Assembly (NCBI GenBank): GCA_025093985.1
Contig: JACAAK010000014.1
Coordinates: 1 to 64,000 of the forward strand
Direction of reading: 5' to 3'
DNA length: 64,000 bases
DNA from: Calvatia gigantea
Lineage: Eukaryota > Basidiomycota > Agaricomycetes > Agaricales > Lycoperdaceae
Below, one piece after another: positions 1 to 64,000 of this stretch. The notes beneath the pieces are model-generated. The model had not been told where the DNA came from, did no database searches, and saw nothing but the letters and a program-made list of their open reading frames with translations. Position numbers and translations under genes: made by a program. The number at the start of each line of letters is the position of its first letter. Position 1 is the first letter of the stretch.

Positions 1-370
1 GGGAAGGACTGCTACTCGTCCAAGATGAATGCATATTAGGTGATAGGCCAACTCGTCCAAGACGAAAAAGCCAATTGATTGCGCAATTTATTTGTGAGGG
101 AAAGGATGGCCATGGTTTCCTGCGCGGGAGTTGGGATTCGCCGGGGACAAGTGGTGGGCCAGACCATTTCCGGTCATGCTAATCATCCTGATGAGCGGAT
201 CCCTTCTTATCCTGCCCAGCTTCGGTTCACCTGGGCGCGTGAGTTCGGAGGCAGTAAGGAACTGAGGCTGAAGGACGCCTTTCGTCCTAGACGAAAGCTG
301 CGCCGAGGTGGCAAGGCACTCAATTTGGGTCAATCTCAACGTCCCAAGTTTGGGACCCAGTAATCTTGTC
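1..370. repeat. Diverged dispersed repeat, copy 1
   Basis: This stretch resembles 4018-4370 in the same orientation. Both start with GGGAAGGACT and a CTCGTCCA motif, share a CGGGGACAA(G/C)TGGTGG block and a later CTTCTCATCCTGCCC-type block, and end near an AATTTGGG block. Similarity by eye is around two thirds, with small indels. The copy contains several imperfect TTCGTCC/GGACGAA palindromes (near 14-30, 49-65 and 282-298). No reading frame is convincingly conserved between the copies, so it is treated as a non-coding repeat of unknown class. Confidence 0.55.
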
Positions 371-440
371 CAAGAAGAAAAATGTTCTATACAGCCAAGA
401 AAACAGCAAGGTAAGTACAAGGTGACAGGCGGCGGCTAAT

Positions 441-1900
441 TTAAAGTCCTTCTTGAATCCTGAAGGACATGAACATGTCAACAAATATGGAGTATGCCTT
501 CTCCTCGGTCGGGCACTCAACCATAAACTGTTCCAAAGAATCAGCGGCTCTACTGGCAGTGACCCTGTTGCGAATCAGTATGGCCTCCCAAAATTCCTGA
601 TGGCTGAGCTTGACACTTACTTGCCGAGATAGACACCAGATTTCGGACCGCCCGGAACAATCCACCAAGTGTACAGGGCTGAAGAGTGAGGTGCACCGGA
701 GGCCTTGAGGGGGAACGGAACATTGACGGGGACCAACCTCTGGATACGTCCCCGCATGAAGAGATCAACAAACAGCTCATTGGCTTGGGCGAGACCTCCT
801 GGAGATTTGTACATCCAACTCTTGCCAATAGGACCGGCATTCCGCGTTGCAGTTGTCCTGTAATATATGTTCAATTATAAACATTGCAACAGCAACAACC
901 ACTTACTTTCCGAGGTAGACTCCTGGACTATTCCCAACGCCTACGACCCACCAACAGGCCTCATCATTCTTGGGACTTGGAACGTTCGAATTTGCGTTGT
1001 TTGCCATTTGTGTCCTCAAAGGTGACCCGACTAGCAGAGATTCAACAAGTGGGCGGGGCGCCAAGCCGCTCTGGGTGTCAACGAGCTGGTGGTTCGACGA
1101 GAGTTGACGATCAGGAGCCGATGGAGCTGGTTCCTGCGGGAAGAAGCATCTTTCCTTCTTTTGAGGGGTAGTTGAGGACGACATTTTGGACGACTCTACC
1201 CTGCGACGAGGGGTGGACGATGGGGCTGGAGGGAGGGGATGGGGAGCCTGTCGGGAGGTAGCGTGGGGCTGCGCTTCAGCAGAAATGGGTAGCAGTGGGG
1301 ATGCAGCGGCAGGAATTATCCTCGTATTCTGGGGGGTATTTGGTGGAACGGCGGGGGTGGACAAAGCCAGTGGATTCGAACGAACCTTTTTGCAAGGTGT
1401 CTGCGGTGGGGCTACGAAAAGCTGGTCGTTCCACTCAGGGGGGACCGGCCCGAGTAGGTTCTGGGCTTTGGCGTATTCATAGGCATGCGCGGCGTCCTCT
1501 TCAGAGTGGTAACCTCTGAACCGTGCATCAGGAATTTTGATGAGCGGCGCAACAGACGACCTTGTCAGATAGTCAGTGGAAATGACAAACAAACTAAAAG
1601 TCACGCCCACCATGAAGTAAACACGCCAGTTCTTTTACCGTGGAAAACAACGAACGCCGTCTTTTTGCAGCTGCAGACCAACTCAGTGGGCATGCTTACC
1701 CAACCATCGTAAGGATTCTGTCCCAGCTGCTCAGACTTGGTTGGGGTTGCAGGATCATAAGGGAGGGCTGGGGAACCAAGCGACAAGTTTCCCGAACCGA
1801 ACGTAAAATGGAAAGAATCAGCTTCAACCTCCAGGGAGTCAACCTCTTCAACCATCTGAGAAGGCGTAAGCATATAATCTGAAAAATCTTCAGAAAGCAT
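441..1900 (-). CDS. Triple RNase H1-N/viroplasmin-like domain protein
   Basis: The protein carries repeats of the small fold shared by the RNase H1 N-terminal domain and caulimovirus viroplasmin, which in RNase H1 binds duplex nucleic acid. Visible units are a first with AFVVFHGKRTGVF..W then DARFRGYHSEEDA, a second with WWVVGVGNSPGVYLG, and a third with TWWIVPGGPKSGVYLG followed by AYSIFVDMFMSF. Exon 1 (1611-1900) joins exon 2 (from 1560) over a 50-base intron that splits a Trp codon TG|G. Two further introns follow the two VYLGK ends (donors GTAAGT). No RNase H catalytic domain follows, so an RNA-binding or regulatory role is inference only. A Pro/Ser/Thr-rich linker joins unit 1 to unit 2. 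The start is uncertain: an ATG lies at 1900, but the frame stays open further upstream. It is a paralogue of the plus-strand gene at 6124. Confidence 0.75.
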
Positions 1901-3028
1901 AGAGTCTAAAAGGGGCGTCAGCGACTGTTCCTTTGCCCAAATTAGTAAACGCGCCTTGGTCCAGTGCCTCTACATTTGTGCCCTGAGGGTCGCCCTGAGA
2001 GCCTGTTCAACAGTAAGTTAAGCGACTAAGTGTGATCCGCAGGACCTGAATTACCAGAAGGGTCCAGGTCCGGTGACCCATTCCTGATTGTCATTGGACC
2101 CTTGTTCGAAAGCATGGCTGGCCTTATTCCGGATGAAATGAGTCCAGCTTCATGTCAGAGGCTGTGTGCGGGCACTCACAATCAGGGGGGAAAAAGGGGA
2201 AAGAAGGGGGAAAGAAAGAAAGAATGCTGGACGTAAAGTGCTCCTCCAAGCTGACTTTTTAACTCGTCGGGGTACACATAGGTGTAAACAACAACATGAG
2301 GCCGTTTCTGGCCAATTAGATCCACTTCCGCGTTTTTGGGGACTTCTCTTGAAGGAATTAGGTATGCATTTTTTTTATTGGTGCGCACCAGTGTTCGTCC
2401 CATTTCCCCATTGCATGGGTTACAGTACATCCGATATCTTCAATGCTGCCGTTATTTCATCAGCAGCAGACACTGACCAGACCGGAACAAGTAGATTTAC
2501 CCTGGGGAACCCTTCTGATGCGTTCAACTCCTGCGCAAATCCCACTGTGCCAAGAGGTTCACACAGGAGGTGGGTGCCAGCTTGAGGAGAGCCAGACAAG
2601 CAATCCCCGGAGCCTAAATGAGGTACAAGAAGCCTAAGTGCACCGTTCCTCAGTAGCGAACACATCGTTGGCAATATCTTACTGGATAATTTTTCTGTTC
2701 ATTGGAGAAATACATTCCAACTGCGACAACACTTTTGTCGCAGTCACCACTTTTACTCAATCCGCAGAGGACAAAGGGGGTCTCTGTTCTGCGCGGATAT
2801 GTATGTTGAATCGAGTTGGGCAATATACAGAGCATCCGTTGCCTGTATTTCAGCTGGAAACATGAAATCAGGCAAGGATTCCAAATATAAGCCGATCTTA
2901 CCATCTCCCAGGCACCTGAAAGGTTTGAAGCTAACCCGCCCTCAAGCATCGCGTGGCCTTGATGACATTTTAACTGCGCTCAGCAAATGTCAGCTGCGAA
3001 AGCTTCGGGCAGAGGGGAGAAGAAGAGA
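1901..3028. other. Intergenic, no supported gene
   Basis: Only short unlinked open frames occur here. None shows a recognisable domain or matches the paralogous locus. It contains a purine-rich stretch near 2180-2225 (GGGGAAAAAGGGG-like). The upstream part next to 1900 could contain a further 5' exon of the viroplasmin-like gene. Confidence 0.4.
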
Positions 3029-3115
3029 GCGACTCTTAGTCTGCTCTAAAGATAGCAAGAGCAACCCTTAGTCTGCTCTAAAGATAGCAAGAGCGACTCT
3101 CAGTCTACCCTCAAC
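3029..3115. repeat. 32-base tandem repeat, about 2.5 units
   Basis: Two 32-base units lie at 3029-3060 and 3061-3092. They differ only at positions 4-7 (GACT against ACCC) and share TTAGTCTGCTCTAAAGATAG. A third, partial and diverged unit starts at 3093. The unit includes an AGTCTGC element related to the GAC-N5-GTC motif found just downstream. Confidence 0.8.
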
Positions 3116-3284
3116 TCAAGGAAAAAGAGAGTGACGGCCAGTCTACTCTCCACCTCCTCCATGGATGACTACCAAGTCTATCCTGCAACTTGTAACAAGA
3201 AGAATGCGACCGCACTTACTTCTGGTCTTGGCAGTGACAGGCTGGATCAGATGGGAACGGGGAACAAGAAGAGAGGTATTTGTT

Positions 3285-3610
3285 TATTGTCAGACTTTCG
3301 AAACTATCGAAGGGCCAGCCAAACACGGGCTAGCCAAACATGGCCCATCAAATCAGTATTTGGCCCCTGGCGCATCCCCCCCCTTTTCCTACTCTCGTGA
3401 CCTCATCGCCAGACTTTCCGTCAGCGAGAGCACTCTTTTCTTCTCATCAGACTTGCAGTCGATGAGACCAGACTGCCAGACTTAGCGTCGGCACTGCTCT
3501 TTCACTCCCTGCACTACCTGACTTTCCTTAGCGAAAGGATCATTGTTGGACTTCAAGTCAGTGAGCATTATAAGCGAGCCTTATCATCGGCGACTTAAGT
3601 AGCTAGCTGA
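3285..3610. repeat. Cluster of AGACTT-NNN-GTC(A/G)GC motifs
   Basis: At least five related short motifs occur: CAGACTTTCCGTCAGCGAG near 3410, CAGACTTGCAGTCGATGAG near 3449, CAGACTTAGCGTCGGCACT near 3477, GACTTTCCTTAGCGAAAGG near 3520 and GACTTCAAGTCAGTGAG near 3548. The shared core is an interrupted palindrome, GAC-N5-GTC. The same motif is clustered at 13660-14690 in both orientations. Spacing is irregular, so it is not a CRISPR array. Confidence 0.6.
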
Positions 3611-4017
3611 TCCAATCCTGCCCGCAGTGGTAAGCAGATCTTAACGTGATGTTGCCAAGCCGATATTAACCCTCCCAGAACTTCCAGGTTGAAAGTTTTC
3701 TTGGTGGAGCATAGATTAGTGGCCGACAAGTCTAGCGTGGAGATCCTGGTGTTTTGGACTGCCCCAGGCGATGAATACAGATCTAAAATAGCTTCTTACT
3801 GCATGCTTGCCCCCCCTACTCGTCCGGGAGGAATGGAGTGCAGCTTCAATCCCAGGTTCGCCCAGCGTTTTTTCGTAGGCCAAAAATATGGACTGATCAG
3901 AGCTGAAGCTTACTTCGTCTTAGACAAATGGTGGCTCTCTAGTCCCTAGCCTGTGTATCTAAAGGACAAAGGACACTTAGCAGTATACTTCAATCGCATC
4001 TTTTACTTCTGACCCGC

Positions 4018-4370
4018 GGGAAGGACTACAACTCGTCCAGGGCGAAAGATCTGGTTTTGCACAATTTAATCGCAAATGAAAGCATGGCTGCAGTTTTCTG
4101 GGCGGGTGTTAGGATTTGTCGGGGACAACTGGTGGCTGGACCGTTTAGGTCCTGTGCCAATCGCCCTGGGCAACTGGATCCGGGGTCCCTTCTCATCCTG
4201 CCCGCCGAGCCGACCACGTCCGGAGGTAGCAGGTTCAGAACCAGATCCGAAACAAACATTTCGTCGTGGACAAATGTTGTCCTGAGTTCAGAGACACCCA
4301 ATTTGGGGCAGCGCCAATATGGCACCTTTCGTCAAGGGCGAATATTGCGAATTTAGGCCACCTAAAGCAC
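4018..4370. repeat. Diverged dispersed repeat, copy 2
   Basis: This is the partner of 1-370, in direct orientation and about 4.0 kb away. It begins GGGAAGGACTACAACTCGTCCA and keeps the ATGG...TTTTC and CGGGGACAACTGGTGG blocks. It includes TTCGTCGTGGACAAATG near 4259 and ends after CAATTTGGGGCAGCG. The two copies bracket the minus-strand viroplasmin-like gene. That could suggest terminal repeats, but no target-site duplication or polymerase gene is visible. Confidence 0.5.
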
Positions 4371-6067
4371 AACCTGTGTTCTCGACACCCCCGATCTACT
4401 CAAATGTTGGGCGGACGAACGGTGGTTGATCTTCCGGTGTTACACTACCACTTGCTTATTGCAGACAAACCAGGGGGGGTCGTTTAGTGCTGAACACCCA
4501 CACATTCGTCCGCGACGAATTGTGAATGCTGAGTTGATCAAGGAGGGATTGGTTCGTGGAGGAGGGGAGGTTAGATGGTGTGGATGGGTTAATTTGTAGT
4601 CGTATCCCGGGCCGACTCGGGCTAGAGCAATCCCAGCAGTGATGCTCAGTCCCTGGCTTTAGTTTGCCTGGAAATTTATTCTTAAGGTCGAACCATCACT
4701 GCGTCAGGTTGCCAACTAATTGTAGGATGCGGGTGTTAGGTGGGACATGGCGACTACCAGTAGTTCCACCCCTCAGTTCAAAAAGCTTGAGCTCGAGTTC
4801 GCTAATTTTGCAAGGCACACTCGAGTCGTAGACTCACCAGCTCGGCAGAACATACCAAATATCATTGTCAACTTATCCCTCGCAATCTCGCTACCAGCAT
4901 CCATCACTGCAAAATCTGCAACCGACAGCTCAACGTGACATACCCCTTCCTTGTAATCTTGATTACATTCCCAATGATTTGTCATGACTTATCAGAGGCC
5001 CAATGAATCGCCAATCAACTAATCAGCTTTCGTATGTCACGCCAAGTTTATTCTGCGACGCATCCGCCCGACAAAGGTCTTGAGAATTCCAAAGACAGTT
5101 TGCGGAGTGAGTACGTGGGGCACGTGATGGTTCCTCAGCCCAGACTGCGACCCGCGAGTACGCGGGTGAGTACTATAATCATTCAAACATGAAAGAAGGA
5201 AAGAATCATCGAGTCACGACCCCTCTGGCCACGGAAATTCATCCAGGACGAACGCATTTCGCCCGGACTTCACCTGTGTATATGTGATTTGTTAACCCCA
5301 GGGACTTTGGGATGAATACGACCACATAGGAGATCCACTGCGCTAGTTGTTGCGAGACGCATACCGTTCGTCCCAGACGAAGAGGCTGGATGCTAGAAGC
5401 TCACCCATATCGAGGCGAGTTGTGGAGGAGCTCGCCGGGGTGCGCAGGTGCTTGTCCGAATGGATGACTTAGCTCAGATGTACATGGTTCATCTCGGACA
5501 AGACTCTCCACTCGACTCAGAAAACATCACATTTCAATGAAAAGTGGCTCAAGGGCGCCTGATGGGCCAACCAAACATGGCCTGTTTAGACCTCGGTTCC
5601 GTGGGTGGCTTATTTGATGGGACCCTTGCCGCCTATCAGGACCATCACTGATTAAATGTAATCTATAAATGTGAGTGATGGAGATATTGGAAGTGTCATA
5701 GCCCCAGAATTGGCTTGCCAATTGGCACAAGAATATGTTTTCAGTCCCGTTCAAACAAGCGACAACCCTCAGAAACGCGGAAAAGACTCTGATTGGTGGC
5801 GAGCGACCTCATGTTCTTGTTTGCTCTTATGTATAGATCGAGAAGGTATTTAAAAAGCTCAGCCGCGTACTTTACGTCCAACTTTTTTTTCCTTCCGCCC
5901 CAAATTTTACCTGACTGTAAGTAGCAACAAAATTGCTCTTGTCGCGTCATTCAGGTTTAACATTCGTCGAGTAGGTTCACAATGCGCATCTATCAAAGCC
6001 CGAAGACTCTCAAGCACACGCCACCTAAATCGGGTCACCGCAGCAGGGAGGGAGGAACCACGCGTAT
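4371..6067. other. Intergenic with scattered palindromes
   Basis: No supported gene. It contains further TTCGTCC..GGACGAA-type palindromes (near 4506, 5245 and 5369). The end of the stretch may hold the promoter or a non-coding first exon of the 6124 gene. A plausible 50-base intron, GTGAGT..CCACAG, runs from 6069 to 6118, directly before the first in-frame ATG. Confidence 0.4.
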
Positions 6068-6123
6068 AGGTGAGTTCACTCGTTAGTAGAAGGCTGAGCT
6101 CTGACAACTGTGCCACAGGTTCC

Positions 6124-7576
6124 ATGGGTTCTGATAGCTTCGCAACTTATATGCTGACACCTGCCCCATTAATGGAGGAGGCCAATTCCTGGGAGCAATC
6201 TGACTGCTCCCAGCTCACATTTGGGTCAGGCAGCTTATCACTCGGGTCTTCTTCGCCCCGCTCCCCCGTCATTTCGAAATCCACCCAGATACAACAGCTC
6301 GGGCGAAACCCTTACAGGGGCTGGATGAGTACCCCCGAAGACTTGGCCTGCAACTGCCCGAAGCAAGCCTACGTCGTTTTTCATGGGAGACAAACCGGGG
6401 TTTTTCCTGCATGGTGAGTGCTCCTTCAATTTTTTCTTTTCCCTAACTTAAACCACGGTGAAGGACATCTGTTGAAAAACTGGTCGTGGGCTTCCCAGGA
6501 GCACGGTTCAGGGCCTATCATTCCTCCGCGGACGCTGAATACGCCTACAAAGAAGCCAAAAGGAAGGGTCTCCTTGGACGCGTCCCACTTGAGTGGAGGA
6601 ACCACCATTTCACCACTGCCACGCGAACACGCTGCGGAGACATAACTTCGTGGTCAAGCTCGTCGGAGGCCTCCCTAGTTTCCCCCCCACCTGTTCCACC
6701 AAACTCTCCCAACAGCACCGCGAGGACCGCAGAATTAACCACAGCAACTGCACCGTCCAAACTGCCGACCAATTTCGCCCCCCCTCAGGCACCCCATCCT
6801 CTACCTCCGCCTCCCACACGTACACTCAACGCTAAAGAGAAAGGAAAAGTCCCCCAGACACCATCCAGCTTCTGTCAACTACGCGCCGTTAGGTCTGACA
6901 AACACGACTCTAACAAAGACATGAAGCCCGAGCAGTCTCGACCCTTGACTCCACCGTTGAAACACCAGCAAGTTGCTCAGGGAGGACTTCTTGCCCCTCG
7001 TTTCCCAACTCTCTCCTTCGACACGTTTAATGTTCCTTCAGAAAGTGCTGAGACCTCCTGGTGGGTGGTTGCTGTCGGAAATAGCCCCGGGGTGTATCTC
7101 GGAAGGTGAGCACCAGTCAATCCTATGACCACCGTATTGCTAAGTATACGGTAACTTAGAACAACTGCGTTGCGCAGAGCTGGCAACAGCGGACAAGGCA
7201 GGATGTGTATCTGCCCCGAGGGGCTTGCTCAAGCAAATGGGCGTTTCGTCGACCTTTTCATGGTGAGGGAAGTGCGGAGGTTGGTCTCTGTCAGCGCCCC
7301 ATCTCCTCGTCAGGCCACCAATGCCTCCATCCCTGAGCCTTCCAATCGGTCTTGGTGGATTGTCCCTAGCGGGCCCAATACTGGTGTCTACTATGGCGGG
7401 TAGGTGTTTTGCATGAACCTGAGTGATACCGCGCGCTCATTAGCTGCAGGGTCACTGCCCGAAGAGCCGCTAGCCATGCTGAGGACTGCTCCATGATTGA
7501 GTACCCAAGCGAGGAGGCGGCGTATTCATCTTTTGTTGATCTGTACATGTCGTTTGCAATCCCCGAGCTCTTGTGA
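6124..7576 (+). CDS. Triple RNase H1-N/viroplasmin-like domain protein
   Basis: This is a paralogue of the 441-1900 gene. Unit 1 reads QAYVVFHGRQTGVFPAW, then after a 50-base intron (6414-6463) that again splits a Trp codon TG|G continues VVGFPGARFRAYHS, a classic RNase H1-N/viroplasmin signature. Unit 2 is SWWVVAVGNSPGVYLG followed, after an intron, by GLAQANGRFVDLFM. Unit 3 is SWWIVPSGPNTGVYYG followed by EEAAYSSFVDLYMSF and a stop at 7574-7576. Intron positions match the paralogue exactly, so the gene was duplicated with introns and not by retroposition. The chosen ATG at 6124 sits just after a likely CCACAG acceptor, so an upstream exon is possible. Nucleic-acid binding is a family inference; no RNase H catalytic domain is present. 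Confidence 0.78.
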
Positions 7577-8321
7577 CCATTGCTGCCGCTTCATATTTGA
7601 CATCCGTTTTCTGGCTTTTTTGTAACCATTTCCAGTTTTTGTAAAAATCAAAATTTCTTGTCATGTTGATGTAGGTGTGTCCAGGATGAGGGACAGCTTC
7701 TGCACAAGGTCACGCAACTGCCATTTGACCCAGATAAAAGGCAGCTTCATACAAGGTCGCATGGCCATCTGTTCGTCCAGGACAAAAGACAGCATCCATA
7801 CGGGACCGTGTGAGAGTTTTTGTGCATGGGCGGGCGGTCGCGTGTACCTCAGCCTGTGCGTCCCAGGTGAGCACACCAACCGGGAATTACTCATCTTGGA
7901 TGAACATCTTGTATAGTCTTGTATTGATAGCTGTGATATCTACGATGCACAAGCGCCACTTTTTGTTCACTCCAGACAAATCGAAGCACCAGTAGTATTA
8001 TTGACAAATCACAGAGGTAATGGAGGCGGCGGAACCAACAATGCTGCCTGAAAAGGGGGCGAAAATAACTGGGGAATGACAAGTGCGCAAGGCAGGGTGG
8101 TCCGCGCAGTCCTAAACACCCAAGTCCCCGAGAGATGAATGGGGGAGCACGGAAGAAACAACACTAACACCGACTTAAGGGGTTCTAAAATAAGAAATTT
8201 ACACCAAAAGAAGCACAGGGTAGCATGAAGTAGCGACCAATACAGGCATGACACAACTACAAACATCCAAGAAAGAGTATCCAGGCGGGTCATACAATAA
8301 TGGATGGCATGCAACATGTTT
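7577..8321. other. Intergenic between convergent 3' ends
   Basis: Lies between the 3' end of the viroplasmin-like gene and the 3' end of the SNF2 gene. Contains a TTCGTCCAGGACAAA palindrome-like element near 7768. No gene is supported. Confidence 0.5.
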
Positions 8322-11300
8322 TTAAGACCTTTTCTTCAAGGTTCGCTCACCTTTCAGCGCAGATTTTGGCGGGATGGTGACATTGTTTAGCAATCCCGGC
8401 TTGCGTGTTGGTGTGGAGATCCCTGGTAGTGCGGGGGCGGGAGCAAATGGGTTAGGCTTCCGGGCTGATTGGGAAGCACTTAGGCCTTGGGTTCTAGGTT
8501 GCTGGCTGGGAGTATTCGGCAAAGAGGGCTCATGGATACCTAGATTCAACCTTGCAGTCGGCTGAGTTGCGGATGATTCTATCATCGGAAATGCATTGCA
8601 TGAGGAAACGAAGCCAGGAAAAATCAACGACTCACTTGAGATAATGCGGGGGGTTGGGAACGGACGTATAGTCGACCCCCCCACCCTCGACGGATTGCCG
8701 GATGCTGATAAAACCCCAACTTTTGTATAAGGATACTGTTCAAGACATTGCAGAGCAAGTGTCTCACCCATTTTCCGGTTGCCACCGTCCCTCCCTTGCT
8801 CTTGAGGCTTGAGTGAACTTGTTGAGTGGCCCACCTGGATTGAAGCAGCCTCCAAGTCACATCGAAGTCGCTTTGAAGGAGGACTGCGGTCGGCTCTATT
8901 TGCAGAACTGTCCAGAGGTGCAGTAGGTCCTGGAATGCCGCATTATATCCGCATCATCAAAATGACTCAACAGAAATGCTAGCTCACTTTGACTATCTGG
9001 CGGGGGATCCGCTTCATCATTATCGATGTTCATCTGATCAAGATCAACAAGAGAGTTTTCATCAATGTTCATGCCATCAAACCCAGCTGCCGAGCTGATC
9101 TCATCATCGGTGAGGGGCATCAGCTCATCTGCAAGAACATATGTTTGAGGCGTTTCTTTTTGGTCGTAAGGGGGTTTAAATACCTTTTTCAGTTTCTGAT
9201 TGCAGCACGGACGGTATCTCGGGTTCTGAAGTTGAATCTAGTATCATACATGAGCGATTAATAATTATTAGGAGTAGGACATGTATGACTTACCACGAAT
9301 CGAGGGTGCGCTCGAGCTAGCCGCATCACTCAGGTCACCATTATTTGGGCCCGGCACCAATGTATCAGGGTTATTGACTGGAGGTGCATCATCATCGTCG
9401 ACGACAATTACCTTGCGAGGGCGCTTCTTTTTCTTGGGTGGTGGGGCTTCCTCATCTTTGTTTGTTTCGTTTTTGGCGTTGGCGACCTCTTTGTCGACAC
9501 CAACATCCGGAATACACCCCCGCAATAGCGTGAGGAGTTCTGCAACAAAGGTCTCTTAGATTTTTTCCTGAAGACTTGCTGAATTACGAACCTTCGCCGC
9601 CTTCCTTATTAACAAATGCATCAAACATGTCGCGCTTTGCACGTGCTACGCTATTCATGAGGAGATCGGCGGAGTCACTCGCAAGCAGGTAGATGACTTT
9701 CACGGTCTTCTCTTGGGGTTGGCGGTGTGCGCGACCTCTGATCTGTCGTTCATCCTGAGCTGACCATGGTTGGTCCTTGAGCCATTCAATCAGTGGGTGT
9801 GGGCGTTTAGGGGGAGAAAGCTCACAAAAAAAATCACAACGTCAGCGATCGAAAGATTGAGACCAGCGGACCCCACACTCGAGAATATAAGGACCCTGTC
9901 CGGATTCTCGTTATTGTAGAGGTCCTTAATGCGACGGTCCCTCTGATCAAAAGAGATCTTCCCATTTATTGCCAGGCTGGAGATGCCGTAGAGTTGCAAA
10001 ACCTACAAGACAGTCCATTAATCATGACTTGATTGAATCCAAGGTACGCACATTTTGGAGGAGCGGGGCCATTGATGAGAACTCTGCGTAAATGATGATG
10101 CGGCGCGTCCTCTGGATTTTACTCTCAGGGATGGCTGGAACCTCTGGAAAAACAGGCTTTCCATCCTCAAACTTGACATCCTCAACGTCATCGCGCGTGA
10201 GATAGTGCGCACAGATTTTGGCGCAAACATCCATTTTGGTACTCCTTAAAGGAGCCCAGTCCTCAAGAGAGTTGAATGTGGGCCAAGGAGCGGCGGGATC
10301 TTCTTTTGCGTATCCAACTGCGGTGCGGTATTCGAGGTAGAATTTCTGACATGATTTGTCAATGTCTATCTGACCGCTCCTAACCATTTGGAACCCACCT
10401 TTGTCTGAATGCGCGCATTGCTGCATAAGACCCTATTTTGCCATGAGACGTTGTAGAAAAAGCAGAATCTGAGACTTACGCGGCTTTGGCAGTGTCCGCA
10501 CGCTCCTGAATGATTGTCATCTCCCTTTCTGTAAGATTGACAATACCCATAATCTCTATGTACGGAGGGAGTGCTATAAGCTCTTTTCCTTGCCAATCCC
10601 GGCTTGCAGTAGTTCTGCGCAAAAAGTGGCCCCGGCAGTGGTTTTGGAGGCGCTGGACAATTTGAAGCTGTTCTGCGAGCACAGCTTCCCCATCGTCATC
10701 CAGCCTCTTGGCTTTGCGGAGGTTGGAGGCGTCACTTTTCTCTTCAATGTATGACACTTCGTCGAAGAAATGGGGGATACCCACAAGCCTCGCTAAGGAT
10801 GCGATATCCTGTAAGCAGCTGGGTGAGAGACGTCAAAACTTTTTTGTTGAAAATCCTGACCTTGGGGGCTGTGTGAAGTGGTGTTGCGGTCATTATTAGT
10901 CTTATCCTTGCTTGTTGCAAAAGGCGCAAGGCAGCAGTGTGTTTGTTTCCCACATTCCGCATGTGGTGGGCTTCGTCGACGATGATAGTAAGGAACGATT
11001 CACCAAAGATCGTGCCAGTGAGTGCTTGCTTCGCCTCGGGCATATCCCAGGGACGGGCGCCCTTCCGCTTCAGTTTTCGGTGTGTCTTCTTGAAGTCGTT
11101 GAAGAGCGCCTTAGTGAAATAGTTAGCAGAGCCCCGCTGTAAGTGACAATGTAACGCACGGAATGGCTAACGACAATGATGCGGTTATGCGGCTCTTGCT
11201 TCGAGCGATGAAGGGGGCCAAATGGTCCCCAGAAAAATTTTGCATCAGTTTGGCTATCATAGACGAGAATGTCGACGCTCTTCGGAATGAATAAAACCTT

Positions 11301-12922
11301 TAGTTCATGGACCCATTGCGCAGTAAGAGTCCCCGGACATAGGATTAGGTGTGGTAGGGATGGGATTTTGTCGACACCACCAAGAAAACGTCGCTGTTCT
11401 AGAACCACAGGGCTAATCAACCATAGGAAGACAGATCATTACAACAAGAACGCACCAAGCACACGAGGAATATGTCGATTGTGGCCTAGGATGGACTGGT
11501 TGAGAAATGCGATAAATGTGATGGCTTGGGCGGTCTTCCCAAGACCCACTTCGTCGCCGACGAGTACCCCGGTGGTGTGCGTTGCATCCTTCTCCTTGGT
11601 AAATAAACTCCGTATCATCGAATGGACACCGGCTAACTGGTGCCAGTGTAACACCAGCCTGTCGACACCAATTGGTAGGGGATCTTCCTTAAATAGTGCG
11701 GGATCGTCCCAGGGTGTGATGCCGGATCTATGGCGGGAGGTGTTGAATTGCGCAGGAAGGCCTGTTGGGAAACCAAACTGGTAGCAGAGTGTCGAGGACT
11801 TCATAACAGCCTCCGCCTCCATCCCAAAGTCCCCTTCCCTGTCTATAAGTTGCTCCCTCTCCGGTAAGCTGTCAGGAATAGGCGGCTCGTCCTCGTCCTC
11901 GAAATTTGTCTCGAAATATTCGTGGTAAACATACAAGAGGTCACTGACGTCTTCCTCCGTGGCTAAGTTTGCGAGTGCCTCTGCCGATACTTTGCATGTA
12001 CCTTCAATAGGAGTGAGTTGGAATTATGTGACCAATATGGGGTCTCACGTACCTTTGGCTTGAACGCGGTTGTTCTTCGGAATTTTCGCCCCCAAACCCT
12101 CCATTACCGCCTGAAGCTCGGCAAGCATGTCCTCGGCCTTGCGCACGTTTTCAGTTGTGTTAAACAGCTCTGCGCACTCTTTCCATTTTGCGACGGTGCG
12201 TATAGCTCGGTTGACTTTCGTTTTCGTCAGCTTTTCACCCTCGAGATCTAGAAGGAAGTCAGACTAATGGAAGGGCATTGAAATGGAGGTTAACTCAACC
12301 AACCTTTGAAAGCAGCTAGCGCAGTTGCTTCAATCTCGTTTCGACGGCTCTTCAGACCAACAACCTGAGTACGTATAGTGTTCCACGACCTCTGAACAAA
12401 GGGTTGCAGGGACTTCCGCAAGTCGGTCCGAAGGATTTCAACGCCATCAGGGAAGGCGTCCTCGCCAAATATCGCCATTCCGATGCTATCGAGAACTTTG
12501 GGAATGTAACACTCAGCGTCTGGCCACTGCTCGTTAATGCTGTTCTCGCGGATGAGGATCATCATTGGATGGACGTCCGAATCCCTCAGTTCGCCCACAA
12601 TAACGTCGTGCAAACCCCACCGAGGCCACTGTCTAGCGACGAACGTGTTCCAAGTCTTGCGGCCTGGGTGAGATGAGTTGCCTTTGGACTTCGAAGCGAA
12701 CAGGATCTTCTTGGCTTCGGAGCCGAGTTGGTTATAGGCGTGAAAATACGAATGGACATCAGTAGCGTCCTTGTGCGTCCAGCCCGGTGGAAGATGTTTG
12801 TCGTCAGTAGGAAAAAGACCATGACGAATTCCTGTGCGCTCTTGCCAGGCTGGCCAGTTCCAAGGGGCTCCATCGAGCTCAAAGAGTTTGATCAAGGCGC
12901 TAGCGACGGTATGGCTAGGCAT
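8322..12922 (-). CDS. SNF2-family DNA-dependent ATPase
   Basis: A multi-exon gene encoding a two-lobed SNF2 motor that would act on chromatin or DNA in the nucleus. In order on the minus strand: an unrecognised N-terminal region (exons 12304-12922, 12053-12247, then from 12001); Walker A in GVLVGDEVGLGKTAQAI (about 11540); ILCPGTLTAQWVHEL; Walker B/DEAH in IIVDEAHHMRNVG (about 10970); motif III in MTATPLHT; FLRRTT; motif V in VLIFSSVGSAGLNLS (about 9870); motif VI in QIRGRAHRQPQEKTV (about 9730). The C-terminal part has a basic KKKKRPRK nuclear-localisation-like stretch, a long acidic region and a Ser/Pro-rich tail ending at 8322. Introns are about 50 bases. One lies between SHS and the ALFNDF block at roughly 11105-11160. 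Motor motifs look complete. It does not match a named remodeller subfamily by eye. It is divergently transcribed from the 15107 gene. Confidence 0.85.
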
Positions 12923-12981
12923 GACAAAAGGAAGAGAATGACAGAGAGGATATGATGAAATGGGTGACTACTCTTGCATGG

Positions 12982-12988
12982 TTTTATA
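12982..12988 (-). promoter_or_regulatory. TATA-like box of the SNF2 gene
   Basis: TATAAAA on the minus strand, about 60 bases upstream of the ATG at 12922. Its spacing resembles that of the box before the divergent gene at 15107. Confidence 0.5.
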
Positions 12989-13659
12989 GGGCTCCATGTG
13001 TTACAGAGTAGCATCTGAATACAGGTATGAACTATGATAGACGTATGGGAATAGGAAAAGATAGTAACAGTCCCCGGAGGTGTTTCGTGGCAGTGCCCGC
13101 AAATAACACCTACGACTTCTCGATATGGGTCATACATGAAACACTGATGAGGAAACCCCGTCTTACCGGCAGATGAGACTACGAAGATGTCCACGCGAAT
13201 CTGTGTAGGCAGCTGAACAAGAAAGTGCGGGTGCTAGTTCATAAAACATTGGTGATGAGCGCTAGAAGTTGGGAGATGTGGGCGAAGGGTTAGATACGTA
13301 CTATAGAACAATGGAACCTCTGGGAACCCATGCAGCATGTCCGTGTATGCCGGTAGAAATGTCCCGTTTTGTGGTAGCGATTGCTAACTTTCCGTCTACG
13401 ACGAAAAATCTTGCCGGAAGGAGTCTCCATTGGCTTGCGCGTGGTATCTGTGCACAGTACATTGTCAGCAGAGAAGCTAGGGAGAAATGAATACCTCACC
13501 AAGAAGTTTAAGGAGGAACGAATGCTTCGTCTATGAGAAGTCGAACACAGCGTGTTGAAACAGCCGCCAGACAATTGCAAAGAAATCGAGGACTTCTGAT
13601 CCATGGACATTAATTAGAGAGCAATATTCATATGCAACTGTTCAGACTGACCTTGAGGC

Positions 13660-14690
13660 ACAATGCTACCTGCTGACACAAAGTCTAGCAGGCGAGATTG
13701 GGCACCTGCTGGCGGAAAGTCTAGCAGGTGGCAGTATCTCACTGACGGAAGTCTAGCGGATTGAGCAAAGAACGAATATGCCATCTGCGAGAGTTTAATT
13801 TCAGAAGGGCTCAAAACAACCGTTAGGAAGTGAAATTGAGAAGAGAAATGCGAGGTTCTTACGCGCGGATGTTAGTTGGATGGTTGTAATCATATCCGAT
13901 CCTCCAAGGCGCACTGCCGCCTGCTGACGTCAAGTCTAACCAGAAACATCGTGCACCCTGCTGACACCAAGTCTAGCAGATGGTCGTATCTCACCGACGG
14001 GAAGTCTAGAGAGGTCATCATGGTAGGCGTCCAGGGGGAGGGATGTGGAGGGGCGACGAGTGAAGTTAGCAGATAGCAGTTGTTGTTTGATGTTTGGCTG
14101 GGGCCTCGTCACCTCAGCAACCAGCTTGATTAGTGATCAGCGATCACAATACTCCTTCTCTCACTCACCTCACACCCTCACCTCGCGCACTCACCTCACT
14201 GAGACCCCATTCGTTAGACTGAGAGTCAATGAATGGAACTACTGGGCTAGACTTGTCGTCGGCATCTGTAACGTGTTAGACTCGTGGTCAACACGGGCCA
14301 CTCATTGTTGTGGTGCGCGGAAGAATTTGGTGGACCACCTTCACTCTATGAAATTCGACGCCTCGCAGGCAAGGATTCTCACCCGCAAGTCACCGCCCTC
14401 TGCGATACTATTTTTCTAGATGCAGAGTTTAAAATGGCATAGATGTGTGGGACTGAAGATATTATTGACTTCAGCTACGTGTTGTTACATAGTCAGTGTG
14501 AGAACCGGCTACTCATCATTGTAATACCCGAATTCGTTTTGATGTCTTACAGACAGGACCCAAGGTTTTTCCAACGCTGGTATTGCTCGTTAGACTTGAG
14601 AGTCAACGATAGTATAGATCTGCTGGGCTAGACTTGTCGTCGGCACCGGTGATGTGTTAGACTTGTGGTCGACACAGGCCTCTGCTGCTT
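13660..14690. repeat. Cluster of AAGTCTAGC / GCTAGACTT motifs between divergent genes
   Basis: Around ten copies occur in both orientations. On the left side: CTGACACAAAGTCTAGCAGG (about 13672), GGCGGAAAGTCTAGCAGG (about 13711), GACGGAAGTCTAGCGG (about 13743), CTGACGTCAAGTCTAACC (about 13923), CTGACACCAAGTCTAGC (about 13961) and CCGACGGGAAGTCTAGAG. On the right side: GCTAGACTTGTCGTCGGCA (about 14249 and again about 14627) and TAGACTTGTGGTCGACAC (about 14657). The core is GAC-N5-GTC, usually with a flanking CTA. The orientation flips near 14000-14200, so motifs on each side point toward opposite genes. Confidence 0.75.
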
Positions 14691-15046
14691 ATTAGTGGGA
14701 CGCGGAATAACTTGGCATGCTACCCTCGTTTCCATCCACATGAATTCCGGCCTCGTGTGCGCTAAATCTGTGGACACCCTGCAACCGGGCATTGGCCTAT
14801 TTTACCTGTAATACAGGCCGTGTTCTGCCGCTCCCTCATCGATTAATTAATTAGCGACTTCCTATCAGCCTCGGAATTTACGTGCTGCGACATCCGGTGC
14901 CCCTTCCTTGTCCGCGTTTCTGTGGAAAGCTGGATCTTCTGGTGCGTCTTGTCATAACTTGGTGTTCGTTGACTCAATTCCCGATCTCTGGCAGATGTAC
15001 TTACTTTGCCAACTGGGTGACCGCGGGGGAGTCGTTATTGTAGCCA

Positions 15047-15054
15047 TATAAATA
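15047..15054 (+). promoter_or_regulatory. TATA-like box
   Basis: TATAAATA lies about 55 bases upstream of the ATG at 15107 and is followed by a pyrimidine-rich stretch near the start codon. Confidence 0.55.
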
Positions 15055-15106
15055 TCTTATGCTGAAGTTGTTCTAATAACTCCACCTTTCCACCACCACG
15101 TTACCC

Positions 15107-17982
15107 ATGGCCTTACTTTACAATGACGCCCCAACGTTCTCCTACTCTCTTCAGGAGTTCAGTTCCTTTGCCACCCGCTTATATCAAGAACAAGAAGACG
15201 GTGCTTTTATGCGATTTGTTACCACTGGCGAATACATCGACCGCGATGGGAGCCGGGAGCAGGCTTTTATTGATCCTATCCGGAATCCCGTTGATCCCGA
15301 CCATCCCCTGACCGTTTCGCGTGACTATGATTCCGTGCTTGGAATTTCACCCGATATCTTAGTCGACAACCCGATCACAATCTATGCCGTCCCACATCCC
15401 ACCTTTGCTCTTAAACACTCCATCCATATGAAGCGCCACATTATATATGAAGGTGTAAGTACCAAGAAATCTTTTCTTGCATTGTGGCTCACAAGATTTC
15501 AGGAATCGCATGACGTCGAGTTTCACCACATTCCCAATTTCGAGCTTGGGTTCTTCGGGGCGAGACATCAGCTTAATGTCTTCTTCCCTGGGCTCTGGAC
15601 CCCTGAACGCTCTGCCTCTGCCCGTGCTCATCAGCTGACCGAAGCTGAGCGAGCCTCTTGGTACGAAAGAGGTCTTCGCCTCGCAATCGAACGCCTGTTG
15701 GGGGAAGAAGTTACCGCAGAATGGCCCGCAACGTACCGGACTGAGGAAATTCGGGCGGCGAAAAGCGGGGGGGGCCACTCGTGGGGGACGAAGGTTATTC
15801 AACGAGATGTCGTTGACCAACTCATGGAGGAAATCCGCCTGCAGCTCCTTATGGACGACAACGAGGACCTCTATTGGGCACTCGACGCCTTTGTGATGCA
15901 TACGATCCGAGGCGTGAAACACGCCACGTTCCATCATGCCGACCCCTTTTCAGCCGAATTCTATCTCTCCCAATTATTCAAGGAGGCTCAGATCGTGGAG
16001 GATGCACCCCTCCGGGGGGATTGGTACATCGACGTTGGGATCCAAATCAGTAGCGACTTGAATCAGTGTGTCCAATGGAGGACAGCGACGCACCACCTTG
16101 TTGCGCAACAAGCACTGAGGATCTCAGATGTGAATGCTCAGAGGATCACGCAGATCAATTCGAGCAAGTACCAGCGCGATCTCGCCAGCCACCTTACTGC
16201 CGTCAGTGGATTCCGCATTGTCCCTGGTGTCCGAGCTGCTGGGGAGTTTAAAGCCGAGTATCTCCAAGCTTACACGACTGACAAGGCTGTGGTGTATAAC
16301 CCCGACGGTTGTCATCACGCAAAATTCCTCACGACAAAGGAGGCGCTGGGCCCGGAACACCCAACTAAAACCATTGACGGCATCCACGACATCTACGACG
16401 CAGCTCGCGGTGTTAACAATTCAAGTGCACGGCTCGAGATTCGGGTTCCACACCGCTTTGCAACGCAAGCTCTGTTGGAATTCGATCCCATTGTTCTCCG
16501 CAACTGCTTATGTTTATTTCCTTCAGAGGAATGGTGGTAAGTTTTGTTGTATCCACTGCGCATTGCCCAATCACTTACCACTCTTCTCTCCTACACAGGA
16601 ATTTCCGGATAGTTCGGCTCATGGGCTTCAGCCAGGCACTCTCTTTCCAGGCGACCGGGTTATCCCCGAACCGATTTATTCCTGAAGCGCTCACGTTGAC
16701 GGCTGCATGCGTCTGGTTGGTCAATGGACTGCATGCCCGGCCAGATGACGGATCCGCGTCTCGCAACCTCATGGACGCCGTTCTCCCAATCACAGAGGCA
16801 GAGGATGCCAATCTCGACGTCCTCGCCTACAACACATCTATTCGGCGCCGTGAGGTCGACAACGATGACGACGATGCCGCCATCTTGAGAGGCCGTGTTC
16901 CGTATAACCCATTCGGCTGTGTTTTCCTTCGGAGGATAATGCTTCCCCAAGTCCCCCGTATGCGCCACGGGGGTCCCACCCTTTCTCCCCCTGCTTTCAA
17001 ATTCTGGTTCCACGGCATGGATGTCTCCCAGATCGCAGCCAAGTATAAAACATCTGGCGTCATCGACCGTCATATTGTCGCAGCTGGCCGTTTTACCACC
17101 AACAAAGTCAGAATGCCGGCCTACATCAACATGACGGGTGCACCAGAACCGGATCTATTCAACCTCACCGCTCAAGGTCATTCCCTTCCCCTCGTCATCG
17201 AAGACGACCTCTCCGACATTGAGGACCGAGACACTCCACCCCCGGAGGATGGCCCACAGGACCTCGACGCCCACCTCTCCGCTATCTGGCGTCAGTTCGT
17301 CTGCGACTTGACTTCTAAGTCTCCGAATCAGCGGGGTTCGACCAACCCATCCTATCTCAAAGTCAACACCATCCAGCGTCGCTCAGGTAGTGAAGAGCCA
17401 TACAAGCATCTCCGCCTCTCAGAGCTCTTTACTGCCGTATACTACAAAAAGGTTCCGGAGAAGGCTTGGACCACATCTTTCAATTGGCTCTTCCCCCCCC
17501 TTGGTCACAAAGTGTCGTCGGCTGTCCAAAACTACAAGCAATCGCCGTATTACGACCAATGGGCAGTGTTCCTCGAGAGGAACCAGGATGATCCGCGCCT
17601 CATTGAAGATACACGAAAGGAGTTTTTTAGGCGGATTAGGACGTGGAGTTGGATGCCGAATGCCCAGTTTGACAAGATGTGGCCGACGGCAGCTCACCGG
17701 GCAACAAGTCGGACGTTCACGCGCTGGCCGGCAGCCCCGGGGCACCCCGCTGCACCCCACATCCTCCTCAAGCTGCATGCTGTGCCTGAGTTTCCAGCTC
17801 AAGATGACAATGCCGTAGGGGTCTTGATTGAGCCAGAGGTTATCGAGATCGAGATTTCGGACGATGACAATGAGTCGGCGATAATTGAGATTGAGTCGGA
17901 TGGCGATGAGCCAGTCTTCGTGGATATCGAGTCAGACGGTGATGAGCCAGTGTTTATTGACATTGATGACATCAGTGAGTAG
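15107..17982 (+). CDS. Large unrecognised protein with acidic SIM-like tail
   Basis: Two long exons, 15107-16536 and 16599-17982, joined by a 62-base GTAAGT..ACACAG intron that splits a Trp codon (TG|G). The joined frame is open and gives about 937 residues. A likely additional intron of exactly 48 bases (15455-15502, GTAAGT..TTTCAG) leaves the frame open whether or not it is removed. No catalytic motif is recognised. The style (Trp- and Arg-rich blocks such as VQWRTATHHLV and YTTDKAVVYNPDG) resembles uncharacterised Agaricomycete multigene families, from memory only. The last 45 residues contain repeated hydrophobic-acidic units: VIEIEISDDD, AIIEIESDGDE, PVFVDIESDGDE, PVFIDIDD. These match the SUMO-interacting-motif pattern (V/I-rich core followed by D/E/S). 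It lies head-to-head with the SNF2 gene. Confidence 0.75.
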
Positions 17983-18304
17983 TCGGTCAGTAAGTATTCG
18001 GTCAGTGTGTTATCTTGGACTTTGCTATACCTATGTCTTGGGCCTCGTTGTATGCATTTTTTGGATGTTTTCTCTTCTTCCATTATTTTGGACTTTGCCC
18101 CTTGTTGTATCTGTTTCTCGGACTTTGTCGTACCACCCGTTGTTTTTGACTTTACCTTGCTCCCTGTTGTCTTGGACTTCACCCTGCTGTTTGTCTGATT
18201 TTCCCTCCCTGGGCTTTTCAATCCTTCTGTCTTCCGTGTATGCTCTCAGTTTGAATTCCAGTCAGTTCTACCCTCCCATCGTGTGAACGTTCGTGATGTT
18301 CAAT

Positions 18305-19105
18305 CAACTCATTCGTCCTAGACGAATATGTTATATTCTTGTGCCGCACATGTACTTGTTTGTCCAGATGACTGAACGAGTAGCACAGGCACCTTCGTCT
18401 GAGACGAATAGACTGAATTGCTGCCTTGCATGTATTCTCGTTCGTCCTGGACAAACAAGTCATTGTCCAAAGGCCTGCAATATTTGATCAGCCGATTCGT
18501 CCTGGACGAATGGACTGTACCACCACACCAGCGCTAGTTAGAGAGTGCCAATGGAAAGTTTAATACCAGAAACTATGTGTGTAAGCAGACCTCCGAATTT
18601 CCCCTCGGCAAGCAGGTAATTTGTATGCTGCATTCCAGGCAGAGGATGCAATACCTCTCACACTCCATTCGTCTGGGATGAAGGGAATGCATTTGAAGGA
18701 CCCTAGGCACCCAGGTCCTGAGAACTCACTTGCTGCCATTCGTCCAGGACAAATGGTGTATTGAGATTTCGTCCAGAGGTGTCCCCTCTTTTCTGAACAA
18801 GGACTATGCACCAGGTTTCTTCCAGCCATCCACCATTCATCCAGGACAAATGGTGTACATGTTCAGTTCTTGTCTAGGCATGCCCCATTCTCTCTGGGTG
18901 AGTACTACACACCAGGGCTCTTCCAAGTGCACACTATTTACCCAGGACAAACAGTGGATATAGTGATCACCTCCACACACACAGTACTATTCATCCTCGA
19001 CGAACAGTGTGCCAAGATGCACTGTATTATCATGAACCTTGGGTTTATTACAGTAGAGTGGATGGTCCAACACCACATATATACACCAAGTTTGTCCAAG
19101 ATGAA
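18305..19105. repeat. Dense cluster of TTCGTCC..GGACGAA palindromes
   Basis: About ten imperfect copies of a 15-16-base palindrome occur within 0.8 kb. Examples are ATTCGTCCTAGACGAATA (about 18311), CTTCGTCTGAGACGAATA (about 18392), GTTCGTCCTGGACAAAC (about 18440), ATTCGTCCTGGACGAATG (about 18494), ATTCGTCCAGGACAAATG (about 18738), ATTCATCCAGGACAAATG (about 18836) and TTCATCCTCGACGAAC (about 18988). Further copies are scattered at 0-5.5 kb and 7.77 kb. Spacing is irregular (about 50-170 bases). Confidence 0.75.
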
Positions 19106-19311
19106 TGCATACAGTACAGTCTCATTTGTTACAAGCAGGTTCATCCATTTACACCAGCATTATTCTATACCCAGCTCTTCCAAGACAAGATTTGTTCCCT
19201 CCCACCTGTAACATTCTATGCATATTCTTCTAGTAAGTAATATCTTCTAGTAGTAGTCCTCAAGTCAATCTATTCTTCCCAGACAAAGCTCATTCCCTTC
19301 CAACTCATCCC

Positions 19312-19535
19312 TAGTCTGTTCTCAGCCTGTCTCTAGTCTATTCTCTGGTCTATTCCCTGTCCATTCCCTACCTATTCCCAGTCTATTCCCTGCCTATCCT
19401 CTGTCTGTCCCCTGTTCCATCCCCTGTCCATCCCCTGTTCCATCCCCTGCCTGTCCCCTGGTCCATCCCCTGTCTATCCCCTGTCTATCCCCTGTCCATC
19501 CCCTGTCCATGCCCTGCCCATCCCCTAGTCAAAAA
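19312..19535. repeat. Degenerate TCCCCTGTCCA low-complexity repeat
   Basis: Roughly 20 imperfect units of the type (C/T)(C/A)TCCCCTGTC(C/T), about 10-12 bases each, are strongly C/T-biased on the plus strand. This looks like a decayed minisatellite. It ends just before the duplicated element at 19575. Confidence 0.8.
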
Positions 19536-19574
19536 TATTTTAAACCCCTATTAAGTCCCCTAGTACCCCCCAGA

Positions 19575-20110
19575 TAACCGGCCTTGTCTCGTGATGCGCA
19601 GGCTGATAGATGGACTAAGGGATTGTCTGAGCTGGACTGTTGCGTAAATAACCTGCCACGGTATGTACCCCGCCTTCAGTTGTCAAGCTGATGACATCGT
19701 TAGGTACTTGATACGTTCAAATTATTATTCTGGTAATGTTCGTATTTAAGTGCGTGGGCGCTTAATGGGCGCCCCGCATTTGGGCGCTACGCGGGCGCTT
19801 AAGTACAAGTTTTCCTTACTTTTACATTTCCTGACGATAACTTAAGCGCCCACAAGCGCTAAGGTTTTGGGCGCTATATTAGCGCTCGTTGACATTTGTC
19901 AACTGTTCCATGGATCGAGTTAATTATACTCATCCCCAAGTATAGCGCGATCGTACGCGTTCTATTGGTTTGGTAGGTACTGATGGATAATCAGAGCGCC
20001 TGATGAGTCTGTCATAAGACAAAACAGGTGGCTGGGGTAGCTCCCCAGCCTGTTGCGCTGTCTCCTCCATCGACAACTCAACGGTTTTTAGGATTTCCTC
20101 CTCCGTCCGG
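19575..20110 (+). mobile_element. Duplicated non-coding element with hammerhead-like motif, copy 1
   Basis: About 535 bases, nearly the same as 27735-28263. Identity begins at AACCGGCCTTGTCTCGTGAT and ends near AACGGTTTTTAGGA. Contents in order: a conserved 5' block to about 19710; an AT-rich variable stretch; a GGGCGC/AGCGC-rich palindromic region (19755-19885); two small hairpins (19917-19931 and 19946-19959); and a hammerhead-like fold (19981-20072). There is no open reading frame, so it would be non-autonomous. Calling it mobile is inference from its duplication and from the partial extra copies at 28279-28545 and 30500-30665. Confidence 0.6.
19981..20072 (+). ncRNA. Type I hammerhead-ribozyme-like motif, copy 1
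   Basis: Core CUGAUGA is at 20000-20006. Stem II is GUCU (20007-20010) with AGAC (20017-20020), loop GUCAUA. Then AAAA (20021-20024), where the consensus is GAAA. Stem III is ACAGG/CCUGU and, past a UGG bulge, CUGGGG/CCCCAG with loop UAGCU. The predicted cleavage site follows U20054 (a GUU triplet). Stem I is AGCGC (19995-19999) with GCGCU (20055-20059); past an internal loop it continues as GAUGGA (19982-19987) with UCCAUC (20066-20071) plus a U-G pair. All expected core bases are present except G12, which is A. An internal loop in stem I facing the stem II loop is the arrangement that stabilises natural hammerheads. Self-cleavage is unproven. Confidence 0.6.
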
Positions 20111-20375
20111 GGCTGGGTACGAGTGGTTCAGCATCCACATATACGTTATTCACATCTTGGGGGGCTCCGACATGTTAATTGTGTTCGCGGAGACCGAGTA
20201 TGTGCGCTTCTGGACACCATTCAGACTGAAGTGGTTTTACCGCGAGGTGGAAGGCTTGTTGGCATCCACAAAGATATTACTTGCATTTTCAAGTATTCTA
20301 ATGCGTTAAGTATGATCCTGGAGACTGGCCTGTGTGACATAAACTCTGGCGGCAAGAAGTTTTTGGCAGAACGCG

Positions 20376-21808
20376 TCATCGGGCAGCTGATTCGGATAGG
20401 GAATCGCAATGGGCGAAACATCTTGTACGAGCTTTATACCAGTCGCGTATTACGTCCGCTTCCTTTATCTGAGGCTCGGTATGAACCGTGCTTGTACTGA
20501 GAACTGATAAAGACGGCACTGGAAAGACACGTTTGATAGCCATTGAGGATATGAACGTGAAATGCAGACCTTCTTCCCCATCATCCACTTTGGCACGCCG
20601 GAAGGTGACGACCGTTCCTTCAGGTGTGTCGAATTCTTCAGCACGTCTCGCCCATAGGGTTGCCTCGACATGTATACCGGACTGGTCAACAATTGTAATG
20701 GTGCGCTTGGCAAGCTAGCATGCCGAATTTAAATACAGTAGCGAACCGGAGGAAAAAGGAAATGTGACATACATCCTGGCCGGTTCTACGATTTAGCGTA
20801 TATTGGAGTGGATCGATACGCGCAACAGCGCCAATCACATCTGAAGCCAAATCCATGAGGAAGCCTTCGAGAGGTGAATGTCCGACGTACCGCAGATAAC
20901 ACGAGTCTGGGTTTTGAGGATCCGTGCCAGCGACATGAAATCAAATCTGAGTGTGGGGAGGTTGGCGGTCTCACAACACTGGGTGCCGAAGTCAGATAGC
21001 TTAACGTTTCGGAAATCAGCTAGCTCACCTCTTCGACCACGGTCCTCCTCGTCAGAATCAACTTGAAGCGATGGGTCAGATTTTGAAAGGGGCAGTAGTT
21101 ATTGTAGGTGACACCAATGTTATGGATGTAATACACATTTCCCTCTTCGAAACGATCGTAGAACTCACGAGCGACTCCAGCGTTTGCATGCGCTCGGATC
21201 TCGCCTGTTTCATCCAGGAGGTGAACCATAAAGAAGGGCGGGTCTCCGTGGTTGATTTCTTCGTAAAGTTCAGAGTTGTATGTGACAAGTGCTCTGATGG
21301 GCGAGAAGCAAGCAAATTCCCAACTGTAATGCAAGCGAGCAATGGGGAAATGTCGACCCGGGTCTGATTGTGCCGTGAACGGGGATTAGGTGAAATGATA
21401 ACCTGAGTGCACGCACCGACTTCGAGCGTTAACTCCTCTGGATCACCAATGATATGTTGAGGACCACCATCTTGAAGGACAGTCCCGTCGTCAACAAAAA
21501 CGGTTCTAGAGGACATGAATATCTCAAAATCTGTGACGAAGAAAAACGTACCCCAAACTTTTATAAAAGCATGCCCTAGTAATCGTAATGATCTGGGGGG
21601 GTTCGAGGTGCCCGCTCCATTTGCAGAGAAAGTCATATTTGAAAATGACAGACACCCAGTTTATTCCATCGGACACGGCGTATCGGTGCCAGGGGCAGAT
21701 TTTCTCTTTGAACTGCATTCTAAGTTGAATGTATTGGGGTTCATGCGGAAGGGCTATGAGAGCGGTGGCAGCCCCTGGAGAAAGCTGGTGGCCGTCGGCC
21801 ATATTCAC
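20376..21808 (-). pseudogene. RPA1-like single-stranded DNA-binding protein, frameshifted
   Basis: Reads as the large subunit of replication protein A, the nuclear ssDNA-binding complex. The N-terminal RPA70N-like domain spans about 21810-21500 (LSPGAATALI, RYAVSDGINWVSV, QIITITRACFYKSLG, VTDFEIF). DNA-binding domain A includes FSPIRALVTYNSELYEE and LLDETGEIRAHA. Domain B includes SDVIGAVARI, ITIVDQSGIHVEATLW and VIRDWYKAR. The zinc-containing C-terminal domain C is not seen. In the N-terminal domain the frame breaks at a T5 run (about 21545-21550), where removing one base would restore family-like sequence; this is either a real mutation or a sequencing error. Introns about 50-95 bases long separate the other parts. 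It is probably an additional, truncated paralogue rather than the housekeeping RPA1. Confidence 0.65.
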
Positions 21809-22159
21809 AGTTGGTAGCGTTGACGGTTAGTCTGTGACGGTGCACATAGGACAATGGCCGCGTAGTCTGGGCGTAGCCCTAGGGTAGGCCTTGCTCATTT
21901 AGACCCTAAAGTGTGGGTGGGACCCGTCATGTAACCTGTAGGAAGACATGCAGACGACGAGAGTGGTGTCATGTGTGACTGAACGAAACCTGATGATGTT
22001 CCCTCCGCCCAGTTAGAAACTGAGAGTAGTCATCCTGCGGGCCTAACTATCCATCGCGTAAGCTGGAAAAGAACCTGAAGGCCTGATGTTTGGAATCAGC
22101 GTCATCGACGACGACATCATCTTTCCCACGGCATCAATTACTCGTCAACGTCAACATCC

Positions 22160-23239
22160 ATGGTCGTCCTACGTGGCCTCCAATGGATCTACAACAAACT
22201 CCTCGCAAAGGCTCAAAAGTGTTTTCTGGCTGTTCTCGCCGCAGGCCCAGTACCAAGCCACATTGCATTCGTGATGGATGGGAACCGGCGATTTGCACGG
22301 ACACGCAACAGGAAGGTGCAGCAGGGCCATGTTGCTGGATTTGATGCCCTCCATCGAGTACGCGCTCATAATTTTTTATTTGGCGCTGTAAGACTGACCG
22401 CTCCCCGTTTAGATGCTGGAGGTGTGCCTCCAGATGAATATTCACTGCGTTTCGGCGTACGCATTTTCAATTGAGAATTTCAAACGGTCTCCCGAGGAAG
22501 TGGACGCACTCATGACCCTCGCCGAGGAAAAACTTCTGGACCTCTGTAATAAAGGGTATGTTGGCTCCATCTTATTTCTTGAGTGAATTGTAAACTCATA
22601 GTCGTGCTAATAGGGACCTTCTGGACAAGTATGGTGTCCGCCTAAATATCATTGGCAGGATAGAACTCTTGCCTAAAAATGTGCAGAATGCAGCACGGAA
22701 AGCGGAACGACTAACGCGACATAATAATAGGTATGCTCACCCGCGCACTTTGGCATCGCCCTTATTGAATATCTATGGCAGAGCGATTCTCAATTTGTGT
22801 ATGCCCTATGCATCTCGCGACGAGATCACTGCCGCTGTGGAAGAGTGCGTGCAAATTGGATTAAGAGACAACGTTGATCCGGACACGTACGTTTCCGCGT
22901 TCTCCATCTCTCCTGCTCACAAACAATGGTTCCAATAGGTATTTTACCAAGGAAGAAATCGAAAAACATCTCATGACGACTGTGAGAGGCAGCCCTCCAC
23001 TCGACATCCTCATAAGAACGAGTGGTGTCAAACGCCTCAGTGACTTCCTCCTCTGGCAGGTCCGTTCACCCTTTGTGCTTACGATTATATTTGGTACTTC
23101 GCTGACGCCCCGGTAGTGTTGTGAGAATACACAGATCCAGTTCACTTCGACATATTGGCCAAACTTCGGGCTTTGGGACTTTATACCTATCATCCTGGAC
23201 TATCAACGCAAAATATGGAGCAAACGGATATCTGCATAG
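22160..23239 (+). CDS. Cis-prenyltransferase, dehydrodolichyl diphosphate synthase (Rer2/DHDDS type)
   Basis: The enzyme extends farnesyl diphosphate with isopentenyl diphosphate in cis configuration to make the dolichol precursor at the ER. Six exons: 22160-22357, 22413-22555, 22614-22730, 22782-22886, 22939-23059 and 23117-23239. They are joined by 51-58-base introns with consistent phases and give about 268 residues. Family motifs are [14 protein letters not shown] with the catalytic Asp, [64 protein letters not shown] and the Trp-Pro near the C-terminus. The first residues ([21 protein letters not shown]) are amphipathic, as usual for membrane-associated members. No C-terminal RxG motif is present, which in the family fits the Rer2 type. 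Part of this gene is duplicated at 29128-30490. Confidence 0.92.
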
Positions 23240-23419
23240 CCCCCTTGTTCTCCCCGTTGCACTCCTTACCTACACCATAGGCTCTTGGACAGTCATCATT
23301 TATCATTTAATCCTAACTTATTCCTTTCAGGTGAACGACAGGAATGTGTTCGAGTCACGTGACTTCAGCAATGACCACCAGTTCTACGTAAACAATGTAG
23401 CACTTATCTACTCACAGCT

Positions 23420-23548
23420 TCACTGTTCATCAGAACCACTCTCCTCCGAATCCACATCCATATTATCATCCGCCTCTTCCATCCTCATACGCTCAATCCC
23501 GCCATATGGTGCCTTATCCCTTAACCACCTCGCCCGCAGATTATCCAC
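23420..23548 (-). pseudogene. Orphan acidic 3' exon-like fragment
   Basis: A frame of about 40 codons ends at 23420 and starts after a possible acceptor (CTATGTAG, about 23550). Its residues include LRARWLRDKAPYGG, then IERMRMEEADDN, then a terminal acidic stretch MDVDSEESGSDEQ. It looks like a genuine C-terminus of another gene, butted against the truncated KRE6-like sequence. Identity is unknown. Confidence 0.35.
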
Positions 23549-23549
23549 C

Positions 23550-24841
23550 CTACATAGTCCAGAAGAGGTAGCGGATGCGAGTAATCCACAAGCGGCGAGG
23601 CCATTACCATGGCGAGAGCACCGTCGCGCGTGGTGACTTGGCCCGGATCATACCATTCGATGTCGCCGGTTGCACCGTACCAAACGTCGGCAGCTTCCCA
23701 ATGTGGATCATCACCGGGGGAAAAAGTCCTCCCATCTTTGTTGAACTCGTCTGAAAAAATGAGCTCGTAGTCGTTTCCATCGAATCCGGTGCGGGTACGT
23801 GCTCCTTCGGGAGTGTCAGAGTCTATAGGTTCTGGCATCTGGAAAAGCGCAGGTGCTTGGCCTGACACACATAGTCAGCGAAAATGTCGCCCTGTAGTAT
23901 TATGAAATCATCATGAAATGAAAACGCTCACCAGTATTGTTGACGCGGACGTTTCCGTCAATACGTGCATTACGTGCTTGTGTCTGGTAGAATGTCATGA
24001 CGAGGTAGAAGATAAAGAGAGTAAGGAGAGGAGGGCGAGGATGAGGAAGATCAGGACGCTGACGTTGAGGATGCCTCTCCAAGGAAAGGCGCCATCGTCT
24101 CCGCGGAATCCGCCTTTTGTTGAGGGATCGTGGAGGAGACCCTCATCATCGGGGGCATTCATTTCATCTTGTGTGGGGTCGTAAGGATAGGCAATGAGCC
24201 CATGTTCCGAGCCCACAAAACCAGAGGGGTGTTTGGAGTCTGTCAAAAAGGAAATGAGAGAATCGCCTGAATCGGAGATGAGAGAATCGCGGTTTGAAGG
24301 GAACTTGGGTGGGACGAGCAAGCTGTCGCGGTCGCTGCCATTGGGAGAGTGAGAGGTGAGAAGGGCCGAAAATGGGCGGTCTCGATCGTCTGCAAGCCGA
24401 TAAAGGACCATAGATCCTCTATTCCCAAGGCCTGCAGGGACGGATGGACCGGTGTAGTGGGGCGGAAGGAATGTATTGTGAGCTGGGTCGTCGTAGGCCA
24501 TGAACTTGGAGAGGTGGTTGGTTGGAGGAGCGGGACGCCAGCCATGAAGAGAGGGAGTGGGTGAAAGGATTGGAGACATGAGGAGAAGAGGATGGGTTAA
24601 GGGGAGAGGAGACGAAAGACGCGGAGGATATGGAGCGGGTCGCAGCTCGTGTCTGGTGCTGTGAGGTGGTGAGGGGTTGAGGGTCCGGCATGAAGGATGG
24701 GGAGGATGGTGAGCCAAGCAGCCGAGACTTCTCCAGGTGGTGTTGAAGAGACGGAGAGTAGCCGAGCTCCTCAGCGTCCGTTCGCTGGGGACGAGTGTTG
24801 AATGGATTTTCGTAGTCGCCCATCGCTTGCTGGGGCGGCAC
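23550..24841 (-). pseudogene. KRE6/SKN1-type beta-glucan synthesis protein, truncated and frameshifted
   Basis: KRE6/SKN1 proteins are type II membrane proteins of the secretory pathway with a GH16-like lumenal domain needed for beta-1,6-glucan. Present here are a Ser/Pro-rich cytosolic region, a membrane segment (GILNVSVLIFLILALLSLL continuing as LFIFYLVMTFYQTQARNARID), and the start of the enzyme-like domain (LIFSDEFNKDGRTFSPGDD, WEAADVWYGATGDIEWYDP, QVTTRDGALAMVM). The rest of the GH16-like domain, including the catalytic region, is missing after about 23580. Two frame breaks are visible: an extra TC in a CTCTC run in the membrane segment (about 24020-24030), and one near the MAYDDPAHNTFLPP block (about 24510). 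The gene is broken, although the small indels could be sequence errors; the 3' truncation is not easily explained that way. Confidence 0.75.
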
Positions 24842-25248
24842 ATATCACCTCTCCGGACGTTAGCGGCTCAATGGTATCGCCATTGATTGAGCCATTTATG
24901 TGCACGGACGCATCCATTGTTAGATTCTATGGGGGGCAGGGCAGGGGCAGCGGCAGGGATGGGTTGTTTAGCAGTAAAGCTAGGTGTTTTGCTGAAAAGG
25001 GGTTACCGGAATGTCGTGGCCGAGTTGTGTGAAATTTTGGTCGTGAGTGGAGATTGCGTGACATGCGTGAGCAGGAGCGGAGGTGGTGGTCGGCTGGGGC
25101 TAGCCCAAAAGGGTACCAGACCTCGTGCATGGAGAGTTGGTGGCAACAGCAGTAGCGATACTGACATTCGGTTTTGTCGATGATTCGTCTCGGAGACTAG
25201 AGGAAGGCTCCGGCGTGCGCGGCCGACCAACATCGAGGTCCTCCCGTT

Positions 25249-26129
25249 TCAGTAGTGCAGCCTCTTGCCCAAGCTGCCGCTCGCGTTCCGATGCCGATCG
25301 CGTTGTTGGTCCGACCCATCTTCGCGTTCACGTTCAAGATCTATAGGATCTGCACGACTATCATCGATGCCGTCCTCCTCCTCCCCATATTCGATTTCAT
25401 CCCCACGTTCTTCGTGCTCTTCAGATTCTCGCTCGAGATCGTACTCGTGTCCGTGCTCCACACAATCCATAGCCGCAACATCCTCCTCATCCTCCTCATC
25501 AACAGGCTCAAGTTCATGATGAACAATCGTCGAGATACTCCTCGCATGATCCTCACCCACACCATCAACCTCATCCAGCATCCTCATATATTGAATATCG
25601 TCATCGTTGCCATGGCCGAACCCTCCTCAGTTCCAACAGCCCGTCATCATCCGTTTGGTCATGGTGGTCGCAGAGATGGTGATTGTGGTGATGATCACCA
25701 CTCCTCTCATGTTCCTCCTCCGTGGAATCCATGACGGGATCTCGTTGACGACTTTCCCCCCATTGTCGCAGATCTCGGAGCTCTTTCCTGATGCGCTCTT
25801 GGTCCGCGACGACTTCTTCAAGTGCACGGTCCTTGTTGGCGTGTTCAGCAAGGGAAGCTTGGGTATCGAGGAGTTGGGAGATGACAACAGAGGTGGTGGC
25901 GGGGGATGACGAGTGCTGCCGCGAGTTGTTCCTCGGGTAGGGAGGACGTGGGTGGTGGCAGTTGCTCGTGGAAATTGATCCAAGGGTGGGGGTGGTGGTG
26001 ATGTACTTGACGGCGCAGGGTGAGGTTCTTGTGCTTGAGATGGTAGGGGCTGTCGTAGGGGTCGTACGGGTGACAATGAATGAGGGTAGGGGGGGATATT
26101 TGCGGGCTAGAAAGTAGTTGGTCAGTCAA
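25249..26129 (-). pseudogene. Coiled-coil/acidic protein fragment with frame break
   Basis: One frame gives a coiled-coil-like stretch (LAEHANKDRALEEVVADQERIRKELRDLRQ, about 25765-25850) followed by a His/Asp-rich segment. A neighbouring frame, starting about 25610, continues with an acidic segment (HELEPVDEEDEEDVAAMD, EIEYGEEEDGIDD) and ends GSLGKRLHY at 25249. The shift falls at a GAGGAGGG run near 25625. Upstream is a Pro-rich region. The family is not recognised; a cytoskeletal or scaffold role would be guesswork. Confidence 0.4.
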
Positions 26130-27055
26130 ATCTGGTCTAGCGTAAAACTAAATAAAGACAAGAAGATATTTTGCGTACAATGGTACCACCAACGACTTAG
26201 TGAATGTCGTTCATTGATCCAGGGAGAGAGTATTGACACCAAGTCCATGCTTTTGTAGCAACGGAACTTGTATCAAGTGCTTGTCGTGAAGGCGGGAGGC
26301 ACGCGTGGCAGAACCAGGTGATGGAGAAGAGGGATGGATGGAGGGCGGAGGAGCACACACAGTGCCAACGGGATCCCTAGGGACAGAGGAGCCGTGATTC
26401 GCATGTTGATCCTGTGGATAGAGTAACAGTAAGCAAGCGTTAGGATTTTCGAGGGTTACAAAAGACTTACTATAGTCCCAGGTGGTGGCTGGACCACGTT
26501 ATTATAGGTACCGCTGTCGTTGAGCTTTGAGTCCGCGGAGCGAACGTGAGAGGGAGATATGAGGGCCTAGGAGAAACTTCGACATTTGCGTGGATGCAGG
26601 CCTGGGGGGACTAGGAGAATGAAGTTGAGGTGCAGTGGCAACGATATTGGTGTTTGGTGACTGTCCTAGACATGATCAAAGATGTTTCTGGTGATTATAT
26701 TAGTTAAGAGATGTCAAATGAGGTCAAATCTGACTTAACTTGACAATTTCTATGTCATAGTCTTGATACGAGCAACAAGGACAAGGTACTTGATTGTCCT
26801 GTGCATCCCAATGCCGCCGCTTAGACCTGACGAAACATTAGATATATTTTCAACTTATGAAATAGACTTACAAAAGGTTGGTCATTTCAGACGGGGCATT
26901 CTCTTTGTCCCCATATTGCATGGTAAGGGTAGAAGGGAGCAGACGAGCATGATAAGATATACCAGAGGGCAGGTTCAACGTGCGATCAACCAACCAACAA
27001 GTATTTGTCTATACCTATCGGGCCAAACATTGATTACATACGCCCATAGCCAGCG
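26130..27055. other. No supported gene
   Basis: Possible upstream exons of the coiled-coil fragment cannot be placed. Nothing else recognisable. Confidence 0.4.
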
Positions 27056-27059
27056 GACG

Positions 27060-27685
27060 GCTCGAGAAAGGCTTCCGAGTGTTGGGCAAACGGCTCCAGA
27101 ACTAGCTCTGGAGAATGCCGAGCAGGTGAGCACAGGCTCCGGAGGGACAGCCGCTAGAGCCTGTGTCCCAATTTAGGGCAGCGCGGAGCTCGGGGACAGG
27201 CTCAGGAGCATATACCGGCAATTGCCGGAGGCTCCAGAGCCCCGAGTTGAGGCTCTGGTGGGCGCCGCACGTTGGAGGCACTGGCTCCAGAGGCTCCCCG
27301 GCAATTGCCAAGAGCCGATCCTGGAGCCGCTCCCTCTTAGATAATTGAGGGAAAATATTGTTTATTCCATAGAAAGTCAAATACATATCCTCCTGACATG
27401 ATTTTGGTACCGTTGGAATCGCCTCATCGAGGGGATTCCAATGGTAGTAAGGTTGTATGCTATTTCACACCAAAGGGCACACGCCTATGGGCTCTGCGGC
27501 AATTGCCGAGAGCCTCTCCTGGAGCCGCCCCTTCTTAGATAATTTATGGAAAATGTTCTTTATTCCGTAGAAAATCAAATACCTATCCGTTTAACATGAT
27601 TTTGGTACCATTGGAATCCCCTTGACAAGGCGATTCCAACGGTAGCAACCACGTAAGCGGCTTCACAGCAAATCGCGTATACCCA
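27060..27685. repeat. Palindrome-rich repeats with GGCAATTGCC; two ~190-base tandem units
   Basis: Two related units lie at about 27298-27485 and 27497-27685. Both run GGCAATTGCC(A/G)AGAGCC, CTGGAGCCGC, CTTCTTAGATAATT-type, TTTATTCC(A/G)TAGAAA, ATGATTTTGGTACC and a GGAATC..CGATTCCA inverted pair. Upstream (27060-27300) is dense in CTCC/GGAG palindromes, for example GGCAATTGCCGGAGGCTCC. A diverged relative occurs at 36415-36540 (GAGATTTTGGCACCGTTGGA, CTCGTCGAG-like). Confidence 0.65.
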
Positions 27686-27734
27686 TAGGCTCCAGAGTAG
27701 CTAACTCCTGTAAAGCCTAATAATGCTAGTGGAA

Positions 27735-28263
27735 CCGGCCTTGTCTCGTGATGCGCAGGCTGATAGATGGACTAAGGGATTGTCTGAGCTGGACTGTTGC
27801 GTAAATAACCTGCCACGGTATGTACCCCGCCCTCAGTTGTCAAGCTGATGACATTGTCAGTTACTTGATACGTTAATTTTCACTTTTCGTGAAAACATGT
27901 ATTCATGTGCGTGGGCGCTTAATGGGCGCCCCGCACTTGGGCGCTACGCGGGCGCTTAAGTAAAAGTTTTCCTTACCTCTGTATTTCCTGACGATAATTT
28001 AAGCGCCCACAAGCGCTTGAATTTTTGGGCACTTCGTTAGCGCTCGTTGACATTTGTCAACTGTTCCATGGATCGAGTTAATTATACTCATCCCCAAGTA
28101 TAGCGCGATCGTACGCGTTTCATTGGTTTGGTAGGTACTGATGGATAATCAGAGCGCCTGATGAGTCTGTCATAAGACAAAACAGGTGGTTGGGGTAGCT
28201 CCCCAACCTGTTGCGCTGTCTCCTCCATCGGACAACTCAACGGTTTTTTAGGAATCACCTCCT
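27735..28263 (+). mobile_element. Duplicated non-coding element with hammerhead-like motif, copy 2
   Basis: Second copy of 19575-20110, in the same orientation, 8158 bases downstream at the hammerhead core. The two copies bracket the RPA1-like, cis-prenyltransferase, KRE6-like and coiled-coil genes. Differences concentrate in the AT-rich middle (about 27875-27905) and in stem positions, where several are compensating. No coding capacity. Confidence 0.6.
28139..28230 (+). ncRNA. Type I hammerhead-ribozyme-like motif, copy 2
   Basis: Same fold as copy 1, with the CUGAUGA core at 28158-28164. One stem III pair differs by a compensating double change: C-G in copy 1 (20032/20048) is U-A here (28190/28206). 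Base 12 is again A. Predicted cleavage is after 28212. Confidence 0.6.
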
Positions 28264-28278
28264 CCCCCTAACCCACTG

Positions 28279-28545
28279 TTCCATGGATCGAGCTATTTAC
28301 GCTCGTCCCCAATAATAACGCGAACCCTCGCGTTCTATTGGTTTGGTAGGTACTGATGGATAATCAGAGCGCCTGATGAGTCTGTCATAAGACAAAACAG
28401 GTGGCTGGGGTAGCTCCCCAGCCTGTTGCGCTGTCTCCTCCATCAGACAACTCAACGGTTTTTAGGATTTCCTGCTCCCCAGCCTGTTGCGCTGTCTCCT
28501 CCATCGGACAACTCAACGGTTTTTAGGAATCACCTCCTCCTCTCA
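28279..28545 (+). repeat. Tandem partial copies of the element's 3' end
   Basis: It begins again at TGTTCCATGGATCGAG and carries the upstream hairpins and a full hammerhead-like motif. Then comes a further 3' fragment (CTCCCCAGCCTGTTGCGCTG through GTTTTTAGGAATCACC, about 28474-28535). This gives a local tandem arrangement with a 215-base period relative to copy 2. Confidence 0.75.
28354..28445 (+). ncRNA. Type I hammerhead-ribozyme-like motif, copy 3
   Basis: Core CUGAUGA is at 28373-28379, with all stems as in copy 1. The outermost stem I pair is U-A (28354/28445) where copies 1 and 2 have U-G. The upstream sequence is much more diverged than the motif itself, yet the two small upstream hairpins are kept. 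Base 12 is A. Predicted cleavage is after 28427, exactly 215 bases from the site in copy 2. Confidence 0.6.
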
Positions 28546-29127
28546 TATAGCTCACCAACCACTGCTTCAATCTCTTTGCTACTTTACTCAACTGACTACT
28601 TATATTAGGGCTACACACTTGCCAAATTTCAGGGAAATTTGAATACCTTTTGGTTACCCCCCTTAATTAGCTTTCTTGGCCTTGAAGACTACTGACAGTG
28701 TGGAGCAAGCAAATCAAGGTACCCAGTGGTACCCAGCTTGGGTACTTTCTAAAATGATGTCCTTTATCTACTCACCAAGTTTGAAGCAATTCTATCACCA
28801 TCAGGTGCAGTGCTAGTGCTGCACCCAACTAATGTAGTTAGAAAAAGCAGGTAGGAGTGGAGATCACGAAAGTGATGAAATAATGGAACAGAGGATAAAT
28901 TTGTTCCGAAGGCTCGGGACAATAAAAGAATGGTCCGGAGAGGTGTCGAGAGCAATTACTGAACGTTCGGAAGGTGGCATTTACGATCGCGTGGCGATTT
29001 GGTGTCAAGTGAGTGAAAAGTGGTCCGTAGGTTTTTTTTGAGTCGGAATGAGAAGTACGGGCAGGTGAGGTGGAGTTCGGAGGTTGGACTTCCAGTTGGT
29101 ACGTTACGGTAGCGTTAAGTACCATGA
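28546..29127. repeat. Direct duplication with 30663-31330
   Basis: Shared blocks: CTCATATAGCTCACCAACCA (28546 and 30675), GGGCTACACACTTGCCAAAT (about 28607 and 30738), GTACCCAGCTTGGGTACTTT, ATTACTGAACGTTCGGAAGG (about 28955 and 30911) and AAAAGTGGTCCGTAGGTTTT (about 29017 and 31253). The copies differ by segmental deletions. No gene is supported. Confidence 0.7.
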
Positions 29128-30490
29128 CAATGGCCGCGTAGTCTGGGCGTAGCCCTAGGGTAGGCCTTGCTCATTTAGACCCTAAAGTGTGGGTGGACCC
29201 GTCATTAACCGTGAGACTGGACGACAGAGTGGTTATCTGTCCAACGAAACGTGATCCGTTCCCCAGTTAGAAACGAAGCATCCTCGGGCACTCGATCGCG
29301 TAAGCTGGAAAAGAACCTGAAGGCCTGATGTTTGGAATCAGCGTCATCGACGACGACATCATCTTTCCCACGGCATCAATTACTCGTCAACGTCAACATC
29401 CATGGTCGTCCTACGTGGCCTCCAATGGATCTACAACAAACTCCTCGCAAAGGCTCAAAAGTGTTTTCTGGCTGTTCTCGCCGCAGGCCCAGTACCAAGC
29501 CACATTGCATTCGTGATGGATGGGAACCGGCGATTTGCACGGACACGCAACAGGAAGGTGCAGCAGGGCCATGTTGCTGGATTTGATGCCCTCCATCGAG
29601 TACGCGCTCATAATTTTTTATTTGGCGCTGTAAGACTGACCGCTCCCCGTTTAGATGCTGGAGGTGTGCCTCCAGATGAATATTCACTGCGTTTCGGCGT
29701 ACGCATTTTCAATTGAGAATTTCAAACGGTCTCCCGAGGAAGTGGACGCACTCATGACCCTCGCCGAGGAAAAACTTCTGGACCTCTGTAATAAAGGGTA
29801 TGTTGGCTCCATCTTATTTCTTGAGTGAATTGTAAACTCATAGTCGTGCTAATAGGGACCTTCTGGACAAGTATGGTGTCCGCCTAAATATCATGGCAGG
29901 ATAGAACTTTGCCTAGAATGTGAGAATGACCGGGAAAGCGAACGACTACGACATATAAAGGTATCTCACCCGCGACTTTGGATCGCCCTTTGAATACTAT
30001 GGCAAGCGATCAAATGTGTATCCCTATGCATCTAGCGACGAGATCATGCCGCTTGGAAGATGTGAAATTGCATTAAGAGACACAGTATCCGGACATGTTT
30101 CCGGTTTCCTTCTCCCCAAAACAATGGTCCATAGGTATTTTAGCAAGGAAGAAATCGAAAAACACTCATGAATGAGGGCCCGCCCCCACTCGAATTCTAA
30201 AACGAGGTGTCAAAGCCTCAGTGACTTCCTCTTGAGGGTCCGACCTTTTCTTAGATTATATTGGACGGACCCCCGGTAGTGTTGTGGAAGACGTCCGTTC
30301 ACTTAATTGGAAACTTCGGGCTTTGGGCTTTTATCTCAACCTGGATTAACGGAAAAATGAGCAAACGGATCATCGCAAGGAAACCCGTCTCCCGTGTCCA
30401 CTACGAGCAAGGCTCTTGGACAGTTCAGTTTTCGATTTCACAATATTCCTTTCAGGGAACGAAGGAGTGTTCGTCAGGACTTGAGCCGCA
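29128..30490 (+). pseudogene. Partial, indel-riddled duplicate of the cis-prenyltransferase gene
   Basis: Matches 21850-23360. The 5' flank up to about 29200 is nearly identical, 29200-29300 has many one-base losses, about 29305-29890 (ATG at 29402, exons 1-2 and the start of exon 3) is identical, and from about 29893 on there are frequent single-base losses that destroy exons 3-6. Encoded motifs survive only in the first part ([13 protein letters not shown]). Such alternation is odd for natural decay and suggests uncorrected sequence, but a real duplicate cannot be excluded. Confidence 0.8.
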
Positions 30491-30499
30491 GTTCTCGAA

Positions 30500-31330
30500 A
30501 CTTTGTGAGTCTGTCAATAAGACAAACAGGTGTAGGGGTAGCTCCCCAGCCTGTTGCGCTGTCTCCTCCATCAGACAACTCAACGGTTTTTTAGGATTCC
30601 TGCTCCCCAGCCTGTTTGCGCTGTCTCCTCCATCGGACAACTCAACGGTTTTTTTAGGAATCACCTCCTCCTCTCATATAGCTCACCAACCACTGCTTCA
30701 ATCTCTTTGCTACTTTACTCAACTGACTACTTATATTAGGGCTACACACTTGCCAAATTTCAGGGAAATTTGAATACCTTTTTGGTTACCCCCCTTAATT
30801 AGCTTTCTTGGCCTTGAAGACTACTGACAGTGTGGAGCAAGCAAACAAGGTACCCCAGTGGTACCCAGCTTGGGTACTTTCTAAAATGATGTCCCTTATT
30901 ACTCACCAAGATTACTGAACGTTCGGAAGGTGGCATTTACGATCGCGTGGCGATTTGGTGTCGAGACGAGAGAGAGAAGAGAGGAAGCAAGAAATAGATT
31001 AGAGAAATAACTAGAGACAGTGACTTCGAGGTGAAACTTGGCTAATTCGTAGCTACCTCACTACAACAAAGTATACAGGTTTTTATAGAGGAAAATGGTG
31101 GGCTGTGTGCCCGAATTACAAAGAGTAGAATGTAAATTTTAGAGAGAGAACAAAGAAAAAGATACTAGCGGGGATGAAAATGGGCCGGAAACTCATTCTA
31201 TGAGATTCTAAATTATGAGGAATGTAAAAAAAAAGCTTAAAAGTGAATTGAAAAGTGGTCCGTAGGTTTTTTTTAGAGTCGGAAATGAGAAGTACGGGCA
31301 GGTGAGGTGGAGTTCGGAGGTTGGAGCTTC
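30500..31330. repeat. Noisy further copy of element 3' end plus flanking repeat
   Basis: A truncated hammerhead-like 3' half is present (GTGAGTCTGTC, AAGACAAACAGG, GGGGTAGCTCCCC; about 30506-30565), lacking the stem I 5' strand and the first core bases. A second TGTTGCGCTGTCTCC fragment (about 30612) and the duplicate of 28546-29127 follow. Single-base differences from the other copies are common. Confidence 0.6.
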
Positions 31331-34067
31331 CGTGGTCGGGACTTCCGAATTGAGAAATCGTGTATGATCCGGACTTTTGGATGGCTCGGAAGTGGGATTT
31401 TCGGGGTCGGTGTCTTGGTCATCGTTCTCGGAAGTGAAAGGCGTCGTCGGTGAAGTGGAGTAGTGGGAGGAGGACGCGTACATGACACTTTTCAGTGTCA
31501 GGTGCCATCCGATCTCCACAGCGCGTACATCTTCGGCGGTCTTCCAGCCAGCCTTGATATGGTGTCGGGTCGGTCACTGCAGCAGCTGGTTTGTGAGAGG
31601 GCGGCTCAATCCAATATCACTTGATTCTGTTTGTCGTCTCCGCTACTCTCAACCTGGTCGTCAACCTCATCCGTCGTTCCCAAAATCTGTTATGCCATTC
31701 GTGCGGCTAGAACGACCAGAGCAGTCAGTGGATGGGATCAGAAGGAAACCAGTAGGGGACGCACCTGGTGTCGGAATCCAACAAGGTTCTGTTTGACCTG
31801 CGCTGAACATGGCCATTAGACAATTTCGTACAAAATAGACCTTTCGTGATTCGGTTGCAAATTAGTGAACATGAGCATTGGCCTTCAGCCGGGTATGTGG
31901 AGACTCGTGGGTGTAACTCGTTCAGAGGGAAAGATAAATCAACGGTAACCTCGCAGGGTTGCAGACTATGCCCACGTAGTACTAGATCCGAAGTAATAAG
32001 GACAGCGAACGGTCGAAATGATGGCAGAAGTTCGTCCTTCAAGCCAGTTGAGTAGGACGTGGGCCATGGTCAAAGTCGCCATGAGTTGGGATACGGGAGC
32101 CAAAGTTTTGAGCCGTTGAGAGTCTACCCGAAATTAATCGTGTGTCGTCATGAGCATGCGAGGTCACCACTTTAGTCTCCTCATTTATGATGATTCCAGC
32201 TCTGAACGACCCTATCTGTATTGGCAGACGGTCATGATAAAAGCGATTGAGCCAGGTTCAGCAGCGAATGCGCACTGATGAAGAGCATAACATAATAACG
32301 AATACAACCAGGCCTAGGGCCACTCGCGCAATCTCTAGGAATGGGCTTTCCGTCGATACAGCGACGTATAGGGGATGCGATCACCCTTATCATCCCGGCC
32401 CAGTAGCATCCCCAGTGTGGAAAAGATATAGGACTAACATGGAAAGACCTCAGTAGACTAGCCACGAGAAGCGGGGGTGAACGGGATTGAGATCAACTGG
32501 CCGGCAGGCAGTATCGGGTAATTTGAGATTTTCTCATTGTTCACACAAGTGCTCTCTACGTGAGCTACGCAGTTGAGCTCCGCGTTCCTCGCAATCGCTT
32601 CCTCAAGGGCACGTGTATCTCTAATGGTCATTCAGCCGGTCCTGAAGAAGTTTTGGTAGAAGAACAAGGATGATATTATTAGATTATATGCATTTCGAAA
32701 GCTAAAGCATGTATACCTTCACAGAACCATTCTCCGTTAGTTCCCTCCCTTTCATGGCAGTGAACTTCCCACCCAACGCACACAACGACTGTTGCACTCT
32801 CTTTATCCTACACTCTCAACTTGCTCACAAACTCGTCTATCATTTCGAGTGTTTGGGCCCCGGGCTGGGACTGGCTATACTATTCCTCTAGCCAGAACGA
32901 ACAAAATTAATCAGTGGTAAGATCACAGGGAAAACCCGATGGGACGTATGGGGGCTTGACCCAAAAGACCTACAAAAAGCATTTCATTCTTCGCCATGGG
33001 TTTTACATGGCCAACCAGACGACTTCGTCCAAGAAGTGGTTTTTCGTAATGCGGTTGATTGCTCGTGAACACTCGGAGTTTGGCCTTTGATAGCATACGT
33101 GAACGGTCGAGCCCGTATATTGCTCAGGGACCGGCCGGGCGGGGTTGGCAGTGTTGGATCCAAAGTAGGAATTATTGGATCGTCAAAAACGGTGGGAAAG
33201 GCGTATCCTTCAAGTCCGTTTAATGAGATACGGTAAAGGGAATCGAGTTGGAGGTTTAGAGCCTTGTAAAACACACCCTAAATGTTCGTGTGTGTCGATG
33301 ACAGCATTCGGACGCAGCACTTGCATACACCCTGGTGATGTCGTCTAGAGTGGTTCCAGCTGAGAACAACCATATTAGACACCTATATTGGCAGATGGTC
33401 ATGATGAGACTTACTGAGGCGAGTAAATTCGAGGACGCACACTTGTTGTCGCTCTCATTTAACTATCGGAGAATCCAAAGGCGACGCCGCCAGACCATTA
33501 TGCGAAATTCCACAATCCCACATGACACACTTCGGAATGATCCTTGAGGTGATCCATAAGTGATCCATGAAGAACAATGAACCCCGATGAAATGGTCTCT
33601 CGGGCTGGGGTGTCGATAGCGGAGGGTAACCTCGCAAGAGAACAATACGTCGTGTGGTTGTCTAAGCCCAGGATAATTGCAATCTTAACCAAGATGGGAG
33701 TATCATAGATAGTGACTCTGGAACTCCGAGGATATGCTTTGGAGTAACGAAAGGGATACTGGACGACTTGGTGATGCAAGAAGTTGAAGAGAGTAGCAGG
33801 TCCTCTTCCGGTTTAGATGCGGCCGTAGCTTGGCGGACATCGTAGGCGACACACTGGGGCTGAGCGGTGAGCGGTGGGGTTGTATTTGGCAGTGGGTACT
33901 GCGCCGATAAATGGCGTGGTACGCTCTCCGGAAATCAGTTCTTAATTGGCCATAGCGACGTTAATGGAATAAATCCGGATGGCTAGGCCTGATCTTCGCG
34001 AGGGCATGCTCAGTACGAAGGTATTGCTCCACATCTCGACAAGCCATGTTGGAGTTAGCTGGAATTG

Positions 34068-34690
34068 TTACTTCATGGTACGTGAGCAAAATGTCGTCGC
34101 GAGGGAAGAGGATTCGTAAAGTGGTGATACGCACCAGCGGTACTTCTTGGTATCATATCGGTAAAGACGATTAAGGTTGTATGGGCTTCTTCGCCGTGAG
34201 ATTCGCCTGTGCCATTGATGTGTGGCACGGGTCCTCCGGAACCAGGGGATGGATATTCTGAGTTGCTCAGCTGTAACCTCTCCTAAGATTGGTTCCCACG
34301 CGTTCAGGGTGTAAGCAAGATGGGTGGAGCCCTTGACCGCCAGCTGATGGAAGACTGTCGAGTATTCGGTTGGGAGCCACACGTTCGTTTAGACTGGGAG
34401 GTGAAGGAGGTCACGCCGAGCTTCGAGGGTGAAGGGAACCACGACCTGGAGGCTATTTCAGATGTTGAATAGGCCGAGACATGGGTAGAGCCAGGAGACG
34501 TACCATCAGTGCTCGTGTAATGATAGATGCCCTGAGTAATATCATACATCGTTGAGTCAGTCAACGCAAGGTGGTGGGCATTGACAGGGTTGCCAGGGAC
34601 TACCTGAAGTGGCAGACGGAGACCTTTGGGAATAATGATCACGAACAGCTGGCATACAACTTCAAAGTAAAAATATGTGAAGATAAATAC
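34068..34690 (-). pseudogene. Degenerate protein-coding relic, possibly F-box-family related
   Basis: Protein-like stretches occur in shifting frames: HHLALTDSTMYDITQGIYHY (about 34510-34575), VVVPFTLEARRDLL (about 34410-34450), then NVWLPTEYSTVFHQLAVKGS (about 34320-34385). The STMYDITQGIY stretch resembles SGIYDLTGGIYLLG of the F-box gene at 44747. The resemblance is short, so the assignment is weak. Confidence 0.25.
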
Positions 34691-37600
34691 AATAGTGGGG
34701 GGTTTGTAGCAATTAGCAACAAGGACTTGGTTGAGCTGAGTTGTTTGCGTTCTTGGAGCTGACTCAGCATACGCACCACTTTGTTGATCCGTTTTCGAGG
34801 TACGGTCTCTAGCCTCCTCGTCCGCTTGTTTTGCCGGTTACCAACCGCGCCAATGACCTTAATTATAAATGCACTACTCCTTGTACCAGAGGCTTACCGT
34901 TTCTTGAACATACACCATGCACCGCGAATAGCACTAGGACACCGCCACTCATCGTCGTTGGAGACGGATATGTTGGGTATTTTTAACGTCGATCGTTACA
35001 GACGCGTTTTCACTTAGTGTCAGGCAGGTGTACCCTGGCATATTGGGCGGAAAGAAAGGCGCTGATTTCATCACCGCGTTGCCTGGGTCAAGACTTCCAG
35101 GCCCTGTCAATGACTTGGGGAACCTATACAAACAGGTACACTTTTCCAGATTCGTACAAAATCGCCTGCTGATGGTAAGCTGACAACCACTGGGATATGG
35201 TCCCGGGCTGAACGACTGTGTTGAGTCTATCCGACACGACGGGGTTTTCCCCCACCCTTTGCTGAACGTGAAGAACTTCGCGAGGGATGTCTGCGAACTC
35301 AATGGGCAGGACACGACAAATGGGGCCAGCGAAAGGAAAAGAATTGTCGTTAAGAATTCATCATTGAGCGCCGCAAAGCCCTCCCACGTCAGAGTTTTGA
35401 GGAGTACGAGACCATCGGTGTTTTCGTAACGAACTAATACCATACAAGGTGCGTGGATGGGAAACAATGTGGCTCAGTTATTTGAGCGATTTGGGGCACA
35501 TAGATATGTTCCCTTCCGGTTACCTCGCTTATCCCCCACAGAGAGCTGATGCAAGCGTGGTATTTCGGCTTCAGTCGACTTCGAAAAATGCAACAACAAG
35601 TAACCTCTTCTCGGCGGCGAAGCGATTTCACACGACCTCGGGAACGATACTGAAATCAACAGAAAGGCAGCGTTAGAGGGGCCGCAGGCATGATGCACTA
35701 GTGAATTGGATAGTGTGGCAACAAGTGAGCATGAAAATATATGAAAGCAAGTGTACCAACTTGAACGCCCGTTTCCAGCTGCCCAGAATGAAGAGCGTGG
35801 TTTCATATTGAAGTGTAGGTTAGGCGTTGGCGCGATAATGTTGATGGAATTGACCAAGGGGAACCATAGAGCTAAATGCGTTGATTTGGAGAAATGGAAT
35901 TTGTGAACCGCCGTGGTCCGAAAACGTAGGTTGTTTCTCATTACGGATATCCTGTCGGTACTAACGTAAGCGTAGGGGGTATTTTAACATATTAAGCTCA
36001 TGGTATTATTGGCCCGGTCAGAACCTACAAGAGATATAGTTCGGGTACGAGGACGTCTCTTGTCTCGTCTCAACAAGACTCTCACCCAGCACGACCTTCA
36101 AAGTCCTCGAGTTCACGAAATTTTTGGGGGCCAAAAACTTTCTGTGTACCAGTTTGCACATTGTCATGGGTATGGGCGCACCAAAAGGTACCATTGTGTG
36201 TCTGGAATTGATCATTCATTAAGAGGCAACACAGGACATGCACGAGAAAACGGCACAGTGTTAACGATCCAAGATCCCGAACTAAATGTTGGTTACAGGA
36301 ATCAACGTCCAAGTAGCAAGTCACCAACCATGCCCTACAGTTTAGTCCAACAAAATGTTAAATACGTCCAACTGGGACCCACCGTTTTGGGATTTTGGGA
36401 GGTGTCTTCAGATCTCGGCAATTCCCGGAATGGCAATGGCTCCTGGGGGACGACGAAAGAATGGGCCGTAGAAAACCAGATCTCGTCCGTTTAACGAGAT
36501 TTTGGCACCGTTGGACTCGCCTCGACGAGTAGATTCCATATATATAAACCATGTATTTTATCGAAAAGTTTTTAAATACAGAACGTACTTAGCAATGGCA
36601 CGGCTTTTTGGTGGCGACAAAAGAATAGGCTGTAGATAATCAGGATCTCGTCCGTCCGTCGAGGCTGTGGGAAGACAAGGCCCACAAGGCCGCAGATTGA
36701 TCGTGGGTAAGTTACTGAAGGTAAGCGAACCGACCTCCCGACGTATCTCAGCAATCCTCGGCTCTGGAGATCCTTGAATTAGATTAGTCCAGAACCATCA
36801 TTCACAGGAAATAAAAGAAGGCCAGTTGGTACGATGAAACTCAAATGAGGTACTTAGATACAAAATGTTCGGTACGCGACAAATAAAGTAACTGCATCAG
36901 AAACACTGAAAATGGTTACTAGCACAACTGCTGGGTTATCACGATAGAGGCGACCTGGTGCGCTCCCGGCGATATTCGAGGAATTAGCCTTGATGGAGTT
37001 CACAGACAAGCTTGCCCCAGATCCCCTGTGGTTGCCGTTTGAGCTGGGGGGTCGACCGTAACCCTGTGATTTCCGACTCCTTAGATATTCAATAGATAGT
37101 GTATATTTAAATGTTCTGTATGTTATATAGATGAACTAGGATATGCACCACTGGTGCCCGTGTGATGGTGGGTATTATAACTTATGGCTGATAGCACGCG
37201 TGACTGCGTTGGTCCAACTTGCCGGTGTTCACACTTCACCTACAGCGGTGGGCCTTCGGGAATAACAACTGGATTGCATACGCAGCTTGAAAGTATATGG
37301 AGAAAAAACCCCGCTCTGGGCTTAGACAGGTCGTTGGGCACAGAATACCTGAGTCAGAATAGACGCAAATGTTACGTCGTAAAGTTTGGCTGTGGGTTGC
37401 TGTTGCGCTGAATGTGTCCACTGCGGTGGTATTGATAAACTGGCGAGTCCACACAAGAGTACACGAGCACTGATCGTTTTTGAAATTTGAGCGCAACTCG
37501 AAAGAAGCACCGTGAATGGAGTTGATTTCCACTCTCATTTGATCCGTGTGGTGGTGGCGGTTAGGGTACGGGTACGCCTGGAGGTACCCGGGGGTTACTA

Positions 37601-38759
37601 GTACTGTTCACTACCCGTTCCGTGAACTACGTAGTGACCTCCTGGTCCTGACCCAAAAGAGTCAAGGAATCATGCCGGGGAGACCTAGTCATGAGTTAAC
37701 ACCAGAACTTACGGATTACATCTGGGCAACCATGACTGACTGTTGGAATTTTGTTCCTAGCGAGTGACCTACAGTGGGTGGGGTCCTTGAGCGGCTCCCA
37801 TCCTTACCACGAGCCCGGGTTGGACAAGAAGACTTTTGGACGCCAAAAACTACATGCACGGCAACGACACCTCCGCATTAGCAAGGCTTGGGGAGGAGAG
37901 ATGACTTGGATAGGCAGATTTGGAAAGAAGAGAGCTTGCGTGGGACCAGGCGTTCCAAAACGCAAACGCATTGACTATGGACTTACCCTGTAAATGGGCG
38001 ACATTTTTTTTCCTTCTGATTTCATTCCTTGTTGAGGGAATTATCAGCTAGTTGCACCCGTCTTTCAAATCACGTCTAGACAACGAGCCACTTTTTACCT
38101 AGGGTTAGCTTCTTCGAGATTCTCGGTCTCGAGAGGAAATGCAACCAGTTGCAAGCAAGGTGTTCATCATCACGACCACTTAGCGTGTTAACGCTCCATT
38201 GCAGGCTTCCCAGGACCAACGTCAAGGACTTCTGATATGGATTTACACTCTATCTTGGTTCGTGTAGCGGCGTAGGAAATACCCCAGGAAAATCAATACA
38301 CTCTCAAAGTCCCGTCAGAAGATGCAACATGTTATGTCGACGGACCCCGGCTACCAACCCCCCAGCGCCGTCGTAAGAGCGACGTTCTTTCTGTAGTGAC
38401 TGTTCGATTGACTTGCGAGTTTTGTTAGAAGACTTTGTGCGCCCTTCGGTCTTGTTTAATTATCAAGGCGAGCCCCAAGGGGTGCCGGTAATCCGACGGA
38501 AGTACGGAAGTCTACCCTTGGTCCGGGTTAGGTAATGCTTTTGAACATGACAATTCTTGGTGCACTGACGAAGTTCCGCCATTTAATCCCAGCATAGGTG
38601 CCCACTTCTTGCGAACACTAGGTACTTCTACTAATTATCTTACGTAATAACTCGAGTGACAAGAAAGACGATACTTCCTATCAGAGCCCCCAGCCCCCGA
38701 AGGAAGGGAGCCAACCCCATACTACAATCTTTCGCCGACAGCTCTGTACCAAGCAAGAA

Positions 38760-39171
38760 ATGGTATGAAGTGCATTATTGCTGTCATTCCCTTTGCCTTT
38801 GCCTTGACCGTTGTGGCCGACCCAATTGGGCTCCGTGGTCGCTAGGCAAATCAACGGTCCTGCAACGTCGCCGGTCAGTTTGGCGTACCTCGATAATTAT
38901 TCCCAGTAACGCTTGCCTTAGCCTGTCTTTTGGGTATCGCCGCTCATATTCCAGTGTACGTAACACCCTGCGGGGCAACTGGATCCCACCTCCACTGGCC
39001 CCAGTCTCAGATCCAGCACCCGAGAGGGTCTGTTTTCGTTGTGGTCATCATCTCATTTTCCTGACCAAATTGTCCAAAGAGCAACCTCACCAATCTGGTA
39101 TCATCGCTGATACAACGCAATGTCTCGCGTTGTTTCTTGCCGCTGGTGTTCCTAGTGTGGGTTGTTTCTAA
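38760..39171 (+). pseudogene. Relic of a small secreted protein
   Basis: An ATG at 38764 opens a short frame, MKCIIAVIPFAFALTVVADP, that looks like a signal peptide with a cleavage-like VVA-D. It stops after GLRGR. Later frames contain Cys- and hydrophobic-rich stretches (ALACLLGIAAHIPVYVTPCG). A hydrophobin-like origin is conceivable but the Cys pattern is not preserved. Confidence 0.25.
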
Positions 39172-39687
39172 TTCTTAAGCGTTGCAGCCGACGCTCATAG
39201 ATCAAGCTCCCAAGCCGAACGCATGTTTAGGGTGCCCTGACATTCTCGGTCACTTGACTAGGTACGGGCTTGAGAAGGAGTCAAAACCTAGAAGGATTTA
39301 AAGGGCAAAAGAGCGCAGTTTAAAAGATCGTGTTGAGTTTGCTAGAATAAATCCGATGAGATAGCTTTCCAGAACGGCTGTGTTGTCTCCTTAAAACGCG
39401 GGAGAGCTTGACTGGGTTCATCATATATCTTCTCTTGTTTCCCTTGTGACGCACTGCAAATTTGCTCCCGTTCGATACAACGACATATGTTAACTTCGGC
39501 GAATGGCATCACGCAGATCGGCCAAAGGACAAGGGGCTGATCGCTGATTGTTTATTTTCGGAAAACAAAGTGACATGGGTCTTGTGACGGCTGGGTGACC
39601 TTGTTGACACTGTCTGCAGCGACCACGACCACGCTTGCATCGTGTACACGACCAACTTACGCTCCTTCACGTAGATGACAACTGGTC

Positions 39688-42600
39688 ATGTCTGCCGCTC
39701 TTGGTGTCCAAAACGTCTCAGGTATTTTGACGCGTTTTCTGCCTCGTGGCCTCTACTGATATCTTTGCAGTTCCATCAGAGAACTGGGACGATGACTTTG
39801 ATTTCCTTTCGCAATCTGGTTCTCCAAAACGGCACAAAAACGCTCACGAACCATCTGACACTGCACGAATGTCGACGGCCACAGAGGACTGGGATGTGGA
39901 CAATGTCACATCCTCTACGTCTATCATGAATCATGAACCCCCACGACCATCTAACGTCCTCGCTGACAAACTCAACATCACCGCTGCCAATCTTGCAGAT
40001 TGGGCAGAAAATGACCCCACAACCCCTCAGAAAGCCTCCTTTGCGACAGCAGTCATCAGTGCGGAGAGCTGGGATGACGACTTCCTCGATAAGACCGACT
40101 CTGCTCGGCCCTCTCCTCGCGCTAAGAATAACCTCTCAAGGCAAAGTGTCGGTGGCAAGTTACGCGCAGGCGTGACTGCTCACCGTCGTAAGCCTGCCCG
40201 CCCCGACGATGAGGAAGAACATGAGAGCTGGGATGACGAATTCGATTTCAGCCAATCTCCTGCGAAGCAATCAAAGCTCTCTACTCCGGGGAAGTCGCAA
40301 CGTACGCCCGTTCGCCACACAGAACGCATTGCTTCACTTGTTCCACCAGAAGGCCACCCGAATGACCTTTCCGATGATGACGATGATATCAATTTTGGTG
40401 TCGCAAGTGCCGAGGAAGACCGCACAGTCACTGCTCGTTCGCGTCGCGCTCCTCAACAACATACTCCGCCTCCACCCGTCCCTTCCGTTCCTTTCACTCT
40501 TGTACCTCTCTCTCAACAACCTTCGACGAGTTCCAATACACATCTCAGTGCATCTTTTCCTCGCTCGCCTACTACCTCCGTATTCTCCGTTCCCACGCCG
40601 TCAGTTGCGGATACAAATTCTCTTCGATCCACAGCGCCCCTCCGTCCTTCTATCTCCCGCACCTCTGCTAACAATGCCCTCAAGTACCTCCCGCCAAGTC
40701 CTCCAATTCACCGAGAGCGTCGCAGGTTGCGTAAAAAGAGTCGTCCTCAACCCCACGGGATGATTGAACTGGCGGATTTGAATCATGATTACCCTTTCTC
40801 CGACACAGATGCTGACTATCGTCTTGAGGAGGTTGATGAACGAAGAACCCCTTCACCCCCGCCTGTGGCCCTTGATCCTATTAGTCCCAACGTACTCCCA
40901 ATTCCACCGCAAGCTTCGGGCACAGGTGGTGCACTGCTGAGCAGGATTGGGAGTGTCAAGCGGTGGACCACGCGCAAGAAGCGAGGGAGCACGACGCCAT
41001 CCGAGGTAACAAAGGAGGAGAAAGGTAAAGGTGGGTGGTTGCGTTTCATTCCCTGGTTCTGAATCGACGTGTCCGTTTTTTGCTGTTATTTGATTACCCG
41101 GGTTGTAAAAACATGACGCCAGAACGATTTTTTTCCATTTGTCCGTCGTCTGATACCATCCTCAGATCTCAAGCTTGAACGTCGCTAACAAAATCCTAGA
41201 TACGATTAACTCCGATGGCCAACCGACCCCCCGGCCTCGTGCCTCACTCTCTTCCCTCCTCCACACTTCCCAACCTGTTCCTCCACCGCCACCCTCTTCC
41301 AGCTGGTTCTTCCGTCCTTCAAGTCCTGTATATACCCGGGGCCGCAACTCCATCGGCAAAAACAGTAATCCGCGATCCTCCTTCACCGGAAGTCGCTCCG
41401 GAAGCATGACAGATCTGAGCATGCGAGGATCCATCTACGCCTCTTCATCCAATTATGACGAAGATGAATCTACAGCTCAAAAAAACCCTAATAAACTAGT
41501 CAAGAGGAAGAGCCTTGGATTCGTGCAACTGAGCAAGGGCCTGGGATCTAATGGCCAAACGCCAGTGCCAGTTGAAAATGGCAAAATGAAAGAGAGAATG
41601 CCGGACGGGGAGTTGTCGCTGGACATGCAGAAGCCGACCTCAAAACGACCCATGTCAATGCAGGGACCTCGGCTGCCTTCCACGGCACGACAAGCTGCGA
41701 CGCAGAGGCACGCTTCTTATGGAACTCCCAAGTCGAAGGAGCTGAGTGCGAGCACGAATGACTTGCACGAGATTACGAGGGACAGGAAGCGGTCGACGTC
41801 GCGAGGTGTCCGCCCTAAGTCGAGGTACTCGCCGCAGGAGGACACAAAGCGGCCGAAGGAGGACGAGACGGAGGAGGCCGATAGAGAGGAGAGGGGGGAG
41901 GAGGAGGAAGGGAAAGGGAAAGAAGAGGGTAGTCGCGGTTTCATGGGAAGCATAAGGCGACTGAGTATGGTTGGGAGGCATCGAAGGAATAAGAGCGGTG
42001 CTTCCCTTAAGAATATGGACGTATTGACACCGGTGCTTGCAGAATCCTCAAACACACCTCCAGCGTTAGAAGCTGATCCGACGCTGGAAGATCCCCCTTC
42101 TTTACCTCCACTCCCATCGCTTTCCGAACTGCGTATCTCGCGGCCCAACACTCCACGTACTCCAAAGCCAACTCCTACCCTTCTTCCTCCCATTGAACTC
42201 CAGCCTCCCTCGCCCCCGCGTGACACGGTTGCGGAGACCCCCGAACTGATTAGTAGAGTCCTCAACGCTAGCACCGAGGTTTTGCTCTCGCCTCCTCCCT
42301 CCGCCTCGCCGTTGCCCCCCACAACCGCTTCTTCTAATTCGAGGGCTTCTCCCTCCTGCCCCCTTTCCCCAATTTCGAAACCTCCCGAATCACGCTCTCC
42401 TGTGACCCCCAAGACACCGAAAAGTCCGTCATCCCCACCCCAAACGGCGTCTCTTGGCCGTTCAACGATCAGTCCTAAGCACTCTATTATGAACGCGGAC
42501 CTTGTTCAAAGGCGAAACTCCCTTAACGATCTGAAGAGCGATTTGAAGATACCAGCAAGGATCAGCCAAGCACAACAGGGGCTGAAGAGAGATCTGGGAA

Positions 42601-44550
42601 TGGTCAGGGATTTTGCTTTGCTCGTTGAACGTGAGTATTACGGTTCTCTTAGTCACATTATTCTGAAAGCATTGCGCAGAACTCAGAAGACAGCAGGAAA
42701 TATACCGTGACCTAACCTTCCAGATCCAACGAAAGCTCGATGCACAGACCCAGCTGGCTCAAGAACCCGCCCCACGCGCCGTATCCCCTAGCTTCTTCAA
42801 CCTCGCTAAACCAAGAACTCGCGCGCGTTCAAATACGAATCCCGGAAATGGTCCTGACGCAAGGCACAAAGACCTGGCGGCAACATTTCATACTATCAAC
42901 TTAAAGTACCACATATCATGGGAATGTGCCGAATTGCTCGTTGATCTCGCAGATGGAACGTCAACTGTGACAAGTCCGCCCCCCAACCCACTGTTGCCGG
43001 CTGGGCCGAATATCGGAGAAAAGAGAGGACGAGAGCGTGCAATTACTTTGGCTGGAGATGAGTCAAAACCGCCTACGCCTACGCATGGAATGTCTAGCAG
43101 TATGGTTGTCTCCTCTACTTCGGCTCGCCACCCGGGACCACCACCCGCCTCCCCCATTGCATGGAGGGCATCTACTGGCCGACATGATCTCAGCCATCGA
43201 CAGCTCCTGCTGTTGCGGGAAATGTTAAACAACGCAGAGGCAGTCTTGTCAACAGATGGACATAATTTTCCGGTAACTGTACCAGAGGAAAGCACATCAT
43301 CGTTGAGTGACAGTCTCCGGGTGAACAGAGATTGGCAATGGGATAATCCGATGAGCAGCACTGTCACACTACCGTCAGAAGAGCAAGCTGGGGAACCATC
43401 GTCGAAGGGGCGAAGGATGAGCAAGTTGATGGGTATGACTGGCCTGAGGGATATGTTACGCGCGTTGAAGAGGTCCTATTCGGAAAATGTCACCAATAAA
43501 GATCAAACACTCCCCCCTTTACCTGCGGAACAATACCGTGCCATGATTTCGACTGCTTCCCTCAGCACCGATACGTCGTATGACCGGTCGAGCGCCAGTC
43601 GTCTCCAACAACCGGCCACGAATCCTCAGCAGAGGAGAAGAGCGAAGACGAGCGCTGGCCCTGAGACGGTGACCAATTCTGGGAAGGAGAGAGGGAGAGA
43701 TAGAGAGCCAAGAGAGCTTTCACTCTCTTCCCACGGGATCCAGTTATTCACTAAATCTTCTCCACGTCGCCCCTCACTAGCTTCGATATTCCGGTTGGGC
43801 TCGAGGAAGAACACGCCACCTTCAACATCTGTCACAGACTTGTCATCACACGATAGTGATGGGAATCACGCGGGTGCATCACGACCTATGATGGGGCTTG
43901 CGCTCAACAAGCAGGACAACGCAGAGAGTCCTCTAGAAGAAGATTGGGATCGCATTGATTCAGCAGCAGATCTCTACGTAGTTACGAAGGCCCCAGGCAC
44001 GAAGCCGGTGGGTGGAGCCGATGGCAGAGATGGGGGGTCAACTGTGAGGGTGCGGAAAGGAAAGTCACCTTATCTGCAGTACCAAGTTCCCTCGTCGTCG
44101 CAACACTCTCGACCCACAACACCACGGAGATCAGCGAGTGGTTCGCAATTGTCCCTCTGGGCAGAGTCACCATCAAAATCGAAAGCGCATGCGCACCACC
44201 AAGCGGCAACCCGGGCACCGCGATTATCGAACGTGGATGAAGGTGTTGAGGCAACGAGACAGAGGGAGCAAGACCTCGGGGGAAGGCCAAGCTCACGGGC
44301 GTCGTCCGGCAGGATTCATAAGTCGGAGTCTCTAAGATCCTCGCCTCCACAACCAATCTTCACAGAGTCAAGGCTCGCAATGACACCAGATAATATCAGG
44401 CCGCTTTTGGAGAACGCTAAAGAGGTTTATGCGAGATTGGGAGATTGTATTATGGAGATCCGGCAACTGTTGGAGGAAGATAGGCCTGGGGAGAGAAGTA
44501 TATCTGGTTCTAGTTGTGCTTCAGCATCTGGACAATCATCTGTCTCTTGA
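39688..44550 (+). CDS. Byr4/Bfa1-like septation/mitotic-exit GAP subunit
   Basis: Byr4/Bfa1 scaffolds the two-part GAP for the Spg1/Tem1 GTPase at the spindle pole and so restrains septation. Four exons, 39688-39721, 39771-41005, 41166-42630 and 42680-44550, sum to exactly 1535 codons including the stop, with consistent phases. The tiny first exon (MSAALGVQNVS) joins ENWDDDFDFLSQ. The N-terminal part has repeated aromatic-acidic units (ENWDDDFDF, ESWDDDFLD, ESWDDEFDF), the hallmark of Byr4/Bfa1. Then come Ser/Pro-rich disorder, a conserved-looking block with a coiled-coil tendency (LKRDLGMVRDFALLVEQLRR), and a C-terminal helix (RPLLENAKEVYARLGDCIMEIRQLLEED). The 160-base second intron is the least certain: without it the first part would end as KGGWLRFIPWF at 41062. 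Confidence 0.8.
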
Positions 44551-44746
44551 TGGATTTGTTGTGCTCTTTTTGTTACTTTCGACTCACTAGATTTGTTAGC
44601 TATACACATCTTTTTGCTATCGTCCAGACAAGTTAAAATAAATCATGACGTTGATCACGTGTTAACCCACCTTCTTCTCACAGCCCCTATGTCATCTTCA
44701 TCACGTCCGAGCATTCACGGCATCATCGTCCCCAACGACCTTAACG

Positions 44747-46791
44747 ATGATAACAATGGTGGCTTTCGAGCCGAACACGAAACTGACGCTTGTCGATCTT
44801 CCGCCAGAAATTCTAACCCACGTTCTCCTTTTTCTGCCCTCACCCTCGATTCTCGCGTGTGCCAGAGTCAACAGTTATCTCAAGGACCTCATATCCAACT
44901 CTGTAGAAGTCCAATACTACATAAATCGCAGCTCGTCGGGACAATTGGACAATCCTCATTCCAAACTTCCTATCAGCCGCCGCTTGGAAAAATTGCTGGT
45001 CAGAGAAAGCCGTTGGGAAGAACTATATGTCAACTTTGAACGGACGATTAACGTTCCATTTTCTCCATCAGGCATCTATGATCTGACCGGTGGTATTTAC
45101 CTCCTTGGAAGTGCATCGCAGACGGTTTTACACTATATCTATCTCCCAAGTGAACCAGACCAAGACGCCGAATGGAAGGAGCTCCATTCACCACACACAA
45201 TTATCGATATGGGGCTTTGCGTCTACGAACATGATCTCATCGCCGTTATAACAACGTACGTCATGGTTAAATCATCATCATCCAACCAATACGACTAATG
45301 AACCCCTGAAAGACAACCACACATTCACGAACTCGCCACCTCCGATCGTTCCACCTCCCCCCCTTCCCATGATATTAATCTGTACCTCAACCAAGTCTCC
45401 ACGAGACTACCACATCCAGAGGCAAGGCAACCTATCATTGCCGTCATGAACTCGAGATGGGAACGACCAGCAGTGGGGATAGAAATTGTCGGCGACAATC
45501 TAGTCCTAATTCTGGCGTATTATGAGAACCTGCATAAGCCTGATGACCAAGTGTTCGTGTACGAGTGGAAGACTGGTAGGATGAAAATGGTGTGTGGCGA
45601 TTTCAATTACCTTGAGAAAATACATGACATATTGGACAGAAACTTGACGCACCTTATCACTCATATTCCGACCTCCTTTTCCTTACAGAAGATATTATCC
45701 TGCTCCCAAATGCAAACAATAGCACACTGGAGTACTGGCGAATTCCACGAACGCCATCCGATCCCGTTCCCCTTCGACCATTTTTCATCCTCTCCCTTCC
45801 AAAAATAGGTGTACGCAAAAGCATCGGTCATATTTCGTGTCGCGCAGAGCCCAATCCCACTACTAGTTTCCGTTATACGTCAAAGCCTTTCCGCGCAGAT
45901 CCCCACCACGCTATAGCCATCTTCAATGTCAACGTCCGCTCTGGGAACTTGCACCCAGCCCTAAATATCCACTTCTCTTCCAGCTTCGTCTTCTTTGTCC
46001 ATCGAAGCTCCCTTGTCGCCTGCCTCGATCGATTCTCTGGCTTTATCTCAAACGATACGGAGCCACTACACGTGCCGTATAATGATTGGGGACCATTGAT
46101 ATGCCGGTGGTTCGCAGCTGAAGCCTTTCCCACAAGGTGGATCACCACTACTGCTGGCCAGAGATGCGTTATTATACCAGATATGGGGGTTGAGACGGAA
46201 AAGGCCCCAGCCATTCTGCTCAATTTCAACCAGAATGACGTGCAAAAAATATTGGACAGGGAGAAACGCGATAAAGAGGAAAGAGCTACGACGGATGCAG
46301 TGGAACGGGAGAAAGAGAAGAAAGTGAGACAACACACACCCGTAGTTCAGGAACCAGAAATGGAGGTAGTGACCACGAACGCTGAAGATAATAACAATCA
46401 CGATGAGCAAGAAATCACAGAAGGCAGCAGCGATCAAGATATGGAACATAGCACCGAGGAGTATGTCGACGACGAGCAATATGTTGAAACATTCTCAGAC
46501 GCGAGCAATGAGATCCATGTCCTCTCTGATTCGTCTGCGGATTCTGATGAAATCTCTCGAGGACAATCCCATCAACAGCGCCGCCGCGCAAAAGCTATTA
46601 CTCGGGTGGGTGATGCGGTGGATGACTCCCAGCATTGCTTCGAGAACATGGTTTACTCAAGCCTCCCATACACTGTATGCTCGTCAACTGCCAAGTACAG
46701 TTTCCATGGTGTGCTTTTAGATGAAGAGAGTATTTTAGGTCTACGAGTGCGAACAGTTGTTCCTACTCTCCACTTCATGGCGCTGATGTGA
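44747..46791 (+). CDS. F-box protein, Agaricomycete-type
   Basis: F-box proteins link substrates to SCF ubiquitin ligases through Skp1. Exons 44747-45255, 45313-45589 and 45640-46791 join in phase to about 645 residues. The F-box is near the N-terminus (LVDLPPEILTHVLLFLPSPS, residues about 16-35, continuing through ILACARVNSYLKDLI). The rest is a long beta-rich region with no named domain (GIYDLTGGIYLLG, GDNLVLILAYYEN, NDWGPLICRWF), then an acidic, charged insert (about residues 485-570) and a short C-terminal block. It is homologous along its length to the minus-strand gene at 49787-51743. ATGs at 44747 and 44756 are equally plausible. Substrates are unknown. Confidence 0.8.
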
Positions 46792-47000
46792 TTCCACCAG
46801 ACCAATGCTATCCAACGCGTAACAACGGTGCAGGTCTTCCATTGTGGGTAATAGCCAACTTATAGTCAAATTCGGTAATAGCTTTAAGAAACTCGAGGTA
46901 TCAATAACCAAGACTATTCACAAATTCCCTTTGCTACGCGTAACATGCATAGTCTTGTCTCCGCTCATATTTAATACAAAATAGTCTGCGCCTCCTCCAA

Positions 47001-49554
47001 TTATACGGGTGACGTGCAGCCAAACGAAGTTGCAGAGCCACTGAGATCGAATATTGCCTTGATTGACTTGCCCGAACCCCACATACCTGGCGCAGACAGA
47101 TGAAGAACGAGTATGAAGAACGATTGGGTTACATACCGAGACATGCCATGGCGAGTCCTCCGAGGGCCAAAATCAAGTTGAATAACTTGAAATACCACCT
47201 TCCGCCGAACAGACCCTACATTCATGGTACGGTCACCATATGCTATTTCCTGGTGCTTCTCTGTACTCACCCGCTTCCACCTTGACCACTGCCTCCAAGT
47301 ATCCATCCTCCCGGCTGTGCCCTTCCCCGGGACAAATGGGGCGTCGGCAGCCATCGCATCAGTGATGACGTCGTATCCAAAACGAAGGAGGGGGGGGAAA
47401 GTGTATGTGAATTGCATGATGGCGACGGATGCAATGAGACCAATGATGGTCTGGACTTGCGGAATGGCAGAGCCAATGACGAACGCTGGTCAAATTATTT
47501 CATACTCCAAGAACTTGCTTAAATAGAGATACCAAGTGCTTACCGACTGTCCAATAGAGACAGACCAGGCCTCAACCTTCTTTAAGTACCGGGAGAGCAA
47601 CAGACGTCAGTGGCCGACGTACCCGACCAGATGATCCGCCCCTTGGGCGTCATGAGCCTCGGTCCCTTGAGATAGTCTTCAACGAAACTACGGTATATGA
47701 CCTCTGGTAAAATAAGTTTTGTTATCACCTCGTCCTGATGGGCAAATGTAGCGTACTCGTTCCAATATTGCCGTATAGTCCTATAGCGATTGTGACGGAA
47801 AGTAACGAAAGAACGTTGCCTGGGATTCGGGATCGTTTCATTGCATTTTTTTGGAATAGCTTTGATACAAAATCCTCACCGACTGTCTGCCACGAGAATT
47901 TGCTAACGCCTTGGTATGCAAGTGGAAGCGTGAATTGGCCTTGAAATGCCTAAATATGTGTGAATCGCCTGTTACGATAAAGCTCTGTAGACAAAAATGA
48001 AACACCGCACATAAATAAATGAACCATATAAGACATAAAGACAGAAGATGAAAATCTGAGCGACGGTCTTAAGGTATTGGGTTAGTTAATCCCGCAAGTA
48101 GCGAAGCGCTGGGTCTCACCATCCCTTTCCAAAAGTCCATTGGTCGTTTCATTTCCGCCATCTGATAAGGATCGTCAGTCGGGCTGAAGGAACACCGCAA
48201 ATCGCTTACTATTTCGGGGAAAATCATTGCTCCACCGTAGGCAAATACCTGAAGACGTCAAAAGCGGGTTCGTTGAAGGGTTCCGGTACTCAACCGCTTA
48301 CCATGTTCATAATGCCTGTGACTTGTAGGAACAAAGGCAAAGTTACTGATGTCTGGGTCATGATAGGGCCCGGCGCAACACCGAGCGACCTCTGCGCAGC
48401 TTCGAAGTTGGGAGGACTGTGAACGACGAAACCCATAGATGTACAAATTATGACAATATTGATCCTTTAAAACAAAATAAAAAACCATTAGGGCCTCATT
48501 GCAAGCCAGTTCGCCCGGAAAGCTCACCAGACCGAGTTGTACGCTATCCATGCATACGCCTTATAAAATGGGACTAAGGAAAATTAACCGTAGAACCAAA
48601 TTTGCGTACCTTCAAAGAACGCACTTGCGCAACCACCATTCCTATCAGTGTCCAGATGACGATGCAGACAGCGAAACAAATCTGAAAACATGGCTTAGAG
48701 GGACAACGGCGCTGTTCTAATTTAACTCACTTTGCCCTTGGTGATCTGAGAAAAGGCTTGACCATTTGAAAGGATGTTGACCCCGACCTACCCAGAGACA
48801 CTGGTCAGTGTGCCCTTCGCGCCTTGTGCCACAGACGCATACCACTACAATGAGCTGAAGGCTCTGCAGGAACGACGTTACTTGACGAGCCCTTTTCCCG
48901 TAAATGCGATCCACAATGTCAGAGTATGTTCGCAACGGATAACGGAGCGAATCCAGTCGAATGAAGAGGCGCCAAAGGAGAATACCGGTATATAGCGCTA
49001 CGATCGCCACTGTGAACTTTTCAGAAAGGCCCTCATTGTAGGTGAATGAGAACGACTAACTAAAGAAATACAGTATGATTCCTGAACGCTTGATATCAGA
49101 ACCAGAATCTGTGCTCGCGAAATTTCGAGGACTTACCAGGCAGCCAACCGACTTGGGAGATCGCGAACGGCGCGTTGAAAGGTCCAAGAATATCCGTCGT
49201 GATCAGGTAGAATACTGAAATCCAAGAGGCAAGTCGCACGGAGCGAGAAGCCGCCGCTCGTTCCTCTTCCTCCTGCGTCATGGGTATCTCGGGATGCTTC
49301 TTGTGAGGGTCGATGTTAACATTTGCGCCCTTGTGATCAGTTAACCTGTTGAACCATGTTCCCTCCTGTACGACCGAGACCTGATTGTCGTTTCCTGAAG
49401 CTTCGGTCTTCGGGTCGATAGATTCAGCGTGTCGTTGGAGGGCGGCGTAGTATAGGTATTCTTCGAACGTTACATGTTCTCGGGAATTAGCGACCGACTC
49501 GATCTCGGGAGTTGAAGATTTTTCAGCGCTGAGTTCGACTTCCTTGTTGCCCAT
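47001..49554 (-). CDS. AAAP-family amino-acid transporter
   Basis: An integral membrane amino-acid transporter of the AAAP (Avt/Mtr-like) family, split into many short exons. The ATG at 49554 starts a hydrophilic N-terminus of about 120 residues (MGNKEVELSAEK). The first membrane segment follows: ASWISVFYLITTDILGPFN. Later segments are VAIVALYTGILLWRLFIRLD, SDIVDRIYGKRAR with QSLQLIVVV, ICFAVCIVIWTLIGMVVAQV, INIVIICTSMGFVVHSPPNF, VFAYGGAMIFPEI, CFQGQFTLPLAYQG-like, VLSLLSVTIAIGLYGNIG, and QTIIGLIASVAIMQFTYTFPP near the 3' end. The YGGAMIFPEI segment is typical of fungal AAAP members. Introns are about 50-65 bases. No disruption was seen, but not every exon border was resolved. The substrate is not predictable from sequence. 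Confidence 0.8.
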
Positions 49555-49786
49555 CACTTCTGCCGTTTGGGTTATCCGGAGAATGGGTTGGGTGTGGGAG
49601 GTCAGATTTGTGAGAAGGAGGGCACATTCTTATCGCCTTTGTCAACGGCTTGCGGCACACTCCAAAGGAAGGGTTCCGCTATCACGGGATGTATGGGTGT
49701 GCAGCAACCCTTACCACATAAGCAAATGTTCCTAGGGGGTGGTCATGGGTCATCCGGAACAACATTCCGCCATCCATGACCGTGTA

Positions 49787-51743
49787 CTAGTAATCAGGTG
49801 AGTAGCTATATATAGCACAACATAACATTTCGTGGTTTGTGGTGTCAGGTACAATGTATTGAACGCGGTTCCAGTGGTACTGTAGGTATGGAGACTTTTT
49901 TGAAATCATCCGAAGTGCAGGAGATGGATTGAAGCCGAGTCCCGCTAAAACCTCATCAGGAACGTATACTTTCCGGCAGAGGCAGACCTGAAAACATACG
50001 GGCGTGCCGACGACGGTATTGTCATTTAGCATGACACCCGCATAATCTTCGTCAGCTCGAGTTGTGATTTTGAGGTAAGGGAGCTTGCACAATATCGTCT
50101 CTGCAAACACAGGGTGCCCCATCTCAGACGTTGAGCAAACGCCAGGATTTCGATTTGCTTGAGCACGTTTGACAGTAAATTCGTTGAAATCCAATATAGT
50201 CAAGGAACCGGAGCCACCTTCGGCGAGCTCGTGGTATTCAATGCAGCGTTGGCCGTTTGTCACGGTAATATAATGCGAACCAGCCCGTAGAGTATTGAGC
50301 CAATGACAATTTAATGGTCCCCAGCTACCCCAGTCGCTTATCTGGCATTGAGCTGTGGACCATTCGGATTCGGCGGGCAAGAGATCGATGACGGATTGTC
50401 TGTGGACGATCATAGCGAACGGAAACGTGAAAAAGGATCTATAATTGAAACCCCAAGTGAAAATGATGATTGCGCTTTCAGGCCGGTCTGCAAAAGGAAC
50501 AGACGACGGGATGTGGTCCGGGAACTCACCACCTCCCGTTGGGTTAGGCGCGGCACGACATTCCACGTTGTTGGTATTGGTGCCATTTGCGAGGGGTGGC
50601 AGGCGCAAACGGCTGATACGTTTGATTGCCCCTTCATTGTTGGAAAATGGGATATGATAGATGTCCAAACAGTGGTCTTGGAGATTTGGGTTCAAGATGA
50701 CGTCATCACGAAGGACGACTAGGCCCAGGTTTGAAAGAGAAATGGGCTCCTGAAGGATGTCAAACAACACAGGGAGTGACAGTGTGAATTGTGGGGACGT
50801 ACCGTTTTTGTGTCACCAGTTTTCCAGTTGAACACGTACAAAAGGCTATCTGAGGGCGACACTCTGAGAGCCAGAAAGAGATTCTCGCCAGAGACCTCAA
50901 CGGACACCAACACGTCGCGATCTTCCGCTAAGTCCGGTGCATTTTGGGAGCAGGCACGTATTATGGGTTTTGCTGCCTGGGGGTGTGGATTCCCTGTTGA
51001 GTGTTGAAACAGATGGACTCGAATATCAATAAACGGCCACTGGTTTGAAGCGCTTAAGAAGACAGTCAACACAATTATTGAGTATTGGACAAATCAAGAT
51101 TCACTTGCTTTGAGATGCAGACGAACAGGTCATGCTCGTCGATGCAACAGCCAAAATCCACCAGGTTCTCAACAAACACGGTCGACCAAGGCTCCTCGCT
51201 TTCCTTGAGCACCATTAAAGACTGAGCACCATTGGCTCTCCGAATGGGGCCGGAAGGGGAAAGGGTCCCGAGGATGAAATGACTCCGTGTAATATCATAG
51301 TGACCAGACGATTGGACCGGTGTCGTGAACACCTCGCGGGACGTCGGTTTGAGAGACTTCCATGACGATTCTCGATCTCTCAACATCTGAAGGCGGGTTT
51401 GAACAGGGAGCCGACAGCGGGGGTTGTCGTCAACACCAGTTATCTGGCATTCGAGGGCATATTGCAGGTCGAGAGATTGTCGATATAAGCTATGGAAGGG
51501 GTGGTTGACCGCTTGCACATTGAGCGCATCGGACACGCCCAAGTATAAGAAAATCTTTATAAGAAGCTCAGTGGGGAGCGAAAGCAGATTCATCAGCTTG
51601 CAATTATCGGCCGCCCCGCTCCCTGATTGGCCGGAGGCGAATGTCCTTTCCCACCGTTCCCCTGTCAGCTGACTGGAGTCACAGAGTTCCAGATTGAGAG
51701 CCCCTCTTGGATTGCTACTGAAAGCGAGAAACACGACTATCAT
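49787..51743 (-). CDS. F-box protein, paralogue of the 44747 gene
   Basis: Exons are 51105-51743, 50803-51039 and 49787-50749, with introns of 65 and 53 bases and consistent phase; about 612 residues. The F-box is LMNLLSLPTELLIKIFLYLG. The following region parallels the other gene (GHYDITRSHFILGTLSP against GIYDLTGGIYLLG; DWGSWGPLNCHW against NDWGPLICRWF; ITVTNGQRCIEY against TTTAGQRCVII). It lacks the acidic insert of its paralogue. A start at 51593 would place the F-box at the very N-terminus, as in the paralogue; both starts are possible. Confidence 0.8.
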
Positions 51744-52597
51744 TTCTCTGTTTTCCACACTCTCTCGAATTAGGGTACTTTGAGCCTAACCGCCCGCGAC
51801 CCCTCATAATTGTGCTGGTTACACTCCATACCCCCGCTAGAAGGCCATCATAAAAACTAGGCCTGGGTACGGTGAAGTTTCTTGAGACGACAAATGACGA
51901 TAGTGCCTCATCATCAGTCTGCAATATATTCTACGGTGGAGCTTACTACATTTAAAATTTAAGCTGGTTCTTGTACTGAGTTCGGTCTTGGGGCGCCTTG
52001 CTCGGCGTGCATTTGTGTATGAGGACATGACGCTTTACACCTCCTCATCCTGTGCGTGACATCACAATGTACCCTTATTAAGCCTCATTTTCCACTCATT
52101 AATATGATGCGTTTCGGCGACCGCTTCAAAAATACTTCCCTAACAATTCACGGATCGGGCGCAGCAGGATCGTTGAACATCTTCACTTCTCTCCAAGTAG
52201 ATGCATCCGCGCCGTAGCTTGACGCCCTCTGAAATAGCATTCGATGGTATTAGCGTGAACTTCCCCTTGGAGAAATTGCGCTTTGGATTAATAGGTTCAT
52301 TTCCTTATACCTTTCCGAAGTACTGTTTCTTGTACAGGTGCCGATTTGGATAGTCATTCGGGTTAGGTGGGGTACCATATCAAAATTCCCGCAGCAGATA
52401 CCTCAGATAGAGAAGCACATAGAAAACCCATTTTCCTGAAGTACTTTGGTAAATATATCGACACCTCCAGGGTTTTGGCTTAGGTTGTTGCGAAAACCTT
52501 GGTCGTGTGCTTCGAAAAGTGACGTGGGAATTTGTTGTCAAAACCACGTGACCGATTAGCTGATGTTGTAACCCAACCCAAGTTCGAGCTCAGCACG
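51744..52597. other. Divergent intergenic region
   Basis: Shared upstream region of the F-box gene on the minus strand and the F-box/LRR gene on the plus strand. No further gene is supported. Confidence 0.5.
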
Positions 52598-54331
52598 ATG
52601 AATGTTCTCCCAGCAACCATGCATCGTGTCCTGGCTATTCCAGAGCTTCTCGACACAATTTTCCGGACAATGGATAACCGATTTAACCTAAGCAACGCGT
52701 TGGTCTGCCGAGCATGGTCGGAAATTGCACTTGATGCTCTTTGGCGGCGGGTCGATGATCTGCATCGACTCTTCAACTTATTGGCGCCCTTGAGGAAGGC
52801 AAGTTCAGGCAAATACGTGCGTATCCGAACTTGCCGACGCACAAATAAATGTTCACAGCTTTTTCAGGAATTTACTCGTCTTCCGGAGTCGGGTGACTGG
52901 AAGCAGTTCTACCGATACTCGAAGCGTGTTCGGGAACTCGTTTATGACGATGACAACAACTCCAATCCCGTCTTGAACCAAAGTGTATTTGATGATATCG
53001 CTAGGACAAGAACCTCTTTGTCCATCTTGCCAAACATGCATACCCTCAGCTGGAAAGCTCCCATTCCGCTATGTGTCATATTCATGCACCCGAACGTTAA
53101 AACGTTCACCATCCATCTCCCCGATATAATTGAGTCGACGTCACCTCAACCGTTCTTCGACGACATCGTTGCTCGAATGCCGGCTCTTACGAGTCTCAAT
53201 ATCCGAACCGACATCCCAACGCATTCCTTCGAAGCTGAGGCCGTCGGACTACTATCTTCGTTCGAAAAATTGCAAAAGGTCACCATGCCACGCTTTTCCT
53301 TCACAACACGCATCGCCGAATGTCTTTCCCGCCTCCCAAAGCTGGGGTGTATCGAGTTTCAGTACTTCGAGGAACAAGGCTGTGGTGACGTGATGGATAT
53401 CACTGTGTTTAAGCCCGAACTCTCAGAAGGCGCCTTTCCTGCGCTATGGGACCTCTCTATGGCAGCTACCTATAGAGATGTCGAGCGCTTCCTCACCATA
53501 CCTTTTTCTCCTTCCAATCTAACGATGCTATATGTCGAATCGCCAAACTTGGAGACACCGATTGCCATTCAACAGCTTCTCACCGCGATATCCGAGAATT
53601 GCCAAATGCTGAAATTATTGACACTCATCTCTCCCCGCCAAACAGGGATTGACGTCGATTCGAACATACCTGAACGAATCAGCATAGGAACTCTCAAGCC
53701 TTTGTTCGCCTGTGCCAACCTCACATCGCTAGAGATCATTCATAAATACTCCTTAGGCATTCAGCAAGAGGATTTAGAACTCCTCGCCATCCGCTGGCCG
53801 TCGCTGGAAACGCTCAACCTCAATAATGAACCATTTGAATTCCAATCCTCCAACTTGACCTTTGACGCTCTACTTCCGTTCGCACGGCATTGTCCTCACC
53901 TCACTCATCTAGGCATCTTCATTGATGCTTCTCCGGCTCTCATACCCCCTTTTACCCCGAACTCTCCCTTCCCTCCTTTCAAAAATCTCCAAAGGCTATC
54001 CTTGGGCCTTTCCGTCATCACCGACCCAACGCCTGTAGCAGTATTTTTGAGTCAGGTTTTACCACTAGACTGCACCATCGACAGCGGCGTTATGTGGGAT
54101 GAGTCATTCCGGGTTGCAGAAGATGAGCTTAAGAAGATCATTGCCGACAGGTTCACATTGTGGGGTGACGCTAACGAACTAATACCGATTTTAACGAGGG
54201 TAAGGGCGGAAGAACGAGAAAGGGCGAAAGAGATGAAGCGGGAATTGGATGACTTGCAATTGCGCACACGGATCCTGACAGAGAAGTTCGGAAGTGTGGT
54301 TAGTTCAACTGGGGCGTGTATCATGTCATGA
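52598..54331 (+). CDS. F-box/LRR-like protein
   Basis: Single-exon gene of about 577 residues with an ATG at 52598. An N-terminal F-box-like segment (MHRVLAIPELLDTIFRTMD, then ALVCRAWSEIALDALWRRVD) is followed by degenerate leucine-rich repeats (for example LKPLFACANLTSLEIIHKYS, RWPSLETLNLNNEPFEF, HCPHLTHLGIFIDAS). It ends with a charged coiled-coil tail (RAEERERAKEMKRELDDLQL). This is the layout of the large Agaricomycete F-box families. It would act as a substrate adaptor of SCF ligases; targets are unknown. It is unrelated beyond the F-box to the two other F-box genes in the window. Confidence 0.85.
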   Translation: MNVLPATMHRVLAIPELLDTIFRTMDNRFNLSNALVCRAWSEIALDALWRRVDDLHRLFNLLAPLRKASSGKYVRIRTCRRTNKCSQLFQEFTRLPESGDWKQFYRYSKRVRELVYDDDNNSNPVLNQSVFDDIARTRTSLSILPNMHTLSWKAPIPLCVIFMHPNVKTFTIHLPDIIESTSPQPFFDDIVARMPALTSLNIRTDIPTHSFEAEAVGLLSSFEKLQKVTMPRFSFTTRIAECLSRLPKLGCIEFQYFEEQGCGDVMDITVFKPELSEGAFPALWDLSMAATYRDVERFLTIPFSPSNLTMLYVESPNLETPIAIQQLLTAISENCQMLKLLTLISPRQTGIDVDSNIPERISIGTLKPLFACANLTSLEIIHKYSLGIQQEDLELLAIRWPSLETLNLNNEPFEFQSSNLTFDALLPFARHCPHLTHLGIFIDASPALIPPFTPNSPFPPFKNLQRLSLGLSVITDPTPVAVFLSQVLPLDCTIDSGVMWDESFRVAEDELKKIIADRFTLWGDANELIPILTRVRAEERERAKEMKRELDDLQLRTRILTEKFGSVVSSTGACIMS

Positions 54332-55473
54332 GTTCTCATGTGAACTATATCCTATTATATTGAGTTATTAGTTGTCGGATTCTGCTTGGAATCTACCTAT
54401 AAATATCATGACAATCCCGCACATAATAAAATGGTGGGGAGGTGAATCCAGGCTGCCCCTGATTGACATTATCGCTGCTTCTACTGACCAGTACTCAGTG
54501 TTACCGTCATTATTTTGTCAGGCCTATATAATCATCTCAATGCGGCTGATATTTCACCCTTGGTATCATGAGCATGGACCTGCTGTTATGACTTCTTATT
54601 CTAGCATTATCCTTTTACGGACTTATCCCTTTCCTGTCACTTCTTTATTTAATATCCATGTATGTACTATTAGTTTACCCTTCTCTCTTTCCCTCTTTAG
54701 GACTCTGGATTCGCCACTACTCCCCTCCCTACCTGATATAGTGTTTGTGTTTCCTTTCTTGTATTCCGTCTCTCCCTATATGGTGGATGTTCAACACATC
54801 CACATATCCTTTGTCCATTATCTTTCTTCCGACTTATCCAGTATAAGTAGCTAGTTAGATACTCCTTGTAGTAGACAGTTTGAACTGGCTACCAGCCTCT
54901 TATCTTCCACAATCCTCTTGCCTGAACTAAGGCCTCGTCTAATAAGTGACTCGCCTTACTTCTTGACCGACTATATATAGAGACAAGTCCCTGAGTGGAT
55001 CCCCTCTATATATAGATCCTCGCGTTAACTCTATTGGGAGTAAGTCTGTATAGACGCCCTTTAGGGAAGACAACCTACAAGGTAAGTGTGCACGTAACAC
55101 CTGCTTCAATGGCGGTTGGCCATGACGTGGGGCTAACTCCTTATTTTCAATACTTCGTTCGCCTCTGACCTGGTCCCAGGTGGCAAAGATTGTTTGTTGC
55201 TTTGGTTATTAAATGTGGTAAAAATTCACTTCCACTCGGCACTTGAGTGGCCATCGCTTCGTGCGTTAGACCAGTGGCACGTTCTGGTTCGTCCAAGTCA
55301 ATAATACGTGAGGTGTAGCCACGACACCTAGGTCCCGTGATTATGCAACAAACCATCCCTTCAGGCAGGGATAACACCACCTCAGTAACAGCTCAGCCAT
55401 CTGGATATAAAAGGCCTTAGGTTGTTTGGGTCAACCTAGGATCAACCAACTCGTGAAAATCGTCTCGTGAATC
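54332..55473. other. Intergenic with a strong TA-rich hairpin
   Basis: No gene is supported. It includes a perfect 12-base inverted repeat, CTATATATAGAG (54971-54982) with CTCTATATATAG (55004-55015), separated by 21 bases. Confidence 0.6.
55406..55412 (+). promoter_or_regulatory. TATA box of the CFEM gene
   Basis: TATAAAA lies about 65 bases upstream of the ATG at 55474 and is a consensus match, so the locus had a normal strong core promoter. Confidence 0.6.
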
Positions 55474-56200
55474 ATGTTGGCTCTCCACGGAATCTTCGCC
55501 TCCTTCGTCGCTGGTGTCGCCCTCCTTGGTGCACTCCCCGTTAGTGCCGACCGAACCGCCAACCCGTCGCCGTGTGCCCTCCAATGTGCAGAGACGGCCG
55601 CTATAGTGCGACCGATTGGGCTGTATGCTTGTTCTATTCGCCTGTATCCGGTCGGGGCTGTACTAACGTCCCTGACCTCTGCAGATCTGATATCCGATGC
55701 CTCTGAAAGTCGGATACTTTCTTAAGAGGCTTCGTTGACTGCGTCAGAGGGTCCTGCTTAACCCCCAAGGACGCCCACTTCGTTGACCACTCGTTGCCTC
55801 GCCTCTATGTGATGCATTTCAGCACTCGCAATAAATGTAAGGACTATTAATCGAGCCACTCGTAGATGCCAATAGTTGGATATGGCAACTTCCTAACGAC
55901 TGCGTCCGAGACTGCGCTGTCAGAGCTGCTGCTGCTGCCGGATGTGATCCGTACGTCGTTTCCCTGGCCGCCAGGCTGGCCCTCTGTCCGTCGTCGGGTT
56001 GAGTCTTTGAACAGCAATGATGCGAGATGCTTATGTAGCTCGGCCTTTCTCGGCCTCTGGTCCAAATGCGTTTCTGAGAACTGTGCTACTGACACCCGGT
56101 CTGCGTCAGACTTTAACAACAGAATCTGTGACGGTGAGCGCCCTGTGGTTTGACGTCCTCATGAATATCTTCATGTCTAGTAGGTACCATCACCCCTTAA
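55474..56200 (+). pseudogene. Secreted protein with two CFEM domains, stop codon in the first
   Basis: CFEM domains are eight-cysteine fungal extracellular modules, often on cell-surface proteins and in some cases heme-binding. A signal peptide (MLALHGIFASFVAGVALLGALPVSA) leads into CALQCAETAA. After an intron ending CTCTGCAG the frame reads SDIRCL then a stop, then KSDTFLRGFVDCVRGSCLTPKDA. The TGA at 55704-55706 occupies the place of the second Cys of the usual CLC. The third Cys of the first domain is also not found. A second CFEM domain follows: CVRDCAVRAAAAAGCDP, a 53-base or longer intron, then NDARCLCSSAFLGLWSKC, VSENCATDT and a final RIC. The last short exon ends at 56200. Either a recent pseudogene or a single-base error at the TGA; the second domain looks intact. 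Confidence 0.65.
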
Positions 56201-56293
56201 AAGGTTGACCACCCGGTATTAGAGTGATAAGTTGGTACAAGATGTATTTCCAACGCTCGGTCAATATGCGAGGAATATAGGAACCAATCTGCA

Positions 56294-58152
56294 TTACAAG
56301 GGGCGTTGACGGCCCTCTATAAATCCAAAATCACCATGATATCGAATGGAGGCCTTTTTCAGTTCACCCATTAAAATTAAACCACGGACATGGTCCGTCT
56401 GCGCAGCCATAACGATCTCGTGCAAATTCAACTCCTTGAGTACATTATCCCCTCGACTGAGAAAACACGTGTGCACCAACATCACCAAGTACACCGCCAT
56501 GGTCGCCGCTGGAATCGTCGCGTTCACCCACCACCTCCTTTTCGCTTATCCCCTCCACCACGGAGTGGAGATCCTGTGTACCTTCACCACTTCTCGAGGC
56601 CGTTTGCATGATACCATCCAACATGCTGATCGCAGTCTCTTTCCAGAGATCCTGGGTGAGTGCGCAAAACGTCTCTGTATCATTGCTTGACGGCACGGGC
56701 CCAAGTACGCCTCCCCTACACCTTATACGCCAGAATCCTCCCCCTATCCCACCCCACCAACTTAGAATGACCTTGCTCACCGAGTCAGCAACACACATAT
56801 CTGGGTCATCGATGTTGCATCCCGTCGTTCGAGGCCGACTTGACACCAGATAATCCACTCCCTCTTTTCTCGGTTCTTCCGGCTCCATCGCCAACCAATG
56901 TGTGCATAATGCGATATTCATCTTCCCGTCTGAGGTTGTAGTTGCGTTGGGAATCAAGCCAACCGTGTTGCTGACCCACAAATATTGTGTAACAGCTGTA
57001 CCGACTCTTGTTGACGCAACATACACTGCCATTTCTGGATGGGCAATGTATTCTGTTCCATTAATCCAGATTATATAGTTGATGAGCCCTCGGCCTACAG
57101 GGTCCTCAACCGTATAATTTCCCCAGCCTTTGCACTCGAACCATCCTGTAATCATTGCCCCCCCCGGAACAGCATTACTCGCCACTACACTTCTAGAATC
57201 TGGCGTTACCAACGAGCCCCGAAGCGCTCCGTCATGATTTATATTCCTTTCAAGGGCCCACGAAATCACTTTAGAGGTCGCCTCCAGTTGCCCAGCATTA
57301 TTGAGGTGCCCTTGAATGGGATTGGAATCCGGCATGTCCACAGTCGCATTATACGAAAATGCCAGGGCAAGCGTCGTGGCCTCCTTCTCGATCGACAATC
57401 CCGTCACCTAACGAAATTGCCGTCCCGATCCCAAGAAGCATGAAAACAAACACAGAAAGTAGGCGGTTGTTCTTCCTGAAAAGAAGAAAAACTGCGTCAT
57501 TGAGACTCCCCCGGATCGCTCCGAGCGTAAGATCAAGGTTTTTGAATGTGTTCCCCTGATGCATGAGGATGAACCATGCCTGGTACGAACTGAGCCTGAG
57601 AATCCCGACCGAGGAGATCATGACGCCTGCTTTGAGCCAATATGACATGAAGGTTTGGAGCAATTGGAGAGCATTGCTCGTGTTGGGGTCGTAGGATTTT
57701 GGACAAGCAGCGGAAGGAGGACATGTGTGGATCCGGGGAAGGACAACTGTGTCGGTTAATGCGATACCCAAAAGCATCACCAGGATGCCTACAAGAACCC
57801 AGGCAGCTGTTTTACGGGCGAGGTAGTGCAGGACCTCCCACCTCAGCCTACTTGAACGAGTGAGCTGCCCGTCGTGGAGGCTCAGAGATGTCTGAGTGGG
57901 AGAGGTCGTGGATGAGATTTCATGGTCGGCAGGTGGAGTTACATGAGGTTCAGGTGGAGTGGCTAATGGGGGGGAATGTGCCGAGTTTCGAGGTGGAGGG
58001 AGGGAGGGGAAGATGGTGCTACGGGTCTCCGGCTCTGCTATATTCAGAGGCCCATTGGTCGAAGGGTTGACCTTCAGCGGTGTTGTTATTTTCTGGACCT
58101 GACCGACTATGATTTCCTGCCGCTCAGTATCTTGGGGTGACTCCTCACTCAT
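56294..58152 (-). pseudogene. Unrecognised multi-pass membrane protein, copy A (two +1 frameshifts)
   Basis: One of three related copies. A Pro/Ser/Thr-rich N-terminus of about 95 residues precedes membrane segments KTAAWVLVGILVMLLGIALTD, AGVMISSVGILRLSSYQ and LLSVFVFMLLGIGTAISL. A large, probably lumenal or extracellular region with N-glycosylation sequons and several Cys follows (GWFECKGWGNYT, GLIPNATTTSDGKMN, CRGGVLGPVP), then a last membrane segment and a short tail (NVLKELNLHEIVMAAQTDHV). Relative to copies B and C there is one extra base at about 57409 and another in an A-run near 56555, so the frame is broken twice. The start used is the ATG at 58152. The family is not recognised. Confidence 0.65.
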
Positions 58153-60665
58153 CGCCTTGATACCAAACACTGGCACTGAGAGCCGTTAGAATTTTTCATA
58201 AAGAATATTCCTACAGCAGACCTGGATAGATAGTTGACTCTCGGAGATAGATGTAAAAGGAGAAGGACGGTGAGCTGATGAGTTAACGAAGATGTGAACC
58301 TTCAAGCTGGTGCCTGCCATAATATCTAATATCCCTCATCAACTTCCAGTCAACTGGTTGGCAAGGACACCAAGATTAGAAGAAGAGAAGCGAGTCCTAT
58401 TTCCTGTGATTGTTGGTCCCGGGTGTCATACGCCACAGCAGGCTTAAACTCTAGGGCGTTGAAAGTTCAATCACTAAATGTCAAGGTCATCAAGTTGTCC
58501 AAACCGTTGCATCTGTGCCATTGCCAATAACTGTGACTCACGAACCCACATCCATACAGACTGAATCAAGTTGATCCAGCGCCCGAGTAGAAAAAAAAAA
58601 CCAATGTGTTATGTCCACATTTCCCGCATTTTGGGTGGGCTGGTACTGTCAGGTAAGTCAGGTCGATACACCTCAACTCCCTTTGTCCCTTTCTCCCAGT
58701 GTATCACTGATGAAAGGTATTCTTAGAGTGGATGTGAATCATTAGTTCCACACACGGGCGGTCATCACGCGCACTGGTCCTAATTATGTGTGATCTATCC
58801 CGAAATATGTGAAAACCCTTCCAGACCTCACCGTCACTACAAGCAAAGATAGGAGCCTTTCTTGTTGCGAGGTTTGTAGGAGATTCGGAGATGTGATTGA
58901 TACATCACCATGACCTCGCCATTTGCTTGGTTGTTCACAACGAAATTTAAGTTTAACCGTGTATTTTGAATGGGACGCAAATCTCCTTGGATGATCGACC
59001 GGAACCCTTCTTTCCACAGTATATTAAGTGGAGTGAAAAGCTTGATATCAGCCATAATGTCAACCAGAGCTTGAGGGCGGGTTGAAGCTTGATTGTAGGA
59101 CATTTTGGGGGCTTAGTAGAAGTTAGATGGTTATACAATTATCTTTGCTTGTAGTGACGGTGAGGTCTGGAAGGGTTTTCACATATTTCGGGATAGATCA
59201 CACATAATTAGGACCAGTGCGCGTGATGACCGCCCGTGTGTGGAACTAATGATTCACATCCACTCTAAGAATACCTTTCATCAGTGATACACTGGGAGAA
59301 AGGGACAAAGGGAGTTGAGGTGTATCGACCTGACTTACCTGACAGTACCAGCCCACCCAAAATGCGGGAAATGTGGACATAACACATTGGTTTTTTTTTC
59401 TACTCGGGCGCTGGATCAACTTGATTCAGTCTGTATGGATGTGGGTTCGTGAGTCACAGTTATTGGCAATGGCACAGATGCAACGGTTTGGACAACTTGA
59501 TGACCCTTGTCATTTAGTGATTGAACTTTCAACGCCCTAGAGTTTAAGCCTGCTGTGGCGTATGACACCCAGGACCAACAATCACAGGAAATAGGACTCG
59601 CTTCTCTTCTTCCAATCTTGGTGTCCTTGCCAACCAGTTGACTGGAAGTTGATGAGGGATATTAGATATTATGGCAGGCACCAGCTTGAAGGTTCACATC
59701 TTCGTTGACTCATCAGCTCACCGTCCTTCTCCTTTTACATCTATCTCCGAGAGTCAACTATCTATCCAGGTCTGCTGTAGGAATATTCTTTATGAAAATT
59801 TCTAACGACTCTCAGTGCCAGTGTTTGGTATCAAGGCGATGAGTGAGGAGTCACCCCAAGATACTGAGCGGCAGGAAATCATAGTCGGTCAGGTCCAGAA
59901 AATAACGACACCGCTGAAGGTCAACCCTTCGACCGATGGGCCTCTGAATATAGCAGAGCCGGAGACACGTAACACCACCACCCCCTCCCTCCCTCCACCT
60001 CGAAACTCGGTATATTCCCCCCCATTAGCCACTCCACCTGAACCTCATGTAACTCCACCTGCCGACCATGAAATCTCATCCACGACCTCTCCCACTCAGA
60101 CATCTCTGAGCCTCCACGACGGGCAGCTCACTCGTTCAAGTAGGCTGAGGTGGGAGGTCCTGCACTACCTCGCCCGTAAAACAGCTGCCTGGGTTCTTGT
60201 AGGCATCCTGGTGATGCTTTTGGGTATCGCGTTAACCGACACAGTTGTCCTTCCCCGGATCCACACATGTCCTCCTTCCGCTGCTTGTCCAAAATCCTAC
60301 GACCCCAACACGAGCAATGCTCTCCAATTGCTCCAAACCTTCATGTCATATTGGCTCAAAGCAGGCGTCATGATCTCCTCGGTCGGGATTCTCAGGCTCA
60401 GTTCGTACCAGGCATGGTTCATCCTCATGCATCAGGGGAACACATTCAAAAACCTTGATCTTACGCTCGGAGCGATCCGGGGGAGTCTCAATGACGCAGT
60501 TTTTCTTCTTTTCAGGAAGAACAACCGCCTACTTTCTGTGTTTGTTTTCATGCTTCTTGGGATCGGGACGGCAATTTCGTTGGTGACGGGATTGTCGATC
60601 GAGAAGGAGGCCACGACGCTTGCCCTGGCATTTTCGTATAATGCGACTGTGGACATGCCGGATTC
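57325..60665. repeat. Giant inverted repeat with 288-base spacer
   Basis: The left arm 57325-58851 and right arm 59140-60665 are reverse complements. From the centre out to about 57411/60580 the positions sum constantly to 117991 and no indel is needed; beyond an extra base at 57409 the sum is 117990. Mismatches are few, concentrated near 57990-58025/59965-60000. Identity stops abruptly at 57325/60665, beyond which the arms continue only as diverged paralogues. The spacer is 58852-59139. The arms contain the promoters and N-terminal halves of copies A and B. Confidence 0.9.
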
Positions 60666-61703
60666 AGCTGCAGAGCACACGAATAATGATGTGCAGTTGA
60701 AAGCAATACAAAGGGTGATATCGTGGACGTTGCGCGGAGACAAGGGTCACAATAAAGCACTAAAAGGTTCGCTGGTCCCCCCAGACTCGAGAAGTGTAAT
60801 GGCGAGCAATGCCATTCCTGGAGGGCCTATGATCGATGGCTGGTTTGAGTGTAAGGGTTGGGGGAATTATACCATCCAAAACGCAGGCAAAGACGATGTG
60901 AACTATAAAATCTCGATCAATATCCGAATTAGGGAGGCGGAGTACGTCGCTCTACCAAACATGACCTTAAATATGGCCCCGTGGGTACTAGATACGGCCA
61001 CCACACAATATGTGTGGGTCAGCAATACGACAGGATTAATTCCCAACGCAACTACAACATCGGATGGGAAGATGAACATTGCGTTATGCACGCATTGGCT
61101 AGAGATGGGACAAGAGGAGCCAAGAAAGGGAGGGGTGGACTACCTGACGCCGAGTAAACCCCTGACGACAGGATGCGTGAATAGCGACGATCCGAACAAA
61201 TGTGTTGCTGACTCAGTGAGCAAAACCATCCTTGACTGGTGGGGCGGTCCCGGGACGGCTTTCTGGCCCATCACATGTCGAGGAGGCGTGCTTGGGCCTG
61301 TACCACCAACCAATGACCAGGAGAAATATTGCGCACTCACTCAGGAACTATGGAAAGAGACTGCAGTCAGCATATTGGACGGCATCATGCAAACAGCTCC
61401 CAGCCACGGTGCGGGTATGCAGGACCTTCACGCCGTAGTGGAGGGGATAAGCAGGAGGCGGTGGTGGGTGAATGCGGCTATTCCAGCGGCGACTCTGGTA
61501 GGTGTACTTGGTGGGGTTGGCACATACGTGTTTTCTCAGCCGGGGGGAACAATGTACTCAAAGAGTTGGATTTACACGAGGTCGTAAAGGCCGCGCAGAC
61601 AGACCACATCCATGACTTGGCCTTGAGGGGCGATCTGAGGAAGGTCCCCATTCGATATCGCACTGATGTCGGGTTTATAGATGCTCGTGGGGGAACTACC
61701 TAG
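59839..61703 (+). pseudogene. Unrecognised multi-pass membrane protein, copy B (C-terminal frameshift)
   Basis: The N-terminal half is nearly identical to copy A and the rest is a diverged paralogue. The open frame runs to 61587, but the last membrane segment and tail are shifted. Compared with copy C there is one extra G in GTAGGTGTAC (about 61500) and one extra base in the GGGGGGAACAATG run (about 61550). The expected tail (NVLKELDLHEVVKAAQTDHI) appears in another frame and ends at 61703. The protein would still be made to residue about 555 but with an altered C-terminus. N-glycosylation sequons occur in the large loop (NTTGLIPNATTT). The start used is the ATG at 59839; a CTCAG acceptor just upstream allows an extra 5' exon. 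Confidence 0.65.
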
Positions 61704-62467
61704 TTAAAACTGTAAATAGAGATCGAACAGTGACCTGCGTAATACAGCAACAGTCCCCATCGGAAGACGGTAAAAGCCCAGGCGCTCGGAACCTCGTACG
61801 CTATATATGTATTTTAATCTCTTGTTTTTGTTTTTTATCTCTACGATCACGACCCATCCAGTTAGAAACGTCCATACGTGACTCTTTTTATCCTTGGGCC
61901 CTGCTCATTTTCGCTTGCCTTCGTTTTGCCATTCAACTCTTTATCTACGCACATAGGCTGGCAGCACAGGTTCATACGAATAAGATTCAAAAAAAAAAAC
62001 TGTAATTTACAAGGGCATTGTTGAAAGTAAATGTGGCATTCACTTCAGAAAGAGAGGGATCAAAGGTGCTGGAGAATATGGCCTGTATTTTAAAAACGGA
62101 GAAGGCGGGATGGTATATCGGAGAGGCAAAGAAACAAAGTCTGTCGGGAAGGGTAGGATAAGATATAATGAAGGCACAGACCGTCAAAGGAGTCAGTTTG
62201 TTGCTCGTGGGTCAGACCAATTACACAAAACCTTGAAAAAGTCTCCGCTTGTTAACTCAAACGTTGCCTGGGCTCAAGGATAATCGACAATCAGTGTGCC
62301 CATAGCTTGTCTAAAAAGACTATATTCCTTCACTTTATGCCCCCCGGATAATGTGCCGCCGATAGGAGGTGTCACATCAACTTGTTGGCGCAGCGTTATT
62401 GCACAGGAAGCTGGATGTCTATTAAATATAGTTATTAAATCTAGTTATCTCCATCGCATAAGTACGT
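61704..62467. other. Intergenic between convergent copies B and C
   Basis: No gene supported. Contains an A10 run near 61989-61999. Confidence 0.5.
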
Positions 62468-64000
62468 CTATGGCTGTCTATAAAATCCAATATCACTGTG
62501 ATATCGAATAGGGGCCTTCTTCAGTTCACCCGCCAACGCCAAACCACGGATATGGTCCGTCTGTGCAGCATTAACGACCTCGCTCAGGTCCAACTCCTTG
62601 AGTACATTGTCCCCTTGACTGAGAAGACACGTATGTGCCAACCCCACCAAGTACACCACCAGGGTCGCCGCTGGAATAGCCGCATTCACCCACCACCGCC
62701 TCCTGTTCATCCCTTCCACCACGGCATGGAGATTCTGTACCTCCTCACCACTTGTTGGAGCGGTTTGCATGATGCCGTCCAACATGCTGACTGCAGTCTC
62801 TTTCCACAATTCTTGTGTAATTGGACAATACATCTGCGCATCGGTGATTGATGGAATGGGTCCAAGTACACCCCCCCTACATCTTATATGCATGAACGCT
62901 GTTCCAGGTCCACCCCACCAATTAACAATGGCCTTGCTCACCGCGTCAGCAATGCACGTGTTTAGATCGCCGCTGTCGCATCCTTTCGTTAGAGGTCGAC
63001 TAGGCGTCAGATACTCCACTCCCTCCTTCCTTGGTTCCTCCGGCTCCATCGCCACCCAGTGTGTACACAACGCCATATTCAGCTTCCCATCCGAGGTTGT
63101 GGTTGCATTGGGAATCAGTCCTGTCGTGTTGCTGATCCATAAAAATTGTGTGAAAGCTGTACCAATTTTTGTCGGCGCAATGTACAACGACAGGGCTGGA
63201 GCGATGTATTGTGTCTCATTAACCCATATTTGATAGAACTGGCCATCGTGGGTGTAATTTCCCCAGCCCGCGCAATCGAACCATCCCGTGACTGTCGGTC
63301 CTGCAGGAATAGCATTGCTCGCCACCGCGCTCCTAGAATCTGGTACAACCAACGAGCCTCGAAGCGCTCCATCGTGGTCCTTGTTTTCATGCAATGACCA
63401 TGCCATCACTTTCGCTGTTGCCTCTAACTGCCCATCGTTGTACATATGCCCTCTGGCAGCAAGTGAATCCGGCAACTCTGACGTAACGTTAAACGAAAAC
63501 ACTAGCACAAGCGTCGTGGGCTCCTTCTCAATCGACAATCCCGTTATCAACGAGATCGCCGCCCCGATTCCAAGAAGCGCGAAAACTAAAACGCAAAGCA
63601 GGCGGTTATTTTTCTTAAATAGAAGGAAACACGCGTCATTCAGGCTACCTCGAATTGCTCCGAGAGTTAGGTCGAGGTTTTTGAATGTATTCCCCTGGTG
63701 CATGAGAATGAACCACGCCTGGTACGAACTGAGCTTGAGAATTCCGATTGAGGAAATCATGACGCCCGCTTTGAGCCAATACGACATGAAGGCCTGGAGC
63801 AACTGGAGAGCGTTGCTGGTATTTGGGTCGTAGGACCTTGGACAGGCAGCTGAAGGAGGACAGGTGTGGATCCTAGGAAGGACAACTGCGTTGATTAACA
63901 CGATGCCAAGAAGCATGACCAGGATGCCCGCAAGGACCCAGGCAGCTGTTTTTCTGACGAGGTAGCGCAGGACCTCCCACCTCAACCCACTCGGGGGGGC
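62468..64000 (-). CDS. Unrecognised multi-pass membrane protein, copy C (5' end outside window)
   Basis: An uninterrupted frame of at least 505 codons reaches the window edge. The N-terminal Pro-rich part lies outside. Membrane segments are KTAAWVLAGILVMLLGIVLIN, AGVMISSIGILKLSSYQ, LLCVLVFALLGIGAAISLITGL and, after the large loop, WWVNAAIPAATLVVYLVGLAHT. The tail is DNVLKELDLSEVVNAAQTDHI. The loop has sequons (NTTG, NATTT, NYT) and Cys residues shared with copies A and B. It is the only copy whose C-terminal half is intact here, and so is the best reference for the family. A receptor or sensor role would be speculation. Confidence 0.7.
   Translation of the reverse strand, partial: APPSGLRWEVLRYLVRKTAAWVLAGILVMLLGIVLINAVVLPRIHTCPPSAACPRSYDPNTSNALQLLQAFMSYWLKAGVMISSIGILKLSSYQAWFILMHQGNTFKNLDLTLGAIRGSLNDACFLLFKKNNRLLCVLVFALLGIGAAISLITGLSIEKEPTTLVLVFSFNVTSELPDSLAARGHMYNDGQLEATAKVMAWSLHENKDHDGALRGSLVVPDSRSAVASNAIPAGPTVTGWFDCAGWGNYTHDGQFYQIWVNETQYIAPALSLYIAPTKIGTAFTQFLWISNTTGLIPNATTTSDGKLNMALCTHWVAMEPEEPRKEGVEYLTPSRPLTKGCDSGDLNTCIADAVSKAIVNWWGGPGTAFMHIRCRGGVLGPIPSITDAQMYCPITQELWKETAVSMLDGIMQTAPTSGEEVQNLHAVVEGMNRRRWWVNAAIPAATLVVYLVGLAHTCLLSQGDNVLKELDLSEVVNAAQTDHIRGLALAGELKKAPIRYHSDIGFYRQP

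Follow-up and report, generated by a model that had tools for sequence, protein, structure and literature searches.

The stretch of DNA analysed here (the window, 64 kb in length) is the first 64 kb at the left end of contig C6, in a genome of 46 Mb and 77 contigs. It contains several copies of a repeat unit, R, all on the plus strand, whose positions we give relative to the copy observed at the end of contig C45 (L041), used as the reference for anatomy. There, R occupies 1-546 (about 546 nt) from AATGGTGAGT to CACCTCCTCC, with C3 of the hammerhead fold at 439 and the cut after 493. Copy A of the window (19576..20104) covers reference 13-546, is 93% identical to the C45 contig-end copy and is solo, without an ORF. 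Copy B (27728..28265) covers reference 8-546 and is separated by a telomere-repeat remnant, CCCTAACCC (28266..28274), from copy C (28275..28467), which is 5′-truncated and begins at reference 341. An R fragment at 28474..28544, starting from reference 479, holds the remaining 3′ side of the hammerhead along with the C-rich tail, two degenerate R fragments lie at 30506..30675, and a broken hammerhead relic at 30485-30572 scored 35.7 bits with the family model. No telomere array was found in the window when we searched for CCCTAACCCTAA with up to 1 mismatch.

A C-rich minisatellite with a period of 11 and about 17 copies (19336-19526) lies just upstream of copy A. At 28413-28528 and again at 30541-30659, a unit of 61-62 nt that joins the 3′ portion of the hammerhead to the tail of R is repeated in tandem (1.9 copies). 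Two stretches carrying the start of a cis-prenyltransferase gene, 22050-22474 and 29292-29716, are each located downstream of an R unit. The first gave a PF01255 match, their 131-residue reading frames are identical, as are the 300 nt compared, and the pair looks like a subtelomeric duplication. Further along, we noticed a large inverted repeat at 57410-60581 (arms 57410-58486 and 59505-60581, 1077 nt, 99% complementary), with related repeats between about 56321 and 63991.

In copy A, the plus strand at 19982..20071 displays a type I hammerhead fold with 26 of 26 pairs intact, and every element of the full architecture claimed in the preliminary description was found base by base. The core consists of C3 at 20000 (CUGAUGA), followed by A13, A14 and A15.1 and by U16.1-U17, and position 20021 is an A where G12 is expected; G occupies position 12 in 39/52 complete copies in the genome. 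Stem II is GUCU/AGAC with the loop GUCAUA, stem III has 5 + 6 bp with a UGG bulge and a UAGCU loop, inner stem I has 5 bp and outer stem I has 6 bp, or 7 if the U-G pair 19981/20072 is counted. As read from the bases, stem I has an internal loop and stem II its GUCAUA loop, the two partners of a possible loop-loop contact. The hammerhead numbering places the predicted cleavage site after U17 (20054..20055). The family model R1, for which the copy A variant was among the source sequences, gave copy A 120.8 bits. The same fold lies at 28140..28229 in copy B, with a C-G pair of stem III replaced by U-A, and at 28355..28444 in copy C. The strict core with G12 is absent from copies A, B and C, all of which carry A12.

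Using a relaxed descriptor of the hammerhead, in which G12 or A12 was permitted, we obtained three matches in the window, with C3 at 20000, 28158 and 28373. The minus strand of the window gave no match, and neither did 60 simulated sequences of 64 kb, each searched on a single strand and generated by a first-order Markov model; the chance occurrence of the full hammerhead core is negligible. The Rfam hammerhead models, proposed earlier as a check, gave a mixed answer: 15 kb of the window returned no match at E≤10, and a search with 131 nt alone resulted in a weak type III match (17.3 bits, E 0.19, gathering score 48.5) that pairs different bases in another register. Even the canonical C45 copy reached at best 21.0 bits against the gathering score of 48.5, again with the type III model in another register. 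Rfam was dropped as a detector, being too insensitive to the hammerhead variant of R. The descriptor in turn missed a diverged hammerhead in L070, in which the closing pair of stem II is G-U, and the family model R1 caught it.

Used as a DNA query, R recovered at least 48 matches in the genome, and a hammerhead-core pattern with up to 2 mismatches was found at 64 places, 47 with G12 and 17 with A12. All 64 core matches are oriented alike, on the plus strand near left contig ends and on the minus strand near right ends. The earlier claim that the motif sits inside a duplicated fungal element is thus borne out by a family of 64 core matches, residing in the terminal repeats of an element with one ORF. 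We classified 52 copies as complete, meaning that all 90 positions align (shorter copies were dropped); 30 are plus-strand copies in left halves of contigs and 22 minus-strand copies in right halves. Their median distance from the contig end is 5.6 kb, the maximum is 92.5 kb, and 45 of them lie within 20 kb. The conserved type I core (C3 U4 G5 A6 N7 G8 A9 / G12 A13 A14, A15.1-U16.1, H17) is intact in 38/52, and core together with all 26 pairs is kept in 31/52, so the conservation of the stems in further genomic copies, set beforehand as a test, was indeed observed. The core changes among the complete copies include G12A in 13 and an altered G5 in 6. The A for G12 mismatch pointed out in the preliminary description is true of copy A but is no trait of the family, and we dropped it as such, A12 being a minority state (17/64 core matches; 13/52 complete copies).

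The element carrying these repeats is about 5 kb long, with one ORF and R on both sides. In the reference, the ORF extends from 583 to 4407 and the 3′UTR ends with CTAATACGTAGGAACCCCCTAACCCCT. The full end of the 3′UTR is followed by AACCTCCCCTAAC and another R at 15 of 15 distinct places (with one change in one copy), and on this ground we define the unit as R-ORF-3′UTR-telomere-like tract-R, in which direct tandem pseudo-LTR repeats surround the ORF. In L054, the 3′UTR is broken off at 4876 and joined instead to R at 246. A copy on C4 has a 1605-nt insert in the 3′UTR (L040 696-2300), bounded by the inverted repeats CAGTAAGGGACAAAACCG and CGGTTTTGTCCCTTACTG with a TA duplication, which looks like a DNA transposon.

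Of 63 R units or fragments, 5 continue into the ORF, one in full and four truncated or deleted near the 5′ side. Among the other 58, 46 end at 535-555, 16 of them followed by telomere repeats and 30 without, and 24 start at position 1, 15 behind a 3′UTR and nine not. In the interval that includes the cut (493/494), reference 485-500, none of the 63 units or fragments has a terminus, and therefore the genomic copies carry no record of cleaved RNA. The copies show a subtelomeric place, a fixed orientation and telomere repeats at junctions; the exceptions are three RT matches of old element copies on C3, which lie on the opposite strand. The old copies on C3 at L070 2669-2754 and L072 1483-1572, about 63 kb and about 100 kb inside the right contig end, are on the strand opposite to the orientation rule and retain a hammerhead-like fold with a GAAA loop in stem III. 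L069, which contains a 63% identical RT stretch, gave no hammerhead by descriptor or family model; one lies just upstream in L072. Beside the old copy, L072 2312-3000 is an unrelated dispersed repeat with many genome copies, and a 3-kb search with L072 returned mainly this repeat.

The ORF product is predicted to adopt a telomerase-like reverse transcriptase fold (residues 1-539 and 1151-1274 lie outside the model), and the ten best rows of VIA-align were all telomerase. A Pfam scan of the element itself left the RT undetected. The same database gave no GIY-YIG match in the element (E≤0.1), though it also missed the element's RT, and none in 20 aligned proteins (E≤1); the ORF contains no YIG-like triplet. 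A PDB sequence search with the single element protein resulted in nothing, and one with the family profile in three weak matches, two of low complexity and one an RT at E 0.11. Agaricus bisporus proteins are among the nearest relatives, with 44-51% identity over residues 620-1180. For one other ORF of the window, the closest protein matches reach 71% identity, and among the best 120 listed those with Agaricomycetes names have at most 44%.

Within R, nucleotide diversity is 0.035 in the hammerhead vs 0.087 in the rest. Variation is lower still in the first 150 nt of R, so that the hammerhead is not the sole constrained part. The young family displays a single pair changed on both sides (stem III C-G to U-A, as in copy B), and its covariation was no better than in shuffles. 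More information came from three diverged copies, at C3 2226 kb, C3 2189 kb and C12 4143 kb. Both C3 copies have GAAA instead of UAGCU as the stem III loop and keep G12; the C12 copy has another stem III loop and A12. We combined them with two window variants, one family copy and the broken window relic into a set of seven distinct rows. In this small set, the alignment of which was fitted to the structure model, 7 hammerhead pairs changed on both sides vs 2.3 in shuffles (0/500 reaching it), four in outer stem I, two in inner stem I and one in stem III, some of the changes being at CpG sites, where decay on two strands can mimic compensation.

The hammerhead is not the only fold that fits these rows. 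It pairs 92.2% of cells with a covariation score of 0.201, its weakest helix being inner stem I (82.4% paired), and an alternative fold, formed by an 8-bp hairpin (GGCUGGGG/CCCCAGCC) and CCUG/CAGG across the core, pairs 93.0% with a score of 0.210 and has 5 both-sided pairs, which also beats shuffles. The evidence leans to the hammerhead because its core is complete, and not by covariation alone. In nearest-neighbour folding, the minimum-free-energy structure of copy A is this other junction, at -39.7 vs -34.0 kcal/mol for the hammerhead. For the three variants found most often, the alternative is ahead by 6.0-6.7 kcal/mol (6.7 for the commonest); the difference amounts to 13.5 for one variant and to 9.6 and 13.9 for two of the diverged copies. 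As a control, 500 random hammerheads of the same layout lost the topology in 230 cases, in 155 of them by at least 6.7 kcal/mol. Random hammerheads thus lose their topology as well, and the energy preference therefore weighs little against the fold or its function. It would allow for a resting fold that is opened by a protein.

We consider it likely, with a probability of roughly 0.83, that R is the terminal repeat (pseudo-LTR) of an endonuclease-deficient, telomere-attached Penelope-like retroelement (PLE) and contains a genuine type I hammerhead. This reading is based on the R-ORF-3′UTR-tract-R anatomy, the predicted telomerase-like RT, the orientation at contig ends, the telomere junctions and the conservation of the fold. 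Judging from the anatomy, the 3′ end of the element RNA would consist of the folded hammerhead and, behind it, a pyrimidine-rich tail, which in the reference reads CACCTCCTCC. The tail could anneal to the G-rich telomere overhang, which would prime reverse transcription; the orientation and telomere junctions fit such priming by a telomere 3′ overhang on a C-rich RNA tail. The cDNA would then run through the ORF or stop in the internal telomere-like tract (CCCCTAACCTCCCCTAAC). A stop in CCCCTAACCTCCCCTAAC would leave a solo R headed by a telomere seed that telomerase could extend, and a built-in seed of this kind would account for the nine R units that lack a 3′UTR and start exactly at the tract. 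Intact copies can probably self-cleave after U17, and the purpose of this cleavage, if it has one, may be to separate the read-through transcripts from head-to-tail arrays into single units.

Against the PLE reading with a genuine hammerhead we counted the energetic preference for the alternative fold, the lack of R ends near the cut (0/63), the 30 of 46 R ends without telomere repeats, the covariation result in the young family, the small size of the diverged set and the fact that the alternative fold also beats shuffles in it, the strands of the three RT matches on C3, the quiet start of R, the window without a telomere array and the failure of Pfam to detect the RT. A rival reading is that the structure is shaped like a hammerhead but is non-catalytic, a 3′ RNA structure that binds the RT and presents the C-rich tail to the overhang, with cleavage incidental or absent. 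Such a role would agree with the absence of copies that begin or end at the cut site and with the 6/13 A12 copies that keep all pairs. Hammerhead-dead mutants of a lizard PLE are reported to be unaffected in insertion in vitro, with unprocessed RNA as the main substrate (PMC11167929), and for rotifer Terminons it has been suggested that the ribozyme fold makes the neighbouring telomere-complementary stretch accessible (PMC6431247). However, binding would not obviously demand a core kept in 38/52 copies, or G12 in two of the three diverged copies, and we see this role as possible but rather unlikely.

More tentatively, R may be a self-contained telomere-to-telomere module, in which the C-rich tail primes on the chromosome end and the built-in tract seeds a new telomere, so that element and solo R rebuild ends, and in which the alternative fold would hold the hammerhead inactive in the copied RNA until the element protein frees it. 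In vitro, the ribozyme of the lizard PLE reportedly cut only with protein added and was unneeded for insertion (PMC11167929). We regard the module in this full form as unlikely.

The doubtful case of a circular intermediate has to be mentioned too. If both R hammerheads cleaved and the unit were ligated to circular RNA, with the RT starting at the tail and going round more than once, this would account for R on both sides, for the differing 5′ ends of the first R and for the lack of copy ends at the cut site, and plant retrozymes are reported to spread via circular RNAs from double self-cleavage (PMC6155905). However, transcription of head-to-tail arrays with internal initiation explains the same anatomy and needs no circles (PMC11167929).

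Very unlikely, in our view, is that the alternative fold is the real structure and the hammerhead coincidental, even though the former has the lowest computed free energy in the commonest variants and pairs slightly more cells in the diverged set, where inner stem I of the hammerhead is the weakest helix. It leaves the full hammerhead core, negligible as a chance occurrence, unaccounted for. The two folds have outer stem I, stem II and distal stem III in common, and where they differ, two both-sided pairs fall in the inner stem I of the hammerhead and none in the alternative's own pairs; its energetic advantage is matched by the 155 random hammerheads of the control.

The A12 copies mostly reflect decay. 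Their loss of CpG is 0.191 vs 0.073 in the others, 2.6 times higher (Mann-Whitney p 0.0013), and their other divergence is equal (0.042 vs 0.041, p 0.50); they lie farther from contig ends (median 15.1 kb vs 4.2 kb, p 0.02), and all three p values are rough as the copies are related. Copy A has only 1/35 other CpG sites changed, and its A12 may thus stem from one isolated mutation or have been inherited. In an A12 copy on C7 (412802), 1/32 other CpG sites changed. Because of A12, the window hammerheads should be catalytically dead or nearly so, relics without useful cleavage. The low or lost activity anticipated from the G12 change is in line with the full-length hammerhead of satellite tobacco ringspot, in which G12A is reported to slow cleavage about a million-fold (PMC2553840). 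That A12 is instead a functional variant with another general base is highly improbable. The few other CpG changes in copy A and the C7 copy and the fully paired six of 13 would favour it, but the CpG loss of the group at equal other divergence, the greater distance from contig ends and the million-fold loss of rate argue against it.

Earlier publications already describe hammerheads in PLE repeats and, in rotifer Terminons, beside tails complementary to telomeres. Coprina is a type of endonuclease-deficient PLE in basidiomycete fungi, and our element, on the reading favoured here, can be likened to it by description. Cervera and de la Pena (2014) reportedly found that the hammerheads encoded by PLEs of fungi are stable in monomeric form. 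Fungi are reported to have only endonuclease-deficient PLEs (PMC3846280), and a link of PLEs to telomeres has been reported in Agaricus bisporus (PMC7473861). In the literature surveyed we found no description of a hammerhead in a fungal PLE, the likeliest sources lying beyond this survey.

The Terminons/Athena of bdelloid rotifers, telomere-associated endonuclease-deficient PLEs, resemble the fungal element in the PLE-type RT, the head-to-tail arrays, the 5′ truncation by telomere repeats and a hammerhead close to the 3′ end, behind which lies a sequence complementary to the telomere overhang, and priming by the overhang on the RNA tail beside the hammerhead has been proposed for them (PMC6431247). 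Set apart by description, Terminons reach 40 kb and carry accessory ORFs (PMC6431247), whereas the fungal element is compact, with about 5 kb and one ORF. Their hammerheads are described as minimal (PMC7761336), unlike the fungal one with its long stem III and outer stem I.

With canonical Penelope/Poseidon elements, our family shares the hammerhead in flanking repeats and the tandem pLTR-ORF-pLTR arrangement; in those elements RT initiation is reported to occur inside the RNA and not at its 3′ end, and they encode a GIY-YIG endonuclease, unlike the endonuclease-deficient reading of the fungal element (PMC11167929). Their minimal type I hammerheads are usually without stem III (PMC6155905), whereas stem III of the fungal hammerhead is long. 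The interspersed repeats of Yarrowia lipolytica, reported in 2011 as containing hammerheads among the first in fungi, are similar by description in that the hammerheads belong to repeated fungal elements, but the portion of that report available to us states no link to telomeres or an RT, unlike the putative fungal PLE here (PMC3088659).

According to one review, what hammerheads do in Penelope-like elements and in Terminons is a mystery (PMC7761336). The family described here is a compact test case, with more than 50 closely related natural copies, of which the natural A12 copies are built-in negative controls, with a stem III whose length should favour folding as a monomer and with ends of R that can be read against the cut site. 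Compared with the systems above, what is new is that the case is fungal and clear, has a long stem III and an exact anatomy, and comes with natural G12A relics, and the family shows in detail by what route a retroelement of fungi may become attached to telomeres.
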